DNA of 50,348 nt from Anaerolineales bacterium (GTDB lineage: Bacteria; Chloroflexota; Anaerolineae; Anaerolineales; Villigracilaceae): contig JACMLM010000005.1 in NCBI GenBank assembly GCA_014379595.1, positions 1-50,348 of the forward strand, given 5' to 3'. Both the position numbers and the translations under genes were made by a program. Positions 1 to 50,348 of the stretch are shown in pieces; position 1 is the stretch's first letter, and each line of letters opens with the position of its first letter. The notes under the pieces were generated by a model. The model did no database searches, had not been told where the DNA came from, and worked only from the letters and a program-made list of their open reading frames with translations.

Positions 1-145
1 CGCCCTGTTTTGATTTAATCAAGTGTGAGATTTTTATTCGATTTTAGTGTTGCAGTTTGCAATTTAGTCTGAATTTGCATGGATTATGTCATCTCATAGC
101 AATCTCAGGGAGGTTCTTAAACATGTTGTTTCTGAGAACGCGGTG
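1..145. other. Left-edge non-coding stretch, possible partial attC-like site
   Basis: No convincing gene is seen here. On the minus strand, directly at the stop of the GGDEF gene, the text GGCTAACACCGCG resembles GCCCAACACCGCG found after the next gene upstream, which begins the better attC-like structure at 781-910. A short inverted pair TCTCAG/CTGAGA lies at about 103-137. The matching far end is not visible and may lie outside the window. Most of the rest is AT-rich with no feature I can name. Confidence 0.3.
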
Positions 146-751
146 TTAGCCTGCGTTTTGTGGCGGATACCTAAAATTTATAAAAGTCACCTTGCTCGAA
201 GATTCCAGAATACCCATTTCCAAATACATATCGAACGCTCTTTCAAAATTATAACCGTTATGATTGTCGCGATTTATAACCACATCAATTAATGAATATT
301 TGATTTCAACATCTGGCAATTGAATTGGCTGAAAAATAGCGTCATTCAACTCTACAATAAATTCATCTCCGCCATACCGATAAATATTTTTGCCTGGGTA
401 ATTCTGTGCGAGTTGCTTGGCTAGATCCTTAAGAAGGTTGTCGCCAATCATTAACCCATGAATATCAATATATTTTTTGAATTTATCAATATCGACGCAA
501 AGATATTTGTTGCGAAAAACAGATGTGTCATTCCAGCCGTTTTTCCATAAGGCTTCTTTGAAATTACGAGCCACTTGAAATCTGTTTTTGCAACCCGTCA
601 AGCCATCCTGTGCATAACCTTCTTCACCGAATTTTCGCAACTCAACTTCAATAAGTATTTCCATGAATTTGCTTACATCATCCGACAGCATACGCCGTTT
701 GATAACTTCCCGATACTTTTCGAGCAGGTTGTCTGAAATTTCTACATTCAT
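146..751 (-). CDS. GGDEF domain protein (diguanylate cyclase-like)
   Basis: A 201-residue protein whose core is a GGDEF domain. Visible motifs are DGLTGCKNR (residues 49-57), the metal-binding region DIDKFKKYID (87-96) and an intact RYGGDEF (125-131), so cyclic-di-GMP synthesis is possible. The N-terminal 45 residues look helical. No transmembrane segment, PAS or receiver domain is present, so the input is unknown. The domain is shorter at its C-terminus than a full GGDEF domain of about 160 residues usually is, so activity is uncertain. It lies between attC-like structures and may be a gene cassette rather than core chromosome. The family is clear; the enzymatic activity is inference. Confidence 0.75.
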   Translation of the reverse strand: MNVEISDNLLEKYREVIKRRMLSDDVSKFMEILIEVELRKFGEEGYAQDGLTGCKNRFQVARNFKEALWKNGWNDTSVFRNKYLCVDIDKFKKYIDIHGLMIGDNLLKDLAKQLAQNYPGKNIYRYGGDEFIVELNDAIFQPIQLPDVEIKYSLIDVVINRDNHNGYNFERAFDMYLEMGILESSSKVTFINFRYPPQNAG

Positions 752-780
752 AATTTGGTTGTTTGTTGACTATGCCAGCA

Positions 781-910
781 GGCTAACGGTTTGCGTTACT
801 TGCTGGTGGGTGGGCGTGGATAATGCTCATTATAGTGGGAAAAGCCGAAGCCAGAAAAATGCTTGAAAATGCCGCAGAATCCCACCAGTCAAGTGCACGC
901 GGTGTTGGGC
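781..910 (-). repeat. attC-like recombination site between two minus-strand genes
   Basis: A 130-bp imperfect inverted repeat. The outer boxes are GGCTAAC (781-787) and GTTGGGC (904-910), close to the RYYYAAC and GTTRRRY core sites of integron attC. Inside, GCGT (793-796) pairs with ACGC (897-900), and ACTTGCTGGTGGG (798-810) pairs with CCCACCAG-T-CAAGT (881-894), leaving one unpaired base, which resembles the extrahelical bases of attC. The long central loop is within attC size limits. The outer left box departs from consensus at two positions. No integron integrase gene is visible. The reading as attC is inference from structure alone. Confidence 0.5.
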
Positions 911-928
911 GGTTTTCCGAAAGGTAAC

Positions 929-1468
929 TTAATTTCGCCGTTGTTTCTTTTTGGTTTTCCAATCCTTAATTGCTTCTTGTAACTTTGCTTGTGGATGCGT
1001 TTTGAAATATTCTCGAATATGCCGATTATATTCAAATTGTGCCGCAATAGTTTTCTCTTTTTTTGGTTTACGCCATTCCTCTTCCCAAATTTGTATGACT
1101 TGATTTAGCGTTTTGCCAGACCCGTCATAAATTAAACCCCGCATAACACCATCAAGGTGAAAATGCTTTCCAATTTCTTGCTCAAAAAATACACGTAGCT
1201 CTTGGCTACAACGCCAGCCTGCTTCAACGATGCTTTGGCGGGTAAATGTTTTCGGCATTTCAACTTTAACTATTTTTTTAGAATGCTTGCTTCTGCTTGA
1301 TATTGAACCTGTAGTTAGGAATTGGCTAATTCTCGCAGTTAAGTCTTGTTTAGAACCCGTGGTAGGTAGGTGGTACTCGCGCAAAAAGATTATAAGTTCT
1401 TCTTTCAGCCAATAGAAACTTAGAAAGTCATCAGGTTTTATATGTTTATTTAATAAGGGACGCGACAT
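929..1468 (-). CDS. SAP domain / DUF6434 protein
   Basis: A 179-residue basic protein. Residues about 18-52 (FYWLKEELIIFLREY, then GSKQDLTARISQFL) form a SAP-type helix-extension-helix, a putative DNA-binding motif. The rest, including the segment around IGKHFHLDG and QFEYNRHIREYFKTHPQAKL, matches my memory of the DUF6434 family that follows SAP in small bacterial proteins. The C-terminus is rich in Lys/Arg (KKKQRRN). The function is unknown; DNA binding is an inference. It is flanked by attC-like structures and oriented in the same direction as the GGDEF gene, as cassette genes usually are. Confidence 0.72.
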   Translation of the reverse strand: MSRPLLNKHIKPDDFLSFYWLKEELIIFLREYHLPTTGSKQDLTARISQFLTTGSISSRSKHSKKIVKVEMPKTFTRQSIVEAGWRCSQELRVFFEQEIGKHFHLDGVMRGLIYDGSGKTLNQVIQIWEEEWRKPKKEKTIAAQFEYNRHIREYFKTHPQAKLQEAIKDWKTKKKQRRN

Positions 1469-1507
1469 AACTTTTCCTTATTCATCTGAACTCTCATGTG
1501 CGCTACC

Positions 1508-1610
1508 GCCCAACTAAGTGTTATACAAGAATTGTTGTAAAATGTCCCTATGCGGGGTGTTATACAGCGAAACTTGTATAACTGACTATATACAGCATTA
1601 TACAGCCTAC
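1508..1610. repeat. Inverted repeat with repeated TATACA words, edge of the cassette-like block
   Basis: GCCCAAC (1508-1514; GTTGGGC on the minus strand, an attC/attI-type core) is followed by GTTATACAAG (1520-1529), which pairs perfectly with CTTGTATAAC (1573-1582). The words TTATACAG or TATACAG recur at about 1560, 1590 and 1599. No second core site is seen on the right, where the threonine dehydrogenase gene ends. This may be the outer border of a cassette insertion or a separate operator-like repeat; I cannot decide. Confidence 0.4.
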
Positions 1611-2620
1611 TTCCCATACCTCTTCCGAATCTCGGGCAGAAAATAATCGTCGAAGAAGCGGTCCACATCGTAATCTGGTTTCCAGTTCCATTCGGTGCGG
1701 GCGAGGGAATCGTCCACATCTTCGGGCCATGAATCTACGATGCCCTGTCTGCGCGGATTTGACTCGAAGGTGATCTTCGCATCTGGAAAAGCCTTCAACG
1801 CCCGCTGACGAAACTCTTCGGCAGTGATGGCAAAGGCCGCGATGTTATACACATTATTGGATAGTTTCTCGCGCGGCACATCCATCAACATCAATAGAGA
1901 CTTAATTGCATCTGGCATTGCCATGAATGATATTTTTGAATCCGCGCGGACGAAACATGAATATGGTTTATTCTGTGCTGCAGCGTGCAGCATCTCAGGG
2001 CCATAGTCACTCGTGCCGCCGCTCGGCAATGTAAAGGCGCTGATCAGCCCGGGGAAACGCACAGCTCTAAAGTCCAGCATGGTCGGCGGGTCTGCATCCA
2101 AATGTTTCTGGCCGAAATATTTTCCGTAATACATCCCCAACTTTTCGCAATACAATTTATTGCATCCATACATGGTGTGCGGCATATTCCAATCATCCTC
2201 TTTCACCGCACCCGCTTTATTCTTCACTTCGATGTTTGGAAATCCATACGCAGCAATCGAGCTTGGAAATAAAAACTTAACAGCCTTGTTATACTTTTCA
2301 GAGCGATAGGCCGCCAGCATCAACAACTGCATCGTGCCTTCCACATTGATACGATGCGCGTCCTCTGTTGCCACCTCAGCCTTTGAGGAAAGTGAAGCCG
2401 CGAGATGAAAGATAATATCGAAATCATAATCATAAAAAGTTTTGATCTTGTAAACCAGATCCCCCTGTATATGTTCCGCTGAAAAACTTTTGATCGAATC
2501 AGGTAACGGCATAAAATCTGCAGTTACGATCCGATACCCGCCTCGCTTTGCCAATGCTTGAATAAGAGCCTGACCGATCTCACCACACGCGCCCGTCACA
2601 AGCACTTGCTTATCGCTCAT
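1607..2620 (-). CDS. SDR-type NAD-dependent L-threonine 3-dehydrogenase (probable)
   Basis: A 337-residue extended short-chain dehydrogenase. The N-terminus has the nucleotide-binding motif TGACGEIGQAL, and the catalytic pair is YGCNK (YxxxK) near residue 152. The C-terminal signature RQGIVDSWPEDVDDSLAR followed by an EWNWKPDYD segment is, from memory, typical of the short-chain L-threonine 3-dehydrogenases rather than of UDP-glucose 4-epimerases. It would oxidise threonine to 2-amino-3-oxobutyrate with NAD+. No kbl partner (2-amino-3-ketobutyrate CoA ligase) lies next to it. It is a single gene transcribed away from the lipoprotein gene at 2674. Another sugar-epimerase-like activity remains possible. 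Confidence 0.75.
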   Translation of the reverse strand: MSDKQVLVTGACGEIGQALIQALAKRGGYRIVTADFMPLPDSIKSFSAEHIQGDLVYKIKTFYDYDFDIIFHLAASLSSKAEVATEDAHRINVEGTMQLLMLAAYRSEKYNKAVKFLFPSSIAAYGFPNIEVKNKAGAVKEDDWNMPHTMYGCNKLYCEKLGMYYGKYFGQKHLDADPPTMLDFRAVRFPGLISAFTLPSGGTSDYGPEMLHAAAQNKPYSCFVRADSKISFMAMPDAIKSLLMLMDVPREKLSNNVYNIAAFAITAEEFRQRALKAFPDAKITFESNPRRQGIVDSWPEDVDDSLARTEWNWKPDYDVDRFFDDYFLPEIRKRYGK

Positions 2621-2673
2621 GGTTCGCTCCTTATTATGCTAGAATAAACTTCACGTTATTTTACGACACAATT

Positions 2674-3579
2674 ATGAAATATTTTTATCAACTGCGTATC
2701 ATGTCGTTGCGAGGAGCTGCTGGTCGAGTAAGCCGAATGCTCTTTGAGGCTGTATCGAGACCAAAGCGACGACACTTGCGCCGCACGCCAGTGCAGGTGA
2801 GCAATCTCCTCTTATTAATAATAGCGACGATGCTTGCATCCTCCTGTACCGCATTGGATGCATTGAATGCTACGCCGCTTCCCATCATCCCGACTGAAAC
2901 ACCGCTTCCCACTTCGACCATTGTCTGGTTCCCTCCATCAGCCACGCCTACACTCGGAGTTTTTGCAACCAACCCTCCCACCCCGGAGAAGCGCCCCGGA
3001 CTAAGTACAACCTTCCTCACTGACGATTTCTCAGACCCATCACTGTGGGACATTGCGTCATCTGATCAGGCAAGCGCAAAGGTTGAAAGCAATCGCATCA
3101 CACTCGCTGTGCAAAGCCAGGTATATATGGCCAGTTTGCGGCGTGAGCTTTTCATTGATAATTATTATGCAGAGATCACAGCTCGCCCAAGCCTATGTCG
3201 CGGCGAAGATAGCTATGGACTCCACATCCGCGCCAACGGTGGGACATACTATCGTTATGCTTTATCCTGCAATGGCACTACATATTTAGATAGACTCAGC
3301 AACGGAACAAAGTTGACTCTGCAAAAGCCGATTCCAAGTGGTGATGTCCCTCCAGGCGCACCGGGCGAGGTCCGCATTGGTGTGTGGGCAGTCGGTAAAG
3401 ATATACGTCTCTTCTTAAATGGACGTTATCAGTTCAGCATCATCGACCCAAGTTTTCCGATCGGGACAATTGGTGTATTCGTCAATTCATCTGGCAATAC
3501 CGCTACAGTCGTATCTTTCTCAGATCTTGTTATTAAAGAAGTAGATTACATTCCACCAACAAGTACGCCAATCCCTTAA
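2674..3579 (+). CDS. Lipoprotein with LamG/DUF1080-like beta domain; repeat-invaded signal peptide
   Basis: A 301-residue exported protein. The hydrophobic stretch NLLLLIIATMLASSC ends in Cys58, a plausible lipobox. A Thr/Pro-rich linker follows (about 65-105), then a domain of about 185 residues starting FLTDDFSDPSLWDI. The pattern (buried Trp, GLHIRANGGTYYRYALSCNG, IRLFLNGRYQFSI, GTIGVFVNSSGN) is that of concanavalin-like carbohydrate-binding folds found in DUF1080 and LamG proteins. The first 40 residues are unusual and strongly basic because two nested palindromic repeats lie in frame between the start codon and the hydrophobic core. If Met1 is real the signal peptide has a very long n-region. 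The ligand is unknown. Confidence 0.68.
   Translation: MKYFYQLRIMSLRGAAGRVSRMLFEAVSRPKRRHLRRTPVQVSNLLLLIIATMLASSCTALDALNATPLPIIPTETPLPTSTIVWFPPSATPTLGVFATNPPTPEKRPGLSTTFLTDDFSDPSLWDIASSDQASAKVESNRITLAVQSQVYMASLRRELFIDNYYAEITARPSLCRGEDSYGLHIRANGGTYYRYALSCNGTTYLDRLSNGTKLTLQKPIPSGDVPPGAPGEVRIGVWAVGKDIRLFLNGRYQFSIIDPSFPIGTIGVFVNSSGNTATVVSFSDLVIKEVDYIPPTSTPIP
2701..2810. repeat. Nested palindromic repeats inside the lipoprotein leader
   Basis: A copy of the TGGTCGAG...CGAGACCA palindrome (2721-2763) sits inside sequence resembling the other repeat family seen at 11458-11552: GTCGTTGCGAGGAGC (2703-2717), AAGCGACGA (2764-2772) and GCAATCTCC (2801-2809). The outer element therefore appears to have been split by the inner one. 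The whole block stays in frame with the lipoprotein coding sequence. Confidence 0.6.
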
Positions 3580-3788
3580 TAATCTCCGTCCTGAGCGGAG
3601 TGACGAGTGCATTTCGAGGAGCGCAGTCGAAGGACAAACGATTTACGATTGTTGATTTTCGATTTATGATGGTGGTCGAGTAGCCGCGCTCTTGTTCTTC
3701 CCTGGCACCGCCCGCCAGGGCAAGTGTGCGGCATATCGAGACCACGATTACATCAATAACGAATCCTTTGTGCCCTGGTGGTAAACAC
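3580..3788. repeat. Intergenic repeat cluster
   Basis: No gene is seen. At about 3588-3635 there is a GTCCTGAGC...GAAGGAC inverted element. At 3672-3745 there is a second copy of the GTGGTCGAG...CGAGACCAC palindrome, and inside it lies a smaller hairpin CCTGGCACCGCCCGCCAGG (3701-3719). A near copy of that hairpin with paired base changes is at 10785-10803. These are non-autonomous dispersed repeats of the REP/MITE kind; no transposase is nearby. Confidence 0.6.
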
Positions 3789-4601
3789 ATGCCAAAGAAC
3801 AAACTCAATGACCTCGACCCAAAGACCTGGCTGAAGTTTCAAAAGTCATGGTTTATTCATAATCCACCAAAACGCAAAAAGGATGCGCTTGTGCATCCAG
3901 CCAAATATCCTGAAACTATGGCGCAGGAATTCATCGAGTTCTTTACCAAACAAGGTGAGACGGTGCTCGACCCCATGGCTGGGACAGGTTCCACACTCAT
4001 CGCCGCGCTACGTGCAGGACGAAACTCTTATGGCATTGAGTTGAATCAAAAATATGCAGAGATCGCACAACAACTAATAGAAGAAGAACGTGCTGTATTG
4101 GGTCAAAGAGTCGAAGGTCTAAAGTCTGAGATCATTAATGCAGATGCAGCTAAGGCTGGCAATGACCTGCAACCTTTGACTTTCGACTATCTGTTAACGT
4201 CACCTCCCTACTGGGATATGCTCCATGCCAAAGGTGCAGAGAATCAAAAAAAACGCCGCGATGATGAAGAGTTAGATGTTGTCTACTCTGAAGACCCAAA
4301 CGATATGGGCAACATCCACGACTATGATGAGTTTGTGGAAAAACTTGTAAATATTTATAGAGGGTTGAAATCTTTACTGCGGGAAAAAGCATACATCACG
4401 ATCATTGTAAAGAATGTAAAAAAGGGCGGCAAGATATATCCACTGGCATGGGATATCGCCCGCGAAATGAGTAAAACCTATACCCTAAAAGATGAAAAGA
4501 TCTGGCTGCAAGATAACCAGCATCTCGCTCCATATGGAATGGGAAGCGCATGGGTCAGCAATACGTTTCATCATTATTGTTTGCAGTTCAGGAATGAATA
4601 G
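3789..4601 (+). CDS. DNA methyltransferase, N4-cytosine/N6-adenine type (SPPY)
   Basis: A 270-residue amino-methyltransferase. The start MPKNKL is chosen over an in-frame codon 21 residues upstream that falls in repeat DNA. AdoMet-binding motif I is DPMAGTGSTL (61-70), preceded by a motif X-like region (HPAKYPETMAQEFIEFF), and the catalytic motif IV is TSPPYWDML (137-145). The SPPY form is common in N4-cytosine enzymes but also seen in N6-adenine ones. The order X-I-IV is compact, and there is no long target-recognition insert except the lysine- and acid-rich segment at about 147-175. The downstream gene of unknown function could be its cognate endonuclease. The recognition site cannot be read from sequence. 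Confidence 0.8.
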   Translation: MPKNKLNDLDPKTWLKFQKSWFIHNPPKRKKDALVHPAKYPETMAQEFIEFFTKQGETVLDPMAGTGSTLIAALRAGRNSYGIELNQKYAEIAQQLIEEERAVLGQRVEGLKSEIINADAAKAGNDLQPLTFDYLLTSPPYWDMLHAKGAENQKKRRDDEELDVVYSEDPNDMGNIHDYDEFVEKLVNIYRGLKSLLREKAYITIIVKNVKKGGKIYPLAWDIAREMSKTYTLKDEKIWLQDNQHLAPYGMGSAWVSNTFHHYCLQFRNE

Positions 4602-4622
4602 TACAACGCTCCCGAATCAAGT

Positions 4623-4673
4623 GATGGTCGAGTAGCCCTGAGCGTTCTTTGCGAAGGGCATATCGAGACCATC
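4623..4673 (+). repeat. TGGTCGAG palindromic repeat, copy 3
   Basis: GATGGTCGA at the left is matched by TCGAGACCATC at the right. The interior AGCCCTGAGC...GCGAAGGGCAT is itself an inverted pair resembling the CCTGAGC/GAAGG element at 3588-3635, so two repeat families are again nested. Confidence 0.6.
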
Positions 4674-4706
4674 AGTTAGAATTCAAGTTAAAGTTTATTT
4701 GCAACT

Positions 4707-4754
4707 TGGTAGTCTCGATACGGGCGAGAAAAGCATTCGCCCTACTCGACCACC
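4707..4754 (-). repeat. TGGTCGAG palindromic repeat, copy 4 (reverse orientation)
   Basis: TGGTAGTCTCGA at the left and CTCGACCACCA at the right form the arms, with GGGCGA...TCGCCC inside. Relative to the copy at 4623-4673 it is inverted, and the two together flank about 33 bp of AT-rich DNA between the methyltransferase gene and the following gene. Confidence 0.6.
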
Positions 4755-4772
4755 AAACGATTGCTGACTACA

Positions 4773-5762
4773 ATGCTCACATCTTCCGACCTCATCCACC
4801 TCCCTTACACTCCTGACCTCACCGAAGGTGGAATTGCGTATGCACTTCGCTCGCTGCCTTATTCATTCGATAGAATCGGAAGCAAACCGTATGACCGCAT
4901 CCGCCGTGTGGTTGCCGAAGTAGCGGTGGAGTTGGCATTTCGGCGTTATCTTTCCCAGCAAAATATTCCATTTGATATAAAGAGTGGGACACCGTTCACC
5001 GAGCCAGATAAATATAATGTCTCACTGGGTGGGCATCGTTGTGACATAAGATCCTTTCTTATTTCACATCGCAATCAAATTTCGCAAATGCGAAATGATC
5101 CCTCTGTGATGCTGAATGCGCCCGCACTTGTACCATCTGATCGTCATGCAATGGATGGACATTCAGACAATGAATTATATCTGTTTGCATTCCTATCTGG
5201 ATTGATCGCGGCTTCACAGACTGATCTCAAGAAAGCGATCGAAACCAGTCAACCCCATTATCTAATTCATGTCATGCCAACGGAATGGCGCAAGCCGTCT
5301 CATTGGAATCCTCTGGGGCCGCTGGTCTTGAAATCTGAATCAGAGGAGAAAATGTTGGTCGAGGTCTGCGGGCAGGATGAAGCGCGCGGATTTTTGACGC
5401 GGCGTGTTATTCTCCCAGCCAAGACCCGTGTAACAGTCAAAGATCCGTTTTATTCAATCTCAGCTGTTCACATCAAAAATATGCCCTCAGCGCGTTTGGG
5501 AATTCATAGCTCCGCTTTTAAAGAAGCGCATGTCATCTCGCCGCTGGAATGGGGAAATATTTGGGTTTATGGCATGGATATAACTCTGGCAGGTTTTATT
5601 TCACGTGGAGAATTTCGTAAGCGCGCAAAAATGATCGCGCCAAATTCTCGCGTTTTTCAATACAGTCACACAAAAACAAAAAATCTGGCAATACCTGTTT
5701 CGAGATTAAATCCGTTGGATGATTTATTCATACGGGTTCGGGAATGGGCATCACAGAAATAA
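4773..5762 (+). CDS. Unknown protein, candidate restriction endonuclease partner of the methyltransferase
   Basis: A 329-residue soluble protein that I do not recognise. ATG at 4773 is preferred to an upstream in-frame TTG at 4761. The most conserved-looking stretch is residues 66-94: IPFDIKSGTPFTEPDKYN then SLGGHRCDIRSFLIS. It is acid-rich with a late CDIRS, reminiscent of the beta-hairpin D/E-x-K arrangement of PD-(D/E)xK nucleases, although the usual lysine is replaced by Arg. Many His/Trp residues follow. No signal peptide or membrane segment is present. Position directly behind a DNA methyltransferase, with two palindromic repeats between them, suggests a restriction-modification pair. 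The function is inference. Confidence 0.6.
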   Translation: MLTSSDLIHLPYTPDLTEGGIAYALRSLPYSFDRIGSKPYDRIRRVVAEVAVELAFRRYLSQQNIPFDIKSGTPFTEPDKYNVSLGGHRCDIRSFLISHRNQISQMRNDPSVMLNAPALVPSDRHAMDGHSDNELYLFAFLSGLIAASQTDLKKAIETSQPHYLIHVMPTEWRKPSHWNPLGPLVLKSESEEKMLVEVCGQDEARGFLTRRVILPAKTRVTVKDPFYSISAVHIKNMPSARLGIHSSAFKEAHVISPLEWGNIWVYGMDITLAGFISRGEFRKRAKMIAPNSRVFQYSHTKTKNLAIPVSRLNPLDDLFIRVREWASQK

Positions 5763-5764
5763 CA

Positions 5765-5793
5765 CAGACCTGACATGTCAGGTCTGATTTTTT
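5765..5793 (+). terminator. Rho-independent terminator
   Basis: A perfect 22-bp palindrome CAGACCTGACA/TGTCAGGTCTG (5765-5786) is followed by ATTTTTT. It directly follows the stop codon of the candidate endonuclease and separates it from the cell-wall gene array. Confidence 0.85.
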
Positions 5794-5817
5794 AAGGTAA
5801 TATTGTGAATATAGAAC

Positions 5818-6630
5818 ATGGAATCTACTAAACAAAATAAGCCTGTCTCTCCATCTTCATCCTCTCCTCGTAAATTACGCGGCGTAAAGGCTTTTAGCAC
5901 AACGTTGGGTGTTGCAATTCTGCTTGCGACTCTTTTCACGGCCTGGACTCCCAACAGCCTGTTCGCAAGCAACTTGCAGGAAAAACTTCGTTTGATCCTC
6001 ACGCCTCAAGCGGGACCGAATACATTTATCACCACCCCACAACCTCAGTTACGCATCGGCATTGTTGCAGGGCATAATGGCAATGATTCAGGTACAGTTT
6101 GTTTGGATGACAGCGGTCAAGTGGATCTCACAGAAGCAGAATTAAATCTTGAGATCGCCGAGCTTGTTCAGAAAAGCCTCGAGACACAAGGTTTTCAAGT
6201 AGATTTGCTCAATGAGTTTGATACACGCTTGAACGGCTATCGCGCGGTGGCTCTTGTTTCCATTCACAATGATTCATGTACGTATGTTAATGATGAAGCA
6301 ACTGGTTTCAAGGTGGCTTCGTCACTTGATACACGCGATGTAAACCGCGCTCAACGCCTGACGGCCTGCCTCGTGGATCGATATCAACGAATTACGGGAT
6401 TAACTTTCCACGCGACCAGTATTACGCGAGATATGACTGAGTATCATGCCTTCTCTGAAATTGACCCCAATACGATCACCGCTATTATTGAAACTGGATT
6501 CTTAAACCTTGATCGTGATATTCTGACGAATGAAACCGAACGTGTAGCAGATGGTGTAACACAGGGAATTATGTGCTTCATCAATAATGAAAATGTTATC
6601 CCCACGCCAATAGCTACTTTTGTGCCATGA
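5818..6630 (+). CDS. N-acetylmuramoyl-L-alanine amidase (Amidase_3 family)
   Basis: A 270-residue membrane-anchored zinc amidase that would cleave the amide bond between MurNAc and the stem peptide outside the membrane. A single N-terminal hydrophobic segment lies at about 27-42. Catalytic features visible are the first zinc His in GIVAGHNGND (H86), the acidic LTEAELNLEI region (105-113), the second His in VSIHNDS (H150) and the general-base Glu in AIIETGFLN (E225). AGHNGND replaces the more usual GHGGxD. The C-terminus ends in a short Pro/Thr tail. Its stop overlaps the next start by 4 nt (ATGA), so it is translationally coupled to the first L,D-transpeptidase. Confidence 0.85.
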   Translation: MESTKQNKPVSPSSSSPRKLRGVKAFSTTLGVAILLATLFTAWTPNSLFASNLQEKLRLILTPQAGPNTFITTPQPQLRIGIVAGHNGNDSGTVCLDDSGQVDLTEAELNLEIAELVQKSLETQGFQVDLLNEFDTRLNGYRAVALVSIHNDSCTYVNDEATGFKVASSLDTRDVNRAQRLTACLVDRYQRITGLTFHATSITRDMTEYHAFSEIDPNTITAIIETGFLNLDRDILTNETERVADGVTQGIMCFINNENVIPTPIATFVP

Positions 6631-7364
6631 CCAAAACGCCTGAACCCGCCCAACGAAGCCTGCTATACCCAATATTAATTATCCTTTTTATTACGGCTTT
6701 GGTCATCGGTGTAACGGCATGGACAGCCAAATGGGCACCTGTAATGAGTTTAAATAATATACCCACTCCAACTCATGCGCAGTTCTTTGGAATTGCAAAT
6801 ATCGCCAAACCAACTCACACAGCTTTACCAACTTTAACTCCTCTCCCAACAGCGCTTCCAATATCATCCCCTATGGGGGTTGAATTGCTTTCCAGCACGC
6901 CAGAGTCACTGGTTTCTGCCGAGATCGTAGATACTTCGCCTGTCATTCAAAATCCTTCTGAAGTGCACCCCGTACCCAGCTATGGCGGGAACAAATACAT
7001 TCTGGTTGACATCTCAGAACAGCATATGTATGTATATGAAGGCGATGTGGCAGTATATAGCTTCGTCGCATCCACAGGCATGAACAATGCCACACGTGTG
7101 GGCACATTTAGTGTTTTGGAAAAAATTCCGAATGCCTACGGCGCAACATGGAATATTTGGATGCCGAACTGGCTTGGCATTTACTGGTCTGGTAGTTTAC
7201 AAAATGGGATCCATGCGCTGCCAATTATGTCGAACGGTGCAACGTTATGGGAAGGCTATTTGGGTATCCCAATTTCGTATGGCTGTGTGGTGCTTGGAAC
7301 CTACGAATCTCAACTGCTTTATGACTGGGCCGATGTAGGCACACCTGTGGAAATCCAATGGTGA
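6627..7364 (+). CDS. L,D-transpeptidase (YkuD), membrane-anchored, SYGC variant
   Basis: A 245-residue protein with an N-terminal membrane anchor (about 12-31), a Thr/Pro-rich linker and a C-terminal YkuD domain (about 125-245) beginning YILVDISEQHMYVYEG. The catalytic Cys is C220 in ISYGCVVL, with a conserved His at about 196 (GIHALP). In the family motif the residue two before Cys is usually His (SHGC); here it is Tyr. Such enzymes make 3-3 cross-links or attach proteins to peptidoglycan. The gene overlaps the amidase by 4 nt and so belongs to the same transcript. Confidence 0.85.
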   Translation: MTKTPEPAQRSLLYPILIILFITALVIGVTAWTAKWAPVMSLNNIPTPTHAQFFGIANIAKPTHTALPTLTPLPTALPISSPMGVELLSSTPESLVSAEIVDTSPVIQNPSEVHPVPSYGGNKYILVDISEQHMYVYEGDVAVYSFVASTGMNNATRVGTFSVLEKIPNAYGATWNIWMPNWLGIYWSGSLQNGIHALPIMSNGATLWEGYLGIPISYGCVVLGTYESQLLYDWADVGTPVEIQW

Positions 7365-7442
7365 AAAATGAATCTTTTTGGGCAGCGAAGGTTTATAATT
7401 CATATATCGGTGTATATGCTTCTTTTTTATTAAAGGTGTCTT

Positions 7443-8594
7443 ATGAATGAACGTTTTATCGAATCGAGAGAAGCTTTAACATATGCCCGCGAGGCCCTCA
7501 GAAATGGGTCGCAAGATGAAGCCCGCAAATGGGCCGAGCGCGCGGCCAGCCTTGCACCTCAAAGCGAAGACCCGTGGCTGGTACTCATATCAGTTGCTGT
7601 GAGTCCGCGTGAAAGTGTGGAGTATGCCCGCAAAGCTTTAGAGGTCAGCCCAAATAGCCCACGCGCAAAAAAAGGGATGGAATGGGCATTGGCCAGATCA
7701 GGTAAAGCGCCGCAGAGTACTGTCAGCTCGGGGACACAGAAGCAGGCTCAAGGTGCAGTCCGAAACGCATCTGTAACTCCAAAGAAACGAAGCAGGCTTC
7801 TGCCAATCCTATTAATTGTCATGGGATGCGGAGTCTTTATGTTTGCAGCATGGTCTGCTGTGACTTCGCCCGTGCTCGCGTCTATTTTAAGTATTGCATC
7901 CACCCCTTCAGCACCGAGACTTTCTTTTGCACAAGTGAATATCGCCAAGCCATCTTTGCTGCAGCCAATGGCACAAGTGATACCCACTGCAACACTGCCT
8001 GTTGTACCCACTGATATTGTTCAAGTATTGCCAGAAGTTGTCAACGTGATTCCAACGAATCCACAGCCAACGCTTGAGGTTTCAGTTTTATCAACAGATG
8101 TTCCATTTATTGAACCCACAACATCTGTACCGCAAGCGACGAGCGAACCTGGTGTCATAGAGGCTGAGATCATTGTAGATACACCTACCCCTGAATATGC
8201 CGCAGCGACTGCTGCGCCTAAGCCTCCCGCACAAACAACGGGCGGGGGACGTTGGATCGAAGTAAATCTTTCAGAACAGCGTGTCTATGCATATGAAGGC
8301 GATACCCTTATAAATTCATTCGTTGTCTCAACCGGTACATGGCAAACCCCCACCGTCACCGGGAACTTCAAAATCTGGATCAAGGTCCGTTCGCAAGCGA
8401 TGTCGGGTCCAGGATATTATCTGCCCGATGTGCCTTATGTAATGTATTTCTATAAAGACTATGGTTTGCATGGCGCATACTGGCATAATAATTTTGGAAC
8501 GCCGATGAGTCATGGCTGCGTGAATCTCACCATCTCGGATGCTGAATGGTTGTATAACTTCGCATCCGTCGGCACAGTGGTGAATGTGCATTAA
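7443..8594 (+). CDS. L,D-transpeptidase (YkuD) with TPR-like N-terminus
   Basis: A 383-residue protein. Residues 1-80 look like tetratricopeptide helices facing the cytoplasm ([18 protein letters not shown], then [17 protein letters not shown]). A transmembrane segment follows at about 119-142, then a long Thr/Pro/Val linker (about 150-265) and a YkuD domain (about 272-383). The active-site stretch is [19 protein letters not shown] with C359 and the canonical SHGC. It starts after AAAGGTG, a good ribosome site, and a TATAAT at about 7393-7398 may serve its promoter. The cytoplasmic TPR-like part is unusual for this family and could dock a partner. Confidence 0.85.
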
Positions 8595-8676
8595 GTCAGG
8601 AAGTGAATAGTACACAAGTAGACAAGTACTACGCACAATACGTGATTACATTGCGTTATGTGCAACAAGATCATAA

Positions 8677-9705
8677 ATGAAATCAAATAATTTATCACGA
8701 CGAGACTTTTTAAAATTGAGCGGATTAGGGCTGGCTGGTTTATTTGCGCCTCCGCTCAATTTTCACTTAAATGATGATCCCTTCCTAGGTCAACAGGGGC
8801 GCGTGACCATACGCACAGTTTGGATGTATGACCAACCATCCAGTGAAGCGGAGCGCGTCAAATTATGTCACCGCGATATGCTTGTGGATATCACCAATAC
8901 GGCTATCAGTGATGATGTCACTGCACACAACCGGGTTTGGTATGAGGTTGGGGATCAAGGATTTTTATATTCTGGAAATATTCAGCCCGTACGCACGATA
9001 TTGAACACACCCAAAATGGATATCCCTAAAGAGGGCCTGCTTGCTGAAGTAAGTGTTCCTTATACTGATGCACACGAAAAACCAGATAAAACTTCCGATG
9101 TAATGTATCGTATGTACTACGAAACCACACACTGGATCAAATCTGTTGTCACTGGCCAAGATGGCCAGGTTTGGTATCAAGTCCGCGATGATAAATGGGA
9201 CAAGTTATATTATGCGCGCGCAGAACATATCCGCATTATGACAGTCGAAGAACTATCTCCGATTTCTCCAGATGTGCCAGGCCGTGACAAAAAAATAGAA
9301 GTACGCTTGGAAGAGCAGATCGTGATCGCCTACGAAAATAATTTACCGGTATTTGTAGCTCCTGCTGCCACTGGCGGCGTGCTGCGGGTTGGAACATACA
9401 CCACACCCAAAGGCTCATTCGTCACATACTATAAACGTCCATCACGTCACATGGCGGCAGGTGATATTGCATCAAGCGGATTTGACTTGCCCGGCGTACC
9501 GTGGGTACAGTACATAACCGAAAGTGGGATTTCATTCCATGGCACCTTCTGGCATAATGATTTTGGACGCCCGCGTTCACATGGCTGCATCAACCTCTCC
9601 ACCCCCTCTGCAAAATGGCTGTATCGCTGGACATCTCCGCAAGTCTCGATGAACAAGGAATTTTCACACGGAGCCATTGGAACTAGTGTGGAGATTGTAG
9701 TGTAA
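8677..9705 (+). CDS. L,D-transpeptidase (YkuD), Tat-exported
   Basis: A 342-residue protein that starts with a textbook twin-arginine signal, SRRDFLKLSGLGLAGLF (residues 7-23), so it is folded before export. Residues about 38-200 contain SH3-like beta repeats (RVTIRTVWMYDQPSSEAERV and similar), a plausible wall-binding part. The YkuD domain occupies about 205-342 with the active site HGTFWHNDFGRPRSHGC (C304). It is closely related to the next gene across its full length, which points to tandem duplication. Confidence 0.87.
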   Translation: MKSNNLSRRDFLKLSGLGLAGLFAPPLNFHLNDDPFLGQQGRVTIRTVWMYDQPSSEAERVKLCHRDMLVDITNTAISDDVTAHNRVWYEVGDQGFLYSGNIQPVRTILNTPKMDIPKEGLLAEVSVPYTDAHEKPDKTSDVMYRMYYETTHWIKSVVTGQDGQVWYQVRDDKWDKLYYARAEHIRIMTVEELSPISPDVPGRDKKIEVRLEEQIVIAYENNLPVFVAPAATGGVLRVGTYTTPKGSFVTYYKRPSRHMAAGDIASSGFDLPGVPWVQYITESGISFHGTFWHNDFGRPRSHGCINLSTPSAKWLYRWTSPQVSMNKEFSHGAIGTSVEIVV

Positions 9706-9742
9706 GAAATTTGATATGATGGAACGTCCGCAACAGACAACT

Positions 9743-10765
9743 ATGAAAAATCCACAACTTTCCCGACGTGACTTTCTAAAGCTTTCCGCTTCAGGCGCAC
9801 TCGCATTTGTTCTCTCCGAAATGGGCATTGACCGTGCTTTAGCCGCTCCCCCTGCCACACAAGGACTCGCCTTGTGGAGCGGTGTTCCAATTCAGGATTC
9901 TCCTGCTTTCAACGCAAACAAGGTCGAGCTGCTCGGCAAGGATAAAGTCATCAGCCTGCTTGGGGAAGCTCAGGGTGAAACGTTTGACAATCCATTCAAC
10001 TCCATATGGTATCAAGTGGATGGTGGTTATGTTCACTCTTCTGTGATCATGCCCGTGGAAACAAAATACCAAAAAGCAATTTACGAAATCCCTGCCGATG
10101 GAAGAATCGCAGAGGTCAGCGTACCCTATAGCCTGACTTATCTTGGCCCATATACCTATGCTAAAAATGCACATCGCATTTATTATGAAACTACACATTG
10201 GGTAAAAAAGGTCGTTGTTACGCGTGATGAGAAAAGCATTTGGTATGAGATCTACGACAGTGAACTGAAAAAATCCTTTTACGTTCCATCATACAATATG
10301 CGCCTCATCCCAGATGAAGAATTGACTCAGCTTTCCCCGGAGATCCCCAACGAAGCAAAATTGCTCCATGTAGATATTGCAACTCAAATGGTCACCGCCT
10401 TCGAAGGAGAAAAGATGGTACTCTCCGTTCGTTGTGCCAGTGGACAAAGAGGCACGGACACTCCCAAAGGTGAATGGTTCACCTATCACAAAGGGCCATC
10501 CATCCATATGACAAATAGTGGAGATGCGGTAGCAAATATTTATAATCTACCCGGCGTTCCCTGGGTCTCGTTCTTTACAGGTTCAGGTCATGCCTTTCAT
10601 GGAACGTACTGGCACAATGACTACGGGCGTCCACGCAGTAATGGCTGCATCAACCTGCCATCCAGCATTTCCAAATGGGTCTACCGTTGGACCAGCCCCA
10701 ATGTCCCCCCAAATGAGGATTATTTACATCTACCCGGTCAAGGTACTAGAGTCCAGATTGTATAA
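9743..10765 (+). CDS. L,D-transpeptidase (YkuD), Tat-exported, SNGC variant
   Basis: A 340-residue paralogue of the preceding gene. ATG at 9743 gives a compact Tat signal (LSRRDFLKLSASGALAFVL); an in-frame ATG at 9716 would add nine residues. SH3-like repeats are followed by the YkuD domain. The active site reads HGTYWHNDYGRPRSNGC: the nucleophile C302 is kept, but the usual His of SHGC is Asn (N300). Activity may be altered, or the upstream His residues may suffice. Neither start has a strong ribosome site. The intergenic gap to the previous gene is short, so cotranscription is likely. Confidence 0.83.
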   Translation: MKNPQLSRRDFLKLSASGALAFVLSEMGIDRALAAPPATQGLALWSGVPIQDSPAFNANKVELLGKDKVISLLGEAQGETFDNPFNSIWYQVDGGYVHSSVIMPVETKYQKAIYEIPADGRIAEVSVPYSLTYLGPYTYAKNAHRIYYETTHWVKKVVVTRDEKSIWYEIYDSELKKSFYVPSYNMRLIPDEELTQLSPEIPNEAKLLHVDIATQMVTAFEGEKMVLSVRCASGQRGTDTPKGEWFTYHKGPSIHMTNSGDAVANIYNLPGVPWVSFFTGSGHAFHGTYWHNDYGRPRSNGCINLPSSISKWVYRWTSPNVPPNEDYLHLPGQGTRVQIV

Positions 10766-10769
10766 TGAA

Positions 10770-10850
10770 TGTAGTAACGACTTTCCTGACACCGTCCGTC
10801 AGGACAGGTGCAGTCGTTCAGCATAAAAAGCGACTCAAGTCGCCACTACC
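10770..10850. repeat. Compound palindromic repeat after the transpeptidase array
   Basis: GTAGTAACGACT (from about 10771) is matched by AGTCGCCACTAC near 10838-10849. Inside are CCTGACACCGTCCGTCAGG (10785-10803), ACGACT/AGTCGT arms around it, and GCGACTCAAGTCGC (about 10830-10843). The inner hairpin is a near copy of 3701-3719 with compensatory changes (GGC/GCC against GAC/GTC). Confidence 0.55.
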
Positions 10851-10879
10851 AGATTTATCTAAAATGAGGAGAGAAAATT

Positions 10880-11455
10880 ATGAATACAGTTTTTCAACAT
10901 AAGCAATATTTACTCAAACGACAAGTCTTTGCACTGGCAGGTAAATTCCGTTTCTATGACCCAAGCGGAAAACTTGTATTATTCAGCGAAAGAAAGATGT
11001 TTAAGATACGTGAAGATATTCGCGTATTTTCAGACGAAAGCAAAACGCAGGAAGTGTTAATGATCAAAGCACGTCAGATCATGGATTTCTCTGCCGCCTA
11101 TGACGTAGTGGATAGTTCTACAGGGCAAAAAGTTGGCGCGTTACGCCGCAAAGGTCTGGCATCCCTTTTACGTGATGAATGGGAAATTCTGGATGTGAGC
11201 GATAATGTAATTGGCAAGTTATTCGAAGATAGCATGGCGCTGGCTTTAATACGCCGCTTCCTTAGCGGACTCGTTCCGCAAAATTACGATATCACCATGG
11301 GCACAGACCGCGTTGCTGATCTCAAGCAGGCTTTCAATCCATTCGCTTATCAACTGGCTGTAGATTTCAGCATGGATATAAGCCAGCGCCTTGATCGTCG
11401 TTTAGGTGTTGCTGCTGCAATTCTCTTGGCCGCGGTTGAAGGACGACAGAGCTAG
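10880..11455 (+). CDS. LURP-one-related / scramblase-like protein
   Basis: A 191-residue protein starting after GAGGAGAGAAAATT. The sequence MNTVFQHKQYLLKRQVFAL, then KFRFYDPSGKLVLFSERK and YDVVDSSTGQKVGALRRKG, follows the beta-barrel repeat pattern of the LURP-one-related (LOR, Tubby-like) family with a C-terminal hydrophobic helix (LGVAAAILLAAVEG). Members are found widely in bacteria and plants; the bacterial role is unknown, with membrane-lipid binding a common suggestion. It stands alone between two repeat blocks. Confidence 0.72.
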   Translation: MNTVFQHKQYLLKRQVFALAGKFRFYDPSGKLVLFSERKMFKIREDIRVFSDESKTQEVLMIKARQIMDFSAAYDVVDSSTGQKVGALRRKGLASLLRDEWEILDVSDNVIGKLFEDSMALALIRRFLSGLVPQNYDITMGTDRVADLKQAFNPFAYQLAVDFSMDISQRLDRRLGVAAAILLAAVEGRQS

Positions 11456-11457
11456 TC

Positions 11458-11552
11458 GTCATTGCGAGAAGCGCTCTTGCTCTTAGCGACGAAGCAATCC
11501 CCCACAGAGTTGGAGATTGCTTCGTCGGGAAAATCACCCTCCTCGCAATGAC
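11458..11552. repeat. GTCATTGCGAG palindromic repeat
   Basis: A 95-bp element. The outer arms GTCATTGCGAG (11458-11468) and CTCGCAATGAC (11542-11552) pair perfectly, and the inner arms CGACGAAGCAATC (11487-11499) and GATTGCTTCGTCG (11515-11527) pair perfectly over 13 bp. It fills the gap between two genes. Similar GTCATTGCGAGG-type elements are widely dispersed in environmental bacterial genomes. Parts of a copy are seen in the lipoprotein leader at 2703-2809. Confidence 0.75.
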
Positions 11553-11563
11553 ATACGTATCTT

Positions 11564-11983
11564 ATGCCAAACCAACCTCTTTTTGCAGGACTAGTAATAG
11601 ATGAAGAAGGCCGTGTTGCTGAAGCCTCATTCATCGGAAGCGATCCATGTTATGTGGTGGATGATTCAGGATTCCGTCGCCACATCCCTGCTGAACAAGT
11701 AGACCGTGCCGTGCTGGCGCAAATGGCTGAAATGATGAAAGGCAGCGAAGACCTGCTTTCAGAACAAACTGCCAAGATGCTTGGTCAGAATGATCCTTTC
11801 TCAAAAGCCATCATCGAACAACAACTTAAAAATATTGATAAGCAATTTGATGCACTTATGCAAAACGGCATCCCGGAAGACATGCGTGCCTACCTCGGCA
11901 TGATGGGATTCAAAGTGGTCATCAACTATCATGGCGAGATCGTGCGGGTGGAACAGCCTGGGTCATCTGGGGATGAAGAATAA
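11564..11983 (+). CDS. Conserved hypothetical protein
   Basis: A 139-residue soluble acidic protein that I do not recognise. It opens with a small beta domain (LFAGLVIDEEGRVAEASFIG, then CYVVDDSGFRRHIPAEQVD), followed by a long helical region rich in Met and Gln (about 45-105) and a closing beta pair (GFKVVINYHGEIVRVEQP). There is no signal peptide, membrane segment or catalytic motif. The start is 11 nt after a palindromic repeat and no strong ribosome site is seen. Codon use looks like that of its neighbours, so it is likely a real gene. Confidence 0.65.
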   Translation: MPNQPLFAGLVIDEEGRVAEASFIGSDPCYVVDDSGFRRHIPAEQVDRAVLAQMAEMMKGSEDLLSEQTAKMLGQNDPFSKAIIEQQLKNIDKQFDALMQNGIPEDMRAYLGMMGFKVVINYHGEIVRVEQPGSSGDEE

Positions 11984-12025
11984 AAAGCTTTACGAATAAA
12001 TTCCTGAAAATATAGAGACAATCTA

Positions 12026-12847
12026 TTGTTCACCAATCTTGTCAGACGCGCTCTGTCTATTTTTATTCTGTCCATGTTTGCAACAGCTTGCGGCGTAGCG
12101 AGTGTAATTCCAACTGAAGCACCAGTTGATCCTACTTTGGTATCTCCTACTAAAACATTCAGTCCACCTCCCAGCGGTGAAAGAATAATTCAATTCTCAG
12201 GTTACGAGTGGATCGTCCGTGATGGTGGTCTTAGTGGTCCTGGTCCAAACAAATGGAGCGGAAGCAATGTTTGGCTGGATAATGAAGGCAACTTACATTT
12301 AAAAATAACTCGAACGAATGATGGCTGGTATTGTGCAGAAGTCACAACCACGCAAAGATTTGGCTTTGGAAAATATCAGTTTCAAGTTATTGGTCAGATC
12401 GATCAATTAGACCCGAATGTTGTATTTGGACTTTTCAATTATCCAACAGACGATGTTGGACCTGACGGCACGAATGAAATTGATATTGAATATGCGCATT
12501 GGGGAAATGCTGAATGGCCGATTGGCAACTTCACGCTTTGGCCTGCGCAAGAGGGAATTGATAATGTTTATGAAACTTATGATTTCGAATTAAATGGAAC
12601 GTATACAACCCATCGTTTTGTTTGGGAAAGCCAGCAAATATTATTTCAAAGTTTACATGGGCATGAAGATAATGATGAAAACGAAATTGCAAGCTGGCTC
12701 TTCAAACCTGATGAGCCATTAAAATATATTCCTCAACAGGCAATGCCAATACATATTAATCTTTGGCTGTTTGAAGGTAAATTACCTGTCGATGGAAATG
12801 AAGTTGAGATCATTATCAGCAGTTTCACATTTACCCCATTCAAGTAG
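12026..12847 (+). CDS. GH16-like (concanavalin fold) lipoprotein
   Basis: A 273-residue exported protein. Translation from the TTG at 12026 gives a signal peptide (LVRRALSIFILSMFATACG) with lipobox Cys22; the first ATG, at MFATAC, would destroy it. After a Pro/Thr linker comes a beta-jelly-roll domain with NEIDIEYAHWG, which matches the E-x-D-x-E catalytic signature of glycoside hydrolase family 16. Other supporting stretches are KYQFQVIGQIDQLDPNVVFG and THRFVWESQQILFQ. The family acts on beta-1,3/1,4-glucans or galactans; the substrate here is unknown. Confidence 0.72.
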   Translation: MFTNLVRRALSIFILSMFATACGVASVIPTEAPVDPTLVSPTKTFSPPPSGERIIQFSGYEWIVRDGGLSGPGPNKWSGSNVWLDNEGNLHLKITRTNDGWYCAEVTTTQRFGFGKYQFQVIGQIDQLDPNVVFGLFNYPTDDVGPDGTNEIDIEYAHWGNAEWPIGNFTLWPAQEGIDNVYETYDFELNGTYTTHRFVWESQQILFQSLHGHEDNDENEIASWLFKPDEPLKYIPQQAMPIHINLWLFEGKLPVDGNEVEIIISSFTFTPFK

Positions 12848-12887
12848 GTCAGGCTTGTAGCATGACAGATAGCAAAGCATAGGTTTT

Positions 12888-12906
12888 GGCGGGTTACAAA
12901 CCCGCC
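12888..12906. terminator. Hairpin between convergent genes
   Basis: GGCGGGTT-ACA-AACCCGCC forms an 8-bp stem with a 3-nt loop between the GH16-like gene and the convergent methyltransferase gene. There is no good T-run on either side. The arms resemble a common dispersed repeat, so this may be a repeat that also acts as a weak terminator. Confidence 0.45.
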
Positions 12907-12918
12907 CTACAAATTAAT

Positions 12919-13653
12919 CTATAATTTTTCAACAACCCAGAAATGCGAAAGACCAAAAATCTTTATCGGTGTCTTTTCTAAAAACTGTAAAATTTTGCGC
13001 AGAACTTTGCCTGCCCCGCCGAAACGCGCAATGATGTTATCGTATGCGCCGAAGATAATCGTCCGCTCAATAAATTTCACCCGCAAGCCATCAAATAATT
13101 GATGCATATCTTTTTTTGAATATACACGCACATGCGGCGCAAGTTTATTCCGCAGCGCACGCGGCAAATAATTCACAAATAATTTATTTCCAAAATAATA
13201 TTTCTTATTCCAGAATATTCCATGTGTTTCAAATGGGTAACCGCGATTGGGGCAAAAGATAACGACACGCCCGCCAGGTTTCAAGACGCGTATCATCTCA
13301 CAGATGGCGGCGCGGTCATCCTGAACGTGTTCGATCACCTCGTGGCTGAGGATCAGGTCAAAAGTCAAAGAAGGAAGCGGGATAAATTCACCTGCGGCAT
13401 TAATGACCTCATCAGAATTTATTTTCGCTTCGGCAGCCCGCTCCAAATCATATTCCAACCCGATCACGCGGCTCCCGAGGCCTGTCAGCTTTTCAACATA
13501 CATTCCCACCCCGCAGCCATTTTCAAGCACCAACTCAGTAATACGCTTCCCAGCAGCATGGACGATCATATCAAGTCGGCGCTGTTGGCCCGCACGCCAC
13601 ACATAAGATGGTTCACCGCGTAATGCGGCCTTTTGCATATCTCTCTCGGTCAT
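12919..13653 (-). CDS. SAM-dependent methyltransferase (class I, UbiE/COQ5-like)
   Basis: A 244-residue protein with a Rossmann methyltransferase core. Visible motifs are motif I VLENGCGVGMYVEKL, an acidic end of strand 2 (VIGLEYDLERA), LILSHEVIEHVQDD and the post-motif RVLKPGGRVVIFCPN. The family includes ubiquinone/menaquinone and lipid or sugar methyltransferases; the substrate cannot be told. It is transcribed divergently from nusA and stands alone. Confidence 0.8.
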   Translation of the reverse strand: MTERDMQKAALRGEPSYVWRAGQQRRLDMIVHAAGKRITELVLENGCGVGMYVEKLTGLGSRVIGLEYDLERAAEAKINSDEVINAAGEFIPLPSLTFDLILSHEVIEHVQDDRAAICEMIRVLKPGGRVVIFCPNRGYPFETHGIFWNKKYYFGNKLFVNYLPRALRNKLAPHVRVYSKKDMHQLFDGLRVKFIERTIIFGAYDNIIARFGGAGKVLRKILQFLEKTPIKIFGLSHFWVVEKL

Positions 13654-13751
13654 GGTTGCCGATTATACCGCGTGGGCATTATATACCTTGCGGCTTCATC
13701 ACCTCTATGCTAAAATCTCATGCGAACGGAAAACCCCATAAAGAAGACATC

Positions 13752-13776
13752 GAAAAGTGGGTATCCCCCACTTTTC
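13752..13776 (+). promoter_or_regulatory. Leader hairpin upstream of nusA
   Basis: GAAAAGTGGG (13752-13761) pairs perfectly with CCCACTTTTC (13767-13776) around a 5-nt loop, followed by TGCTTGTATAGGAG. It lies 30 nt upstream of the nusA start. The U-tract is poor, so it may be an mRNA structure rather than an attenuator. Confidence 0.5.
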
Positions 13777-13806
13777 TGCTTGTATAGGAGCGATGGAGTA
13801 AGTAAC

Positions 13807-15684
13807 ATGCCAAAAAATGAATTTTCATTAGCTTTCAATGAAGTGCTTGAAGAAAAACAACTTGCCAAAGACATAGTTGTTTCTGCAATCGAATCTGCGA
13901 TGGTCTCGGCCTATCGGCGGGCTGTCAGTGCGTCTACTGCGCAGCATGTGGAAGCTAAACTTGACTCTGAAACAGGTATTGTTACTGTCTACGCTGAGAA
14001 GGAAGTTGTTGAAGATAACATCATAGATGACCGCACTGAAGTGCTGTTGGAAGTAGCGCGCAAGGTTAACCCTGAAGCCCAACTTGGCGATATGGTTATT
14101 GTTGAAACCACACCAGCAGATTTTGGTCGAGTGGCTGCACAGACTGCACGTCAGGTAATTCAACAACGCATTCGCGAGGCTGAACGCTCCAATCAAATGC
14201 AGTATTTTGAACGACAGGTCGGCGAGATCGTTTCAGGTTTGGTACAGGCTACAAATGCACAAGGTACAACCGTTGGTCTTGATATGAAGGCCGAAGGTGT
14301 AATGCCCAATAATCAAAAGATCCCCGGCGAGAGACTTAAATTACACGACCGCATTCGCGCCGTAGTGATGGAAGTAAAAGATGGTACACGTGGGCCACAG
14401 ATCGTGCTCTCACGTGCTCATCGCAACTTCCTGCGTCGTTTGCTTGAGAATGAAGTCCCTGAAATTTATCATGGCATTGTTGAGATCCGCGCAATTTCAC
14501 GCGAGCCTGGTGCTCGTGCGAAAGTAGCTGTCTCTGCAACACAAGCTGGTATTGATCCAGTGGGTGCATGTGTAGGTATCAAGGGCGTACGTATTCAAGC
14601 TATCGTAAAAGAATTACACGATGAAAAAATAGATATCATCCAATGGGATCAAGACCCCATTGTGTACATCTCCAAAGCTATCAGTCCTGCGCGCGTGAAC
14701 GGTGTCTATCTCGTTGACAGCGAAGGCGCACGCACCGCAACAGTTGTAGTGGGCGAAGATCAATTAAGCCTAGCGATTGGCCGTGATGGCCAGAATGCAC
14801 GTCTCGCTGCGAAACTTACCGGCTGGCGCATTGATATCAAGTCCTTGAGTGAAGCTGCAGGTGATACTCTTAATAAATTACAAGCCAATGCAGAACTTAT
14901 GGGAATGCTGCCCGCCGCTGTTGAAGCCATTCCACAGATACAAGAGATCCTGGCTAAGAAGGCTGAAGGTCGCCCGATCATGCCGGAAGAATATACGGCG
15001 CTTGGTCAATTTGTAGATCGGGTTGAACGCCGCACGATCCAAATTAAAGAAGAAGCTGCTCGCGTGGAAGAAGAGCGCACTACTGCAGCCCGTGCAGAAA
15101 TTCCAGCCGCCGCATTCCAAATGCCGCTCGATCAGGCTGGCATCAAAGAACATATCTTCAACATCCTTACTGAGGCTGGTTTTGAGACCGTTGGCAATTT
15201 AATGTTCTCTATCAAAACAGATCCGGATAAAGTTCTTGGCCTTGCAGGGATTGGCTCGAAAGCCATGCAGAACATTGAAGAAGTGCTTGGCGCACTTAGC
15301 TTCCCTGAACCGGAGCCTGAACCTGTGAAGATGGAAGAGCCTGTTATGGCGGCTGAGGCTGTCGCTGTGGATGTACCTCTCACAGCGGAGGAAATGCTAC
15401 TTCCGAAGAAACAGGTTGATGGAAAGAAAGACGCTAAGAAAGTCGTCGAAGAAGATGAAGAACATGCGAAGGATGGCGTCTCGCTTGATGAATTATTCAA
15501 GATGAAGCCTGAGATATTCCAAACCACCGGGGCCGTAGAAGATGAATCTGGTGATAAGAAGAAAGATAAAAAAGGCAAGAAGAAAGGCGTCGAATTAGAG
15601 TTCGACGAAAAACTTGGCGCAGTTGTGGGCCGTAAGAAACACAAGCGCGGCACCGACGATACCGGCAGTGATTGGGAAGAATGA
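13807..15684 (+). CDS. nusA: Transcription termination/antitermination factor NusA
   Basis: A 625-residue NusA, starting at [19 protein letters not shown] after GGAG. The order is: N-terminal RNA polymerase-binding domain (about 1-125), S1 domain (about 133-200, [20 protein letters not shown]), KH1 and KH2 (about 200-350, with the signature [18 protein letters not shown] and [18 protein letters not shown]). It is longer than E. coli NusA (495): a helix-hairpin-helix domain ([13 protein letters not shown] then [20 protein letters not shown], about 450-500) is followed by an acidic/lysine tail. It heads the cluster with ylxR and infB. The usual upstream neighbour rimP is not here. Confidence 0.95.
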
Positions 15685-15709
15685 ACCCTCTCTTTTGGGT
15701 AAATTGAAG

Positions 15710-16021
15710 GTGACAAAAAAAACCGCCCAACGTGTGAAACATATACCCCAGCGAACCTGTGTGGCTTGCCGCGAGGTTTTGCCCAAAAGACAAATGGTAC
15801 GGATCGTACGCACAGCTGATGGTATACAAGTGGATCGAACCGGCAAGTTAGCCGGCAGAGGCGCTTATTTGCATGACCGCCGTGAATGTTGGGTTCTTGG
15901 CTTGAAGGGAGCATTGAAACACGCTCTCAAAGCCGAATTGAACGCGCAGGACCGTGCTCAATTGGAAGATTTCATTAATAGCCTGCCAAATCAAGTTGAT
16001 GAAGCAGAGACCAACAAGTAA
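15710..16021 (+). CDS. ylxR: YlxR/RnpM family RNA-binding protein
   Basis: A 103-residue protein from GTG at 15710; longer readings would overlap the nusA 3' end by up to 71 nt. The family signature is clear: PQRTCVACREVLPKRQMVRIV, then DRTGKLAGRGAYLH. YlxR binds RNA; in Bacillus it has been described as a modulator of RNase P (RnpM). Its place between nusA and infB is the classical one. The ribosome site is weak because GAAGG abuts the start codon. Confidence 0.88.
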   Translation: MTKKTAQRVKHIPQRTCVACREVLPKRQMVRIVRTADGIQVDRTGKLAGRGAYLHDRRECWVLGLKGALKHALKAELNAQDRAQLEDFINSLPNQVDEAETNK

Positions 16022-16079
16022 AGCCATGTGAACGAATAGCCACTCGCTTACAGGCCCCTCGTTGGAGGATTAAGAATTA

Positions 16080-16101
16080 GCGGATCTTGGATAAGGTCCG
16101 C
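16080..16101 (+). promoter_or_regulatory. Hairpin in the infB leader
   Basis: GCGGATCTT (16080-16088) pairs with AAGGTCCGC (16093-16101) with one G-T wobble and a 4-nt loop. It sits just before the strong ribosome site AAGGAGGTGG of infB within a 100-nt gap, so it could influence infB translation. Confidence 0.4.
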
Positions 16102-16121
16102 AAACTAGAAGGAGGTGGCCT

Positions 16122-17897
16122 ATGAGCAGTAACGGAAATAAACTTGAATTACCTGCCAGTATCGTAATTCGTGACCTGGCATTGAAGATCGAAAAAAGCC
16201 CTATTGACCTAATCAAAAAATTGATGACCAATGGTGTTATGGCAACCATTAATCAGACTGTGGATTTTGATACAGCCGCGATTGTGGTTGGAGAATATGG
16301 CTTCGATGCAGTTCCTGAACTTGTCGAAGAATCGGCTAAAGAAGAGACTGGTGAAGTACCTCTCTGGCGGCAAATGATCGCTGGAGAAAATACTGCCCTC
16401 TTGAAACCACGCCCTCCCGTCATAACCATTCTGGGTCATGTCGACCATGGTAAGACCAGTCTGTTGGATGCGATCCGTCAAACAGAAGTAGCCGCAGGTG
16501 AAGCAGGCGGTATTACACAACATATCGGCGCATATCAAGTTGAGAAGAAGGGACGTCTTATCACTTTTCTCGATACACCTGGTCATGCTGCATTCACACA
16601 AATGCGCGCACGCGGCGCACAAGGCGCAGATATCGTTGTGCTCGTTGTCGCTGCTGATGATGGTGTCATGCCTCAAACCCGTGAAGCCATTGCACATGCA
16701 AAAGCCGCACGCGTTCCTTTGATCGTGGCATTAAATAAAGTAGATAAAGCAAATGCAAATCCAGACCGCGTGAAGCAGCAGCTTGCCGAACTCGAACTCG
16801 TCCCTGACGATTGGGGCGGTAATACAATGGTTGTATCTGTATCTGCAAAACAAAAGCAAGGAATTGACGATCTGCTTGAAGGCATTTTGCTCGTTGCTGA
16901 TAGCAACGATATCAAAGCCAACCCCGGTGGCAAAGTAATCGGTACGGTGATCGAAGCCGAATTGGATAAATCCAAAGGTGTGCTCGCAACTCTGCTCGTT
17001 CAAAATGGAACACTCGAATCAAGTGATATCGTGGTTGCAGGAACAGCTTACGGAAAATTACGCGCCATTACAGATCACAAAGGCAAGCCGATTAAGAAAG
17101 CGGGGCCATCCACGCCGGTAGCTGTAATGGGATTAACCGGTATGCCTTCCGCTGGTGATATTTTCCAGGTTGTAGCCTCTGAAAAAGAGGCACGCAATAT
17201 CGTGGCAGAACGCACCGATGCTGCCAAGACTCTTTCTCAAACCAAGAAAAAAGTTTCTTTGGAAGATTTGTTTGCCAATGTACAAGCTGGCGAAGCGAAG
17301 GGACTCAATCTCATCATCAAAGCCGATGTGCAGGGTTCACTTGACCCCATCGTTAACGAATTGAATAAACTTGGGGAAGGCGAGATCGGTTTGCATATCC
17401 TTCATGCGGAAACGGGCAACATAGGAAACAACGATGTTATGCTTGCATCTGCGTCAAAAGCGATTATCATCGGCTTTAACGTACAGGCTGATGTAGATGG
17501 CCGCCGCCTCGCTGAAAAAGAAGGCGTGGACATTCGTTTGTACGAGATCATCTATCGCATGACCGAAGACATTGAGAAAGCTCTCAATGGTATGCTTGAA
17601 CCAAAACTTGTAGAAAAAACGCTTGGCCGCGCACAAGTACTGGATGTGTTCACTGCATCCAAGTTTGGCAAGGTCGCAGGATGCAAAGTTATAGATGGTG
17701 AGCTTAGACGCGGTGCGAAGGTACGTCTCTTCCGTAGTACTGATATGATCTACGAAGGTGATCTCTCTTCTCTACGACATGAAAAAGAAGATGTCAAGGA
17801 AATTCGTCAGGGCTTTGAATGTGGTGTTGGTTTCAAAAGCTTTAATGACATTCAGCCCGGCGATCAATTAGTTTGTTATATCGTTGAAAATTCGTAA
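16122..17897 (+). CDS. infB: Translation initiation factor IF-2
   Basis: A 591-residue GTPase that brings initiator tRNA to the small ribosomal subunit. A short IF2_N domain (about 12-65, IVIRDLALKIEKSPIDLIKK) replaces the long N-terminal extension of many IF-2 proteins. The G domain shows GHVDHGKT (105-112), DTPGHAAF (151-158) and NKVD (205-208). It is followed by domains II, III and the C-terminal tRNA-binding domain (VSLEDLFANVQAGEAKGLNL, then FGKVAGCKVIDGELRRG). The ribosome site AAGGAGGTGG is strong. It is 5 nt upstream of rbfA, so the two are cotranscribed. Confidence 0.96.
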   Translation: MSSNGNKLELPASIVIRDLALKIEKSPIDLIKKLMTNGVMATINQTVDFDTAAIVVGEYGFDAVPELVEESAKEETGEVPLWRQMIAGENTALLKPRPPVITILGHVDHGKTSLLDAIRQTEVAAGEAGGITQHIGAYQVEKKGRLITFLDTPGHAAFTQMRARGAQGADIVVLVVAADDGVMPQTREAIAHAKAARVPLIVALNKVDKANANPDRVKQQLAELELVPDDWGGNTMVVSVSAKQKQGIDDLLEGILLVADSNDIKANPGGKVIGTVIEAELDKSKGVLATLLVQNGTLESSDIVVAGTAYGKLRAITDHKGKPIKKAGPSTPVAVMGLTGMPSAGDIFQVVASEKEARNIVAERTDAAKTLSQTKKKVSLEDLFANVQAGEAKGLNLIIKADVQGSLDPIVNELNKLGEGEIGLHILHAETGNIGNNDVMLASASKAIIIGFNVQADVDGRRLAEKEGVDIRLYEIIYRMTEDIEKALNGMLEPKLVEKTLGRAQVLDVFTASKFGKVAGCKVIDGELRRGAKVRLFRSTDMIYEGDLSSLRHEKEDVKEIRQGFECGVGFKSFNDIQPGDQLVCYIVENS

Positions 17898-17902
17898 ATA
17901 AT

Positions 17903-18253
17903 ATGCCATCAGGTGTTCGTTTACAACGCATTGCGGACCGCGTCCGCCAGGAACTTTCGGAGATGCTAATCCGCGAGATCAATGATCCGCGCCTCAAGCA
18001 AATCTTTATAACGGATGTAAAGATAGATAAAGAACTCGCCTTTGCAGATGTTTACGTCTCGGCCATAGAGGGTGCGGGACGCGCCGCCGAAATTCTCGCA
18101 GGACTTGAATCTGCTTCCGGTTTCCTCAGGCGGACTCTCTCGTCAAGAGTTGAAGTGCGCGCCTTTCCCCGGTTACGTTTCCACTGGGATCCGACACCAG
18201 AGAATGCAGATCAGATCGAAAAAGTTCTGGCAGAGTTAAGAGAAAAGAAATAA
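17903..18253 (+). CDS. rbfA: Ribosome-binding factor A
   Basis: A 116-residue 30S maturation factor with one KH-like domain. Diagnostic stretches are RIADRVRQELSEMLIREIND, DPRLKQIFITDVKID and a C-terminal RLRFHWDPTPENADQIEKVL. The length is normal for the family. It starts 5 nt after infB and is followed by a strong terminator. Confidence 0.95.
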   Translation: MPSGVRLQRIADRVRQELSEMLIREINDPRLKQIFITDVKIDKELAFADVYVSAIEGAGRAAEILAGLESASGFLRRTLSSRVEVRAFPRLRFHWDPTPENADQIEKVLAELREKK

Positions 18254-18264
18254 TTAACCATAGG

Positions 18265-18296
18265 GGATGCGCTTGTAAGCGCATCCTTTATTTTAT
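18265..18296 (+). terminator. Rho-independent terminator after rbfA
   Basis: GGATGCGCTT/AAGCGCATCC (18265-18274 and 18277-18286) followed by TTTATTTTAT. It ends the nusA-ylxR-infB-rbfA unit. Confidence 0.85.
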
Positions 18297-18321
18297 ATAA
18301 TAGTGTGGAGGATACGCATAA

Positions 18322-19278
18322 GTGGATAACCAACTCTCAGGGGAAATAAAAGATAGATTAAACATGGCAAAAAAAATTGTGATCGTTTCACACGTCCGCC
18401 CAGATGGAGATGCGATAGGATCATTGCTAGGGTTGGGACTGGCTTTGCGAGATGCAGATAAATCTGTACAAATGATTCTTGCGGACGGGGTACCTTCATC
18501 ATTCAAATATCTCGAAGGCAGTGAACTGATTAAGAAAGAACCCAAGGGAGACCACGATACCTTTATCACCGTCGATTGTGCCGATTTCAAACGTGTGGGA
18601 AAAGCATTTGAGAATTTCGGTCAGCCAGATATCAACATTGACCATCATAAGACCAACGAAAAATTTGGGAAATTAAATCTGATTGAAGCAGAAGAGGTTG
18701 CCACAGCTGCAATCCTCACTACCTACCTACCCGCCTGGGGAATGAAGATCACGAAGCCAATTGCAGCTGCGTTATTGACTGGCATTATTACGGATACGCT
18801 CGGCTTCCGCACCTCAAATACAACGCCGGAAGCGCTTCGCCAATCTGCTACGCTAATGGAAACAGGCGTGGATATGCCCGAAATATATATGCGTGCACTG
18901 GTAAGAAAGACATTTCCCGCCGCCCGCTATTGGGGCGCTGGCCTCTCCAACATGCAGAGCAAGAATGGTATCGTATGGGGCACACTCACTGTCGCAGATC
19001 GTAAAGCCGCAGGTTATGGCGGCAACGATGATGCCGATCTGATCAATATGATTTCTTCCATTGATGGTAACAAAGTAGGCATGGTCTTCGTTGAACAGAA
19101 TGACAATCATGTAAAGATCTCATGGCGCGCCCTGGAAGCAGGCGTGGATGTATCACAAGTAGCAAAACACTTTAAAGGTGGAGGTCATGCTGCAGCCGCA
19201 GGGGCAGATATAGAGGGCGGTCTGAGCGAAGTCCAAACAGAAGTTCTCAAAAAGACCCGCGAAATGTTAAGTCTATAA
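18322..19278 (+). CDS. nrnA: DHH/DHHA1 phosphoesterase (NrnA-like)
   Basis: A 318-residue protein with GTG start after GGAGG. The DHH motifs are SHVRPDGDAIGS, TVDCADF and the namesake NIDHHKTN; the DHHA1 signature FKGGGHAAAAGADI is near the C-terminus. The family degrades oligoribonucleotides (nanoRNase) and dephosphorylates 3'-phosphoadenosine 5'-phosphate. It commonly sits between rbfA and truB in Gram-positive-like genomes, as here. The exact substrate is inferred from family and context. Confidence 0.88.
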   Translation: MDNQLSGEIKDRLNMAKKIVIVSHVRPDGDAIGSLLGLGLALRDADKSVQMILADGVPSSFKYLEGSELIKKEPKGDHDTFITVDCADFKRVGKAFENFGQPDINIDHHKTNEKFGKLNLIEAEEVATAAILTTYLPAWGMKITKPIAAALLTGIITDTLGFRTSNTTPEALRQSATLMETGVDMPEIYMRALVRKTFPAARYWGAGLSNMQSKNGIVWGTLTVADRKAAGYGGNDDADLINMISSIDGNKVGMVFVEQNDNHVKISWRALEAGVDVSQVAKHFKGGGHAAAAGADIEGGLSEVQTEVLKKTREMLSL

Positions 19279-19295
19279 TAAGAGTTGGCTTAGAG

Positions 19296-19320
19296 CAGGA
19301 CAGATGTCCTGTTGTAATTT
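19296..19320 (+). terminator. Weak terminator or hairpin after the DHH gene
   Basis: CAGGACA-GA-TGTCCTG forms a 7-bp stem followed by TTGTAATTT. The T-run is interrupted, so termination may be partial and truB may receive read-through. Confidence 0.45.
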
Positions 19321-19374
19321 CAGACATCTATGTAATAATAAATTCAGTGGATAATTTTAAAGGAGGAATGCAAG

Positions 19375-20298
19375 ATGAATAGTCAGGATATAAAGAACGC
19401 CATATCTGGTGCTCTTGTTGTGGATAAGCCCGTAGGTATGACATCGCATGATGTTGTCCAGGCCATCCGAAATGGGACTGGTTTACGCCGAGCTGGTCAC
19501 ACAGGCACACTTGACCCGCGCGCTTCTGGCGTGCTCGTCATCCTTGTCGGCCCAGCTGTACGGTTGAGTGAATACGTCTCTGCATCTGATAAACGTTATC
19601 AGGCCATTATCCGTTTGGGCGGCTCTACGGATACATTCGATGCAGAAGGTATGGTCACTCCAACCAAAGACCCGGTGACAGTAACCGAGGCCGAATTTGA
19701 AGCAGCACTCAAAACATTTGTCGGTGAGATCGAACAAACTCCCCCACCCTACTCCGCTGTAAAAGTACAGGGACGCAAAGCCTACGAAATGGCGCGCGAA
19801 GGCGAAGCAGTGGATCTTGCTCCGCGCAAGATCACTGTCCATCACCTTGAAGTTCTCGAATGGACCCCGCCTGAAGTAGTGATCGATGTACATTGCTCCT
19901 CCGGCACGTATGTCCGTTCTCTTGCGAACGATCTTGGAGTAATGCTCGGTTCCGGTGCTTATTTGGTTGGGTTGCGCCGCACAAAAAGCGGACGTTTCTC
20001 ATTACGTGATTCTGTGCCGCTACGAAAATTGCAGGAAGCTTTCACCGCAGGCAACTGGTATCAATATCTCATCCCTGCTGCTGAAGCCTTAGGTGATTGG
20101 CCCGCAGTTGAACTTAACCCTGATGAAGTTGAAGGCGTTCGTCACGGCCATCGCGTAAAAGTGGTCGGTGAACCACCAGAAACCAAAGTCCGCGGCGTGA
20201 GCACGCAAGGTGAACTGGTAGCACTCATGGAACTCACCATAAATGAAGATGGCTCCCGTGAATGGCAGCCAAAGAAAGTCTTCTTCACTTCAGATTAA
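19375..20298 (+). CDS. truB: tRNA pseudouridine(55) synthase TruB
   Basis: A 307-residue enzyme making pseudouridine 55 in the T-loop of tRNAs. The ribosome site is AAGGAGG, 8 nt before the ATG. The start is followed by SGALVVDKPVGMTSHDVV, and the catalytic Asp lies in HTGTLDPRASGVLV. Other family stretches are YQAIIRLGGSTDTFDAEG, PPPYSAVKVQGRKAYEMAR and CSSGTYVRSLANDLG. The C-terminal 70 residues form a PUA-like extension. It is followed by a terminator before ribF. Confidence 0.95.
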   Translation: MNSQDIKNAISGALVVDKPVGMTSHDVVQAIRNGTGLRRAGHTGTLDPRASGVLVILVGPAVRLSEYVSASDKRYQAIIRLGGSTDTFDAEGMVTPTKDPVTVTEAEFEAALKTFVGEIEQTPPPYSAVKVQGRKAYEMAREGEAVDLAPRKITVHHLEVLEWTPPEVVIDVHCSSGTYVRSLANDLGVMLGSGAYLVGLRRTKSGRFSLRDSVPLRKLQEAFTAGNWYQYLIPAAEALGDWPAVELNPDEVEGVRHGHRVKVVGEPPETKVRGVSTQGELVALMELTINEDGSREWQPKKVFFTSD

Positions 20299-20316
20299 AC
20301 ATAGTAAAATAAGATT

Positions 20317-20340
20317 AAGCCGCCGTAATGGCGGCTTTTT
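20317..20340 (+). terminator. Rho-independent terminator after truB
   Basis: AAGCCGCC-GTAAT-GGCGGCTT followed by TTT and CATACT. It ends only 6 nt before the ribF start codon. Confidence 0.75.
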
Positions 20341-20346
20341 CATACT

Positions 20347-21294
20347 ATGCAACATTATCATTCCCTTGAAGAAGTTTCCGTTCACCGCACTGCGTTCGGT
20401 GCAGTGAAAAATGCATGGCTCACTATCGGCGTCTTTGATGGCGTTCATCGCGGGCATCGCCAAATTATTCATAAACTTACAACAGAGGCACATGCAGAGA
20501 ATTCGCCTGCAATCGTGTTAACTTTTGATCCTCACCCATCCAGTGTGCTCACAGGGCAGGATATAAAATATCTGACCACACCAAACGAACGTGCGGATTT
20601 ATTGGAGTCGCTGGGCGTAGACATTGTCATCATCCAGCACTTCACACGCGACCTGTCCACTGCTACCGCTCAAGAATATATGTCGCGCCTCAAGCAGACA
20701 CTTGACCTCAAACACCTGCTCATCGGCTATGACTTTGCCCTCGGCAAAGGGCGTGAAGGTAACGCCACCCGCCTTACCGAAATTGGCAGGGAATTAAATT
20801 ACACGGTGGAAGTAGTCCATGCTCTCAGTGATGGGATTGGCGTGATCTCGTCAACAGAAATTCGCAAGCTAGTTACTAGAGGCACCGTAAACGAAGCTGC
20901 CAAGCTCCTTGGGTATCCTTACAGTTTGAGTGGCCTAGTCATACATGGGGAAGGGCGCGGAAAAAGTATTGGCATTCCCACTGCAAACATTGATTATTCA
21001 AAGCGAAAAGTAATTCCTGCAAATGGAATCTATATCTGTTGGGCAACCATTGGCACAGAGAAATTCATGGCCGCCACTAACATTGGCTTCAATCCCACCT
21101 TCACACCGGAAAGACAAATCCCCAGTTTGGAAGCCCATTTACTTGATTTTGACCGTGATATTTATGATCAAGAAGTCAAACTTGAATTTGTAGCCCGCTT
21201 AAGAGATGAATTGAAATTTGATTCAGTCGAATCCCTGCTCGAACAGATCCATGATGACATAAATAAAACACGTCAAATGCTCACTCCAGAATAG
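20347..21294 (+). CDS. ribF: Bifunctional riboflavin kinase/FAD synthetase
   Basis: A 315-residue enzyme converting riboflavin to FMN and FMN to FAD. The N-terminal adenylyltransferase half shows LTIGVFDGVHRGHRQI, TFDPHPSSVL, LIGYDFALGKGREG and ISSTEIRKLV. The C-terminal kinase half starts at about 185 with GLVIHGEGRGKSIGIPTANI and ends with LRDELKFDSVESLLEQI. There is no recognisable ribosome site, since the start follows directly on the truB terminator. Read-through from truB or a leaderless-like start would be needed. Confidence 0.94.
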   Translation: MQHYHSLEEVSVHRTAFGAVKNAWLTIGVFDGVHRGHRQIIHKLTTEAHAENSPAIVLTFDPHPSSVLTGQDIKYLTTPNERADLLESLGVDIVIIQHFTRDLSTATAQEYMSRLKQTLDLKHLLIGYDFALGKGREGNATRLTEIGRELNYTVEVVHALSDGIGVISSTEIRKLVTRGTVNEAAKLLGYPYSLSGLVIHGEGRGKSIGIPTANIDYSKRKVIPANGIYICWATIGTEKFMAATNIGFNPTFTPERQIPSLEAHLLDFDRDIYDQEVKLEFVARLRDELKFDSVESLLEQIHDDINKTRQMLTPE

Positions 21295-21383
21295 TTCCAT
21301 AATGAGAAATCGTATTTAAGGAACATTTCTCTCCTCCTTATCGTCAACTTTGCAACGCCGAATAAAATCTTAAGGAGAAGAAA

Positions 21384-22370
21384 ATGAAAACCAAATTCAA
21401 TTTGCTCGTTTTGTTTGTCTTGGTGGGGGTAATGATTCTCAGTGCCTGCGGAAATGGTGGCGCGGGAATGTCAGCTCCAGCCACAGAAGCACCCGCCGCT
21501 ACTGAAGCTGCATTTTTTATGGAGGAGCCTGCACCTGCGCAAAGCGCAGGAGATGGAGATGTTGCCAAGGAAGAATCCGCCCCACCTTCTGACCTGGCAG
21601 CTGGCCCTGTTTATGACACAGGTGCATCTCCGGATAATGCTGCATATGCTGCCACGCACATGATCATCAAAAATGCAGATGTCAAACTTCTCGTTGAGGA
21701 TACTGATATCGCCATTGATCGTGCAACGCAAGCCATTGGAGATATGAACGGATATATCATCAGTTCGCGTGTATGGTATCAACCCTGGTATGACGGCCAA
21801 AATTACAAGTATGCCACCATCACCATCGGTATCCCAGTTGACCAATTCGAGCGCATTTTAAATCGCCTGCGTACACTCTCCGTAAAAGTCCTTGATGAAA
21901 CTGCATCTGGCGAAGATGTAACCAATCAATTCGTGGATCTGCAATCACAAGTCACCAACCTTGAAGCCACGCGTGACCGCATCAAATCTTTTCTTGAAGA
22001 AGCAAAAACAGTAGATGAAGCATTACGTATCAATGCGGAGCTTGCCAATGTGGAAGCTCAGATCGAACAGATCAAAGGTCAGATGAATTACCTCGAGGAT
22101 CGCTCCGCCTTTTCCACAATCACCGTTAACTTTGAACCTGTCTTGCCTGAACTGCTTACACCTACTCCTACACCTGAACCGACTCCCGCTCCCTGGGATC
22201 CTGGCAATACAATCAAGAACACTAAAAAGACAGTCATTAATGCGTATCAAAACATTATAGAACTTTCTATTCGGGTTCTTGGCATGCTTATCATCCTTGC
22301 CCCGTTCGTGTTAATTGTTTGGGCAGTGTTGAAATTCTTCACACGCAAACCAAAGAAGCCTATACAATAA
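21384..22370 (+). CDS. DUF4349 lipoprotein
   Basis: A 328-residue protein. The signal peptide ends in the lipobox LSAC (Cys at about 22), followed by an Ala/Pro/Glu-rich linker to about 75. The DUF4349 domain covers about 90-255: MIIKNADVKLLVEDTD, then YATITIGIPVDQFERILNRL, a coiled-coil (about 180-235) and SAFSTITVNFEP. A Pro/Thr hinge and a C-terminal membrane helix (about 285-315) with a basic tail (TRKPKKPIQ) follow. It thus appears anchored at both ends. The function is unknown. AAGGAGAAGAAA provides a good ribosome site. Confidence 0.85.
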   Translation: MKTKFNLLVLFVLVGVMILSACGNGGAGMSAPATEAPAATEAAFFMEEPAPAQSAGDGDVAKEESAPPSDLAAGPVYDTGASPDNAAYAATHMIIKNADVKLLVEDTDIAIDRATQAIGDMNGYIISSRVWYQPWYDGQNYKYATITIGIPVDQFERILNRLRTLSVKVLDETASGEDVTNQFVDLQSQVTNLEATRDRIKSFLEEAKTVDEALRINAELANVEAQIEQIKGQMNYLEDRSAFSTITVNFEPVLPELLTPTPTPEPTPAPWDPGNTIKNTKKTVINAYQNIIELSIRVLGMLIILAPFVLIVWAVLKFFTRKPKKPIQ

Positions 22371-22390
22371 GTTCAATAAAGATAAAAAAA

Positions 22391-22422
22391 GAGACCCCTC
22401 AAAACGAGGGGTCTCTTTTTTT
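22391..22422. terminator. Bidirectional terminator
   Basis: GAGACCCCTC-AAAAC-GAGGGGTCTC with seven As before and seven Ts after. It lies between the convergent DUF4349 and adenylate cyclase genes and can work on both strands. Confidence 0.9.
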
Positions 22423-22435
22423 ATCTCTTGTAAGA

Positions 22436-24235
22436 TCACAACTTGATTCGCCACAGATCCATAGACTGATCATATCCGCGAATTTCACCTTGAAAGCGTG
22501 CCAATGAATTAAGCGGCGCATTTTTCTCAAGAAATTCAAGTACTTCCTGGTCGTTACGGATCGGCTCAGAGATGATGGCCTCACCACCCAACGAAAAGTT
22601 TGGTAAACGCGAAGTAATATTAACTGTGGAACCAAAATAATCCAGACGGTCATTCAAATTAACAACAATACACGGACCTTGGTGAATTCCAATTTTGAGG
22701 GATAAAGGCGGTACGCCCCTTTCAGTAAGCTGCTTCTGAACAGTCCATATTGCGCGAACAGCAGAAACAGGATTACGAAAAGCTGCCATGATCGCATCAC
22801 CCATTGTCTTTACAATAGACCCGCCTTCTGCGGCCACAGCTTTTTCTAAAATTTCAAAATGTTCTCTTACGCGTCCAAAGGCAGGTGCGTCACCGATCTC
22901 GCGGTAAAGCTTTGTAGAGTTACGCAAGTCTGTAAACATCAATGTAGTGGAGCCAACGGATATTTCTTCGCCGGGGCGTAATACTTCACTGGAGAATAGA
23001 TCACGGAAAACTTGCAGTGTTGTCACGTCTGCTGCCGTCGCTGCCTGATCTGACCAGGCCGTACGCTCCAACTCAAAAGTCTGAGCTTGATCGCTTTCAT
23101 TGATCAAGCGAATATATGGCATCAATCCTAATTCAGTCACACCTGATGGCCAGCCTCGGCTGCTTGCACGAAAGTCAATTTTTTCCAGGCCTTGCTGTGT
23201 AGCAAGCAGCACTTGTGAACCGGGCGCTTCTGAAGCGCGCAGTGTATATCGCCCTTCATTGAGCGTGGTAGTTAAAGGTAATTCCTCACGCGGCGGAACG
23301 ATCAGTGAGAATGCAATATGCGGCTGACGCTGGGGACTGCCTACACAAAATTCAACATTTGTTTCCACTGGCCGCACCGAGGGATTGGGACGAAAAATCA
23401 CTTCAACGTTTTGATCGAAATTTGCATTGAAATCGATCTGACAGGTTTTGCAATGTGCAGTTGAGTTGACCTCACCGAGGCGTTCATAATCTTCGGCAAC
23501 ACCACGGCACTCCGGGCACATCAGATCCCAATACAGGTCCAACATGCCGGTGCGTGTAGCTCGTAAAAATGCTTCCAACACCGTACGGCGCGGCAACCCC
23601 CATCCATCTGCAAGTGCATATGGTCTCATGCGCTGAATGGAAAAATCATCAGCCTGATGCAGAAAATTATAAAGATTATCGAGAATAACTTTATCAACAC
23701 CTTGCGCAGTCATGCGTTCACTCAAGAGTTTGAATTTGTTGTGGCCCGCTGACGAGAGATTCCTGCCTTTGACAATGCTCAGTAACGGGCTTCCGCTTGA
23801 AGCGATACGGTCATAGAGACCGAAAATCTTCTCAAATCGTTTCGGGCTGACGTTTCCGATGGCAAATGGAATGATTAGATCACCTAAAATACCTGCGGAT
23901 TTTACGGATGTCTCATAGGTCAGGCGCGTGCCAGAAGGCTGAAGCCGCTCAAGCCGGCAATCGACACGTAATTCAGCAAACGGGCCTTTCTTATATCGGC
24001 GTAGGATGCCAAAACGATAGGGATACGTCCACTCGAATGGCTCTTCCTCCCACTCCACGCGGATCAATGGAACTTTGAACCTGACAAGCTTCGCTCCGTT
24101 GGAAACGCCCATCAATTCCATCGGCGGTAAGCCCGTATCGCGATTAAAACGATTCGTATCGGATACAAGCGGCCAGAGCGCCTCAGGAGAGGATTCAAGA
24201 TTCCAGGTCCACGTATAGTGAAATTCTTTAGCCAT
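22436..24235 (-). CDS. Class III adenylate/guanylate cyclase with SRPBCC and zinc-ribbon-like middle region
   Basis: A 599-residue soluble protein with three parts. Residues about 5-165 look like an SRPBCC (START-like) ligand-binding fold (FHYTWTWNLESSPEALWPLV). The middle (about 170-390) resembles the DUF5939 region and includes a CPEC...CKTC pair that could hold zinc. The C-terminal cyclase domain (about 415-590) has metal-binding aspartates in LMFTDLRNSTKLY and KTMGDAIMAAF, plus IGIHQGPCIVVNLNDRLDYFGSTVN, so it looks catalytically complete. It probably makes cAMP in response to a hydrophobic ligand; ligand and nucleotide specificity are inference. It is a single gene. Confidence 0.83.
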   Translation of the reverse strand: MAKEFHYTWTWNLESSPEALWPLVSDTNRFNRDTGLPPMELMGVSNGAKLVRFKVPLIRVEWEEEPFEWTYPYRFGILRRYKKGPFAELRVDCRLERLQPSGTRLTYETSVKSAGILGDLIIPFAIGNVSPKRFEKIFGLYDRIASSGSPLLSIVKGRNLSSAGHNKFKLLSERMTAQGVDKVILDNLYNFLHQADDFSIQRMRPYALADGWGLPRRTVLEAFLRATRTGMLDLYWDLMCPECRGVAEDYERLGEVNSTAHCKTCQIDFNANFDQNVEVIFRPNPSVRPVETNVEFCVGSPQRQPHIAFSLIVPPREELPLTTTLNEGRYTLRASEAPGSQVLLATQQGLEKIDFRASSRGWPSGVTELGLMPYIRLINESDQAQTFELERTAWSDQAATAADVTTLQVFRDLFSSEVLRPGEEISVGSTTLMFTDLRNSTKLYREIGDAPAFGRVREHFEILEKAVAAEGGSIVKTMGDAIMAAFRNPVSAVRAIWTVQKQLTERGVPPLSLKIGIHQGPCIVVNLNDRLDYFGSTVNITSRLPNFSLGGEAIISEPIRNDQEVLEFLEKNAPLNSLARFQGEIRGYDQSMDLWRIKL

Positions 24236-24384
24236 AATAAGTCAGACGACAATGTATAGGCGAATTGTACTCATATTTAATTGTCAAAGCATTGCAATGG
24301 AGTAACTATTGCAGTATCAAAGTATTTTGCCTGATACGCAAGCCTTGGTAATAAAATACGTCGAAACTTAACAGGCAGCTAAAA

Positions 24385-24630
24385 ATGGAAAAAAAAGGCA
24401 AAGATTACTTTTCTACAAACACATTGATAAAGCAGATCATATTGATCGTGGTGATTGGCTCGATAACGATCTTTCTAGCTGCCATGCTGCCTTGGCTACT
24501 GAATAAGATCAATCCGCCTTCCATGCCTACGGCCCTCAGCTCCTTACCTGCTCAAGTTGGCGTTTTTGATATACGCCATGCTTCAGCTACAAGTGGGTTA
24601 GTTGAGACTTCTCCATCCTACGTTTTTTAA
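24385..24630 (+). CDS. Small single-span membrane protein
   Basis: An 81-residue reading frame that I do not recognise. A charged N-terminus (MEKKGKDYF) precedes one hydrophobic helix (about 18-40, IILIVVIGSITIFLAAMLPW). An outer Pro/Ser/Ala-rich tail follows. The ribosome site is weak (GGCAG). Support for a real gene comes from a possible promoter upstream (TTGCCT near 24340, AATAAA about 17 nt on) and from a terminator-like hairpin at 24691-24720. It may be spurious. Confidence 0.45.
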   Translation: MEKKGKDYFSTNTLIKQIILIVVIGSITIFLAAMLPWLLNKINPPSMPTALSSLPAQVGVFDIRHASATSGLVETSPSYVF

Positions 24631-24690
24631 AGCGAAGGGTATAAATTTCATATTGATAATTGTTATTTACTTTTTATTTACTATTAATAA

Positions 24691-24720
24691 GCCTATCCTC
24701 TCAGATGGGCTGTTTTCTTT
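24691..24720 (+). terminator. Terminator-like hairpin before phoB
   Basis: GCCTATC (24691-24697) pairs with GATGGGC (24704-24710) with one wobble, followed by TGTTTTCTTT. It probably ends the transcript of the small membrane-protein gene. Confidence 0.5.
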
Positions 24721-24760
24721 AACATACCATTAACAGATAAGTTTTCTTTAATGGTATATT
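24719..24760 (+). promoter_or_regulatory. Pho-box-like repeat and promoter of the phoB homologue
   Basis: TTAACA (24719-24724), TACCA, TTAACA (24730-24735), GATAA, GTTTTC (24741-24746): hexamers at exactly 11 bp, the arrangement bound by PhoB/PhoP-type regulators. TATATT (24755-24760) can serve as -10; it is only 7 nt before the ATG, so the mRNA would be leaderless, in keeping with the absence of a ribosome site. A 10-bp inverted repeat ATACCATTAA/TTAATGGTAT (24724-24733 and 24748-24757) overlaps the same DNA. Confidence 0.55.
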
Positions 24761-24767
24761 CTCATCA

Positions 24768-25481
24768 ATGCCTGAAACAATTCTTATCGTTGAAGATGAA
24801 CTCTCCCTACAAGAGACACTTGCCTATAACCTGAAAAAAGAAGGCTATATCGTGGAAACTGTTGGAGACGGACGCTCCGCGCTTGAAGCTGCGCGGAGAT
24901 TAAAGCCTGACCTGATCGTATTGGATATCATGTTGCCAGAAATGGACGGGTTTGAAGTAGCCCGCATTCTGCGCAAGGAAATGTCTGCGGCCATTTTGAT
25001 GCTTACGGCACGTGATGATGAAATTGATCGTGTTGTGGGGCTTGAAGTTGGTGCGGATGATTACCTAACCAAGCCATTTTCCATGCGTGAGTTAATGGCA
25101 CGTGTGAAGTCACAACTCAGGCGTGCACGTTTGTTGCGCGAGGAAATGGGCAAGGATAGTGCAACATCCATGCCCAAACATGAAACGCTAACTTTTGATA
25201 ATCTCATTATCAACCTCACCCGCCGCGAAGTTATTCTTAACGATCAAGTGATACAGATCAAGCCAAAAGAATATGAATTACTGCTCTTTCTTGCTGAACA
25301 TCGCCGTCAAATGCTCTCACGCGAATTCATTCTCGAACGCGTGTGGGGCTGGGATTTTATCGGGGACAGCCGCACAGTAGATGTTCATGTCAGATGGCTA
25401 CGCCAAAAAATTGAAGTAGACTCTTCAAACCCTATACGTATTGTTACTGTACGTGGCGGTGGATACCGGTTTGAGGGGTAA
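24768..25481 (+). CDS. PhoB/PhoP-type response regulator (OmpR family)
   Basis: A 237-residue response regulator. The receiver domain (about 3-115) has the acidic pocket VEDE, the phosphoacceptor D52 in [13 protein letters not shown] and the Lys in LTKPFS. The DNA-binding winged helix (about 140-235) ends [15 protein letters not shown] then [11 protein letters not shown], typical of PhoB/PhoP. The sensor kinase follows 32 nt downstream, and the polyphosphate operon converges on this pair, so phosphate control is likely. Its own promoter carries Pho-box-like repeats, which suggests autoregulation. Confidence 0.88.
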
Positions 25482-25513
25482 GAGGGGAAAAGACGAACGA
25501 TGAAGGATGAAGA

Positions 25514-26743
25514 ATGAATTCGTTTCTTTTAATATTGATCGTTGTTTTTTTTATTCTCGCTATCTGGTTTGCATGGCAATATTATGATCTAAAACGGAGC
25601 ATGAATGAGTATGCCCGTCTTGCGCGTATTTCGCCAGAGAGTCTCCCCGTTGACATCAAAAAAATCGAGACTTTATCGAGCGCCATTTCATCATTAAAGA
25701 CGTCTCTCAATCTACAACTTTCAACATTAAATGACGAAAATGCGCGTCTTGCCACTGTCCTTGAACAAATGATAGATGGTGTGCTCATTGTTGATGAACA
25801 TGGTCTCATCCAGTTTGCAAACCCAGCCGCACTAAAACTTTTTGAAACATCCTATGCGCTAGGGCATAGTGTGACCGAAGTGGTTCGCAATCATCAACTT
25901 GTAGATGCATGGCGGCGTTGTCAGCAAACTCGTGAGGTGCAAAGCGAATCAGTTGAATTGACTGGGCGCCGTCATTTTTTGCAAATTGTGGCTATCCCAG
26001 ATACCCATGCGGGCGGAAGCCTGCTTCTCGTTCAAGACCTCACACACGTACGCAGGCTCGAAACTGTGCGGCGGGATTTCATCTCCAATGTTTCACATGA
26101 ACTGCGAACTCCCCTCGCTTCTCTCAAAGCATTAACTGAGACATTACAAAGCGGCGCTCTCGCGGACCCGGAAGCTGGTCCGCGTTTCCTAGGCAGGATC
26201 AGCACTGAAGTAGATGCGCTGACGCAAATGGCTCAGGAATTACTTGACCTCTCACGCATTGAGTCGGGTCAGGTGGAATTAATATTGTCACCCATCAAGC
26301 CAAAAGAATTGCTTACATCTGCTTTAGATCGTATGAAGATGCAGGCCGAACGTGCAGGTTTAAAGTTATCAATTAAATGTGATGATGATCTGCCCAGTAT
26401 CCACGCTGATAAATCACGTTTGGAGCAAGTGTTGGTGAATCTAATTCATAACGCAGTGAAGTTCACAAAGCCAGGGGGAGAGGTAATTCTCGAAGCTGAA
26501 TCAGTTTCGGGCGGAGCACAATTCGCTGTACGGGATACAGGAGTAGGCATCCCAGCGGAAAGCCTATCCCGCATCTTTGAGAGATTCTATCGTGTGGATA
26601 GATCCCGCACAGGTTCAGGTACGGGTCTTGGGCTGTCGATTTCAAAACATATCGTGGAAGTGCACGGCGGAAGAATTTGGGCGGAAAGCGAAGAAGGGCG
26701 CGGAAGCACTTTCTATTTTGTGATACCGCTTCTGACAACTTAG
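25514..26743 (+). CDS. PhoR-type sensor histidine kinase
   Basis: A 409-residue membrane kinase. One N-terminal transmembrane segment (about 3-23), no large extracellular domain, a PAS domain (about 75-175, VLEQMIDGVLIVDEHGLIQF), then HisKA with the phosphorylated His in FISNVSHELRTPLASLKAL, N box VLVNLIHNAVKFT, G1 DTGVGIP, F box ERFYRVDRSR and G2 GTGLGLSISKHI. This layout matches PhoR. The start follows the repetitive text AACGATGAAGGATGAAGA. Its stop overlaps the stop of the convergent ppk gene by 2-3 nt. Confidence 0.88.
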   Translation: MNSFLLILIVVFFILAIWFAWQYYDLKRSMNEYARLARISPESLPVDIKKIETLSSAISSLKTSLNLQLSTLNDENARLATVLEQMIDGVLIVDEHGLIQFANPAALKLFETSYALGHSVTEVVRNHQLVDAWRRCQQTREVQSESVELTGRRHFLQIVAIPDTHAGGSLLLVQDLTHVRRLETVRRDFISNVSHELRTPLASLKALTETLQSGALADPEAGPRFLGRISTEVDALTQMAQELLDLSRIESGQVELILSPIKPKELLTSALDRMKMQAERAGLKLSIKCDDDLPSIHADKSRLEQVLVNLIHNAVKFTKPGGEVILEAESVSGGAQFAVRDTGVGIPAESLSRIFERFYRVDRSRTGSGTGLGLSISKHIVEVHGGRIWAESEEGRGSTFYFVIPLLTT

Positions 26744-28827
26744 CTCATAAAATTTTTCTGAACATCAAAAATATCTTTGCCAGAGGCAGAGCTGGGGTGG
26801 GTATATATGCCATTGGATTGAAGAATGTGCGCGCGCGCATTATCTTTAAAGTATGTTTCCAAAACATGGTGTCGCAAATACTTTATATGTTCCTTGTTTT
26901 CCACAGGGAAGACAATTTCAACGCGATGATTAAGATTACGCGGCATCAGGTCTGCGCTTCCAAGATATATTTCTTCTCTACCATCATTGTGAAAATAAAA
27001 TAAACGGCTGTGTTCAAGGAAACGTCCTACAATACTCAAAACGCGAATATTTTCGCTCACACCTTTTACACCGGGGCGCAGACAACACATACCTCGTACC
27101 AGCAGGTCTACCTGCACTCCTGCTTGTGAGGCTTGATATAAAAGCTGGATCATCTGAGGGTCAACAAGGGAATTAAGTTTGAAGATCAAACGAGCTTTGT
27201 GTTTTTGTCCTGCATGTTCAATTTCGCGCAGGATCAGGCTTTCCAATTTTTTACGCAAGGTGACTGGGGCTACAAATAATTTACGATATTCCTGTTTTGT
27301 GGAATAGCCTGTCAGATAATTAAAAAGATCGGTGGCATCTGCACCTATATCATCATCGCAGGTAAAAATACCTATATCTTCATATATTCGGGAAGTGATG
27401 GCATTGTAATTCCCTGTTGCAAGATGCAAGTATCGTCGAATGCCCTCCCCTTCCTTACGAATCACCATTGTGATCTTGCAATGGGTCTTCAAGCCAACGA
27501 GACCATACACCACGTGCACGCCTACTTGTTCGAGTGTGCGCGCCCAGCCAATATTTGATTCTTCATCGAAGCGTGCCTTAAGTTCTACAAGCACCGCTAC
27601 TTGTTTGCCTCGTTCTGCCGCTTCCAGCAGTGCATCCACAACCGGGGCATTCGCACCAACACGATAAACAGTTTGTTTAATAGCCAGCACTTGCGGATCG
27701 CGCGCCGCGGCATTCAGGAAATCCAACACGGGGTTGAATGAATCATAGGGATGATGGAGCAGGATACTCTCACTACGAATGGCATCAAAAATATCTGTGG
27801 CCGTTGTGACATGCTTGAATGCTTTGGGAACACGCGGCTTATAAACAGGATATTTCAGATCATGTCTTTCCACACTAGTATACAGTTGCCATAGCCCACT
27901 CAAGCCAAGTGGACTATCTAAAACATACACATCATTATGGGAGACTTCGAGATTTTCCACAAGAAGTTCGCGTATATTCTCAGGCATGGACGCATACACC
28001 GCCACCTGGACAACCGAACCAAATTTTCGTTTACGAATACTCTGCTGCATGGTTTCCAAAAGATCGTCTGCTTCCAGTTCCTGAATTTCAATATCTGCAT
28101 CCCGCACAATGCGAAATGGATGAGCAGCATTCACTTCCATACCTGGAAACAGGTCATCAAGATTTGCAGCAATCACCTGCTCCAACCAGACAAAATAATG
28201 ATGATGAGGGATCGTTCCATCCTTGCGGACACTGCCCGAAGAACGTTTGATAGGCAGTAAACGAGGTAATGTATCTGGAACTTTCAGACGCGCAAATTTT
28301 TCATTTCCTTTTTTATCATGGATCACAATCGCAAGATTTAAACTTAAGTTTGAAATATGTGGAAATGGATGCCCAGGGTCAAGGGCCAGCGGCGTAAGTA
28401 CAGGGTAAATTACTTCCTTGAAATAAGTGTTGGCACGTTCTTTTTGTGCTTTACTTAATTTATGATAATCAATAATATGGATGCCCGTTTTCTCCAGCTT
28501 GGGCAAAAGTTTGCGTTGATAACAGCGCTGTGCGTGATTCAACAATTCCAGAGATAGCTTGCGGATCGCCGCAAGCACATCGGGGGGCGTCATCCCGTCA
28601 GGTGAAACCTCCATAATACGCGCTTCGGCTTGTTTGCGGATGCCTGAAACTCGTACCATAAAGAATTCATCCATATTCGAGCCGAAGATGGACAGGAATT
28701 TTATACGTTCCAATAAAGGAATGCTTTCATCCCACGCTTCTTCAAGCACACGCCGTTGAAATTCCAGCAAGCTTAATTCGCGGTTGATATACAAAGAAGG
28801 AGATGAAAGATCAACGATTTCAGGCAT
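26740..28827 (-). CDS. ppk1: Polyphosphate kinase 1
   Basis: A 695-residue enzyme that polymerises the gamma-phosphate of ATP into polyphosphate. It has the N-terminal domain (YINRELSLLEFQRRVLEEA), the head domain, and the two phospholipase-D-like C-terminal domains. The autophosphorylated His is expected in GLKTHCKITMVIRKEG. Other conserved stretches are LAIKQTVYRVG, RRYLHLATGNYN and IYLGSADLMPRNLNHRVE. It is the last gene of phoU-ppx-CHAD-sixA-ppk, 2 nt after sixA. Length is normal for the family. Confidence 0.95.
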   Translation of the reverse strand: MPEIVDLSSPSLYINRELSLLEFQRRVLEEAWDESIPLLERIKFLSIFGSNMDEFFMVRVSGIRKQAEARIMEVSPDGMTPPDVLAAIRKLSLELLNHAQRCYQRKLLPKLEKTGIHIIDYHKLSKAQKERANTYFKEVIYPVLTPLALDPGHPFPHISNLSLNLAIVIHDKKGNEKFARLKVPDTLPRLLPIKRSSGSVRKDGTIPHHHYFVWLEQVIAANLDDLFPGMEVNAAHPFRIVRDADIEIQELEADDLLETMQQSIRKRKFGSVVQVAVYASMPENIRELLVENLEVSHNDVYVLDSPLGLSGLWQLYTSVERHDLKYPVYKPRVPKAFKHVTTATDIFDAIRSESILLHHPYDSFNPVLDFLNAAARDPQVLAIKQTVYRVGANAPVVDALLEAAERGKQVAVLVELKARFDEESNIGWARTLEQVGVHVVYGLVGLKTHCKITMVIRKEGEGIRRYLHLATGNYNAITSRIYEDIGIFTCDDDIGADATDLFNYLTGYSTKQEYRKLFVAPVTLRKKLESLILREIEHAGQKHKARLIFKLNSLVDPQMIQLLYQASQAGVQVDLLVRGMCCLRPGVKGVSENIRVLSIVGRFLEHSRLFYFHNDGREEIYLGSADLMPRNLNHRVEIVFPVENKEHIKYLRHHVLETYFKDNARAHILQSNGIYTHPSSASGKDIFDVQKNFMS

Positions 28828-28829
28828 TA

Positions 28830-29336
28830 TTATTTATCGCCAAGCTCAACAAGGATACCCGGTGTAAGCAGCCATTCCAAAGTAGCCTTGCGTGTGTGAT
28901 GCAGATCATCGGCAGAGAGACTGCATACGCCGCCTTTTTTCAGTGTAATATCCACGCTCGCATTTTCGGAAACAAGCCTGCTGATCAAATGGGTCAGTTC
29001 AGGTTCGTGCCCAACCACTGCAATACTATCCACACTATATTTCTCGTTAATTTCCGCGATCAATAGATCGGGGTCACCCATCGGGATCAGGTTTTCACTG
29101 AATTCAATACTTTTCTTCATCTTGAAAACATCCGCAAGAATTTCCGCCGTCTCTTTTGCGCGGACATACGGGCTGGATAAAACCAAATCAAAGCCAACAC
29201 CTAAAGCACGCAATCCTTTTGCGATCTGGCGCATTTTCTTTTTACCTTTATCAGTAAGAGGGCGCTGACTATCTTCTTCATATTCAGGTGTGCCTTCATC
29301 TACTGCAATCGCATGGCGGATGATATACAAGTTCAT
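28830..29336 (-). CDS. sixA: Phosphohistidine phosphatase SixA-like
   Basis: A 168-residue histidine phosphatase. The RHG-type motif is LYIIRHAIAVD (R7, H8), the second conserved region is LVLSSPYVRAKETAEIL and the second catalytic His is in VAVVGHEPELTHLIS. SixA removes phosphate from phosphohistidine in signalling proteins in E. coli; bacterial relatives often lie next to CHAD-domain genes, as here. Tight spacing on both sides (3 and 2 nt) shows it is part of the polyphosphate operon. Confidence 0.88.
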   Translation of the reverse strand: MNLYIIRHAIAVDEGTPEYEEDSQRPLTDKGKKKMRQIAKGLRALGVGFDLVLSSPYVRAKETAEILADVFKMKKSIEFSENLIPMGDPDLLIAEINEKYSVDSIAVVGHEPELTHLISRLVSENASVDITLKKGGVCSLSADDLHHTRKATLEWLLTPGILVELGDK

Positions 29337-29339
29337 TTT

Positions 29340-30188
29340 TTATTTCTCCTGGGGAAAAGGTTGATCTGGCGCATTGCGCCAAAAAGTAATCACCTCGCCT
29401 TTGTCCTCTATATAACGTGATAGGGCAAGAGCATGGCGTTCTTTATAATAAGAGCGGACAGGTTCGGGGTGATAGGATGCGGGTGCTAGCTCGCCAAAGT
29501 CTGTAAGTAACTGCAACGCCACTTCCATATCTTGAATATCGCCCATACTTGCTTGATAATCGTGCATTCTTTTTAGATAATCAACGGGCAAATTTTGAAG
29601 GATGGGATGAATGGCTTCGATCATGTAGCGGAATTTCTTGAATGCTATTCTTAAGCGATGGATCGTGGCAGGCTGGCTTGGGTCCACCAATGCATAGCGT
29701 TGGTTAACAATCGCATAAGCTTCATCAACAGCTGAAAACAAACTCAACTCCAGATTATCTTGTTTAGATACTTCGATTATTTGCTTTAACTTCTGAATGC
29801 GCTTTGAAAGGCTTGCTATCTTTAACGATTTAATTTCCTTACGGGCCGTACGTAACAATTTTTTCTCTTTACCTTGTAAATATTCCTGAAAGGGTTGAAG
29901 CACAGGGGCATCGTGAATTGTTTCAGATATATCAGCGAGCAATGCCTGTATATCACGCAGATCGTCAAGCTCATCCAGCTGATCTTTTAGAATGCGCCGC
30001 ATTTTTTGAATTCTCGGTTCCTGCATGACCGCGCGCAAGAGATCAAGCGAAGAAAGTAAGCGGCGTGCAGCTACACGGAAATCGTGAACCGCTTCTTCAG
30101 AAAACTCGTGGCGGCACGTCTTAAGCTCGGCTTTATATTTATCCCAGCGAGTGTTCAGTGAATCCAGTAAAAGAGTCTTTGCATTCAT
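29340..30188 (-). CDS. CHAD domain protein (polyphosphate-associated)
   Basis: A 282-residue helical protein with the CHAD pattern: conserved His and basic residues in HDFRVAARRLLSSLDLLRAV, LDDLRDIQALLADI, IHRLRIAFKKFRYMIEAI and MHDYQASMGDIQDMEVAL. CHAD domains bind polyphosphate through positively charged helices and have been found on polyphosphate granules. No CYTH domain is fused to it. It is embedded between ppx and sixA with gaps of 3 nt. Confidence 0.88.
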   Translation of the reverse strand: MNAKTLLLDSLNTRWDKYKAELKTCRHEFSEEAVHDFRVAARRLLSSLDLLRAVMQEPRIQKMRRILKDQLDELDDLRDIQALLADISETIHDAPVLQPFQEYLQGKEKKLLRTARKEIKSLKIASLSKRIQKLKQIIEVSKQDNLELSLFSAVDEAYAIVNQRYALVDPSQPATIHRLRIAFKKFRYMIEAIHPILQNLPVDYLKRMHDYQASMGDIQDMEVALQLLTDFGELAPASYHPEPVRSYYKERHALALSRYIEDKGEVITFWRNAPDQPFPQEK

Positions 30189-30191
30189 ATG

Positions 30192-31703
30192 CTATTCTAT
30201 GATTTCAAGCTTCATGCTGAATACATCTTGAAAAAGCTTCTGGCGTTTTTCAAGAGTCCATCTCTCCAGCATTAGATCGCCTTCTCCACATAGCTTTAAC
30301 TTCCAGGTATTTTTTTGCCGTGCAAGTTGTGTATCTTTAACTCGTCCCGTATGGCTCACATCCAATCCATCTGCAAGGCGCATTAACGCAGAGAGTTTTA
30401 TAACCACAAGACGGTCTTTGGGTGTCAGTGCTCGAAAACTTTCATCTTCGATGGATGGCGTGGATTTGCGATGATATAACATGATATTGGCAACGATGTT
30501 TTGCTGGTCTTCAGACAACCCGATCAGTGGACTGGCTTTCAAAATGTAATAGCCGTGTTTGTTATGGTCCACTGTATTAATAAAGTGACCTATATCGTGT
30601 AATAACGCGCCAATTTCCAGCAATAATTTATCTTCTTCATTCAGATTGTGTAAAGTTTGAGACTGTTCAAATAATCTTCCTGCGTGATGGGCAACAAGGT
30701 GCGCATGTTGTGCATCAAATTGGTATTTTTCGCCTAGGCGTAGAGCGGAAGTCCACACTTGTTCACGCGGCGAAACATGCACACTCTCCTGTAAATTATA
30801 GGCCATATCCCACAACACACCATCCTTCAATCCAACATTTGGGATAATCACTTCCTTGATCTTCGCCTCATGCCCGATCATTTGCAGGACGATGGATGCA
30901 GGCAGGATGACATCTGCACGGTCAGGCTTTAACTTGAATTTGCGCATCCTTTCTTCGACCTTCATCCTGCTCAACGTTTCAACGAGCTTATCCAACTCTG
31001 GAAGTGTGATCGCGCGATCACTATCACGTTTGAAGAGCTTCTCACGCAATTTGCCCATCTCTTCTATGTTGCCGCCCGTCCCGACGCAAATATCTATTTT
31101 TTTTGAACCAAGCTCACGGTCAATGCGGTGACGCGCTGCTTCTGCATATTCACGCACCAGTTTATGAAAAGGAAGTGCAGTGTTTTTTTCATTGCTTAGT
31201 TTTTTAAGCAAACGTACTGTCCCCATATTGTAACTTTCAGTCGAGATAATGTTTCCATTTAGTGAAAGAGTTACCTCCACACTGCCGCCCCCAATATCGA
31301 TCAATAAGGCATGTTTGTCTTTCAGGCTCACAGATTGAGCAACAGCCAGATGGATCAGCCGCGCTTCTTCCTCGCCGTTGATGATCTCAATATCAATGCC
31401 TGTCGTACGTGCAATACGGTCAATTAAAAGATCACTATTGGTTAACTCGCGCATGGCGCTGGTGGCTACAGAACGCAGTTTTTCTACATTGTGATCGTCT
31501 ACAATTTTACTGAAGCGCATAAATGCATCCACTGTTTGCTGCGCCGTTTCTTCGCTGACAATACCAGTTGTGAAGGCATCCTGCCCAAGGCGCACAGGCA
31601 GACGCAGATTTTCAACTACTTCAACCTTGCCATCATAGACCACCCTCCCGACAACCATACGCATGGCATTGGAGCCAACATCAATTGCCGCAATTGTTTG
31701 CAT
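30192..31703 (-). CDS. ppx: Exopolyphosphatase / guanosine pentaphosphatase (Ppx/GppA) with HD domain
   Basis: A 503-residue protein of the ASKHA fold: AAIDVGSNAMRMVVGRV at the start, the catalytic NGEEEARLIHLAV and the phosphate loop LLIDIGGGSVEVTL. The C-terminal third holds an HD-type domain (LLLEIGALLHDIGHFINT). It degrades polyphosphate and possibly pppGpp. Placed between phoU and CHAD, it gives the operon both a synthetic (ppk) and a degrading enzyme. Confidence 0.92.
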   Translation of the reverse strand: MQTIAAIDVGSNAMRMVVGRVVYDGKVEVVENLRLPVRLGQDAFTTGIVSEETAQQTVDAFMRFSKIVDDHNVEKLRSVATSAMRELTNSDLLIDRIARTTGIDIEIINGEEEARLIHLAVAQSVSLKDKHALLIDIGGGSVEVTLSLNGNIISTESYNMGTVRLLKKLSNEKNTALPFHKLVREYAEAARHRIDRELGSKKIDICVGTGGNIEEMGKLREKLFKRDSDRAITLPELDKLVETLSRMKVEERMRKFKLKPDRADVILPASIVLQMIGHEAKIKEVIIPNVGLKDGVLWDMAYNLQESVHVSPREQVWTSALRLGEKYQFDAQHAHLVAHHAGRLFEQSQTLHNLNEEDKLLLEIGALLHDIGHFINTVDHNKHGYYILKASPLIGLSEDQQNIVANIMLYHRKSTPSIEDESFRALTPKDRLVVIKLSALMRLADGLDVSHTGRVKDTQLARQKNTWKLKLCGEGDLMLERWTLEKRQKLFQDVFSMKLEIIE

Positions 31704-31714
31704 ATATCTGCTCT

Positions 31715-32395
31715 TTACTTTGTTGGAAAATGAAGGTTGGAAAACGCTTCATCGCCAAGCTCCCCCGTTTCAACATAGATGGTGCGTTCACAAATATTGG
31801 TTACACGGTCTGCGGCACGCTCCAAATTATGCACCACCCAAAGCAAATAATTCGCGCGGTCCATATTATGTGCATTGCGGACTACAAAGTTCATCAACTC
31901 TGAATAAATCTGACGATACATACTGTCAATAATATCATCATCAGCGATAATACGGACAGCCGAAGGTGAATTCGATTGAATGAACGCCGTCATGGCCACA
32001 TGTAACATATCAGATACTTTGATCCCCATATCATAACTAATAGTCAAAAGTCGCGGAATACTGATGCCTTCAGATATCAAATTAATACGTGCAATTGTTT
32101 TGGCGTAATCGCCTATCCTTTCCAATTCGGTGCAGATATTCAAGGCAGAAGCCAGGAAGCGCAGGTCAAATAATACGGGTGCCTGAGTGGCAATTGTAAC
32201 GATGATCTGTCCCTCCAGCTCAAATCGCTTGGCATTTATATACGCGTCATTGTCATAAACCACTCGCGATTTTTCCATATCATGATCTCTAAGAACAGTT
32301 ACAGATTCGATCAAGGCGGTTTCCACCATACTGCTCAGAAGCAGAAGATCGTCACGAATAATTTGGAGTTCATGGTCAAGACTCTTACGGGGCAT
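31715..32395 (-). CDS. phoU: Phosphate signalling protein PhoU
   Basis: A 226-residue protein from MPRKSLDHELQIIRDDLLLL; an in-frame ATG at 32473 would start inside the Pho-box repeats and is rejected. Two three-helix bundles carry the metal-binding signatures of the family (ELERIGDYAKTIARI at about 100 and NLERAADRVTNICERTI near 200). PhoU tunes the PhoR kinase and Pst transporter in response to phosphate; no pst genes are in the window. It is the first gene of the operon and starts after AAAGAGA. Confidence 0.93.
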   Translation of the reverse strand: MPRKSLDHELQIIRDDLLLLSSMVETALIESVTVLRDHDMEKSRVVYDNDAYINAKRFELEGQIIVTIATQAPVLFDLRFLASALNICTELERIGDYAKTIARINLISEGISIPRLLTISYDMGIKVSDMLHVAMTAFIQSNSPSAVRIIADDDIIDSMYRQIYSELMNFVVRNAHNMDRANYLLWVVHNLERAADRVTNICERTIYVETGELGDEAFSNLHFPTK

Positions 32396-32442
32396 ATTTT
32401 TTCTCTTTGAGGGAATGGCGTCTTTATAAGATAGTCCACCGA

Positions 32443-32481
32443 AGTTAACACCCCCAAAAGGTATTGTTAACAACTGGTAAA
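32443..32481 (-). promoter_or_regulatory. Pho-box-like array upstream of phoU
   Basis: Read on the minus strand: TTTACC, AGTTG, TTAACA, ATACC, TTTTGG, GGGTG, TTAACT, that is four hexamers at exact 11-bp steps (positions 32481-32476, 32470-32465, 32459-32454, 32448-32443). GTTAAC is self-complementary, so the array could also serve the divergent gene at 32579. Confidence 0.55.
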
Positions 32482-32578
32482 TAAAATAGCAAGGGTGAAT
32501 TTAAACAAACCATTAATTTCCTGTTCCCTTGAGCTTAATATGGAATGGTTACACTTGCAAAAACAAATTGGAGCCGCC

Positions 32579-33607
32579 ATGAGTAATATCCTTTTTATAT
32601 GTGGATCGCTTAACCAAACAACTCAAATGCATGCGATCGCTCATCATTTATTGAAAGATCATGAGTGTTATTTCACCCCCTATTATGCAGATGGATTCAT
32701 AGACTTATTTGCCCGCTTGGGCTGGCTGAATTTCACGGTTTTAGGCGGGCGTCACAAACACGAGACGGAGGAATATTTTCGCCGCAACAACTTGAAGGTT
32801 GATACAAGAGGCAGTGCACGTAATTATGACCTGATCGTCACATGCAGTGACTTGTTGGTACAGAAAAATATTCGCGGAAAACGCACGATCCTGATACAGG
32901 AAGGCATTACCGAACCCGAAGGTGTACTGTATCAATTGGTGAAATGGCTGAAACTGCCGCGCTATTTAGCCAATACAGCTACGAGCGGACTTTCTGACGA
33001 ATATGATATTTTTTGCGTGGCGTCACAGGGATATGCGGAATTATTCGTCCGCAAGGGTGTCAGGGAGGAAAAGATCGCTGTAACGGGAATACCAAATTTC
33101 GATAACGTGAAAAATACGCAAAAGAACGGCTTTCCCTTTCACAGATATGTCCTTGCGGCTACATCACCCTTGCGTGAAACTTTTCGGTTCGATAACCGCC
33201 GCGAATTCATTCGCAAATGTATCTCACTTGCAGGAGAACGTACGTTGGTCTTTAAGTTGCACCCGTCAGAAAATGCCAAAAGAGCGATAAGCGAGATCCA
33301 CGAGTACGCACCGGGGGCCATCGTTTATGAGCATGGAGATATTAATCAGATGATCGCGAACGCTGATGCGGTCATTACCCAACAGTCCACCTGTACATTT
33401 GTAGCTATTGCCCTGGGTAAGGAAGTTCACACCAACTTAAATATTGAGGAATTAAAGCAGTTGATGCCTATTCAGAACGGCGGCGCTTCGGCAGAATATA
33501 TTTCCCAGGTCTGTGAACGCATCCTACACACTCCCATCGACCTACTGCAAATAAAGCGCAAGGCAGCCCGTACGCGACTTAAACAAGAACAAGCAGATGC
33601 GTATTAA
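32579..33607 (+). CDS. Glycosyltransferase-like protein (GT-B fold, probable)
   Basis: A 342-residue protein starting MSNILFICGSLNQTTQMHAIA after GGAG. A Rossmann-like N-terminal half is followed by a linker (VTGIPNFDNV) and a second half with LVFKLHPSEN and YEHGDINQMIANADAVITQ, then STCTFVAIALGKEV. The KLHP and late acidic/Ser-Thr stretch are typical of CDP-glycerol transferase and UDP-GlcNAc 2-epimerase-like GT-B proteins. Acceptor and donor are unknown. It diverges from phoU and shares its Pho-box-containing intergenic region, so it may take part in phosphate-dependent envelope change. Confidence 0.7.
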   Translation: MSNILFICGSLNQTTQMHAIAHHLLKDHECYFTPYYADGFIDLFARLGWLNFTVLGGRHKHETEEYFRRNNLKVDTRGSARNYDLIVTCSDLLVQKNIRGKRTILIQEGITEPEGVLYQLVKWLKLPRYLANTATSGLSDEYDIFCVASQGYAELFVRKGVREEKIAVTGIPNFDNVKNTQKNGFPFHRYVLAATSPLRETFRFDNRREFIRKCISLAGERTLVFKLHPSENAKRAISEIHEYAPGAIVYEHGDINQMIANADAVITQQSTCTFVAIALGKEVHTNLNIEELKQLMPIQNGGASAEYISQVCERILHTPIDLLQIKRKAARTRLKQEQADAY

Positions 33608-33620
33608 TCTTGCATTTTTG

Positions 33621-33659
33621 TTTACTAGTTGTTAACTGTTTCTTAAGTCCAAAATAAAC
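33621..33659 (+). promoter_or_regulatory. Pho-box-like array upstream of the 35-codon gene
   Basis: TTTACT (33621-33626), AGTTG, TTAACT (33632-33637), GTTTC, TTAAGT (33643-33648), CCAAA, ATAAAC (33654-33659): four hexamers at exact 11-bp spacing, ending 38 nt before the start codon at 33698. Confidence 0.55.
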
Positions 33660-33697
33660 ACTTTGATGTATGATGGAAACATAGAAATGGAGAGCGC

Positions 33698-33805
33698 ATG
33701 GAAACGATCTTAACATCAGTCATTTTTGTATCTATGGTTGTAGTCTTCGGCGTGGATGCAACACGCAAACGCCGTGACTTTCTTAAGAAACACAAACGCG
33801 CTTAA
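33698..33805 (+). CDS. 35-residue single-span membrane protein
   Basis: A short gene of 36 codons. The protein begins METILTSVIFVSMVVVFGV, one transmembrane helix, and ends in a strongly basic tail (RKRRDFLKKHKRA), so the C-terminus is expected in the cytoplasm. ATGGAGAGCGC gives a good ribosome site, Pho-box-like repeats lie upstream and a clear terminator follows at 33843. These three signals together argue for a genuine, probably phosphate-controlled, small protein. I recognise no family. Confidence 0.65.
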   Translation: METILTSVIFVSMVVVFGVDATRKRRDFLKKHKRA

Positions 33806-33842
33806 TTCATTTTCTTCTCCTCCTTTTGCCTCTTTGAGGCAG

Positions 33843-33870
33843 CTACCCGCCTGATTAGCGGGTAGTTTTT
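33843..33870 (+). terminator. Rho-independent terminator
   Basis: CTACCCGC (33843-33850) and GCGGGTAG (33858-33865) with a 7-nt loop, followed by TTTTT. It ends the small membrane-protein transcript. Confidence 0.85.
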
Positions 33871-34020
33871 GTTAATGCAACCCATACAATTTCTTAAAAT
33901 ACTCTTTACAGCGCCTTAATAGCTACTTGGTAGACTTATGAACAAATCATTAGCAGCTCACCTTGTAGAAAGCGTAATCTTTTTACATATTTATCGTTAA
34001 CTTGAATAGAAGGAGAAATT

Positions 34021-34731
34021 ATGGGACTTGCAGATATACATGTACACACAATTTACAGCTACGACGGCACAGCCTCCCTGTCTGCCGTTTTAAACCGTGC
34101 GAAACAAATAGGCTTGGATGTAATTGCCATTACCGATCATGACGAAATTGCAGGGGCATTGAAAGCCATGGAAATGGCCCCCATGTACGGCGTAGAAGTG
34201 ATCCCTGGGATTGAAATTACAACTGCCGAAGGCGACCTATTGGCTTACTTCATCACAGAAAAAGTGGATGCTGGTCTTTCGCTGGTGGAAACAGTTTTGA
34301 GAGTACGGGCACTTGGCGGCGTTTGTATTGCTGCTCACCCAATGGCAGGCGGTATGGGAATGAAAAGCCTGAGCGCACGCTCCATCTTGAAAGCGTTACG
34401 AAACCCAGCTGTGGCTGAAACCTTGATCGGTATTGAAACTTACAATGCCACTGCACTGGATAAGATGAGCAATCATTATGCACGCATTCTGGCAAATCGT
34501 TTGAATATCACCCAGGTCGGCAATAGTGATGCACACGTCGTGGAAGCGCTGGGACTTGGCGCAACAGAATTCGAAGGCAATAGTGCGGCAGATTTATTGA
34601 GCGCTTTGAAAAACGGAAAGACCAGGATCCGCAAGCAAAAGGAATGGAGTGCATTCAGGATCCTCGGCAGTTGGGGAATGCGTTATATAGAAAGCGCGCT
34701 TGTTCGAAGAGGCACAGCAGTACGCGCATAA
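34021..34731 (+). CDS. PHP domain phosphoesterase (TrpH/YciV-like)
   Basis: A 236-residue metal-dependent phosphoesterase. Metal ligands are visible in DIHVHTIYSYDG, ITDHDEIAG, the Glu in GIEITTAEG, CIAAHPMAGG and GNSDAHVVEALG, so the PHP site looks complete. Relatives act on 3',5'-nucleoside bisphosphates or as 5'-3' exoribonucleases (YciV). The ribosome site is AAGGAGAAATT. It is followed 26 nt later by surE, a second nucleotide phosphatase, and they are likely cotranscribed. Confidence 0.82.
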   Translation: MGLADIHVHTIYSYDGTASLSAVLNRAKQIGLDVIAITDHDEIAGALKAMEMAPMYGVEVIPGIEITTAEGDLLAYFITEKVDAGLSLVETVLRVRALGGVCIAAHPMAGGMGMKSLSARSILKALRNPAVAETLIGIETYNATALDKMSNHYARILANRLNITQVGNSDAHVVEALGLGATEFEGNSAADLLSALKNGKTRIRKQKEWSAFRILGSWGMRYIESALVRRGTAVRA

Positions 34732-34757
34732 ATAAAGAAACAGGATAAAAAAAGATA

Positions 34758-35585
34758 ATGAAAAATATTTTAGTAACAAATGATGACGGGGTGCTTGCGC
34801 CCGGGCTTTTGGCACTTGCTGAGGAAATGCGAAAATTTGGCAAAGTGACCATTCTCGCGCCAGATCGTAACTGGTCTGGCGGCGGGCACGTAAAAACATT
34901 AGACCGAGCACTGAGGGTGCGAGAATTTCGTCTTGAAGACGGCACCCAGGCATTTGGAAGCGATGGCGCGCCCTCTGATTGTGTTGCGCTTGCAACACTT
35001 GGATATTTTAAAGAGAAATTCGATCTGGTTGTTTCCGGTATCAATGTCGGAGCAAACCTCGGGCATGATGTAACATATTCAGGAACCGTGACAGCCGCCA
35101 TGGAAGGTGTGATCGCAGGTTTGCCGAGCGTTGCGGTTTCACTTGAAGTTCCAGAGGGTTTCGTAGGTTTAGTGGACTTTGGACCTGCTGCTTCTGCAGC
35201 GGGAATTGCCGTACAAAACGTGATCACCAATGGACTGCCCGCAGAGACCTTGTTGAATATCAATGTGCCTTTCTTAAAGGCGGAAGAAATTCAGGGCATG
35301 CGGATTACACGGCAGGGTCTGCGTGTTTATCACAGCCGTTTGGATGAACGCGTTGACCCACGTGGACGCCCCTATTACTGGATCGGTGGTGACGCACCGA
35401 CCGGTGTGTCAGAATCAGGAACAGATGTCGGTGCGCTGGCGGCGGGCTTTGTCTCCGTCACGCCTCTGCAATTGGACCTGACAGCTTATCGTGCCATCTC
35501 TGATCTCAATACGTGGAACTGGCATTTGCAGCCTTCTGAAGTATCATCTCTGGTTACAAACTCTGTTGTGGTGGCAGACAAATAA
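34758..35585 (+). CDS. surE: 5'/3'-nucleotidase SurE
   Basis: A 275-residue survival protein. The metal-binding start ILVTNDDGVLAPGLLAL and the stretches LAPDRNWSGGGH, GAPSDCVALA and SGINVGANLGHDVTYSGTV are diagnostic. SurE dephosphorylates nucleoside monophosphates and can cut short polyphosphate, which may connect it with the nearby polyphosphate operon (inference). The stop is followed by a short hairpin at 35593. Confidence 0.94.
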   Translation: MKNILVTNDDGVLAPGLLALAEEMRKFGKVTILAPDRNWSGGGHVKTLDRALRVREFRLEDGTQAFGSDGAPSDCVALATLGYFKEKFDLVVSGINVGANLGHDVTYSGTVTAAMEGVIAGLPSVAVSLEVPEGFVGLVDFGPAASAAGIAVQNVITNGLPAETLLNINVPFLKAEEIQGMRITRQGLRVYHSRLDERVDPRGRPYYWIGGDAPTGVSESGTDVGALAAGFVSVTPLQLDLTAYRAISDLNTWNWHLQPSEVSSLVTNSVVVADK

Positions 35586-35592
35586 GCAGATG

Positions 35593-35616
35593 CTCTCGCT
35601 AAAATAAAGGCGAGAG
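35593..35616. terminator. Hairpin between convergent surE and ABC permease genes
   Basis: CTCTCGC (35593-35599) pairs with GCGAGAG (35610-35616). There is no long T-run on either side, so it is a weak terminator at best. Confidence 0.45.
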
Positions 35617-35619
35617 ATA

Positions 35620-36924
35620 TTAGCTGTCCATTTTTTTTCTTAGCAGCAGCCAATCGACGAGGAAGAGTGCTATTCCGATTAATGCAACTCCCTGAAATAT
35701 AAGCACCGGTATGGAAGAGCCACGTAACATAATATCCTGTAACATGCGAATACCGTATGTTGCAGGTAATGACCAGGATAGAATAGTGATAGGTTCCTTG
35801 ATCAAGCGAAGGTCCATTAGAAATCCGCTAAAGAAAATGCTCGCTAATAGCAATAACATCGAATATTGAACGGCCTGAGTATCGGTTTCTGATATCAAAG
35901 AGATGAAAAACCCTACACCAAGAGAAGTAAATAACACGATCACCACAGCCAAAGCATAGTCCTGCCATTGGCCCAACATTGGAATCTTCAATACCCATAC
36001 GGCTAGAGCAGTGATCAAGCCAGCCAGTATGATCTCAAATAACAGGTAGCTAATATACTTCCCCATTAATGCTTCAAAAGCTGTGATGGGAGCCACTCTG
36101 AACAATTCCATGATCCCAGAGCGCTTTTCTCGAACAATGGATAAGCAGGCAAAAGTTATTGATAAATGCTGCAAGATCAAGGCAATTACTGACGGAGCAA
36201 AGAATTCTGTTACAGTAAATTCCACTTCAGACAGACTATATGTCTCTCCAGAGAATGGATTGACCATAACAGTGGAAGTCAATGAACGAAATGTGGTCAA
36301 GTTTTCATGCACATCAGTCAGGTCTTTTTCAAGCTCTGCAGCTTGTGTAGCCGTATTTACATCACTTAGCGCAATGGTTTTTCGCAGCAGCTGCGTCTTT
36401 GTGATCGCAGTCTCCAAATTAGTTTGCAGAGAGTCAGAATCGGCCTGGCCTTGTTCAGTCACAGTTTCCAAAATTTGACGATTGACTACATTGACATAAA
36501 TAAGTGCTATCGTTTCAATATATCCGGTCTGGATCGGGTCTACTTCATTATGATAAATCTCAAGCTCCGCGCGTTTATTGTCTTGAATCGTCTCGAGAGG
36601 ATTATCCGGTATAACAATGACCAGGTCAGTTTTGTGAGCTGCCAGTTGGGATAATGCCAGTTCTTTATTCGTCTCCACACCCATATCAATGATCCCCGCT
36701 TTATATGATTCGGTAAATAATTTCAGTTCTTCCTGAACAGCGTTGGGGTCTGTGGCCACAAACGTTGTTCTCAGAGCACGGCTTTGGTCAGGAGATGCCA
36801 ACCCAAATAGAAACATGATCAGGAATGGACCCAATACGAGGGTGAGAATAAGCCGAGGTTGGCGCACAATTTCTATTAACTCTTTGCCCAGGAAGGCAGA
36901 GATGCGAATGAGCCACTTAAACAT
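35620..36924 (-). CDS. ABC-2 type exporter permease
   Basis: A 434-residue integral membrane protein from MFKWLIRISAFLGKELIEIV, chosen because GGAGG lies 8 nt before this ATG. One N-terminal helix is followed by a large outside domain of about 190 residues, then five or so C-terminal helices. This is the layout of drug/lipid exporters of the YhgE or YbhR/LinJ type. Its start overlaps the ATPase stop by a few nt, so the two are coupled. Substrate unknown. Confidence 0.85.
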   Translation of the reverse strand: MFKWLIRISAFLGKELIEIVRQPRLILTLVLGPFLIMFLFGLASPDQSRALRTTFVATDPNAVQEELKLFTESYKAGIIDMGVETNKELALSQLAAHKTDLVIVIPDNPLETIQDNKRAELEIYHNEVDPIQTGYIETIALIYVNVVNRQILETVTEQGQADSDSLQTNLETAITKTQLLRKTIALSDVNTATQAAELEKDLTDVHENLTTFRSLTSTVMVNPFSGETYSLSEVEFTVTEFFAPSVIALILQHLSITFACLSIVREKRSGIMELFRVAPITAFEALMGKYISYLLFEIILAGLITALAVWVLKIPMLGQWQDYALAVVIVLFTSLGVGFFISLISETDTQAVQYSMLLLLASIFFSGFLMDLRLIKEPITILSWSLPATYGIRMLQDIMLRGSSIPVLIFQGVALIGIALFLVDWLLLRKKMDS

Positions 36925-37879
36925 GTGCGGCCTCCTTCTCAATTATTTTGACAAACACATCATCAAAAGGAACCGACTTCTTTTCAATCGCTTCGACAGT
37001 CAGGTTTTTCGCAAGACACCATTCCATTAACGATGGGATCGCTGTATTTGCTTCATCAACGATGACATCGTTCTCATTCTCATCGATCACCTTTACTTTG
37101 CCATGTACGAACGGCAGGCTTTCCAAATGATGCCGCTGTTCGGAATTCATTCCCTCTGTAGTTCTGATTGCAAGTACATCTCCGCCATAGGCTCTTCTAT
37201 GAAGCCCATCAGGTGTTTCGATCATCAGTAATCTTCCCTCATACATTACTCCAACCAGATCACAATAGGCTGCTTCGCCTACATATTGCGTGGTGACAAA
37301 TAATGTGCGGCCTTCCACCTGCAGTTCCTTAAAATAATCCCAAAACTTTCGGCGCAGGATGGGGTCGATACCAGCCGTGGGTTCATCCAGAAAAAGCAGC
37401 TCAGGGTTATGTACCATGGTGGCTGCCAGGCTGAGACGTCTCTTCATACCTCCAGAGAGATCTCTTGCCAATTTATTTTTATCTTCTTTTAACTCCACAA
37501 AATCGAGCAGCTTGTTTAGACGCCCTGCCCGGAATGGATTTACTCCATAAAAGGAAGCTGCAAAATTTAGGTTCTCCCATACGGTTAGTTCCGGGTATAG
37601 GACAAATTGCTGAATCAAATAGCCTATTTTCTCGCGGTCTGAGTTTGAAAAATTAGAGGGGTTTTTACCCAGTACGCTCAATGTACCGGAAGTTGGTCTA
37701 TAAAACCCTGTTAAGAGACGGACAGTTGTCGTCTTTCCACAACCGCTTGGGCCTATGAAGCCAAAAATAGTACCGGGCTGAATCTGCATATTCAAGGTTT
37801 GAACTGCAATATCCTTCCCGAACATTTTTGTCAGTTCCTGGGTTTCAATAACGTTTTCTGTTGCATGACTATTTTTCAT
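36917..37879 (-). CDS. ABC exporter ATP-binding protein
   Basis: A 320-residue ATPase with Walker A GPSGCGKTT, signature LSGGMKRRLSLAATM, Walker B LLFLDEPTAGIDP and the switch His region replaced by TTQYVGEA (Gln where many ABC-2 ATPases have His). The C-terminal 90 residues form an extra regulatory domain. It pairs with the permease downstream. A palindrome ATGTTATGCAAGTAACAT lies about 90-110 nt upstream of the start. Confidence 0.9.
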   Translation of the reverse strand: MKNSHATENVIETQELTKMFGKDIAVQTLNMQIQPGTIFGFIGPSGCGKTTTVRLLTGFYRPTSGTLSVLGKNPSNFSNSDREKIGYLIQQFVLYPELTVWENLNFAASFYGVNPFRAGRLNKLLDFVELKEDKNKLARDLSGGMKRRLSLAATMVHNPELLFLDEPTAGIDPILRRKFWDYFKELQVEGRTLFVTTQYVGEAAYCDLVGVMYEGRLLMIETPDGLHRRAYGGDVLAIRTTEGMNSEQRHHLESLPFVHGKVKVIDENENDVIVDEANTAIPSLMEWCLAKNLTVEAIEKKSVPFDDVFVKIIEKEAAHV

Positions 37880-37939
37880 ATTTGATCCACATCACTTAAT
37901 AGATTTCCCCTTCCGAGTATTTTGAAAATTTTCAACAAC

Positions 37940-37989
37940 CTTCTTATATAATAAACGCATCCCCTTCGTAAATGTTATGCAAGTAACAT
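37940..37989 (-). promoter_or_regulatory. Probable promoter and operator of the ABC exporter genes
   Basis: Read on the minus strand, TTTACG (around 37971) and TATATA (around 37949) are spaced about 16 bp and can act as -35 and -10. Directly upstream of the -35 is the palindrome ATGTTA-N6-TAACAT (37972-37989), a likely repressor or activator site. Confidence 0.4.
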
Positions 37990-37999
37990 AGTTTATATG

Positions 38000-38035
38000 A
38001 ACGATATGGCATGATTCCAGACAAGCTATATCGTT
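38000..38035. repeat. Inverted repeat AACGATAT/ATATCGTT
   Basis: AACGATAT (38000-38007) and ATATCGTT (38028-38035) are perfect arms around a 20-nt spacer. It lies downstream of the DUF2207 gene and upstream of the ABC gene promoter, with no T-run. It may be an operator or a weak terminator. Confidence 0.4.
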
Positions 38036-38113
38036 AAAGCAAACGGATATACAGCGATCTGGATCATAAAATCGCCTAACGGACTGGTATTCAGTTGTAA
38101 TAAGTTTGGTGTC

Positions 38114-39799
38114 TTACCCTGCGCCGCTTGACCCGCCGCCAGAGGCGCCAGCTCCGCCGCCTCCACCTGATGCACTAGCTCCTGCTGAATCAGATGAAGA
38201 CATGACGGCAATGATCGCGCCGAATTCGGCGTTGCTGCCAGCAGTTGCATGGAACCAAATGGGAAGCGGCATGCCGCCCAAAGTTTGGAAGTACTCAGCC
38301 CACTTTGTTCCCAAGCCAAATACAGCCGCATAGGGCAGATAGCGCTCGAAATAATCAGTGCTAATGGCAGGTTCTTTGCCTTTGCTAACCTGCTTGAGAT
38401 ATTCTGCAAAACCTTTCCAGCGGGCTGCCTGTTCTTCGCCTGATGGAGTAAGGATGGAGAACATTGAAGCATAAATCAGCAATGCGATGGAGAGAAAGAA
38501 CAAACCCACACCAACCCCGCCCAATGCAGCAATGAACGTAACCCAGGTGAGATTATCCAATGCCATATTTACGCCAATTAAACTGCCGATAAATAAAGCA
38601 ATTGAGAAGAAGATAAGGATGAACGCGCTGCCTAGCAACATGTTACGTTTTGATTTGCGCTGCAGATCAAGCCAGCCGCGTTGAACAAGTTCCTGTTCCA
38701 ATGGTTCATCGAACAATTTGTGTTTCGATGCCAGCCGACCAGCGATCTCGCTCATATCGGTCTGCGTATCTCCTATTTTGAAGATTGCATCCAACAAACC
38801 TTGTTCATGCGGACTGAGAGAAAGATTCATTTCTTTGCGAGTCAATACATGTTTCTTTGATCCCATAAACCCTGTTCTTTCACTTATCTCCAATAAGCCG
38901 CGCTTTGCCAGATCAAAAATAGTACCCATAAAACCATGCGCCTGACCAGATAACTTCCCTATTAAAGCTGGAGGTACATCTGATGGCGGAGTTGCATTTG
39001 ATACAACAGGGCTGGTGGTTAACTCACGTCCATTGGCGCGGGCGTAGGTGAATAACCCTAACACACCAAGGACCAGGGTTAGAACCCCAGCAATGGAACC
39101 CACAGGTAATGCTCGTGCGGTGGCTGCCTGTGATTGTTCATTTTCTACCTGCCATTGGGGTGTTGCCTGCGTCAGGCTGTTAGGAGCGAAACGAGCTATC
39201 AGAATAAGATCTTCATCTTCGGTGAGTCCGTTTGCGGTGAGGATGATGCGGTCATCTGCTACAGTAGATTCAAATTCTCGATTGAGAGTTGGTTGTTCGA
39301 GCAGAGTCGCTTGCTGTGGGTATGTCAATGTAATGGTGGAATGTTCGATGGAGTAATCGTGATCTTCAGGGACGGCACGCCAGATGAGTGTGTCTGCATC
39401 TCCTGTGCGGATAATGCCATTGGCGCGATACCGAATGACGAAGACATGAGACGTATCAGACGTAGGCGGGAAATGCCAGGTGACTTTGAGCGGATCGCCA
39501 TCTTCGATTTCAACCTGTCCAGCGCCTGTGCCCTGAGGCATGGGATTACCATCCATACTGGCATCTAGGAATGTAAGACCATCGGTCTCGGTTGCTGAGA
39601 TCTCACGAAATGCGAAGGTGAACGGTTCGCCTTCAAAGCGAAACTCGACGGTCTCGGTGATGATGGCTGAGCCATCTTCCTGAATGTCGATCTGTACGTC
39701 AAAATATTCTGCATAATACGATTTTGCAGCCAGCACTGGTGTGGTGATGAACAGCGAAAGTAATAATATAATGAAGAGTAGTGATAGTTTTCGGGTCAT
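38114..39799 (-). CDS. DUF2207 membrane protein
   Basis: A 561-residue protein. A cleavable signal (LSLLFIILLLSLFITTPVLA) precedes an outside beta domain (about 28-220, YFDVQIDIQEDGSAIITETV), a membrane helix near 240 (VGSIAGVLTLVLGVLGLFTY), a cytoplasmic winged-helix-like region (KLSGQAHGFMGTIFDLAKRG) and two further helices near 385-450. The tail is Gly/Ser/Ala-rich, a low-complexity end common in DUF2207 proteins. The role is unknown. A terminator-like hairpin lies 25-52 nt upstream of its start. Confidence 0.85.
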   Translation of the reverse strand: MTRKLSLLFIILLLSLFITTPVLAAKSYYAEYFDVQIDIQEDGSAIITETVEFRFEGEPFTFAFREISATETDGLTFLDASMDGNPMPQGTGAGQVEIEDGDPLKVTWHFPPTSDTSHVFVIRYRANGIIRTGDADTLIWRAVPEDHDYSIEHSTITLTYPQQATLLEQPTLNREFESTVADDRIILTANGLTEDEDLILIARFAPNSLTQATPQWQVENEQSQAATARALPVGSIAGVLTLVLGVLGLFTYARANGRELTTSPVVSNATPPSDVPPALIGKLSGQAHGFMGTIFDLAKRGLLEISERTGFMGSKKHVLTRKEMNLSLSPHEQGLLDAIFKIGDTQTDMSEIAGRLASKHKLFDEPLEQELVQRGWLDLQRKSKRNMLLGSAFILIFFSIALFIGSLIGVNMALDNLTWVTFIAALGGVGVGLFFLSIALLIYASMFSILTPSGEEQAARWKGFAEYLKQVSKGKEPAISTDYFERYLPYAAVFGLGTKWAEYFQTLGGMPLPIWFHATAGSNAEFGAIIAVMSSSDSAGASASGGGGGAGASGGGSSGAG

Positions 39800-39823
39800 G
39801 GTTGCTCCATGTTTGAGAGGCTA

Positions 39824-39851
39824 AAAAACCTTAGATAACCTGAAGGTTTTT
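39824..39851 (-). promoter_or_regulatory. Terminator-like hairpin in the DUF2207 leader
   Basis: AAAAACCTT (39824-39832) pairs with AAGGTTTTT (39843-39851). On the minus strand it is followed by TTTTTTAG and lies just upstream of the DUF2207 start, so it could act as an attenuator. On the plus strand it could stop stray transcription towards the response regulator. Confidence 0.4.
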
Positions 39852-40048
39852 ATGGTTTGACGGAGTGTTCGTCGTTAGGCACCTGGATAGTATACACTCC
39901 CCTGTACCAGCTTGTCTGTTGATGGGGTATTCCCAAGTAAAATAAGGCCATCTTATTTGATTATATATAAGATATACTATCTATAATTACTAATTAAGTA
40001 GAAATACCACCCGTTTGACATAGTACCCTCACTTAAGGAAAGCAATTC

Positions 40049-40741
40049 ATGGGCAATATTTTGATCGTCGAAGATGATGACAATATCCGCAAGCTGGTAA
40101 CTGTTAACCTTTCCAAACGCGGCTATGACGTATTCGAATCTGGGGATGGAAACCAGGCGATGTCGTTGTTTCGTCAGAAAACCTTCGATCTCGTGCTGCT
40201 GGATCTGGGGCTACCGGGCATGTCTGGGGTGGATGTGTGCATCTGGATACGGGCACGCTCAGATGTGCCGATCATTGTGCTGAGCGGCATGCGTGATGAG
40301 GAACTAAAAGTAACTGCTCTGGATGCAGGCGCGGATGACTATATTACAAAACCATTTGGTCATGAGGAGCTGCTTGCGCGCGTGCGCGCGGTACTGCGCA
40401 GAGCCACTCCCCATACCAGTGAACTAGGCCGTGAAAAAGTACAGATCGCAGGCCTCACTATAGATTTTGAAACCAGGCGGGTGCGGGTGGGCGATGAAGA
40501 TATTTCACTGACAAAAACCGAGTACGCCCTGCTGGTGGAATTAGCAAACCACCCCGATGCAGTCGTGGATCACAATACTCTTTTAGGCCGGGTATGGGGT
40601 CCGCAATACCGTGACGCCAATCACTACCTTCATATTTATCTGGGAAGGGTGCGCAAGAAACTAGGAGTACATGGCGACTTATTGGAAACGATTCCTGGGG
40701 TAGGGTATCGGCTGCAATTCAATAAAAAGGCTGACAGCTAG
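40049..40741 (+). CDS. OmpR-family response regulator
   Basis: A 230-residue regulator with receiver (phosphoacceptor D52 in LVLLDLGLPGMSG, Lys in ITKPFG) and a winged-helix domain (about 130-228, ISLTKTEYALLVELANHP, then HIYLGRVRKKL, IPGVGYRL). It resembles KdpE and other global regulators. No kinase lies next to it; the nearest is the multi-GAF kinase at 43874-47518. Its receiver is notably like that of the single-domain regulator at 47969. GGAAAGCAATTC gives a ribosome site. Confidence 0.88.
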   Translation: MGNILIVEDDDNIRKLVTVNLSKRGYDVFESGDGNQAMSLFRQKTFDLVLLDLGLPGMSGVDVCIWIRARSDVPIIVLSGMRDEELKVTALDAGADDYITKPFGHEELLARVRAVLRRATPHTSELGREKVQIAGLTIDFETRRVRVGDEDISLTKTEYALLVELANHPDAVVDHNTLLGRVWGPQYRDANHYLHIYLGRVRKKLGVHGDLLETIPGVGYRLQFNKKADS

Positions 40742-40790
40742 TCAGTTTTTTCACTCCATAAATTTAGATAATACAGATCAGTAAATAAAG

Positions 40791-40827
40791 AATACTCTCC
40801 ATGATATTCATCATGGAGAGTATTTTG
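40791..40827 (+). terminator. Rho-independent terminator
   Basis: A perfect 15-bp stem AATACTCTCCATGAT/ATCATGGAGAGTATT with a 4-nt loop, then TTG. It follows the response regulator gene. Confidence 0.8.
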
Positions 40828-40984
40828 TTAAATATTTTTAGCGTTGGTACGAGCATAATTGACTTATTCTTCATATTTTCCATCAATAAAAATTTAGACT
40901 ATTGATAGCCCCTGTTTGGGACGACGATAGGCTCCTATTGGTATTCTTGTGTCACCAATCACCAATTAAGCAAGGAGTTTACTG

Positions 40985-41233
40985 ATGGCACACATCATTG
41001 CAAATAATCCACAGATAAATTTTCAAATCACGGATAAGGGAAAAGATGTTGAGGAAAAGGGTAAAGATTTTAAAGATGTCAAGTCAGGACCCAACCTTCA
41101 AGGACCTGGCCCGTTATTTGAAAATCAATATGAACAATGCCTAACCAAAACTGGCAAGGAGATCGAGAAGCGAACTCGAAAATTGACGAAGATCAATAAA
41201 TCGTTATCTGAGTTCCTTACCACCTTTGAATAG
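40985..41233 (+). CDS. Small charged protein of unknown function
   Basis: An 82-residue soluble protein, lysine- and glutamate-rich (KGKDVEEKGKDFKDVKSG; KTGKEIEKRTRKLTKI), with no recognised domain. AAGGAG 9 nt before the ATG is a strong ribosome site. It heads a run of small stress-type genes: its end is 25 nt before the CsbD-like gene start. Probably a stress-associated protein, from context only. Confidence 0.6.
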   Translation: MAHIIANNPQINFQITDKGKDVEEKGKDFKDVKSGPNLQGPGPLFENQYEQCLTKTGKEIEKRTRKLTKINKSLSEFLTTFE

Positions 41234-41258
41234 ACCCCTTTCCATTAAGGAGCTTGAA

Positions 41259-41684
41259 ATGGCACAAAAATTATTACAAGACAATTGGCACATAATAAGA
41301 ATCCAGCTTCGAGAATGGTGGAATGAGCTGACAGTTGAAGACCTGGATAAGATCAATGGCAGCCAGGAACAACTTGTCCAAATTCTTCAAGGACGTTATG
41401 GCTATACCAGAAACCTGGCCCTATTTGAAATTGAAAAACGTTTGGCCATGTATTACAACCTGGAATTACAAGATCCATACCAAGATCACTATAAAAGCAA
41501 CCTTCCTTTGACACCATCATGGAATGAAAGAGCAAAGGAATATACACGAAATATCACGTACAGATCAAAATATATGTGGAAGGATAATTCATCTACCAAA
41601 CTTTTCATATTGCTTGAAAAACATATGCACGTATTTCGGCAAAAAAGGGAACATGTACCCGAAGGTATGGGCATTTCTAACTAG
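41259..41684 (+). CDS. CsbD-like protein with C-terminal extension
   Basis: A 141-residue protein from MAQKLLQDNW after AAGGAG. Residues 5-65 match the CsbD gene at 48624 (LREWWNELTVEDLDKINGS, RYGYTRNLALFEIEKRL against KEWWADLTDDDLDKIDGR, RYGYTKEEALAEVESHM). The remaining 75 residues are basic and aromatic, and resemble nothing I know. CsbD proteins are normally about 60-75 residues, so the extension is unusual. In Bacillus csbD is under the general stress sigma factor. Confidence 0.72.
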   Translation: MAQKLLQDNWHIIRIQLREWWNELTVEDLDKINGSQEQLVQILQGRYGYTRNLALFEIEKRLAMYYNLELQDPYQDHYKSNLPLTPSWNERAKEYTRNITYRSKYMWKDNSSTKLFILLEKHMHVFRQKREHVPEGMGISN

Positions 41685-41771
41685 ATGTATTTGCAGGAAA
41701 TTAATTTTTGAATACCTTGCGTCAGGCGATCCCTTCGCAAGTGGAAAAATATTAAACAAAGGAGATGTAAA

Positions 41772-42035
41772 ATGGATATTTTATCTTGGATCATAGTTGG
41801 TTTGATAGCTGGTTGGCTGGCAGGTGCGGTGATGAAAGGTGGTGGTTATGGTGTAGTAGGCGATATCATCATTGGTATTGTCGGTGCTATCATCGGTGGT
41901 TACCTGGCTACTACTGTCTTCGGCGTCCCCAGTGCAGTAGATGGCATTAACTTCACCAGCATTTTTGTAGCCTTCCTTGGCGCTGTACTCACGATCGCTA
42001 TAGCGCGCGCATTGAGCCCACGCACAAGCGTTTAA
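41772..42035 (+). CDS. GlsB/YeaQ/YmgE family stress membrane protein
   Basis: An 87-residue protein of three hydrophobic segments with the family's Gly-rich pattern (WIIVGLIAGWLAGAVMKGGG, then GDIIIGIVGAIIGGYLA). AAAGGAGATG is a good ribosome site. Members are induced by envelope or general stress; the molecular role is unknown. It closes the plus-strand run and is followed by a strong bidirectional terminator. Confidence 0.88.
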   Translation: MDILSWIIVGLIAGWLAGAVMKGGGYGVVGDIIIGIVGAIIGGYLATTVFGVPSAVDGINFTSIFVAFLGAVLTIAIARALSPRTSV

Positions 42036-42057
42036 CTCTGCTTGCTAAAAACAAAAC

Positions 42058-42092
42058 AAAAAGTGTCCCGATAAAATCGGGACACTTTTTGT
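42058..42092. terminator. Bidirectional terminator
   Basis: AAAAAGTGTCCCGAT-AAA-ATCGGGACACTTTTT, 15-bp perfect stem with A-run and T-run on either side, between convergent genes. Confidence 0.9.
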
Positions 42093-42116
42093 TTTCACAT
42101 AAACCCACTCTAGCAA

Positions 42117-42983
42117 CTATCCATTAATGACTTCGCCCCCATTTGGATGCAAAACCTGGCCGGTCATGTAAGAGGCATCGTCAGAGGCGAGGAATACAAA
42201 GCAAGGCGCAACTTCGGCGGGTTGGCCGGCGCGTTCCATGGGTACGTCACTGCCGAAGGTGGCTACCTTTTTAGCAGAAAACGTAGCAGGTATAAGCGGA
42301 GTCCAGATCGGCCCTGGCGCCACTGCATTAACACGAATCTTTTTGGTAGCCAGGTTTAGAGCCAGTGAACGTGTGAAAGAAACAATCGCACCTTTTGTAG
42401 ATGAATAATCCAGCAGATACGGGCTGCCGCGATAAGCTGTGACCGAGGTAGTGTTAATGATCGAACTGCCTTTCTTTAAATGCGGAAGTGCGGCCTTTGT
42501 CATAAAGAAATAGGAGTAAATATTGGTGCGGAAGGTTTTATCCAACTGTCTGGCCGTTATTTTCTCAATACTCTTCTGCGGATATTGAACAGCCGCGTTA
42601 TTTATCAATACATCCACCCGCTTAAACTCATTCATGGTACGTTTTATTGCCTGTATACAGAATTTTTCATTGCCGATGTCACCTGCAATCGTGAGGCAGC
42701 GGCAGCCTTCCTGCTCCACCTGACGTTTCGTTTCTTTCGCATCTGCATGTTCATTAAGATAAACGATGACGACATGTGCACCTTCTTTTGCAAATGCGAT
42801 TGCAGCCGCGCGCCCAATGCCGCTATCGCCACCGGTAATTAGTGCAACTTTATCTTTTAATTTTTCACTCGAATTCTCAGAGCTTTCAGATATAGGCACA
42901 GGCCGCATTTTAGATTCCAGGCCAGGTTGTCGGCTTTGATGCTGAGGCGGACGCAGCACTTTCTTCTTCGCTGTTTTTGTCAT
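42117..42983 (-). CDS. SDR oxidoreductase, general stress protein 39-like
   Basis: A 288-residue short-chain dehydrogenase with an extended basic N-terminus. The cofactor motif is ALITGGDSGIGRAAAIAF, followed by NNAAVQYP, the catalytic Ser region NTTSVTAYRG, YSSTKGAIVSFTRSLA (YxxxK) and VAPGPIWTPLIP. The ending YMTGQVLHPNGGEV is typical of the Bacillus YdaD/YhdF (GSP39) group. The substrate is unknown. It probably belongs with the stress genes around it; the gap to the upstream gene holds a hairpin. Confidence 0.86.
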   Translation of the reverse strand: MTKTAKKKVLRPPQHQSRQPGLESKMRPVPISESSENSSEKLKDKVALITGGDSGIGRAAAIAFAKEGAHVVIVYLNEHADAKETKRQVEQEGCRCLTIAGDIGNEKFCIQAIKRTMNEFKRVDVLINNAAVQYPQKSIEKITARQLDKTFRTNIYSYFFMTKAALPHLKKGSSIINTTSVTAYRGSPYLLDYSSTKGAIVSFTRSLALNLATKKIRVNAVAPGPIWTPLIPATFSAKKVATFGSDVPMERAGQPAEVAPCFVFLASDDASYMTGQVLHPNGGEVING

Positions 42984-43026
42984 AAAACCTCCAGTATTTG
43001 TATTTCCAGTTGGCAGCTGATAACAA

Positions 43027-43063
43027 ATGGCCTTGAGACTGCTAAGACAGCGCTCAAGGCCAT
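43027..43063 (-). terminator. Hairpin after the GSP17M-like gene
   Basis: ATGGCCTTGAG (43027-43037) pairs with CTCAAGGCCAT (43053-43063). On the minus strand it is followed by TTGTTATC. It separates the GSP17M-like gene from the SDR gene; termination may be partial. Confidence 0.6.
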
Positions 43064-43101
43064 ATTAAATTTCATCCTTTAGCTATGTTTATACGATTTT
43101 T

Positions 43102-43656
43102 TTAAACATAAGCGTTGTGAGCTTCAGTAAATGCACTGCTGCCTTCAGTTTGTTGGGTGTGACTGTAGGAATGTTTTTCCTGCCCGCCTGCTCCACGCAA
43201 GATTGCTCTGATCCGAAATTCATTCTGCTCATCTGTATCTACGGTTACAAGAATGTCGCCTTGCTTAACACAGTTCGCATAGAATGCAGCATCTTCTTGA
43301 GAGAGACCTAAAATAATTAATGTGTTTTGAAGGGGTTCTCCTGCCAAACCAGCTTTGTTACTACCTGTTGGAGTAGTACCGAGTGTAGTGAATAAAGTAC
43401 TTGCCAAAGTACCGGTGACAATGACAGGGCCAAAGTCTGGCACAATAAAAGCACTTAGGCTTGATAAAATACCAATCAGACCCCCGTTACTGGTACTTGT
43501 TAAAGCACCAATACCGGCAATTGTTTCAGAATTGATGGCATCTCTATCAAGTGCAACCACGCTAACTTGCCCGCTATCCACTCCATAATCTTCCAAGACT
43601 TCAATGGCCCAGTCTACCTTACTGTAACGATCAAAGAGTCCCACTACCATGTTCAT
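43102..43656 (-). CDS. General stress protein 17M-like protein
   Basis: A 184-residue protein. The N-terminus MVVGLFDRYSKVDWAIEVLEDYGVD is the alpha-beta start of the GSP17M/DUF1269-like family. A Gly/Ala/Thr-rich hydrophobic stretch (about 48-95) is followed by a second alpha-beta unit (LGLSQEDAAFYANCVKQGDILVTV) and a polar tail. AAAAGGAGACTTAT is a strong ribosome site. Upstream lie a perfect palindrome at 43718 and two copies of GTTTTTATTTAGG. It is probably stress-induced; the function is unknown. Confidence 0.72.
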   Translation of the reverse strand: MNMVVGLFDRYSKVDWAIEVLEDYGVDSGQVSVVALDRDAINSETIAGIGALTSTSNGGLIGILSSLSAFIVPDFGPVIVTGTLASTLFTTLGTTPTGSNKAGLAGEPLQNTLIILGLSQEDAAFYANCVKQGDILVTVDTDEQNEFRIRAILRGAGGQEKHSYSHTQQTEGSSAFTEAHNAYV

Positions 43657-43717
43657 ATAAGTCTCCTTTTAAACCAGTCAACAGTTGAATTTCGGCATGT
43701 ATTCTCAAAAGCTGCCG

Positions 43718-43785
43718 GGCACTGCAGTGCCAGCATAATAGCATGGGCTTCCTAAATAAAAACCAAAACTCGCCTAAATAAAAAC
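43718..43785 (-). promoter_or_regulatory. Repeated promoter-like block and palindrome upstream of the GSP17M-like gene
   Basis: On the minus strand GTTTTTATTTAGG occurs twice, 22 bp apart (43785-43773 and 43763-43751). The second is followed by AAGCCCATGCTATTATG, which aligns with the block before csbD at 48535-48565. The perfect 14-bp palindrome GGCACTGCAGTGCC (43718-43731) lies just downstream and may be an operator. Confidence 0.5.
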
Positions 43786-43789
43786 GAAA

Positions 43790-43831
43790 AATAGTTTGGA
43801 CCTGCCTTTCTTTAAGGAGGCCCAAACTATT
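43790..43831 (-). terminator. Terminator of the multi-GAF kinase gene
   Basis: AATAGTTTGG (43790-43799) pairs with CCAAACTATT (43822-43831), with further pairing inside. On the minus strand it is followed by TTTCGTTTTTATTT. Confidence 0.8.
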
Positions 43832-43873
43832 GACAGTAAAGATTGGCTATTAATTTTTACATTCCCATACGTG

Positions 43874-46800
43874 TTAAACGGCGGTGGGCAGGGTAAAAGA
43901 CATGGTATTCCCTGTTTCACCTACATGATCATCCACCCAAATGTGCCCGCCATGTGCTTCGATCAAACCGCGGCATATGGCAAGCCCCAACCCTGCACCC
44001 TGAGTCTTGAACCTTTCATATTCAAGTTGGTGAAAAGCTTCAAATACACGGCTGTGTGCCTCAGCTGGAATCCCCATGCCTTCATCTGTCACGCTAACTT
44101 TGATAAATTGATCAGATAATTTGGCAACGGAGATGGTGATGGTGGTATTCTGAGGCGAATACTTGGCCGAGTTATTCACTAAATTGGTGATAACCTGTGA
44201 AATGCGCATCACGTCTACATTGATGGCTGGCAGGTCAGGCGCTGGTTCTTCAATCACCAGCTGATGATTGTTCGTTAAAGAACTGAGCTGGGCCATGGAT
44301 ATGGAAAGGATCTCGTTCCACTTCACAGGCCGAGGAGATATCTGTATTGAACCGGCTTCCAACCTGGATAAGTTGAGAAGCTGCTCGATCAATTCAGCTA
44401 GTTTATCCGCTTCGGAGCTAATCGTTTCAATAAAATCTCTTTGGTTCTCCGGCTTCCATTCCACATCGTCTGCCAGCAGCGTAGTGGAAAAGCCTTTAAT
44501 GGATGTGAGCGGCGTGCGCAGTTCGTGCGAGATCATTGCCAGGAATTTCAACTTTAAGTTATTGGCTTCTTCGGCTTCCTTGCGTGCCTCAGCTTCGACT
44601 TTCAATAAGATGAAATTGTGAATTCCCATTGCTACTTCGTCTATCAATCCCTCCAAATGCTGCATCTCGTCTGCATCGATTTCGACCACCTGATCAAAGT
44701 GTAATGAAATCATTCCGTACCACTCCCCGCCGGCAACCAAGGGGAAAAGAATACTGCCAACTACGCCTATATTGACCAAACGGTTACGCATCACTTCATT
44801 TACGCGAGGATCAGAAAGAATATCTTCAATGATCAGCGGCTTATCGCGAGAGTATGGCTCAAACAACCCATATTCTGTTAATGTCATCTCCTGACCGATA
44901 TAAAGCAAAGTTTCGGGGTTTTTATTCCAAGCATTCAAAATTGTACAGGATACAGGAAGAGGTCCATCTTTAGGCCAGGACCGATCAAAAACAGCAATAG
45001 ACGCGCGGATGGTTGAACTAAGATAACTGCTGGATAGTAAAGCCTGCAGCAACTCTTTTGGTGTATTTACCAGCCCCATGGTCTGGCTGATCTCATACAA
45101 TTCTCGGATCTTCTGCACATAGGAACGCAGGGATTCATCTGCCAGCTCGCGCTCAAAGACCTCACGCTGCAATCTTTGATTGGCATTCTCCAGTTGACGG
45201 GTACGTTCAAGGACGCGCTGCTCCAGATCGATATTCAACTGTCGAAACTGTTCTTCAGCACGCTTTCTTTCATCAATTTCATCGCTCAAACGAAGATTGG
45301 TACTTTGAAGCTGTGTTGTACGCCGACGTACCCTCTCTTCCAAATCATTATTCAATTGCTGCGATTCCTCATACAAGCGGGCATTATCAAGTTCGAAGGC
45401 TGCGCGATTTGCGAGCTCTTTTGTTAAGGCCAGATCGTCGGCTGTGTAATAATGATCAGACTCAGCCCATATCAGCGAAAGTGTTCCCAAACTATGGCCT
45501 CGTGCGGTAAGTGGAACGATGATGACAGAAGCTATTTTGAGTTTACGCACCAACTCACGAAGCTCTTCGGAGGGCACGGCCTGAATCATCTCCTCCGTGA
45601 CTACGGGTGTATATTGAGCCTCATTCGTACGAACAACCTGATAGGCACCCCCCGGTGCATCTGGGTCAGGAGGAAAACGTTGATATAGTTCATGCGCCCA
45701 CTCGACCATTTGCGGGTCAGGGTGAACCACTGCCACACGTTGTAATTTATTATTATCATCCAGAAGATCAATGGCGCACCAATCCGCAAGGCTGGGCACA
45801 ATAATATTAGCAAGGTTGTTAAGCCTGGCTTTATAAGCAAGATCCTGCGTCATCATCTGACTGGCCTCAGCCAATAAACGCTGACCCAATTCAGCACGTT
45901 TAAGATTGGTGATGTCGTGGAACATGTTGACCGCCATCATCACCTGGCCTTCTTCATTTTTAACAGGTTGTGCCTTCACTACAGACCAACGTTCTTCACC
46001 AGTCTTCAAAACTTTAAAACGGATCGTCATAGGCAAAGGTGACTCTCCGCGCAAAGCCAACCGGCCTGGTAACTTATCCATCGTCATCTGTTGACCAGAC
46101 TCGTCAAATATCTTAAACATGGATGCAATGCTTTCAAGCGGTGCACTGATGAACTCGTTGGCATCGGCAAACCCGACAGTACGGGCAGCGGCATCATTGG
46201 CATAAATTAATTGTCCATATTTGTTTTGTGCAGTGATACCATCAGCAATGCCGTCGAGAATGACACTGATCTGGTTGCGTGACAGCCGTAATTCCTGCTC
46301 AAGATATTTATGTTGAATCGCTGCTGCGAAAACGTGCGCCACCCCTTGCATGAATTGCAAGTCATCCTGGGTGAAATTACGGCGTTCCGTACTATGAGCT
46401 TCGAGCAAGCCAAAAGCTCGTAAAGGACCCGAAATTACCATACTCATTCCACTAATGATCTTGTTTTCCACTAAAAGAGGGTCAGCCTGAAAACGGGTCT
46501 CATTACTTAAATCGAGGATGCTGATCGGCTGATTTTGAGACAATACATAACTGGATAACGAATCAGGCTTCAGGTCCAGAAACGATTGCCCGACTGCCAC
46601 TTTATCCTTCCAACCCACGCTGGTGCGAAATAGCATCTGTTGCTTTTCAGTAAGGATCTCTAAAATATGACAGAACTCTACAGATAATACTTCTGAGATA
46701 TCAGCGCACGCCTCATCTAGAAGCTCTTGAAGATCCATATCTAATAGTGCGTTTTTACTTAATTTTGTGAGGACAGCCTGTTGCCGCATCTGCATGACCC

Positions 46801-47518
46801 GCCTGTCTTCGGCATATTCACGCGCCATAAATTCGCCGATCTGGCTCGCAAACGCCTCAAACATATTAAGCAGGTCTTCTGTAGGAGGGGCAATATAATG
46901 GTTGAATAATTCCATCACCCCGAGAACTTCGCCCGCACCCTTTCTGAGGGGAAATGAAACTACGCTGTTAAACCCGCTGTTAATGGCAGCCTGTTTACGT
47001 GGAAAATTAGTTTGAGCGGTGTGATCTGAAAGCCAAAGTGGTTTATTAGCGAGATATACTGAGCCAGGCAAAGCTTCACCGGGCGCAGGGAATAATTCCC
47101 TGCTGGCATTAATTAATTCATCTGCTGAGATACCCGGCTTCTGCCACACATTTTCAACATATAGTCTATTTGCATCGGTGTCAAAAATCCAAAAGATGCC
47201 GAATTCCCAATCCATTTCCTTACAAATGACCTGTAAAACTTTAAGCGAAGCTTCGCTTATCCCGTTCGATTCTGAAAGGATGCGAGCAATGGAATATTGA
47301 AGTGCCAGATGCATTTCAATGTTTTTATGTTTTGTATTATCAGCAAGAGTTCTTTCTGCCTGAGCCTTGTTCAATTCTGTGGCTGAATCAACCATCTGTT
47401 TTAATGACTCGATCAATGCTTGATATTCATCAGAAGTTACTTGACTCTTTTCTCCCTTAAGACCAATGGTTTTTGCATGAAGAGCTTCAATTTGGGATTG
47501 GAGGCTTTCAATACTCAT
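43874..47518 (-). CDS. Multi-GAF/PAS soluble sensor histidine kinase
   Basis: A 1214-residue kinase without transmembrane segments. In order: N-terminal coiled coil (about 1-65), GAF (about 70-230), GAF (about 255-405), PAS (about 415-530, VILDGIADGITAQNKYGQLI), GAF (about 560-715), a long coiled coil (about 720-800, RVRRRTTQLQSTNLRLSDEI), GAF (about 810-970), HisKA with LAMISHELRTPLTSIKGF and an HATPase domain ending in GLGLAICRGLIEAHGG. Such stacking of sensor domains suggests integration of several cytoplasmic signals. A single-domain receiver gene diverges from it at 47969 and is a likely partner. Confidence 0.9.
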   Translation of the reverse strand: MSIESLQSQIEALHAKTIGLKGEKSQVTSDEYQALIESLKQMVDSATELNKAQAERTLADNTKHKNIEMHLALQYSIARILSESNGISEASLKVLQVICKEMDWEFGIFWIFDTDANRLYVENVWQKPGISADELINASRELFPAPGEALPGSVYLANKPLWLSDHTAQTNFPRKQAAINSGFNSVVSFPLRKGAGEVLGVMELFNHYIAPPTEDLLNMFEAFASQIGEFMAREYAEDRRVMQMRQQAVLTKLSKNALLDMDLQELLDEACADISEVLSVEFCHILEILTEKQQMLFRTSVGWKDKVAVGQSFLDLKPDSLSSYVLSQNQPISILDLSNETRFQADPLLVENKIISGMSMVISGPLRAFGLLEAHSTERRNFTQDDLQFMQGVAHVFAAAIQHKYLEQELRLSRNQISVILDGIADGITAQNKYGQLIYANDAAARTVGFADANEFISAPLESIASMFKIFDESGQQMTMDKLPGRLALRGESPLPMTIRFKVLKTGEERWSVVKAQPVKNEEGQVMMAVNMFHDITNLKRAELGQRLLAEASQMMTQDLAYKARLNNLANIIVPSLADWCAIDLLDDNNKLQRVAVVHPDPQMVEWAHELYQRFPPDPDAPGGAYQVVRTNEAQYTPVVTEEMIQAVPSEELRELVRKLKIASVIIVPLTARGHSLGTLSLIWAESDHYYTADDLALTKELANRAAFELDNARLYEESQQLNNDLEERVRRRTTQLQSTNLRLSDEIDERKRAEEQFRQLNIDLEQRVLERTRQLENANQRLQREVFERELADESLRSYVQKIRELYEISQTMGLVNTPKELLQALLSSSYLSSTIRASIAVFDRSWPKDGPLPVSCTILNAWNKNPETLLYIGQEMTLTEYGLFEPYSRDKPLIIEDILSDPRVNEVMRNRLVNIGVVGSILFPLVAGGEWYGMISLHFDQVVEIDADEMQHLEGLIDEVAMGIHNFILLKVEAEARKEAEEANNLKLKFLAMISHELRTPLTSIKGFSTTLLADDVEWKPENQRDFIETISSEADKLAELIEQLLNLSRLEAGSIQISPRPVKWNEILSISMAQLSSLTNNHQLVIEEPAPDLPAINVDVMRISQVITNLVNNSAKYSPQNTTITISVAKLSDQFIKVSVTDEGMGIPAEAHSRVFEAFHQLEYERFKTQGAGLGLAICRGLIEAHGGHIWVDDHVGETGNTMSFTLPTAV

Positions 47519-47968
47519 GATGATTCTTCCTCGGTTTGTACATGAAAATGGCAGAACTGAGAAGATTCATACTCCTCGTCAAACATATGGAAGCTGAACA
47601 GTGAAATCATGCCTACTATAGTCCAACATCTTACAATAATACAGGCTAATTATATATTTTTCAAGTAATTTTTTAGGTTTTATTTAGGTTAGCGATGGGA
47701 CACCTTTAGCATAAAAGTGTTATTCTATTTGCAAATTACATTCTCTTTACATACAAGCAAAATAATCATATCATAATGGATGGTTTTTAAAAATGGCAAC
47801 CAGGTCAAAGAGCAAATGTAAGGCACAGAATTTTAGAAACATATTCCCATTGCATATAAAAACATATGATGTTTTCTTTGAAGGGTCGTGTTTTCATATG
47901 CGACAAGGAACAGGCACTGGATGCAAATCACCTCGCAAGATGTTAATATTGCAATAAACAAACTTCCC
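47519..47968. other. Intergenic region between divergent kinase and receiver genes
   Basis: About 450 nt without a convincing gene. It contains GGTTTTATTTAGG (47676-47688), one T shorter than the element found before csbD and the GSP17M-like gene, followed by TTAGCGATGGGAC. In-frame start codons upstream of the receiver gene (GTG 47888, ATG 47921) could lengthen that protein, but they lack family similarity. Confidence 0.45.
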
Positions 47969-48340
47969 ATGTCAACCATTCTAGTAGTTGAAGATGAGCC
48001 TAATGTACGCAAGTTGGTTGTTATTAATCTTATTAAGCGTGGTTATCAAGTACGGGAAGCTGAGAATGGCACACAGGCACTTCAGCTTATACGTCATCAA
48101 AAACCTTCGCTCCTGATCCTTGATATCAAATTACCTGACCTCACGGGTTGGGACATTCTGGATAATATTACAAACGACCCTGCCATGTCAGTAGATTTCC
48201 CAGTGCTGGTGATGACAGCCTCTCCCATAGATCAGGCTGATGCTCTACTTAAATATAAGTGCATCGTTCAAATTTTGATCAAACCCTTTAATATAGATAT
48301 GCTGATCACAGCCATTCAAAGAGCATTACCTAAGAGTTAA
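47969..48340 (+). CDS. Single-domain response regulator (receiver only)
   Basis: A 123-residue CheY-like protein from MSTILVVEDEPNVRKLVVIN, chosen because the receivers at 24768 and 40049 start the same way; ATG 47921 has a somewhat better ribosome site. Phosphoacceptor D52 in LLILDIKLPDLTGW, Thr in LVMTAS and Lys in LIKPFN are all present. With no output domain it may act through protein contacts, most simply as a relay partner of the divergent multi-GAF kinase. Confidence 0.85.
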   Translation: MSTILVVEDEPNVRKLVVINLIKRGYQVREAENGTQALQLIRHQKPSLLILDIKLPDLTGWDILDNITNDPAMSVDFPVLVMTASPIDQADALLKYKCIVQILIKPFNIDMLITAIQRALPKS

Positions 48341-48454
48341 GAAAGACAAAATCTTGAAGTAAATACCGTTTGTTCCGTCAAGCAGTTGTACTGCTGACGG
48401 TTCGGCACGCCTCGAGAACTGCTAAATAAACTTCATAAGTAAGTACCTAATTTT

Positions 48455-48498
48455 AAAAACGAATACCCAGCCAGAAAACGGCTGGGTATTCGTTTTTT
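48455..48498 (+). terminator. Rho-independent terminator
   Basis: An 18-bp perfect stem, AAAAACGAATACCCAGCC with its complement, around AGAAAAC, followed by T. It ends the receiver transcript. Confidence 0.88.
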
Positions 48499-48530
48499 GG
48501 ACCCATGATTTTAGAGCTTTTTTATAACAG

Positions 48531-48565
48531 GTTTGGTTTTTTTTTAGGTAGGGCATGTTATCTTG
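48531..48565 (+). promoter_or_regulatory. Promoter-like block upstream of csbD
   Basis: GTTTGG (48531-48536) and GGGCAT (48551-48556) are 14 nt apart, resembling the -35 and -10 of the Bacillus general stress factor SigB. The block GGTTTTTTTTTAGG (48535-48548) plus TAGGGCATGTTATCTTG aligns with the block before the GSP17M-like gene. Which sigma factor reads it in this organism is unknown. Confidence 0.5.
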
Positions 48566-48623
48566 TAATTAAAGCATGATCTTTACCAACGATCATACAT
48601 TTTAAACTAAAAAGGAGACTATC

Positions 48624-48842
48624 ATGAACGAAGATATCTTTAAAGGAAAATGGAAGCAAATTCGTGGCAAGGCCAAGGAATGGTGGGCTGATCTGACAGA
48701 TGATGATCTGGACAAAATTGATGGCCGCTGGGATCAATTGGTCGGTAAAGTGCAGGAACGCTATGGCTATACAAAAGAAGAGGCCCTAGCCGAAGTTGAG
48801 TCCCATATGCATGAATTTGAAAGCGAGCCGCATACCCACTAA
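48624..48842 (+). CDS. csbD: CsbD family stress protein
   Basis: A 72-residue highly charged protein, normal length for CsbD: MNEDIFKGKWKQIRGKAKEW, then ADLTDDDLDKIDGRWDQLVG and RYGYTKEEALAEVESHM. The C-terminus is His/Glu-rich. AAAAAGGAGACTATC is a strong ribosome site. The biochemical role of the family is unknown; it is a marker of general stress response. A related but extended copy lies at 41259. Confidence 0.92.
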   Translation: MNEDIFKGKWKQIRGKAKEWWADLTDDDLDKIDGRWDQLVGKVQERYGYTKEEALAEVESHMHEFESEPHTH

Positions 48843-48888
48843 AATTATGCTTCTTTTTATTCTGCTAAATAAAAGGAAGCAAACAACT

Positions 48889-48930
48889 TAACTTACAGAT
48901 GGAATCTAATCAGATTCCATCTGTAAGTTA
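48889..48930. repeat. 19-bp perfect inverted repeat after csbD
   Basis: TAACTTACAGATGGAATCT (48889-48907) and its exact complement (48912-48930) around AATC. There is no T-run after it. A weaker hairpin TGCTTC...GAAGCA precedes it at about 48848-48881. It may terminate csbD or protect the mRNA 3' end, or be an operator for the next gene. Confidence 0.55.
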
Positions 48931-48977
48931 ATATCGCATATAGCATCAGACAAATTTTCGAAAAGGCCGATCATGAA

Positions 48978-49880
48978 ATGAATTTAAAAACCATATGGGA
49001 ATTGATTAAAACCTCCCTTCAGGAATGGAGCAAAGATAAAGCATCCCGCCTGGCTGCTGCTCTGGCTTACTATACTATTTTTTCGATCGCGCCATTACTT
49101 ATGATTGCTGTAGGAATTGCAGGCTGGTTTTTTGACAGGACCACAGCACAAGGTCAACTAATTGATCAATTCAGCGGCTTGATCGGTACGCAGGGGGCGG
49201 AGATCATCCAAACGATGCTGGAAAGCGCTTCCGAACCTGCAGAGAGTGTTATCGCATCCATCGTTGGAATTATTATTCTGTTCTGGGGTGCCTCCGGTGT
49301 GTTCAATGCCATGCAGGATGCATTAAACACCATTTGGAACGTACCTGCGAAACCCAAACAAGGATTGTTGGAGCTTATTAAAAACCGTACGCTCTCATTC
49401 TCGATGGTATTAGCGATAGGGTTTTTGTTATTAGTGCTATTGGTTGTAAGCACTACGTTATCTGCATTGACCGCCTTTTTTAACGGCGATGCGGAAAAGA
49501 TCTCTGTGGTAATGCAAGTCGTTAATTTTTTGGTTTCCTTTGGAGTCACCACGTTACTATTTGCATTGATCTTCAAGATCGTACCCGATGTAGAAATTGC
49601 CTGGCGTAATGTGTGGATCGGTGCCGCGATCACATCCCTGCTATTTTCTATTGGAAAATTAGCGATCGGCACTTATCTGGGAAATGGCAGTGTCACTTCA
49701 ACGTATGGCGCAGCCGGCTCTCTTGTGGTCATTTTGGTATGGGTTTATTACTCAGCTCAGATCCTGTTTCTAGGTGCAGAATTTACACAGGTGTACACCA
49801 ATATGTTTTCACCCAAGCCGAATCCTGATCAGTCTAGCGAAAATACAAATAGATTACTGAATGCCAAGGAAACAACGTAA
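48978..49880 (+). CDS. YihY/BrkB family membrane protein
   Basis: A 300-residue protein with six predicted membrane helices. The start WELIKTSLQEWSKDKASRLAAALAYYTIFSIAPLL and the segments GIIILFWGASGVFNAMQDALN and TYGAAGSLVVILVWVYYSAQILFLGAEFTQVY are diagnostic when read in parts. The family was once annotated as RNase BN by mistake; the role is unknown. The ATG overlaps the stop of a two-codon ATGAAATGA, a possible translation-coupling curiosity. It is 2 nt upstream of the next gene. Confidence 0.9.
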   Translation: MNLKTIWELIKTSLQEWSKDKASRLAAALAYYTIFSIAPLLMIAVGIAGWFFDRTTAQGQLIDQFSGLIGTQGAEIIQTMLESASEPAESVIASIVGIIILFWGASGVFNAMQDALNTIWNVPAKPKQGLLELIKNRTLSFSMVLAIGFLLLVLLVVSTTLSALTAFFNGDAEKISVVMQVVNFLVSFGVTTLLFALIFKIVPDVEIAWRNVWIGAAITSLLFSIGKLAIGTYLGNGSVTSTYGAAGSLVVILVWVYYSAQILFLGAEFTQVYTNMFSPKPNPDQSSENTNRLLNAKETT

Positions 49881-49882
49881 CT

Positions 49883-50348
49883 GTGAATCAGAATATAACA
49901 TCGGCACCCCCCTCCTCATCTCCTCTTCCTGAATGGACTACTCATCGGGTGGTCGCTGCGACATTAAGCGTTCTCGCGATAGTAGCTGGGTTTTTATTAG
50001 TTTATCGCTTTCGAACACTCATTATCATTCTCTTCATAGGAGTGGTATTTAGTATTGCAATTGCTCCCATTGTAGATTGGCTGACCCAGCATCGCTTGCC
50101 GCGTTGGGTCAGTGTAATCCTTATCTACCTAACGTTATTAGGAGTCTTCGCGAGCCTTATCAGTTGGGCTGTTCCTCAAGTGATTGAACACTCCACGACA
50201 ACTATTCCTCTGATCGGAAGTTACTATCAAAATTTAAGAGCCAGCTTGAGCAACTCTTTCGATCCTTTAATACGTGAATTGGGGTGGCAGTTATCCCCCA
50301 GCTTTACCATAGAGCCTATCACAGATGCGCCGATAGCCGAGACTAATA
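49883..50348 (+). CDS. AI-2E family transporter, N-terminal part (runs off window)
   Basis: From a GTG start after AAGGAA the frame stays open for 155 codons to the end of the window. The protein has a polar N-terminus, then hydrophobic helices (VVAATLSVLAIVAGFLLVY; TLIIILFIGVVFSIAIAPIV) and the stretch DWLTQHRLPRWVSVILIYL, typical of PF01594 AI-2E/YhhT-type permeases. The C-terminal two thirds are missing. It is cotranscribed with the YihY gene. Confidence 0.8.
   Translation, partial: MNQNITSAPPSSSPLPEWTTHRVVAATLSVLAIVAGFLLVYRFRTLIIILFIGVVFSIAIAPIVDWLTQHRLPRWVSVILIYLTLLGVFASLISWAVPQVIEHSTTTIPLIGSYYQNLRASLSNSFDPLIRELGWQLSPSFTIEPITDAPIAETN

Follow-up and report, generated by a model that had tools for sequence, protein, structure and literature searches.

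Putative Pho boxes with 11-bp steps upstream of phosphate transport, polyphosphate and small membrane protein genes in Anaerolineales

Introduction

The box recognized by PhoP in Bacillus consists of a TT(A/T/C)ACA hexamer and a 5-bp spacer. The targets of PhoB in Escherichia coli include pst, phoU and a phn-type transporter, and the actinobacterial Microlunatus possesses a two-component system, PolS-PolR. This system is reported to bind phosphate-transport promoters and to regulate polyphosphate genes (PMC6754071). The E. coli PHO box is built from 11-nt direct repeats, with seven conserved and four less conserved positions (PMC4415409), and is located about 10 bp from the -10 element (PMC1906773). 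In Synechocystis PCC 6803, the SphR box contains at least three tandem copies of an 8-bp CTTAACCT repeat joined by a 3-bp linker (PMC1906773). A small protein in E. coli, the 34-aa YoaI, is transcribed under the control of PhoR-PhoB and was described in a meeting report as an activator of EnvZ-OmpR (PMC11853020).

We analysed a 50,348-nt stretch of DNA (the window), contig C47 of a 4.47-Mb Anaerolineales genome in 72 contigs. Repeat arrays in it resemble the boxes of these systems. The 11-bp step and the TTAAC core are identical to those of the cyanobacterial SphR box. However, the phylum is different, the Anaerolineales promoters have four repeats and usually a distance of 48 bp to the -10 element, and a membrane protein of 35 aa is among their putative targets, as are the genes of a polyphosphate operon. 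Like the E. coli PhoB boxes, the arrays are 11-nt repeats located upstream of a -10 element, and genes for pst, phoU and a phn-type transporter are again found behind them. The core is CTGTCAT in E. coli and TTAAC here, and 7 bp separate the final 8-bp unit from the -10 element, compared to about 10 bp in E. coli. Hexamer and spacer are similar to those of the Bacillus PhoP box, whereas the phylum and the set of promoters differ. The likeness to PolS-PolR concerns the control of phosphate transport and polyphosphate by one system. The Pho regulon proposed here is conventional, of a textbook kind, with a box similar to that of cyanobacterial SphR.

Among the matches listed in a search of open-access titles and the beginnings of abstracts, none concerned a Pho box or PhoB regulon of Chloroflexi/Chloroflexota or Anaerolineae, and the string 'Chlorofle' is absent from the main text of a review of the Pho regulon (PMC4415409). 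Chloroflexi are described as common members of activated sludge, especially where the plant removes nitrogen and phosphorus (PMC6753630), and most lack pure-culture isolates (PMC9942424). A reliable Pho box would provide a sequence-only read-out of the genes expected to respond to phosphate in Chloroflexi. It would also couple polyphosphate synthesis to the phosphate-uptake switch, and it draws attention to a small membrane protein without annotation as an object of study.

Methods

Promoter profiles were built from relatives. R1 contains 33 sites (14 pstS, 13 small gene and 6 phoU). R2 is broader, with 31 sites (10 from a glycosyltransferase-like gene, GT, 11 from a PHP-domain gene, 4 pstS, 3 small gene and 3 phoU). 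The sites of the genome under study were excluded from both. R3 represents phoB-class promoters and was trained on relatives. Matches in the genus were classified by the gene with its start 30-200 bp away, counted from the base at which the array begins; phnS-like genes were assigned by the best bit score. Upstream stretches below the identity limits set for each gene were left out of the conservation counts.

Results and discussion

Genes and arrays in the window

A run of five genes occupies the minus strand between 32395 and 26740. It starts with phoU (31715..32395; TIGR02135, 154 bits, above cut-off), followed by a ppx/gppA exopolyphosphatase gene with an HD domain (30192..31703; PF02541, E = 1.1e-51), a CHAD-domain gene (29340..30188; PF05235, E = 3.2e-31) and the phosphohistidine phosphatase gene sixA (28830..29336; TIGR00249, 107 bits, above cut-off). 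The last gene is ppk1, encoding polyphosphate kinase (26740..28827; TIGR03705, 868 bits, above cut-off). CHAD domains are associated with polyphosphate. The plus strand encodes an OmpR/PhoB-type response regulator (24768..25481) and a PhoR/PnpS-type sensor histidine kinase with a PAS domain (25514..26743). Divergent from phoU is a gene for a glycosyltransferase-like or CDP-glycerol glycerophosphotransferase-like protein (32579..33607, plus strand, with 32579 as the proposed start). Its profile matches are weak and all below cut-off (PF02350, E = 2.7e-4; PF04464, E = 4.3e-4; TIGR04396, 36 bits). It is followed on the same strand by the gene for the 35-aa protein (33698..33805) and by two genes from the list of open reading frames, which we take from their sequences to be a PHP-domain phosphoesterase-type gene (34021..34731) and surE (34758-35585). 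The order small gene-PHP-surE is retained in many loci from relatives.

The pst operon of this genome is located on contig C37 and contains pstS, pstC, pstA, pstB, an arsenate-reductase-like gene and a second phoU, 47% identical to the one in the window. Here pstS and pstB score above cut-off, pstC and pstA were named by eye, and the arsenate-reductase-like gene is below cut-off.

The initial annotation had reported arrays of TTAACA-like hexamers in 11-bp steps at three sites. Direct reading finds them at the coordinates given, and every step is exactly 11 bp. Site 1 (32429..32481, minus strand), upstream of the phoU operon, reads TTTACC-N5-TTAACA-N5-TTTTGG-N5-TTAACT from 32481, with a -10-like TATCTT at offset 48 from the first base. 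Site 2 (33621..33674, plus strand), upstream of the small gene, reads TTTACT-N5-TTAACT-N5-TTAAGT-N5-ATAAAC from 33621, with TATGAT at offset 48. Site 3 (24716..24761, plus strand), upstream of the regulator gene, reads TTAACA-N5-TTAACA from 24719 and has only two good hexamers (24719-24724 and 24730-24735), followed by a -10-like TATATT at 24755-24760. Two additional arrays on the plus strand also have a -10-like hexamer at offset 48. The weaker array before the GT gene (32502..32555; TACACT) is divergent from site 1, and the other precedes PHP-surE (33883..33936; TAGACT).

Sites 1 to 3 stand out clearly from shuffled sequence. With the R1 matrix, site 2 scores 49.9 and site 1 scores 43.8; the window, shuffled 100 times at the dinucleotide level, gave a best score of 12.4 (mean -2.4). 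When the matrix is derived from phoB promoters in relatives, site 3 scores 30.3 against a shuffle maximum of 19.3. The PHP array (6.9) and the GT array (4.2) fall inside the shuffle range of R1 (maximum 12.4), so their support comes from R2 and from conservation. The bare pattern TTWAC-N6-TTAAC-N6-TTWA, allowing one mismatch, is not enriched in the genome (8 matches, compared to 23 in the reversed control), and on these counts it was rejected as evidence. The signal resides in the full element of four repeats and -10, and in its conservation. The initial annotation had made its reading depend on conservation and on rarity in random AT-rich DNA. The arrays withstood both comparisons; the hexamers taken alone did not show enrichment. 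A second candidate array at 24666 (TTTAC-N6-TTTAC) was dropped; R2 places 24668-24693 at E = 4, and it is absent from the R3 list.

Genome-wide scans

The scan with R1 returned the pstS promoter (E = 1.3e-9), site 2 (9.8e-9) and site 1 (3.5e-8) as the top three matches in 4.47 Mb. The fourth match, on contig C69 (E = 1.2e-5), precedes an ABC transporter with an ATPase and a binding protein closest to those of 2-aminoethylphosphonate transporters. The ATPase reaches 432 bits with PhnT2 (cut-off 457.7), and the PhnS-type match, at 50 bits, is far below cut-off. The fifth match, at E = 0.13, precedes a gene for a GAF-domain protein, and R2 raises it to 0.00125. In genome G070, a protein similar to this GAF-domain protein adjoins ppk and has an array of its own.

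R2 places the PHP array first in the genome (E = 4.4e-7) and detects the GT array at 4.5e-4, while it lowers site 2 to 0.125. R3 ranks site 3 first (3.8e-9). One other R3 match reaches 5.5e-5 and the remainder 0.18 or worse. The former, C69:22537, is located before a gene for a solute-binding-protein-like protein and is a possible further member of the regulon. The arrays thus precede pst and other phosphate-scavenging genes with genome-wide specificity.

R1 matched 50 of the 57 genomes of the genus, with 102 matches at E ≤ 0.01. The downstream gene is pstS in 46, the small gene in 42, phoU in 8 and a phnS-like gene in 2. Of the other four, one precedes a ppx gene whose start is at 418 bp, two precede STAS-domain genes and one a GAF-domain gene. 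The two STAS-domain genes are nearly identical and come from two genomes. Recall in the genus is partly circular, because some of the scanned genomes supplied training sites. The specificity and the result in our genome are unaffected by this overlap; off-target matches would have appeared. When the scan was extended to the order, 29 of 151 genomes were matched, 6 of them from the genus (including this one). The remaining matches belong to three additional genera in the same family and, at weaker scores, to other families.

Conservation in relatives

Arrays were found upstream of the phoB-like gene in 29 of 29 loci from relatives, of phoU of the window type in 8 of 8, and of the small gene in 26 of 27. 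They also precede every pstS gene with an identity of 55% or more (29 of 29, that of our genome included). These locus counts exceed the number of different sequences because several loci represent the same genome twice; the distinct sites are 27 for phoB, 6 for phoU, 22 for the small gene and 25 for pstS. Binding-protein genes less than 50% identical to pstS, which are of another type, have no array recognizable by eye. The phoU of the window type is rare, with a copy of at least 68% identity in 4 of 60 other genomes. In relatives where ppx is found rather than phoU, ppx often has an array of its own, as seen in 11 of 28 stretches upstream of this gene.

At the same threshold, arrays are found in 0/24 stretches for the histidine kinase, 2/33 for surE, 0/4 for GT and 5/68 for ppk. 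One of the two surE arrays belongs to a second copy of the small gene. All 8 arrays among 43 sixA stretches are the array of the small gene on the opposite strand. This also explains one of the 6 found among 34 CHAD stretches; a second, in locus L033, has the appearance of a true operon promoter, and the other four fit neither case.

In the spacing of TTWAC pairs, only the 11-bp step is strongly preferred. Within 150 bp upstream of pstS, the small gene, phoU and phoB, 75 pairs are 11 bp apart, and the next most frequent distances are 33 (8 pairs) and 22 bp (7 pairs). The control genes (histidine kinase, surE, ppk and GT) give one pair at 11 bp and two at 22 bp, with GT as an imperfect control that has a weaker array of its own and contributed only four stretches, framed at the wrong start. 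Gap counts and array counts are not independent because the sequences are related.

The consensus varies with the promoter class around a repeat unit close to cTTAACnnnnn. It is TTAACAAGACG-TTAACctATtC-TTCCATTGnCc-TTAAGaGc for pstS, TTTACcagTTG-TTAACtGttTC-TTAAGTc-aTAAA for the small gene and TTTACCTgTTG-TTAACAAtnTC-TTTtGGGggTG-TTAAC for phoU. The phoB class has two repeats, TTAACatcCCa-TTAACAGA, followed by CTTTATGGTATAtT.

Promoter geometry

The distance between the arrays and the predicted -10 element is nearly constant. Counted from the initial T of the array, a TANNNT hexamer is present at offset 48 in all 25 distinct pstS sites, all 22 small-gene sites and 5 of 6 phoU sites; these 53 sites, 52 of them with the hexamer, were chosen by the first two hexamers of the array alone. 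Among 99 distinct sites from the genus scan, 88 have a -10-like hexamer at this offset, a figure partly produced by construction because the -10 columns belong to R1. The GT and PHP arrays can also be framed with offset 48, and their layout was fitted in relatives (14 of them for GT). This is a fit rather than a test, since the framing demanded TANNNT at offset 48 beforehand. In the ppx promoters of relatives, the offset is 48-49, 36 or 26, the shorter ones by about one or two helical turns. The arrays are located just upstream of a -10 element at constant spacing, the -10 itself being a guess from sequence.

The last repeats occupy the position expected for the -35 element. By the mechanism known for PhoB, as described in the review cited above (PMC4415409), this suggests activation through recruitment of RNA polymerase. 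At site 3, the -10-like TATATT ends 7 bp before the start codon of the phoB-like gene. The predicted +1 would then be near the ATG, and the mRNA is possibly leaderless.

The regulator

The protein encoded at 24768..25481 contains a Response_reg domain (PF00072, E = 8.6e-30) and a Trans_reg_C domain (PF00486, E = 3.2e-27), placing it in the OmpR family in the wide sense. The closest solved sequence is that of RegX3 from M. tuberculosis (2oqr, E = 1.7e-58). RegX3 is a phosphate-responsive regulator.

The regulator gene is linked to pstS. They are 2.2-12.7 kb apart in 20 loci, some from one genome; in our genome they are located on separate contigs. The two-repeat array upstream of the gene, recognized in 29 of 29 orthologues with no model at all, was detected by R3 at E ≤ 4.4e-4 in 43 of 49 copies in the genus, and in 48 of 49 when five weak matches (E = 0.017-0.98) are added. 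R3 was trained on relatives of this set, and the 49 do not include a partial, 72%-identical copy from G008. These arrays end 4-7 bp before the ATG. In G015, the regulator start lacks the usual R3 match and its array is spaced differently. The comparison covers 51 matches (46 at E ≤ 4.4e-4 and five weaker ones near a regulator gene). Because the weaker ones were chosen by location, this set shows in what share of regulators an array is present; it does not gauge how specific R3 is among low-scoring matches. Three R3 matches have no paired regulator (G013:C386, G006:C80 and C69 of our genome). For G006:C80, a partial regulator gene was found just after the match (L135 4641).

Regulator and R1 sites tend to occur together. 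Among the 57 genomes, 45 have both, 3 only the regulator, 5 only sites, and the remaining 4 lack both (Fisher p = 0.009, with no correction for relatedness). G006, with its partial regulator gene, is one of the five with sites only. Seven have no R1 match, of which G003, G065 and G076, all at most 82% complete, have the regulator. The three regulator-less genomes at least 90% complete (G005, G064 and G075) all lack this pstS, and two of them lack an R1 site. The third, G064, keeps the site before the small gene (E = 0.0025) with no close regulator found, which counts against a strict link between regulator and site. The search for pstS covered only the 12 genomes short of the regulator or of sites; 10 had no match, and nine of the 12 were less than 90% complete. 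Linkage and co-occurrence with pst are thus both observed, and we infer the role of this protein as the Pho regulator from pst synteny, its own array and co-occurrence.

Profile scores leave some room for a different binder. The regulator scores highest with YycF (250.8 bits), and MtrA and RpaB are also ahead of PhoB (217 bits); all of these are below cut-off. With the PhoB equivalog TIGR02154 it reaches 215.8-217 bits, and the cut-off is 296.2, a score exceeded in only 2 of 14 control genomes. Four other regulators of this genome score 218-234 bits on the PhoB profile, none above 296.2. The PhoB profile was rejected as proof of identity for a protein ranking fifth in its own genome. These scores would fit a reading in which the arrays are Pho boxes bound by another OmpR-family regulator and the protein at 24768 is a WalR/MtrA/RpaB-type neighbour. 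However, such a neighbour would hardly account for the array before all 29 orthologues, for the synteny with pst in 20 loci or for the joint absence of regulator and pstS from three well-completed genomes. The resemblance to RegX3 and the partner kinase also argue for a phosphate role. The kinase scores best with PnpS (338.7 bits, cut-off 400), followed by WalK and by PhoR (TIGR02966, 285 bits, cut-off 334.2), all below cut-off. We therefore regard a different binder as unlikely.

WalR-type boxes likewise repeat at 11 bp. Together with the YycF score, this would fit a WalR-like cell-envelope regulon, in which TGTAA/TTAAC-type repeats at 11-bp steps are common to the regulator family and the response is not one to phosphate. 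The targets speak against it: they are pstS, phoU-ppk and the phosphonate-type transporter, and cell-wall genes are absent among the classified matches. This reading is very improbable. Even less can be said for chance repeats in AT-rich DNA. Chance would explain the unenriched bare hexamers and the scores of the GT and PHP arrays in the R1 shuffles, but it is refuted for sites 1 to 3 and pstS by conservation, by the shuffle controls of sites 1 to 3 and by the scans of this genome, which contributed no site to the profiles.

We favor the reading that the arrays are Pho boxes of a phosphate-shortage regulon, bound by the PhoB/SphR/RegX3-type regulator at 24768, with a probability of roughly 0.84. 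By comparison of sequences, the arrays are conserved, specific genome-wide, regular in their 11-bp and 48-bp geometry, and consistent in their target genes. From this we infer which protein binds, that it activates and does not repress, that phosphate is the signal, and where each -10 element lies. In the proposed mechanism, phosphate shortage would cause the PhoR/PnpS-like kinase at 25514 to phosphorylate the regulator. Tandem regulator dimers would occupy all four repeats along the same side of the DNA helix, positioning the activator over the -35 region and recruiting RNA polymerase to the -10 element fixed 48 bp from the start of the array. The arrays would serve pstSCAB-phoU, phoU-ppx-CHAD-sixA-ppk, the 35-aa protein and the 2-aminoethylphosphonate-type ABC transporter, and weaker ones the GT-like gene, PHP(-surE) and the GAF-domain protein. 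The regulator would act on its own gene through the two-repeat version. The comparative evidence supports the proposal in the initial annotation that this regulator controls itself, the polyphosphate operon and a small membrane protein. That proposal did not extend to the promoters of pstS, which is on another contig, of the GT-like gene and of PHP, nor to the phosphonate-type transporter and the GAF-domain gene.

The small membrane protein

Behind the R1 sites we found 40 copies of the small gene, 38 of them distinct, encoding 33-56 aa. The median dN/dS is 0.25 over 222 pairs, calculated from 24 sequences of 35 aa (222 of 276 pairs, after dropping those with dS ≤ 0, dS ≥ 2 or a failed estimate). 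Column entropies by codon position are 0.77/0.33/1.27, with third positions varying most. From these patterns, the 35-codon gene is real. No family in Pfam or NCBIfam matches the protein.

The protein is predicted to span the membrane once, with a basic C-terminus. Residues 4-19 have a hydropathy of 2.67, and residues 20-35 carry a charge of +6. The consensus is METIxxSxxFxSxxxVFSVDAxRKRREFLxKxxRA, and M1, D20, A21, K24, R25 and R26 are invariant in 20 aligned proteins. The small-gene promoter is among the best-matching Pho promoters of the genome, and this conserved protein is the newest element of the regulon, potentially its one new component. It may be a new family of phosphate-starvation-induced membrane microproteins, often made from leaderless mRNA, that, like YoaI in E. 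coli, tune a partner in the membrane, for instance the Pst transporter, the PhoR-like kinase or a different sensor; we offer this only tentatively. The parallel with YoaI is a purely functional one.

In 22 of the 40 copies, the ATG coincides with the predicted +1 at offset 60; it is at 76-79 in 11 and elsewhere in 7. An ATG at offset 60 means that the mRNA would be leaderless. The copy in the window has its ATG at offset 77 and would not be leaderless; a GGAG-like stretch can precede the ATGs at 76-79. A profile of the protein found it in 48 of 100 genomes of the family at E ≤ 0.01, sometimes as two copies close together. An R1 site is also located just upstream of the small gene outside this genus, in four genomes that belong to a different one (G092, G169, G183 and G190).

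Regulator mRNA and genes associated with Pho-type arrays

The -10-like hexamer of the gene encoding the phoB-like regulator is located only 7 bp ahead of the start codon (window 24755-24768). Most relatives maintain an array-to-ATG distance of 48-51 bp. This short gap and the conserved spacing suggest that the regulator mRNA is probably leaderless.

The 35-codon small gene is present in two neighboring copies in several genomes (fetched locus L028; family genomes G207, G205, G223, G253 and G254). The copies in L028, at 9340 and 5966, each have an array of their own. One precedes PHP, the other precedes surE.

The pst operon of the same genome as the window (contig C37) contains an arsenate-reductase-like gene between pstB and phoU (L129 7859-8308; TIGR02691 105 bits, below the cut-off of 174.3). 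Since phosphate transporters are an entry route of arsenate, this gene may be a built-in detoxifier. A second pst-like transporter is found at C13:109569 (L002, L130), its PstB scoring 331.5 bits, just below the 343.2 cut-off. It has no match in the scan of this genome with R1, the profile from relatives' sites, and is possibly a phosphate-independent or constitutive copy.

A Pho-type array also precedes a gene for a GAF-domain protein in two genomes (L158 4195-5172; L257 in G070, adjoining ppk). The N-terminal part of the protein has no Pfam name. It is a candidate new member of the Pho regulon. A gene encoding a STAS-domain (anti-sigma-antagonist-like) protein has a partial array in two genomes (L253 and L254, from G010 and G028). 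Finally, a phoB-class array, the two-repeat type, at C69:22537-22579 in the window's genome (L298 3538-3580; E 5.5e-5) precedes a pair of genes whose products resemble solute-binding proteins. By eye, the C-terminus of the second product appears VWA-like.
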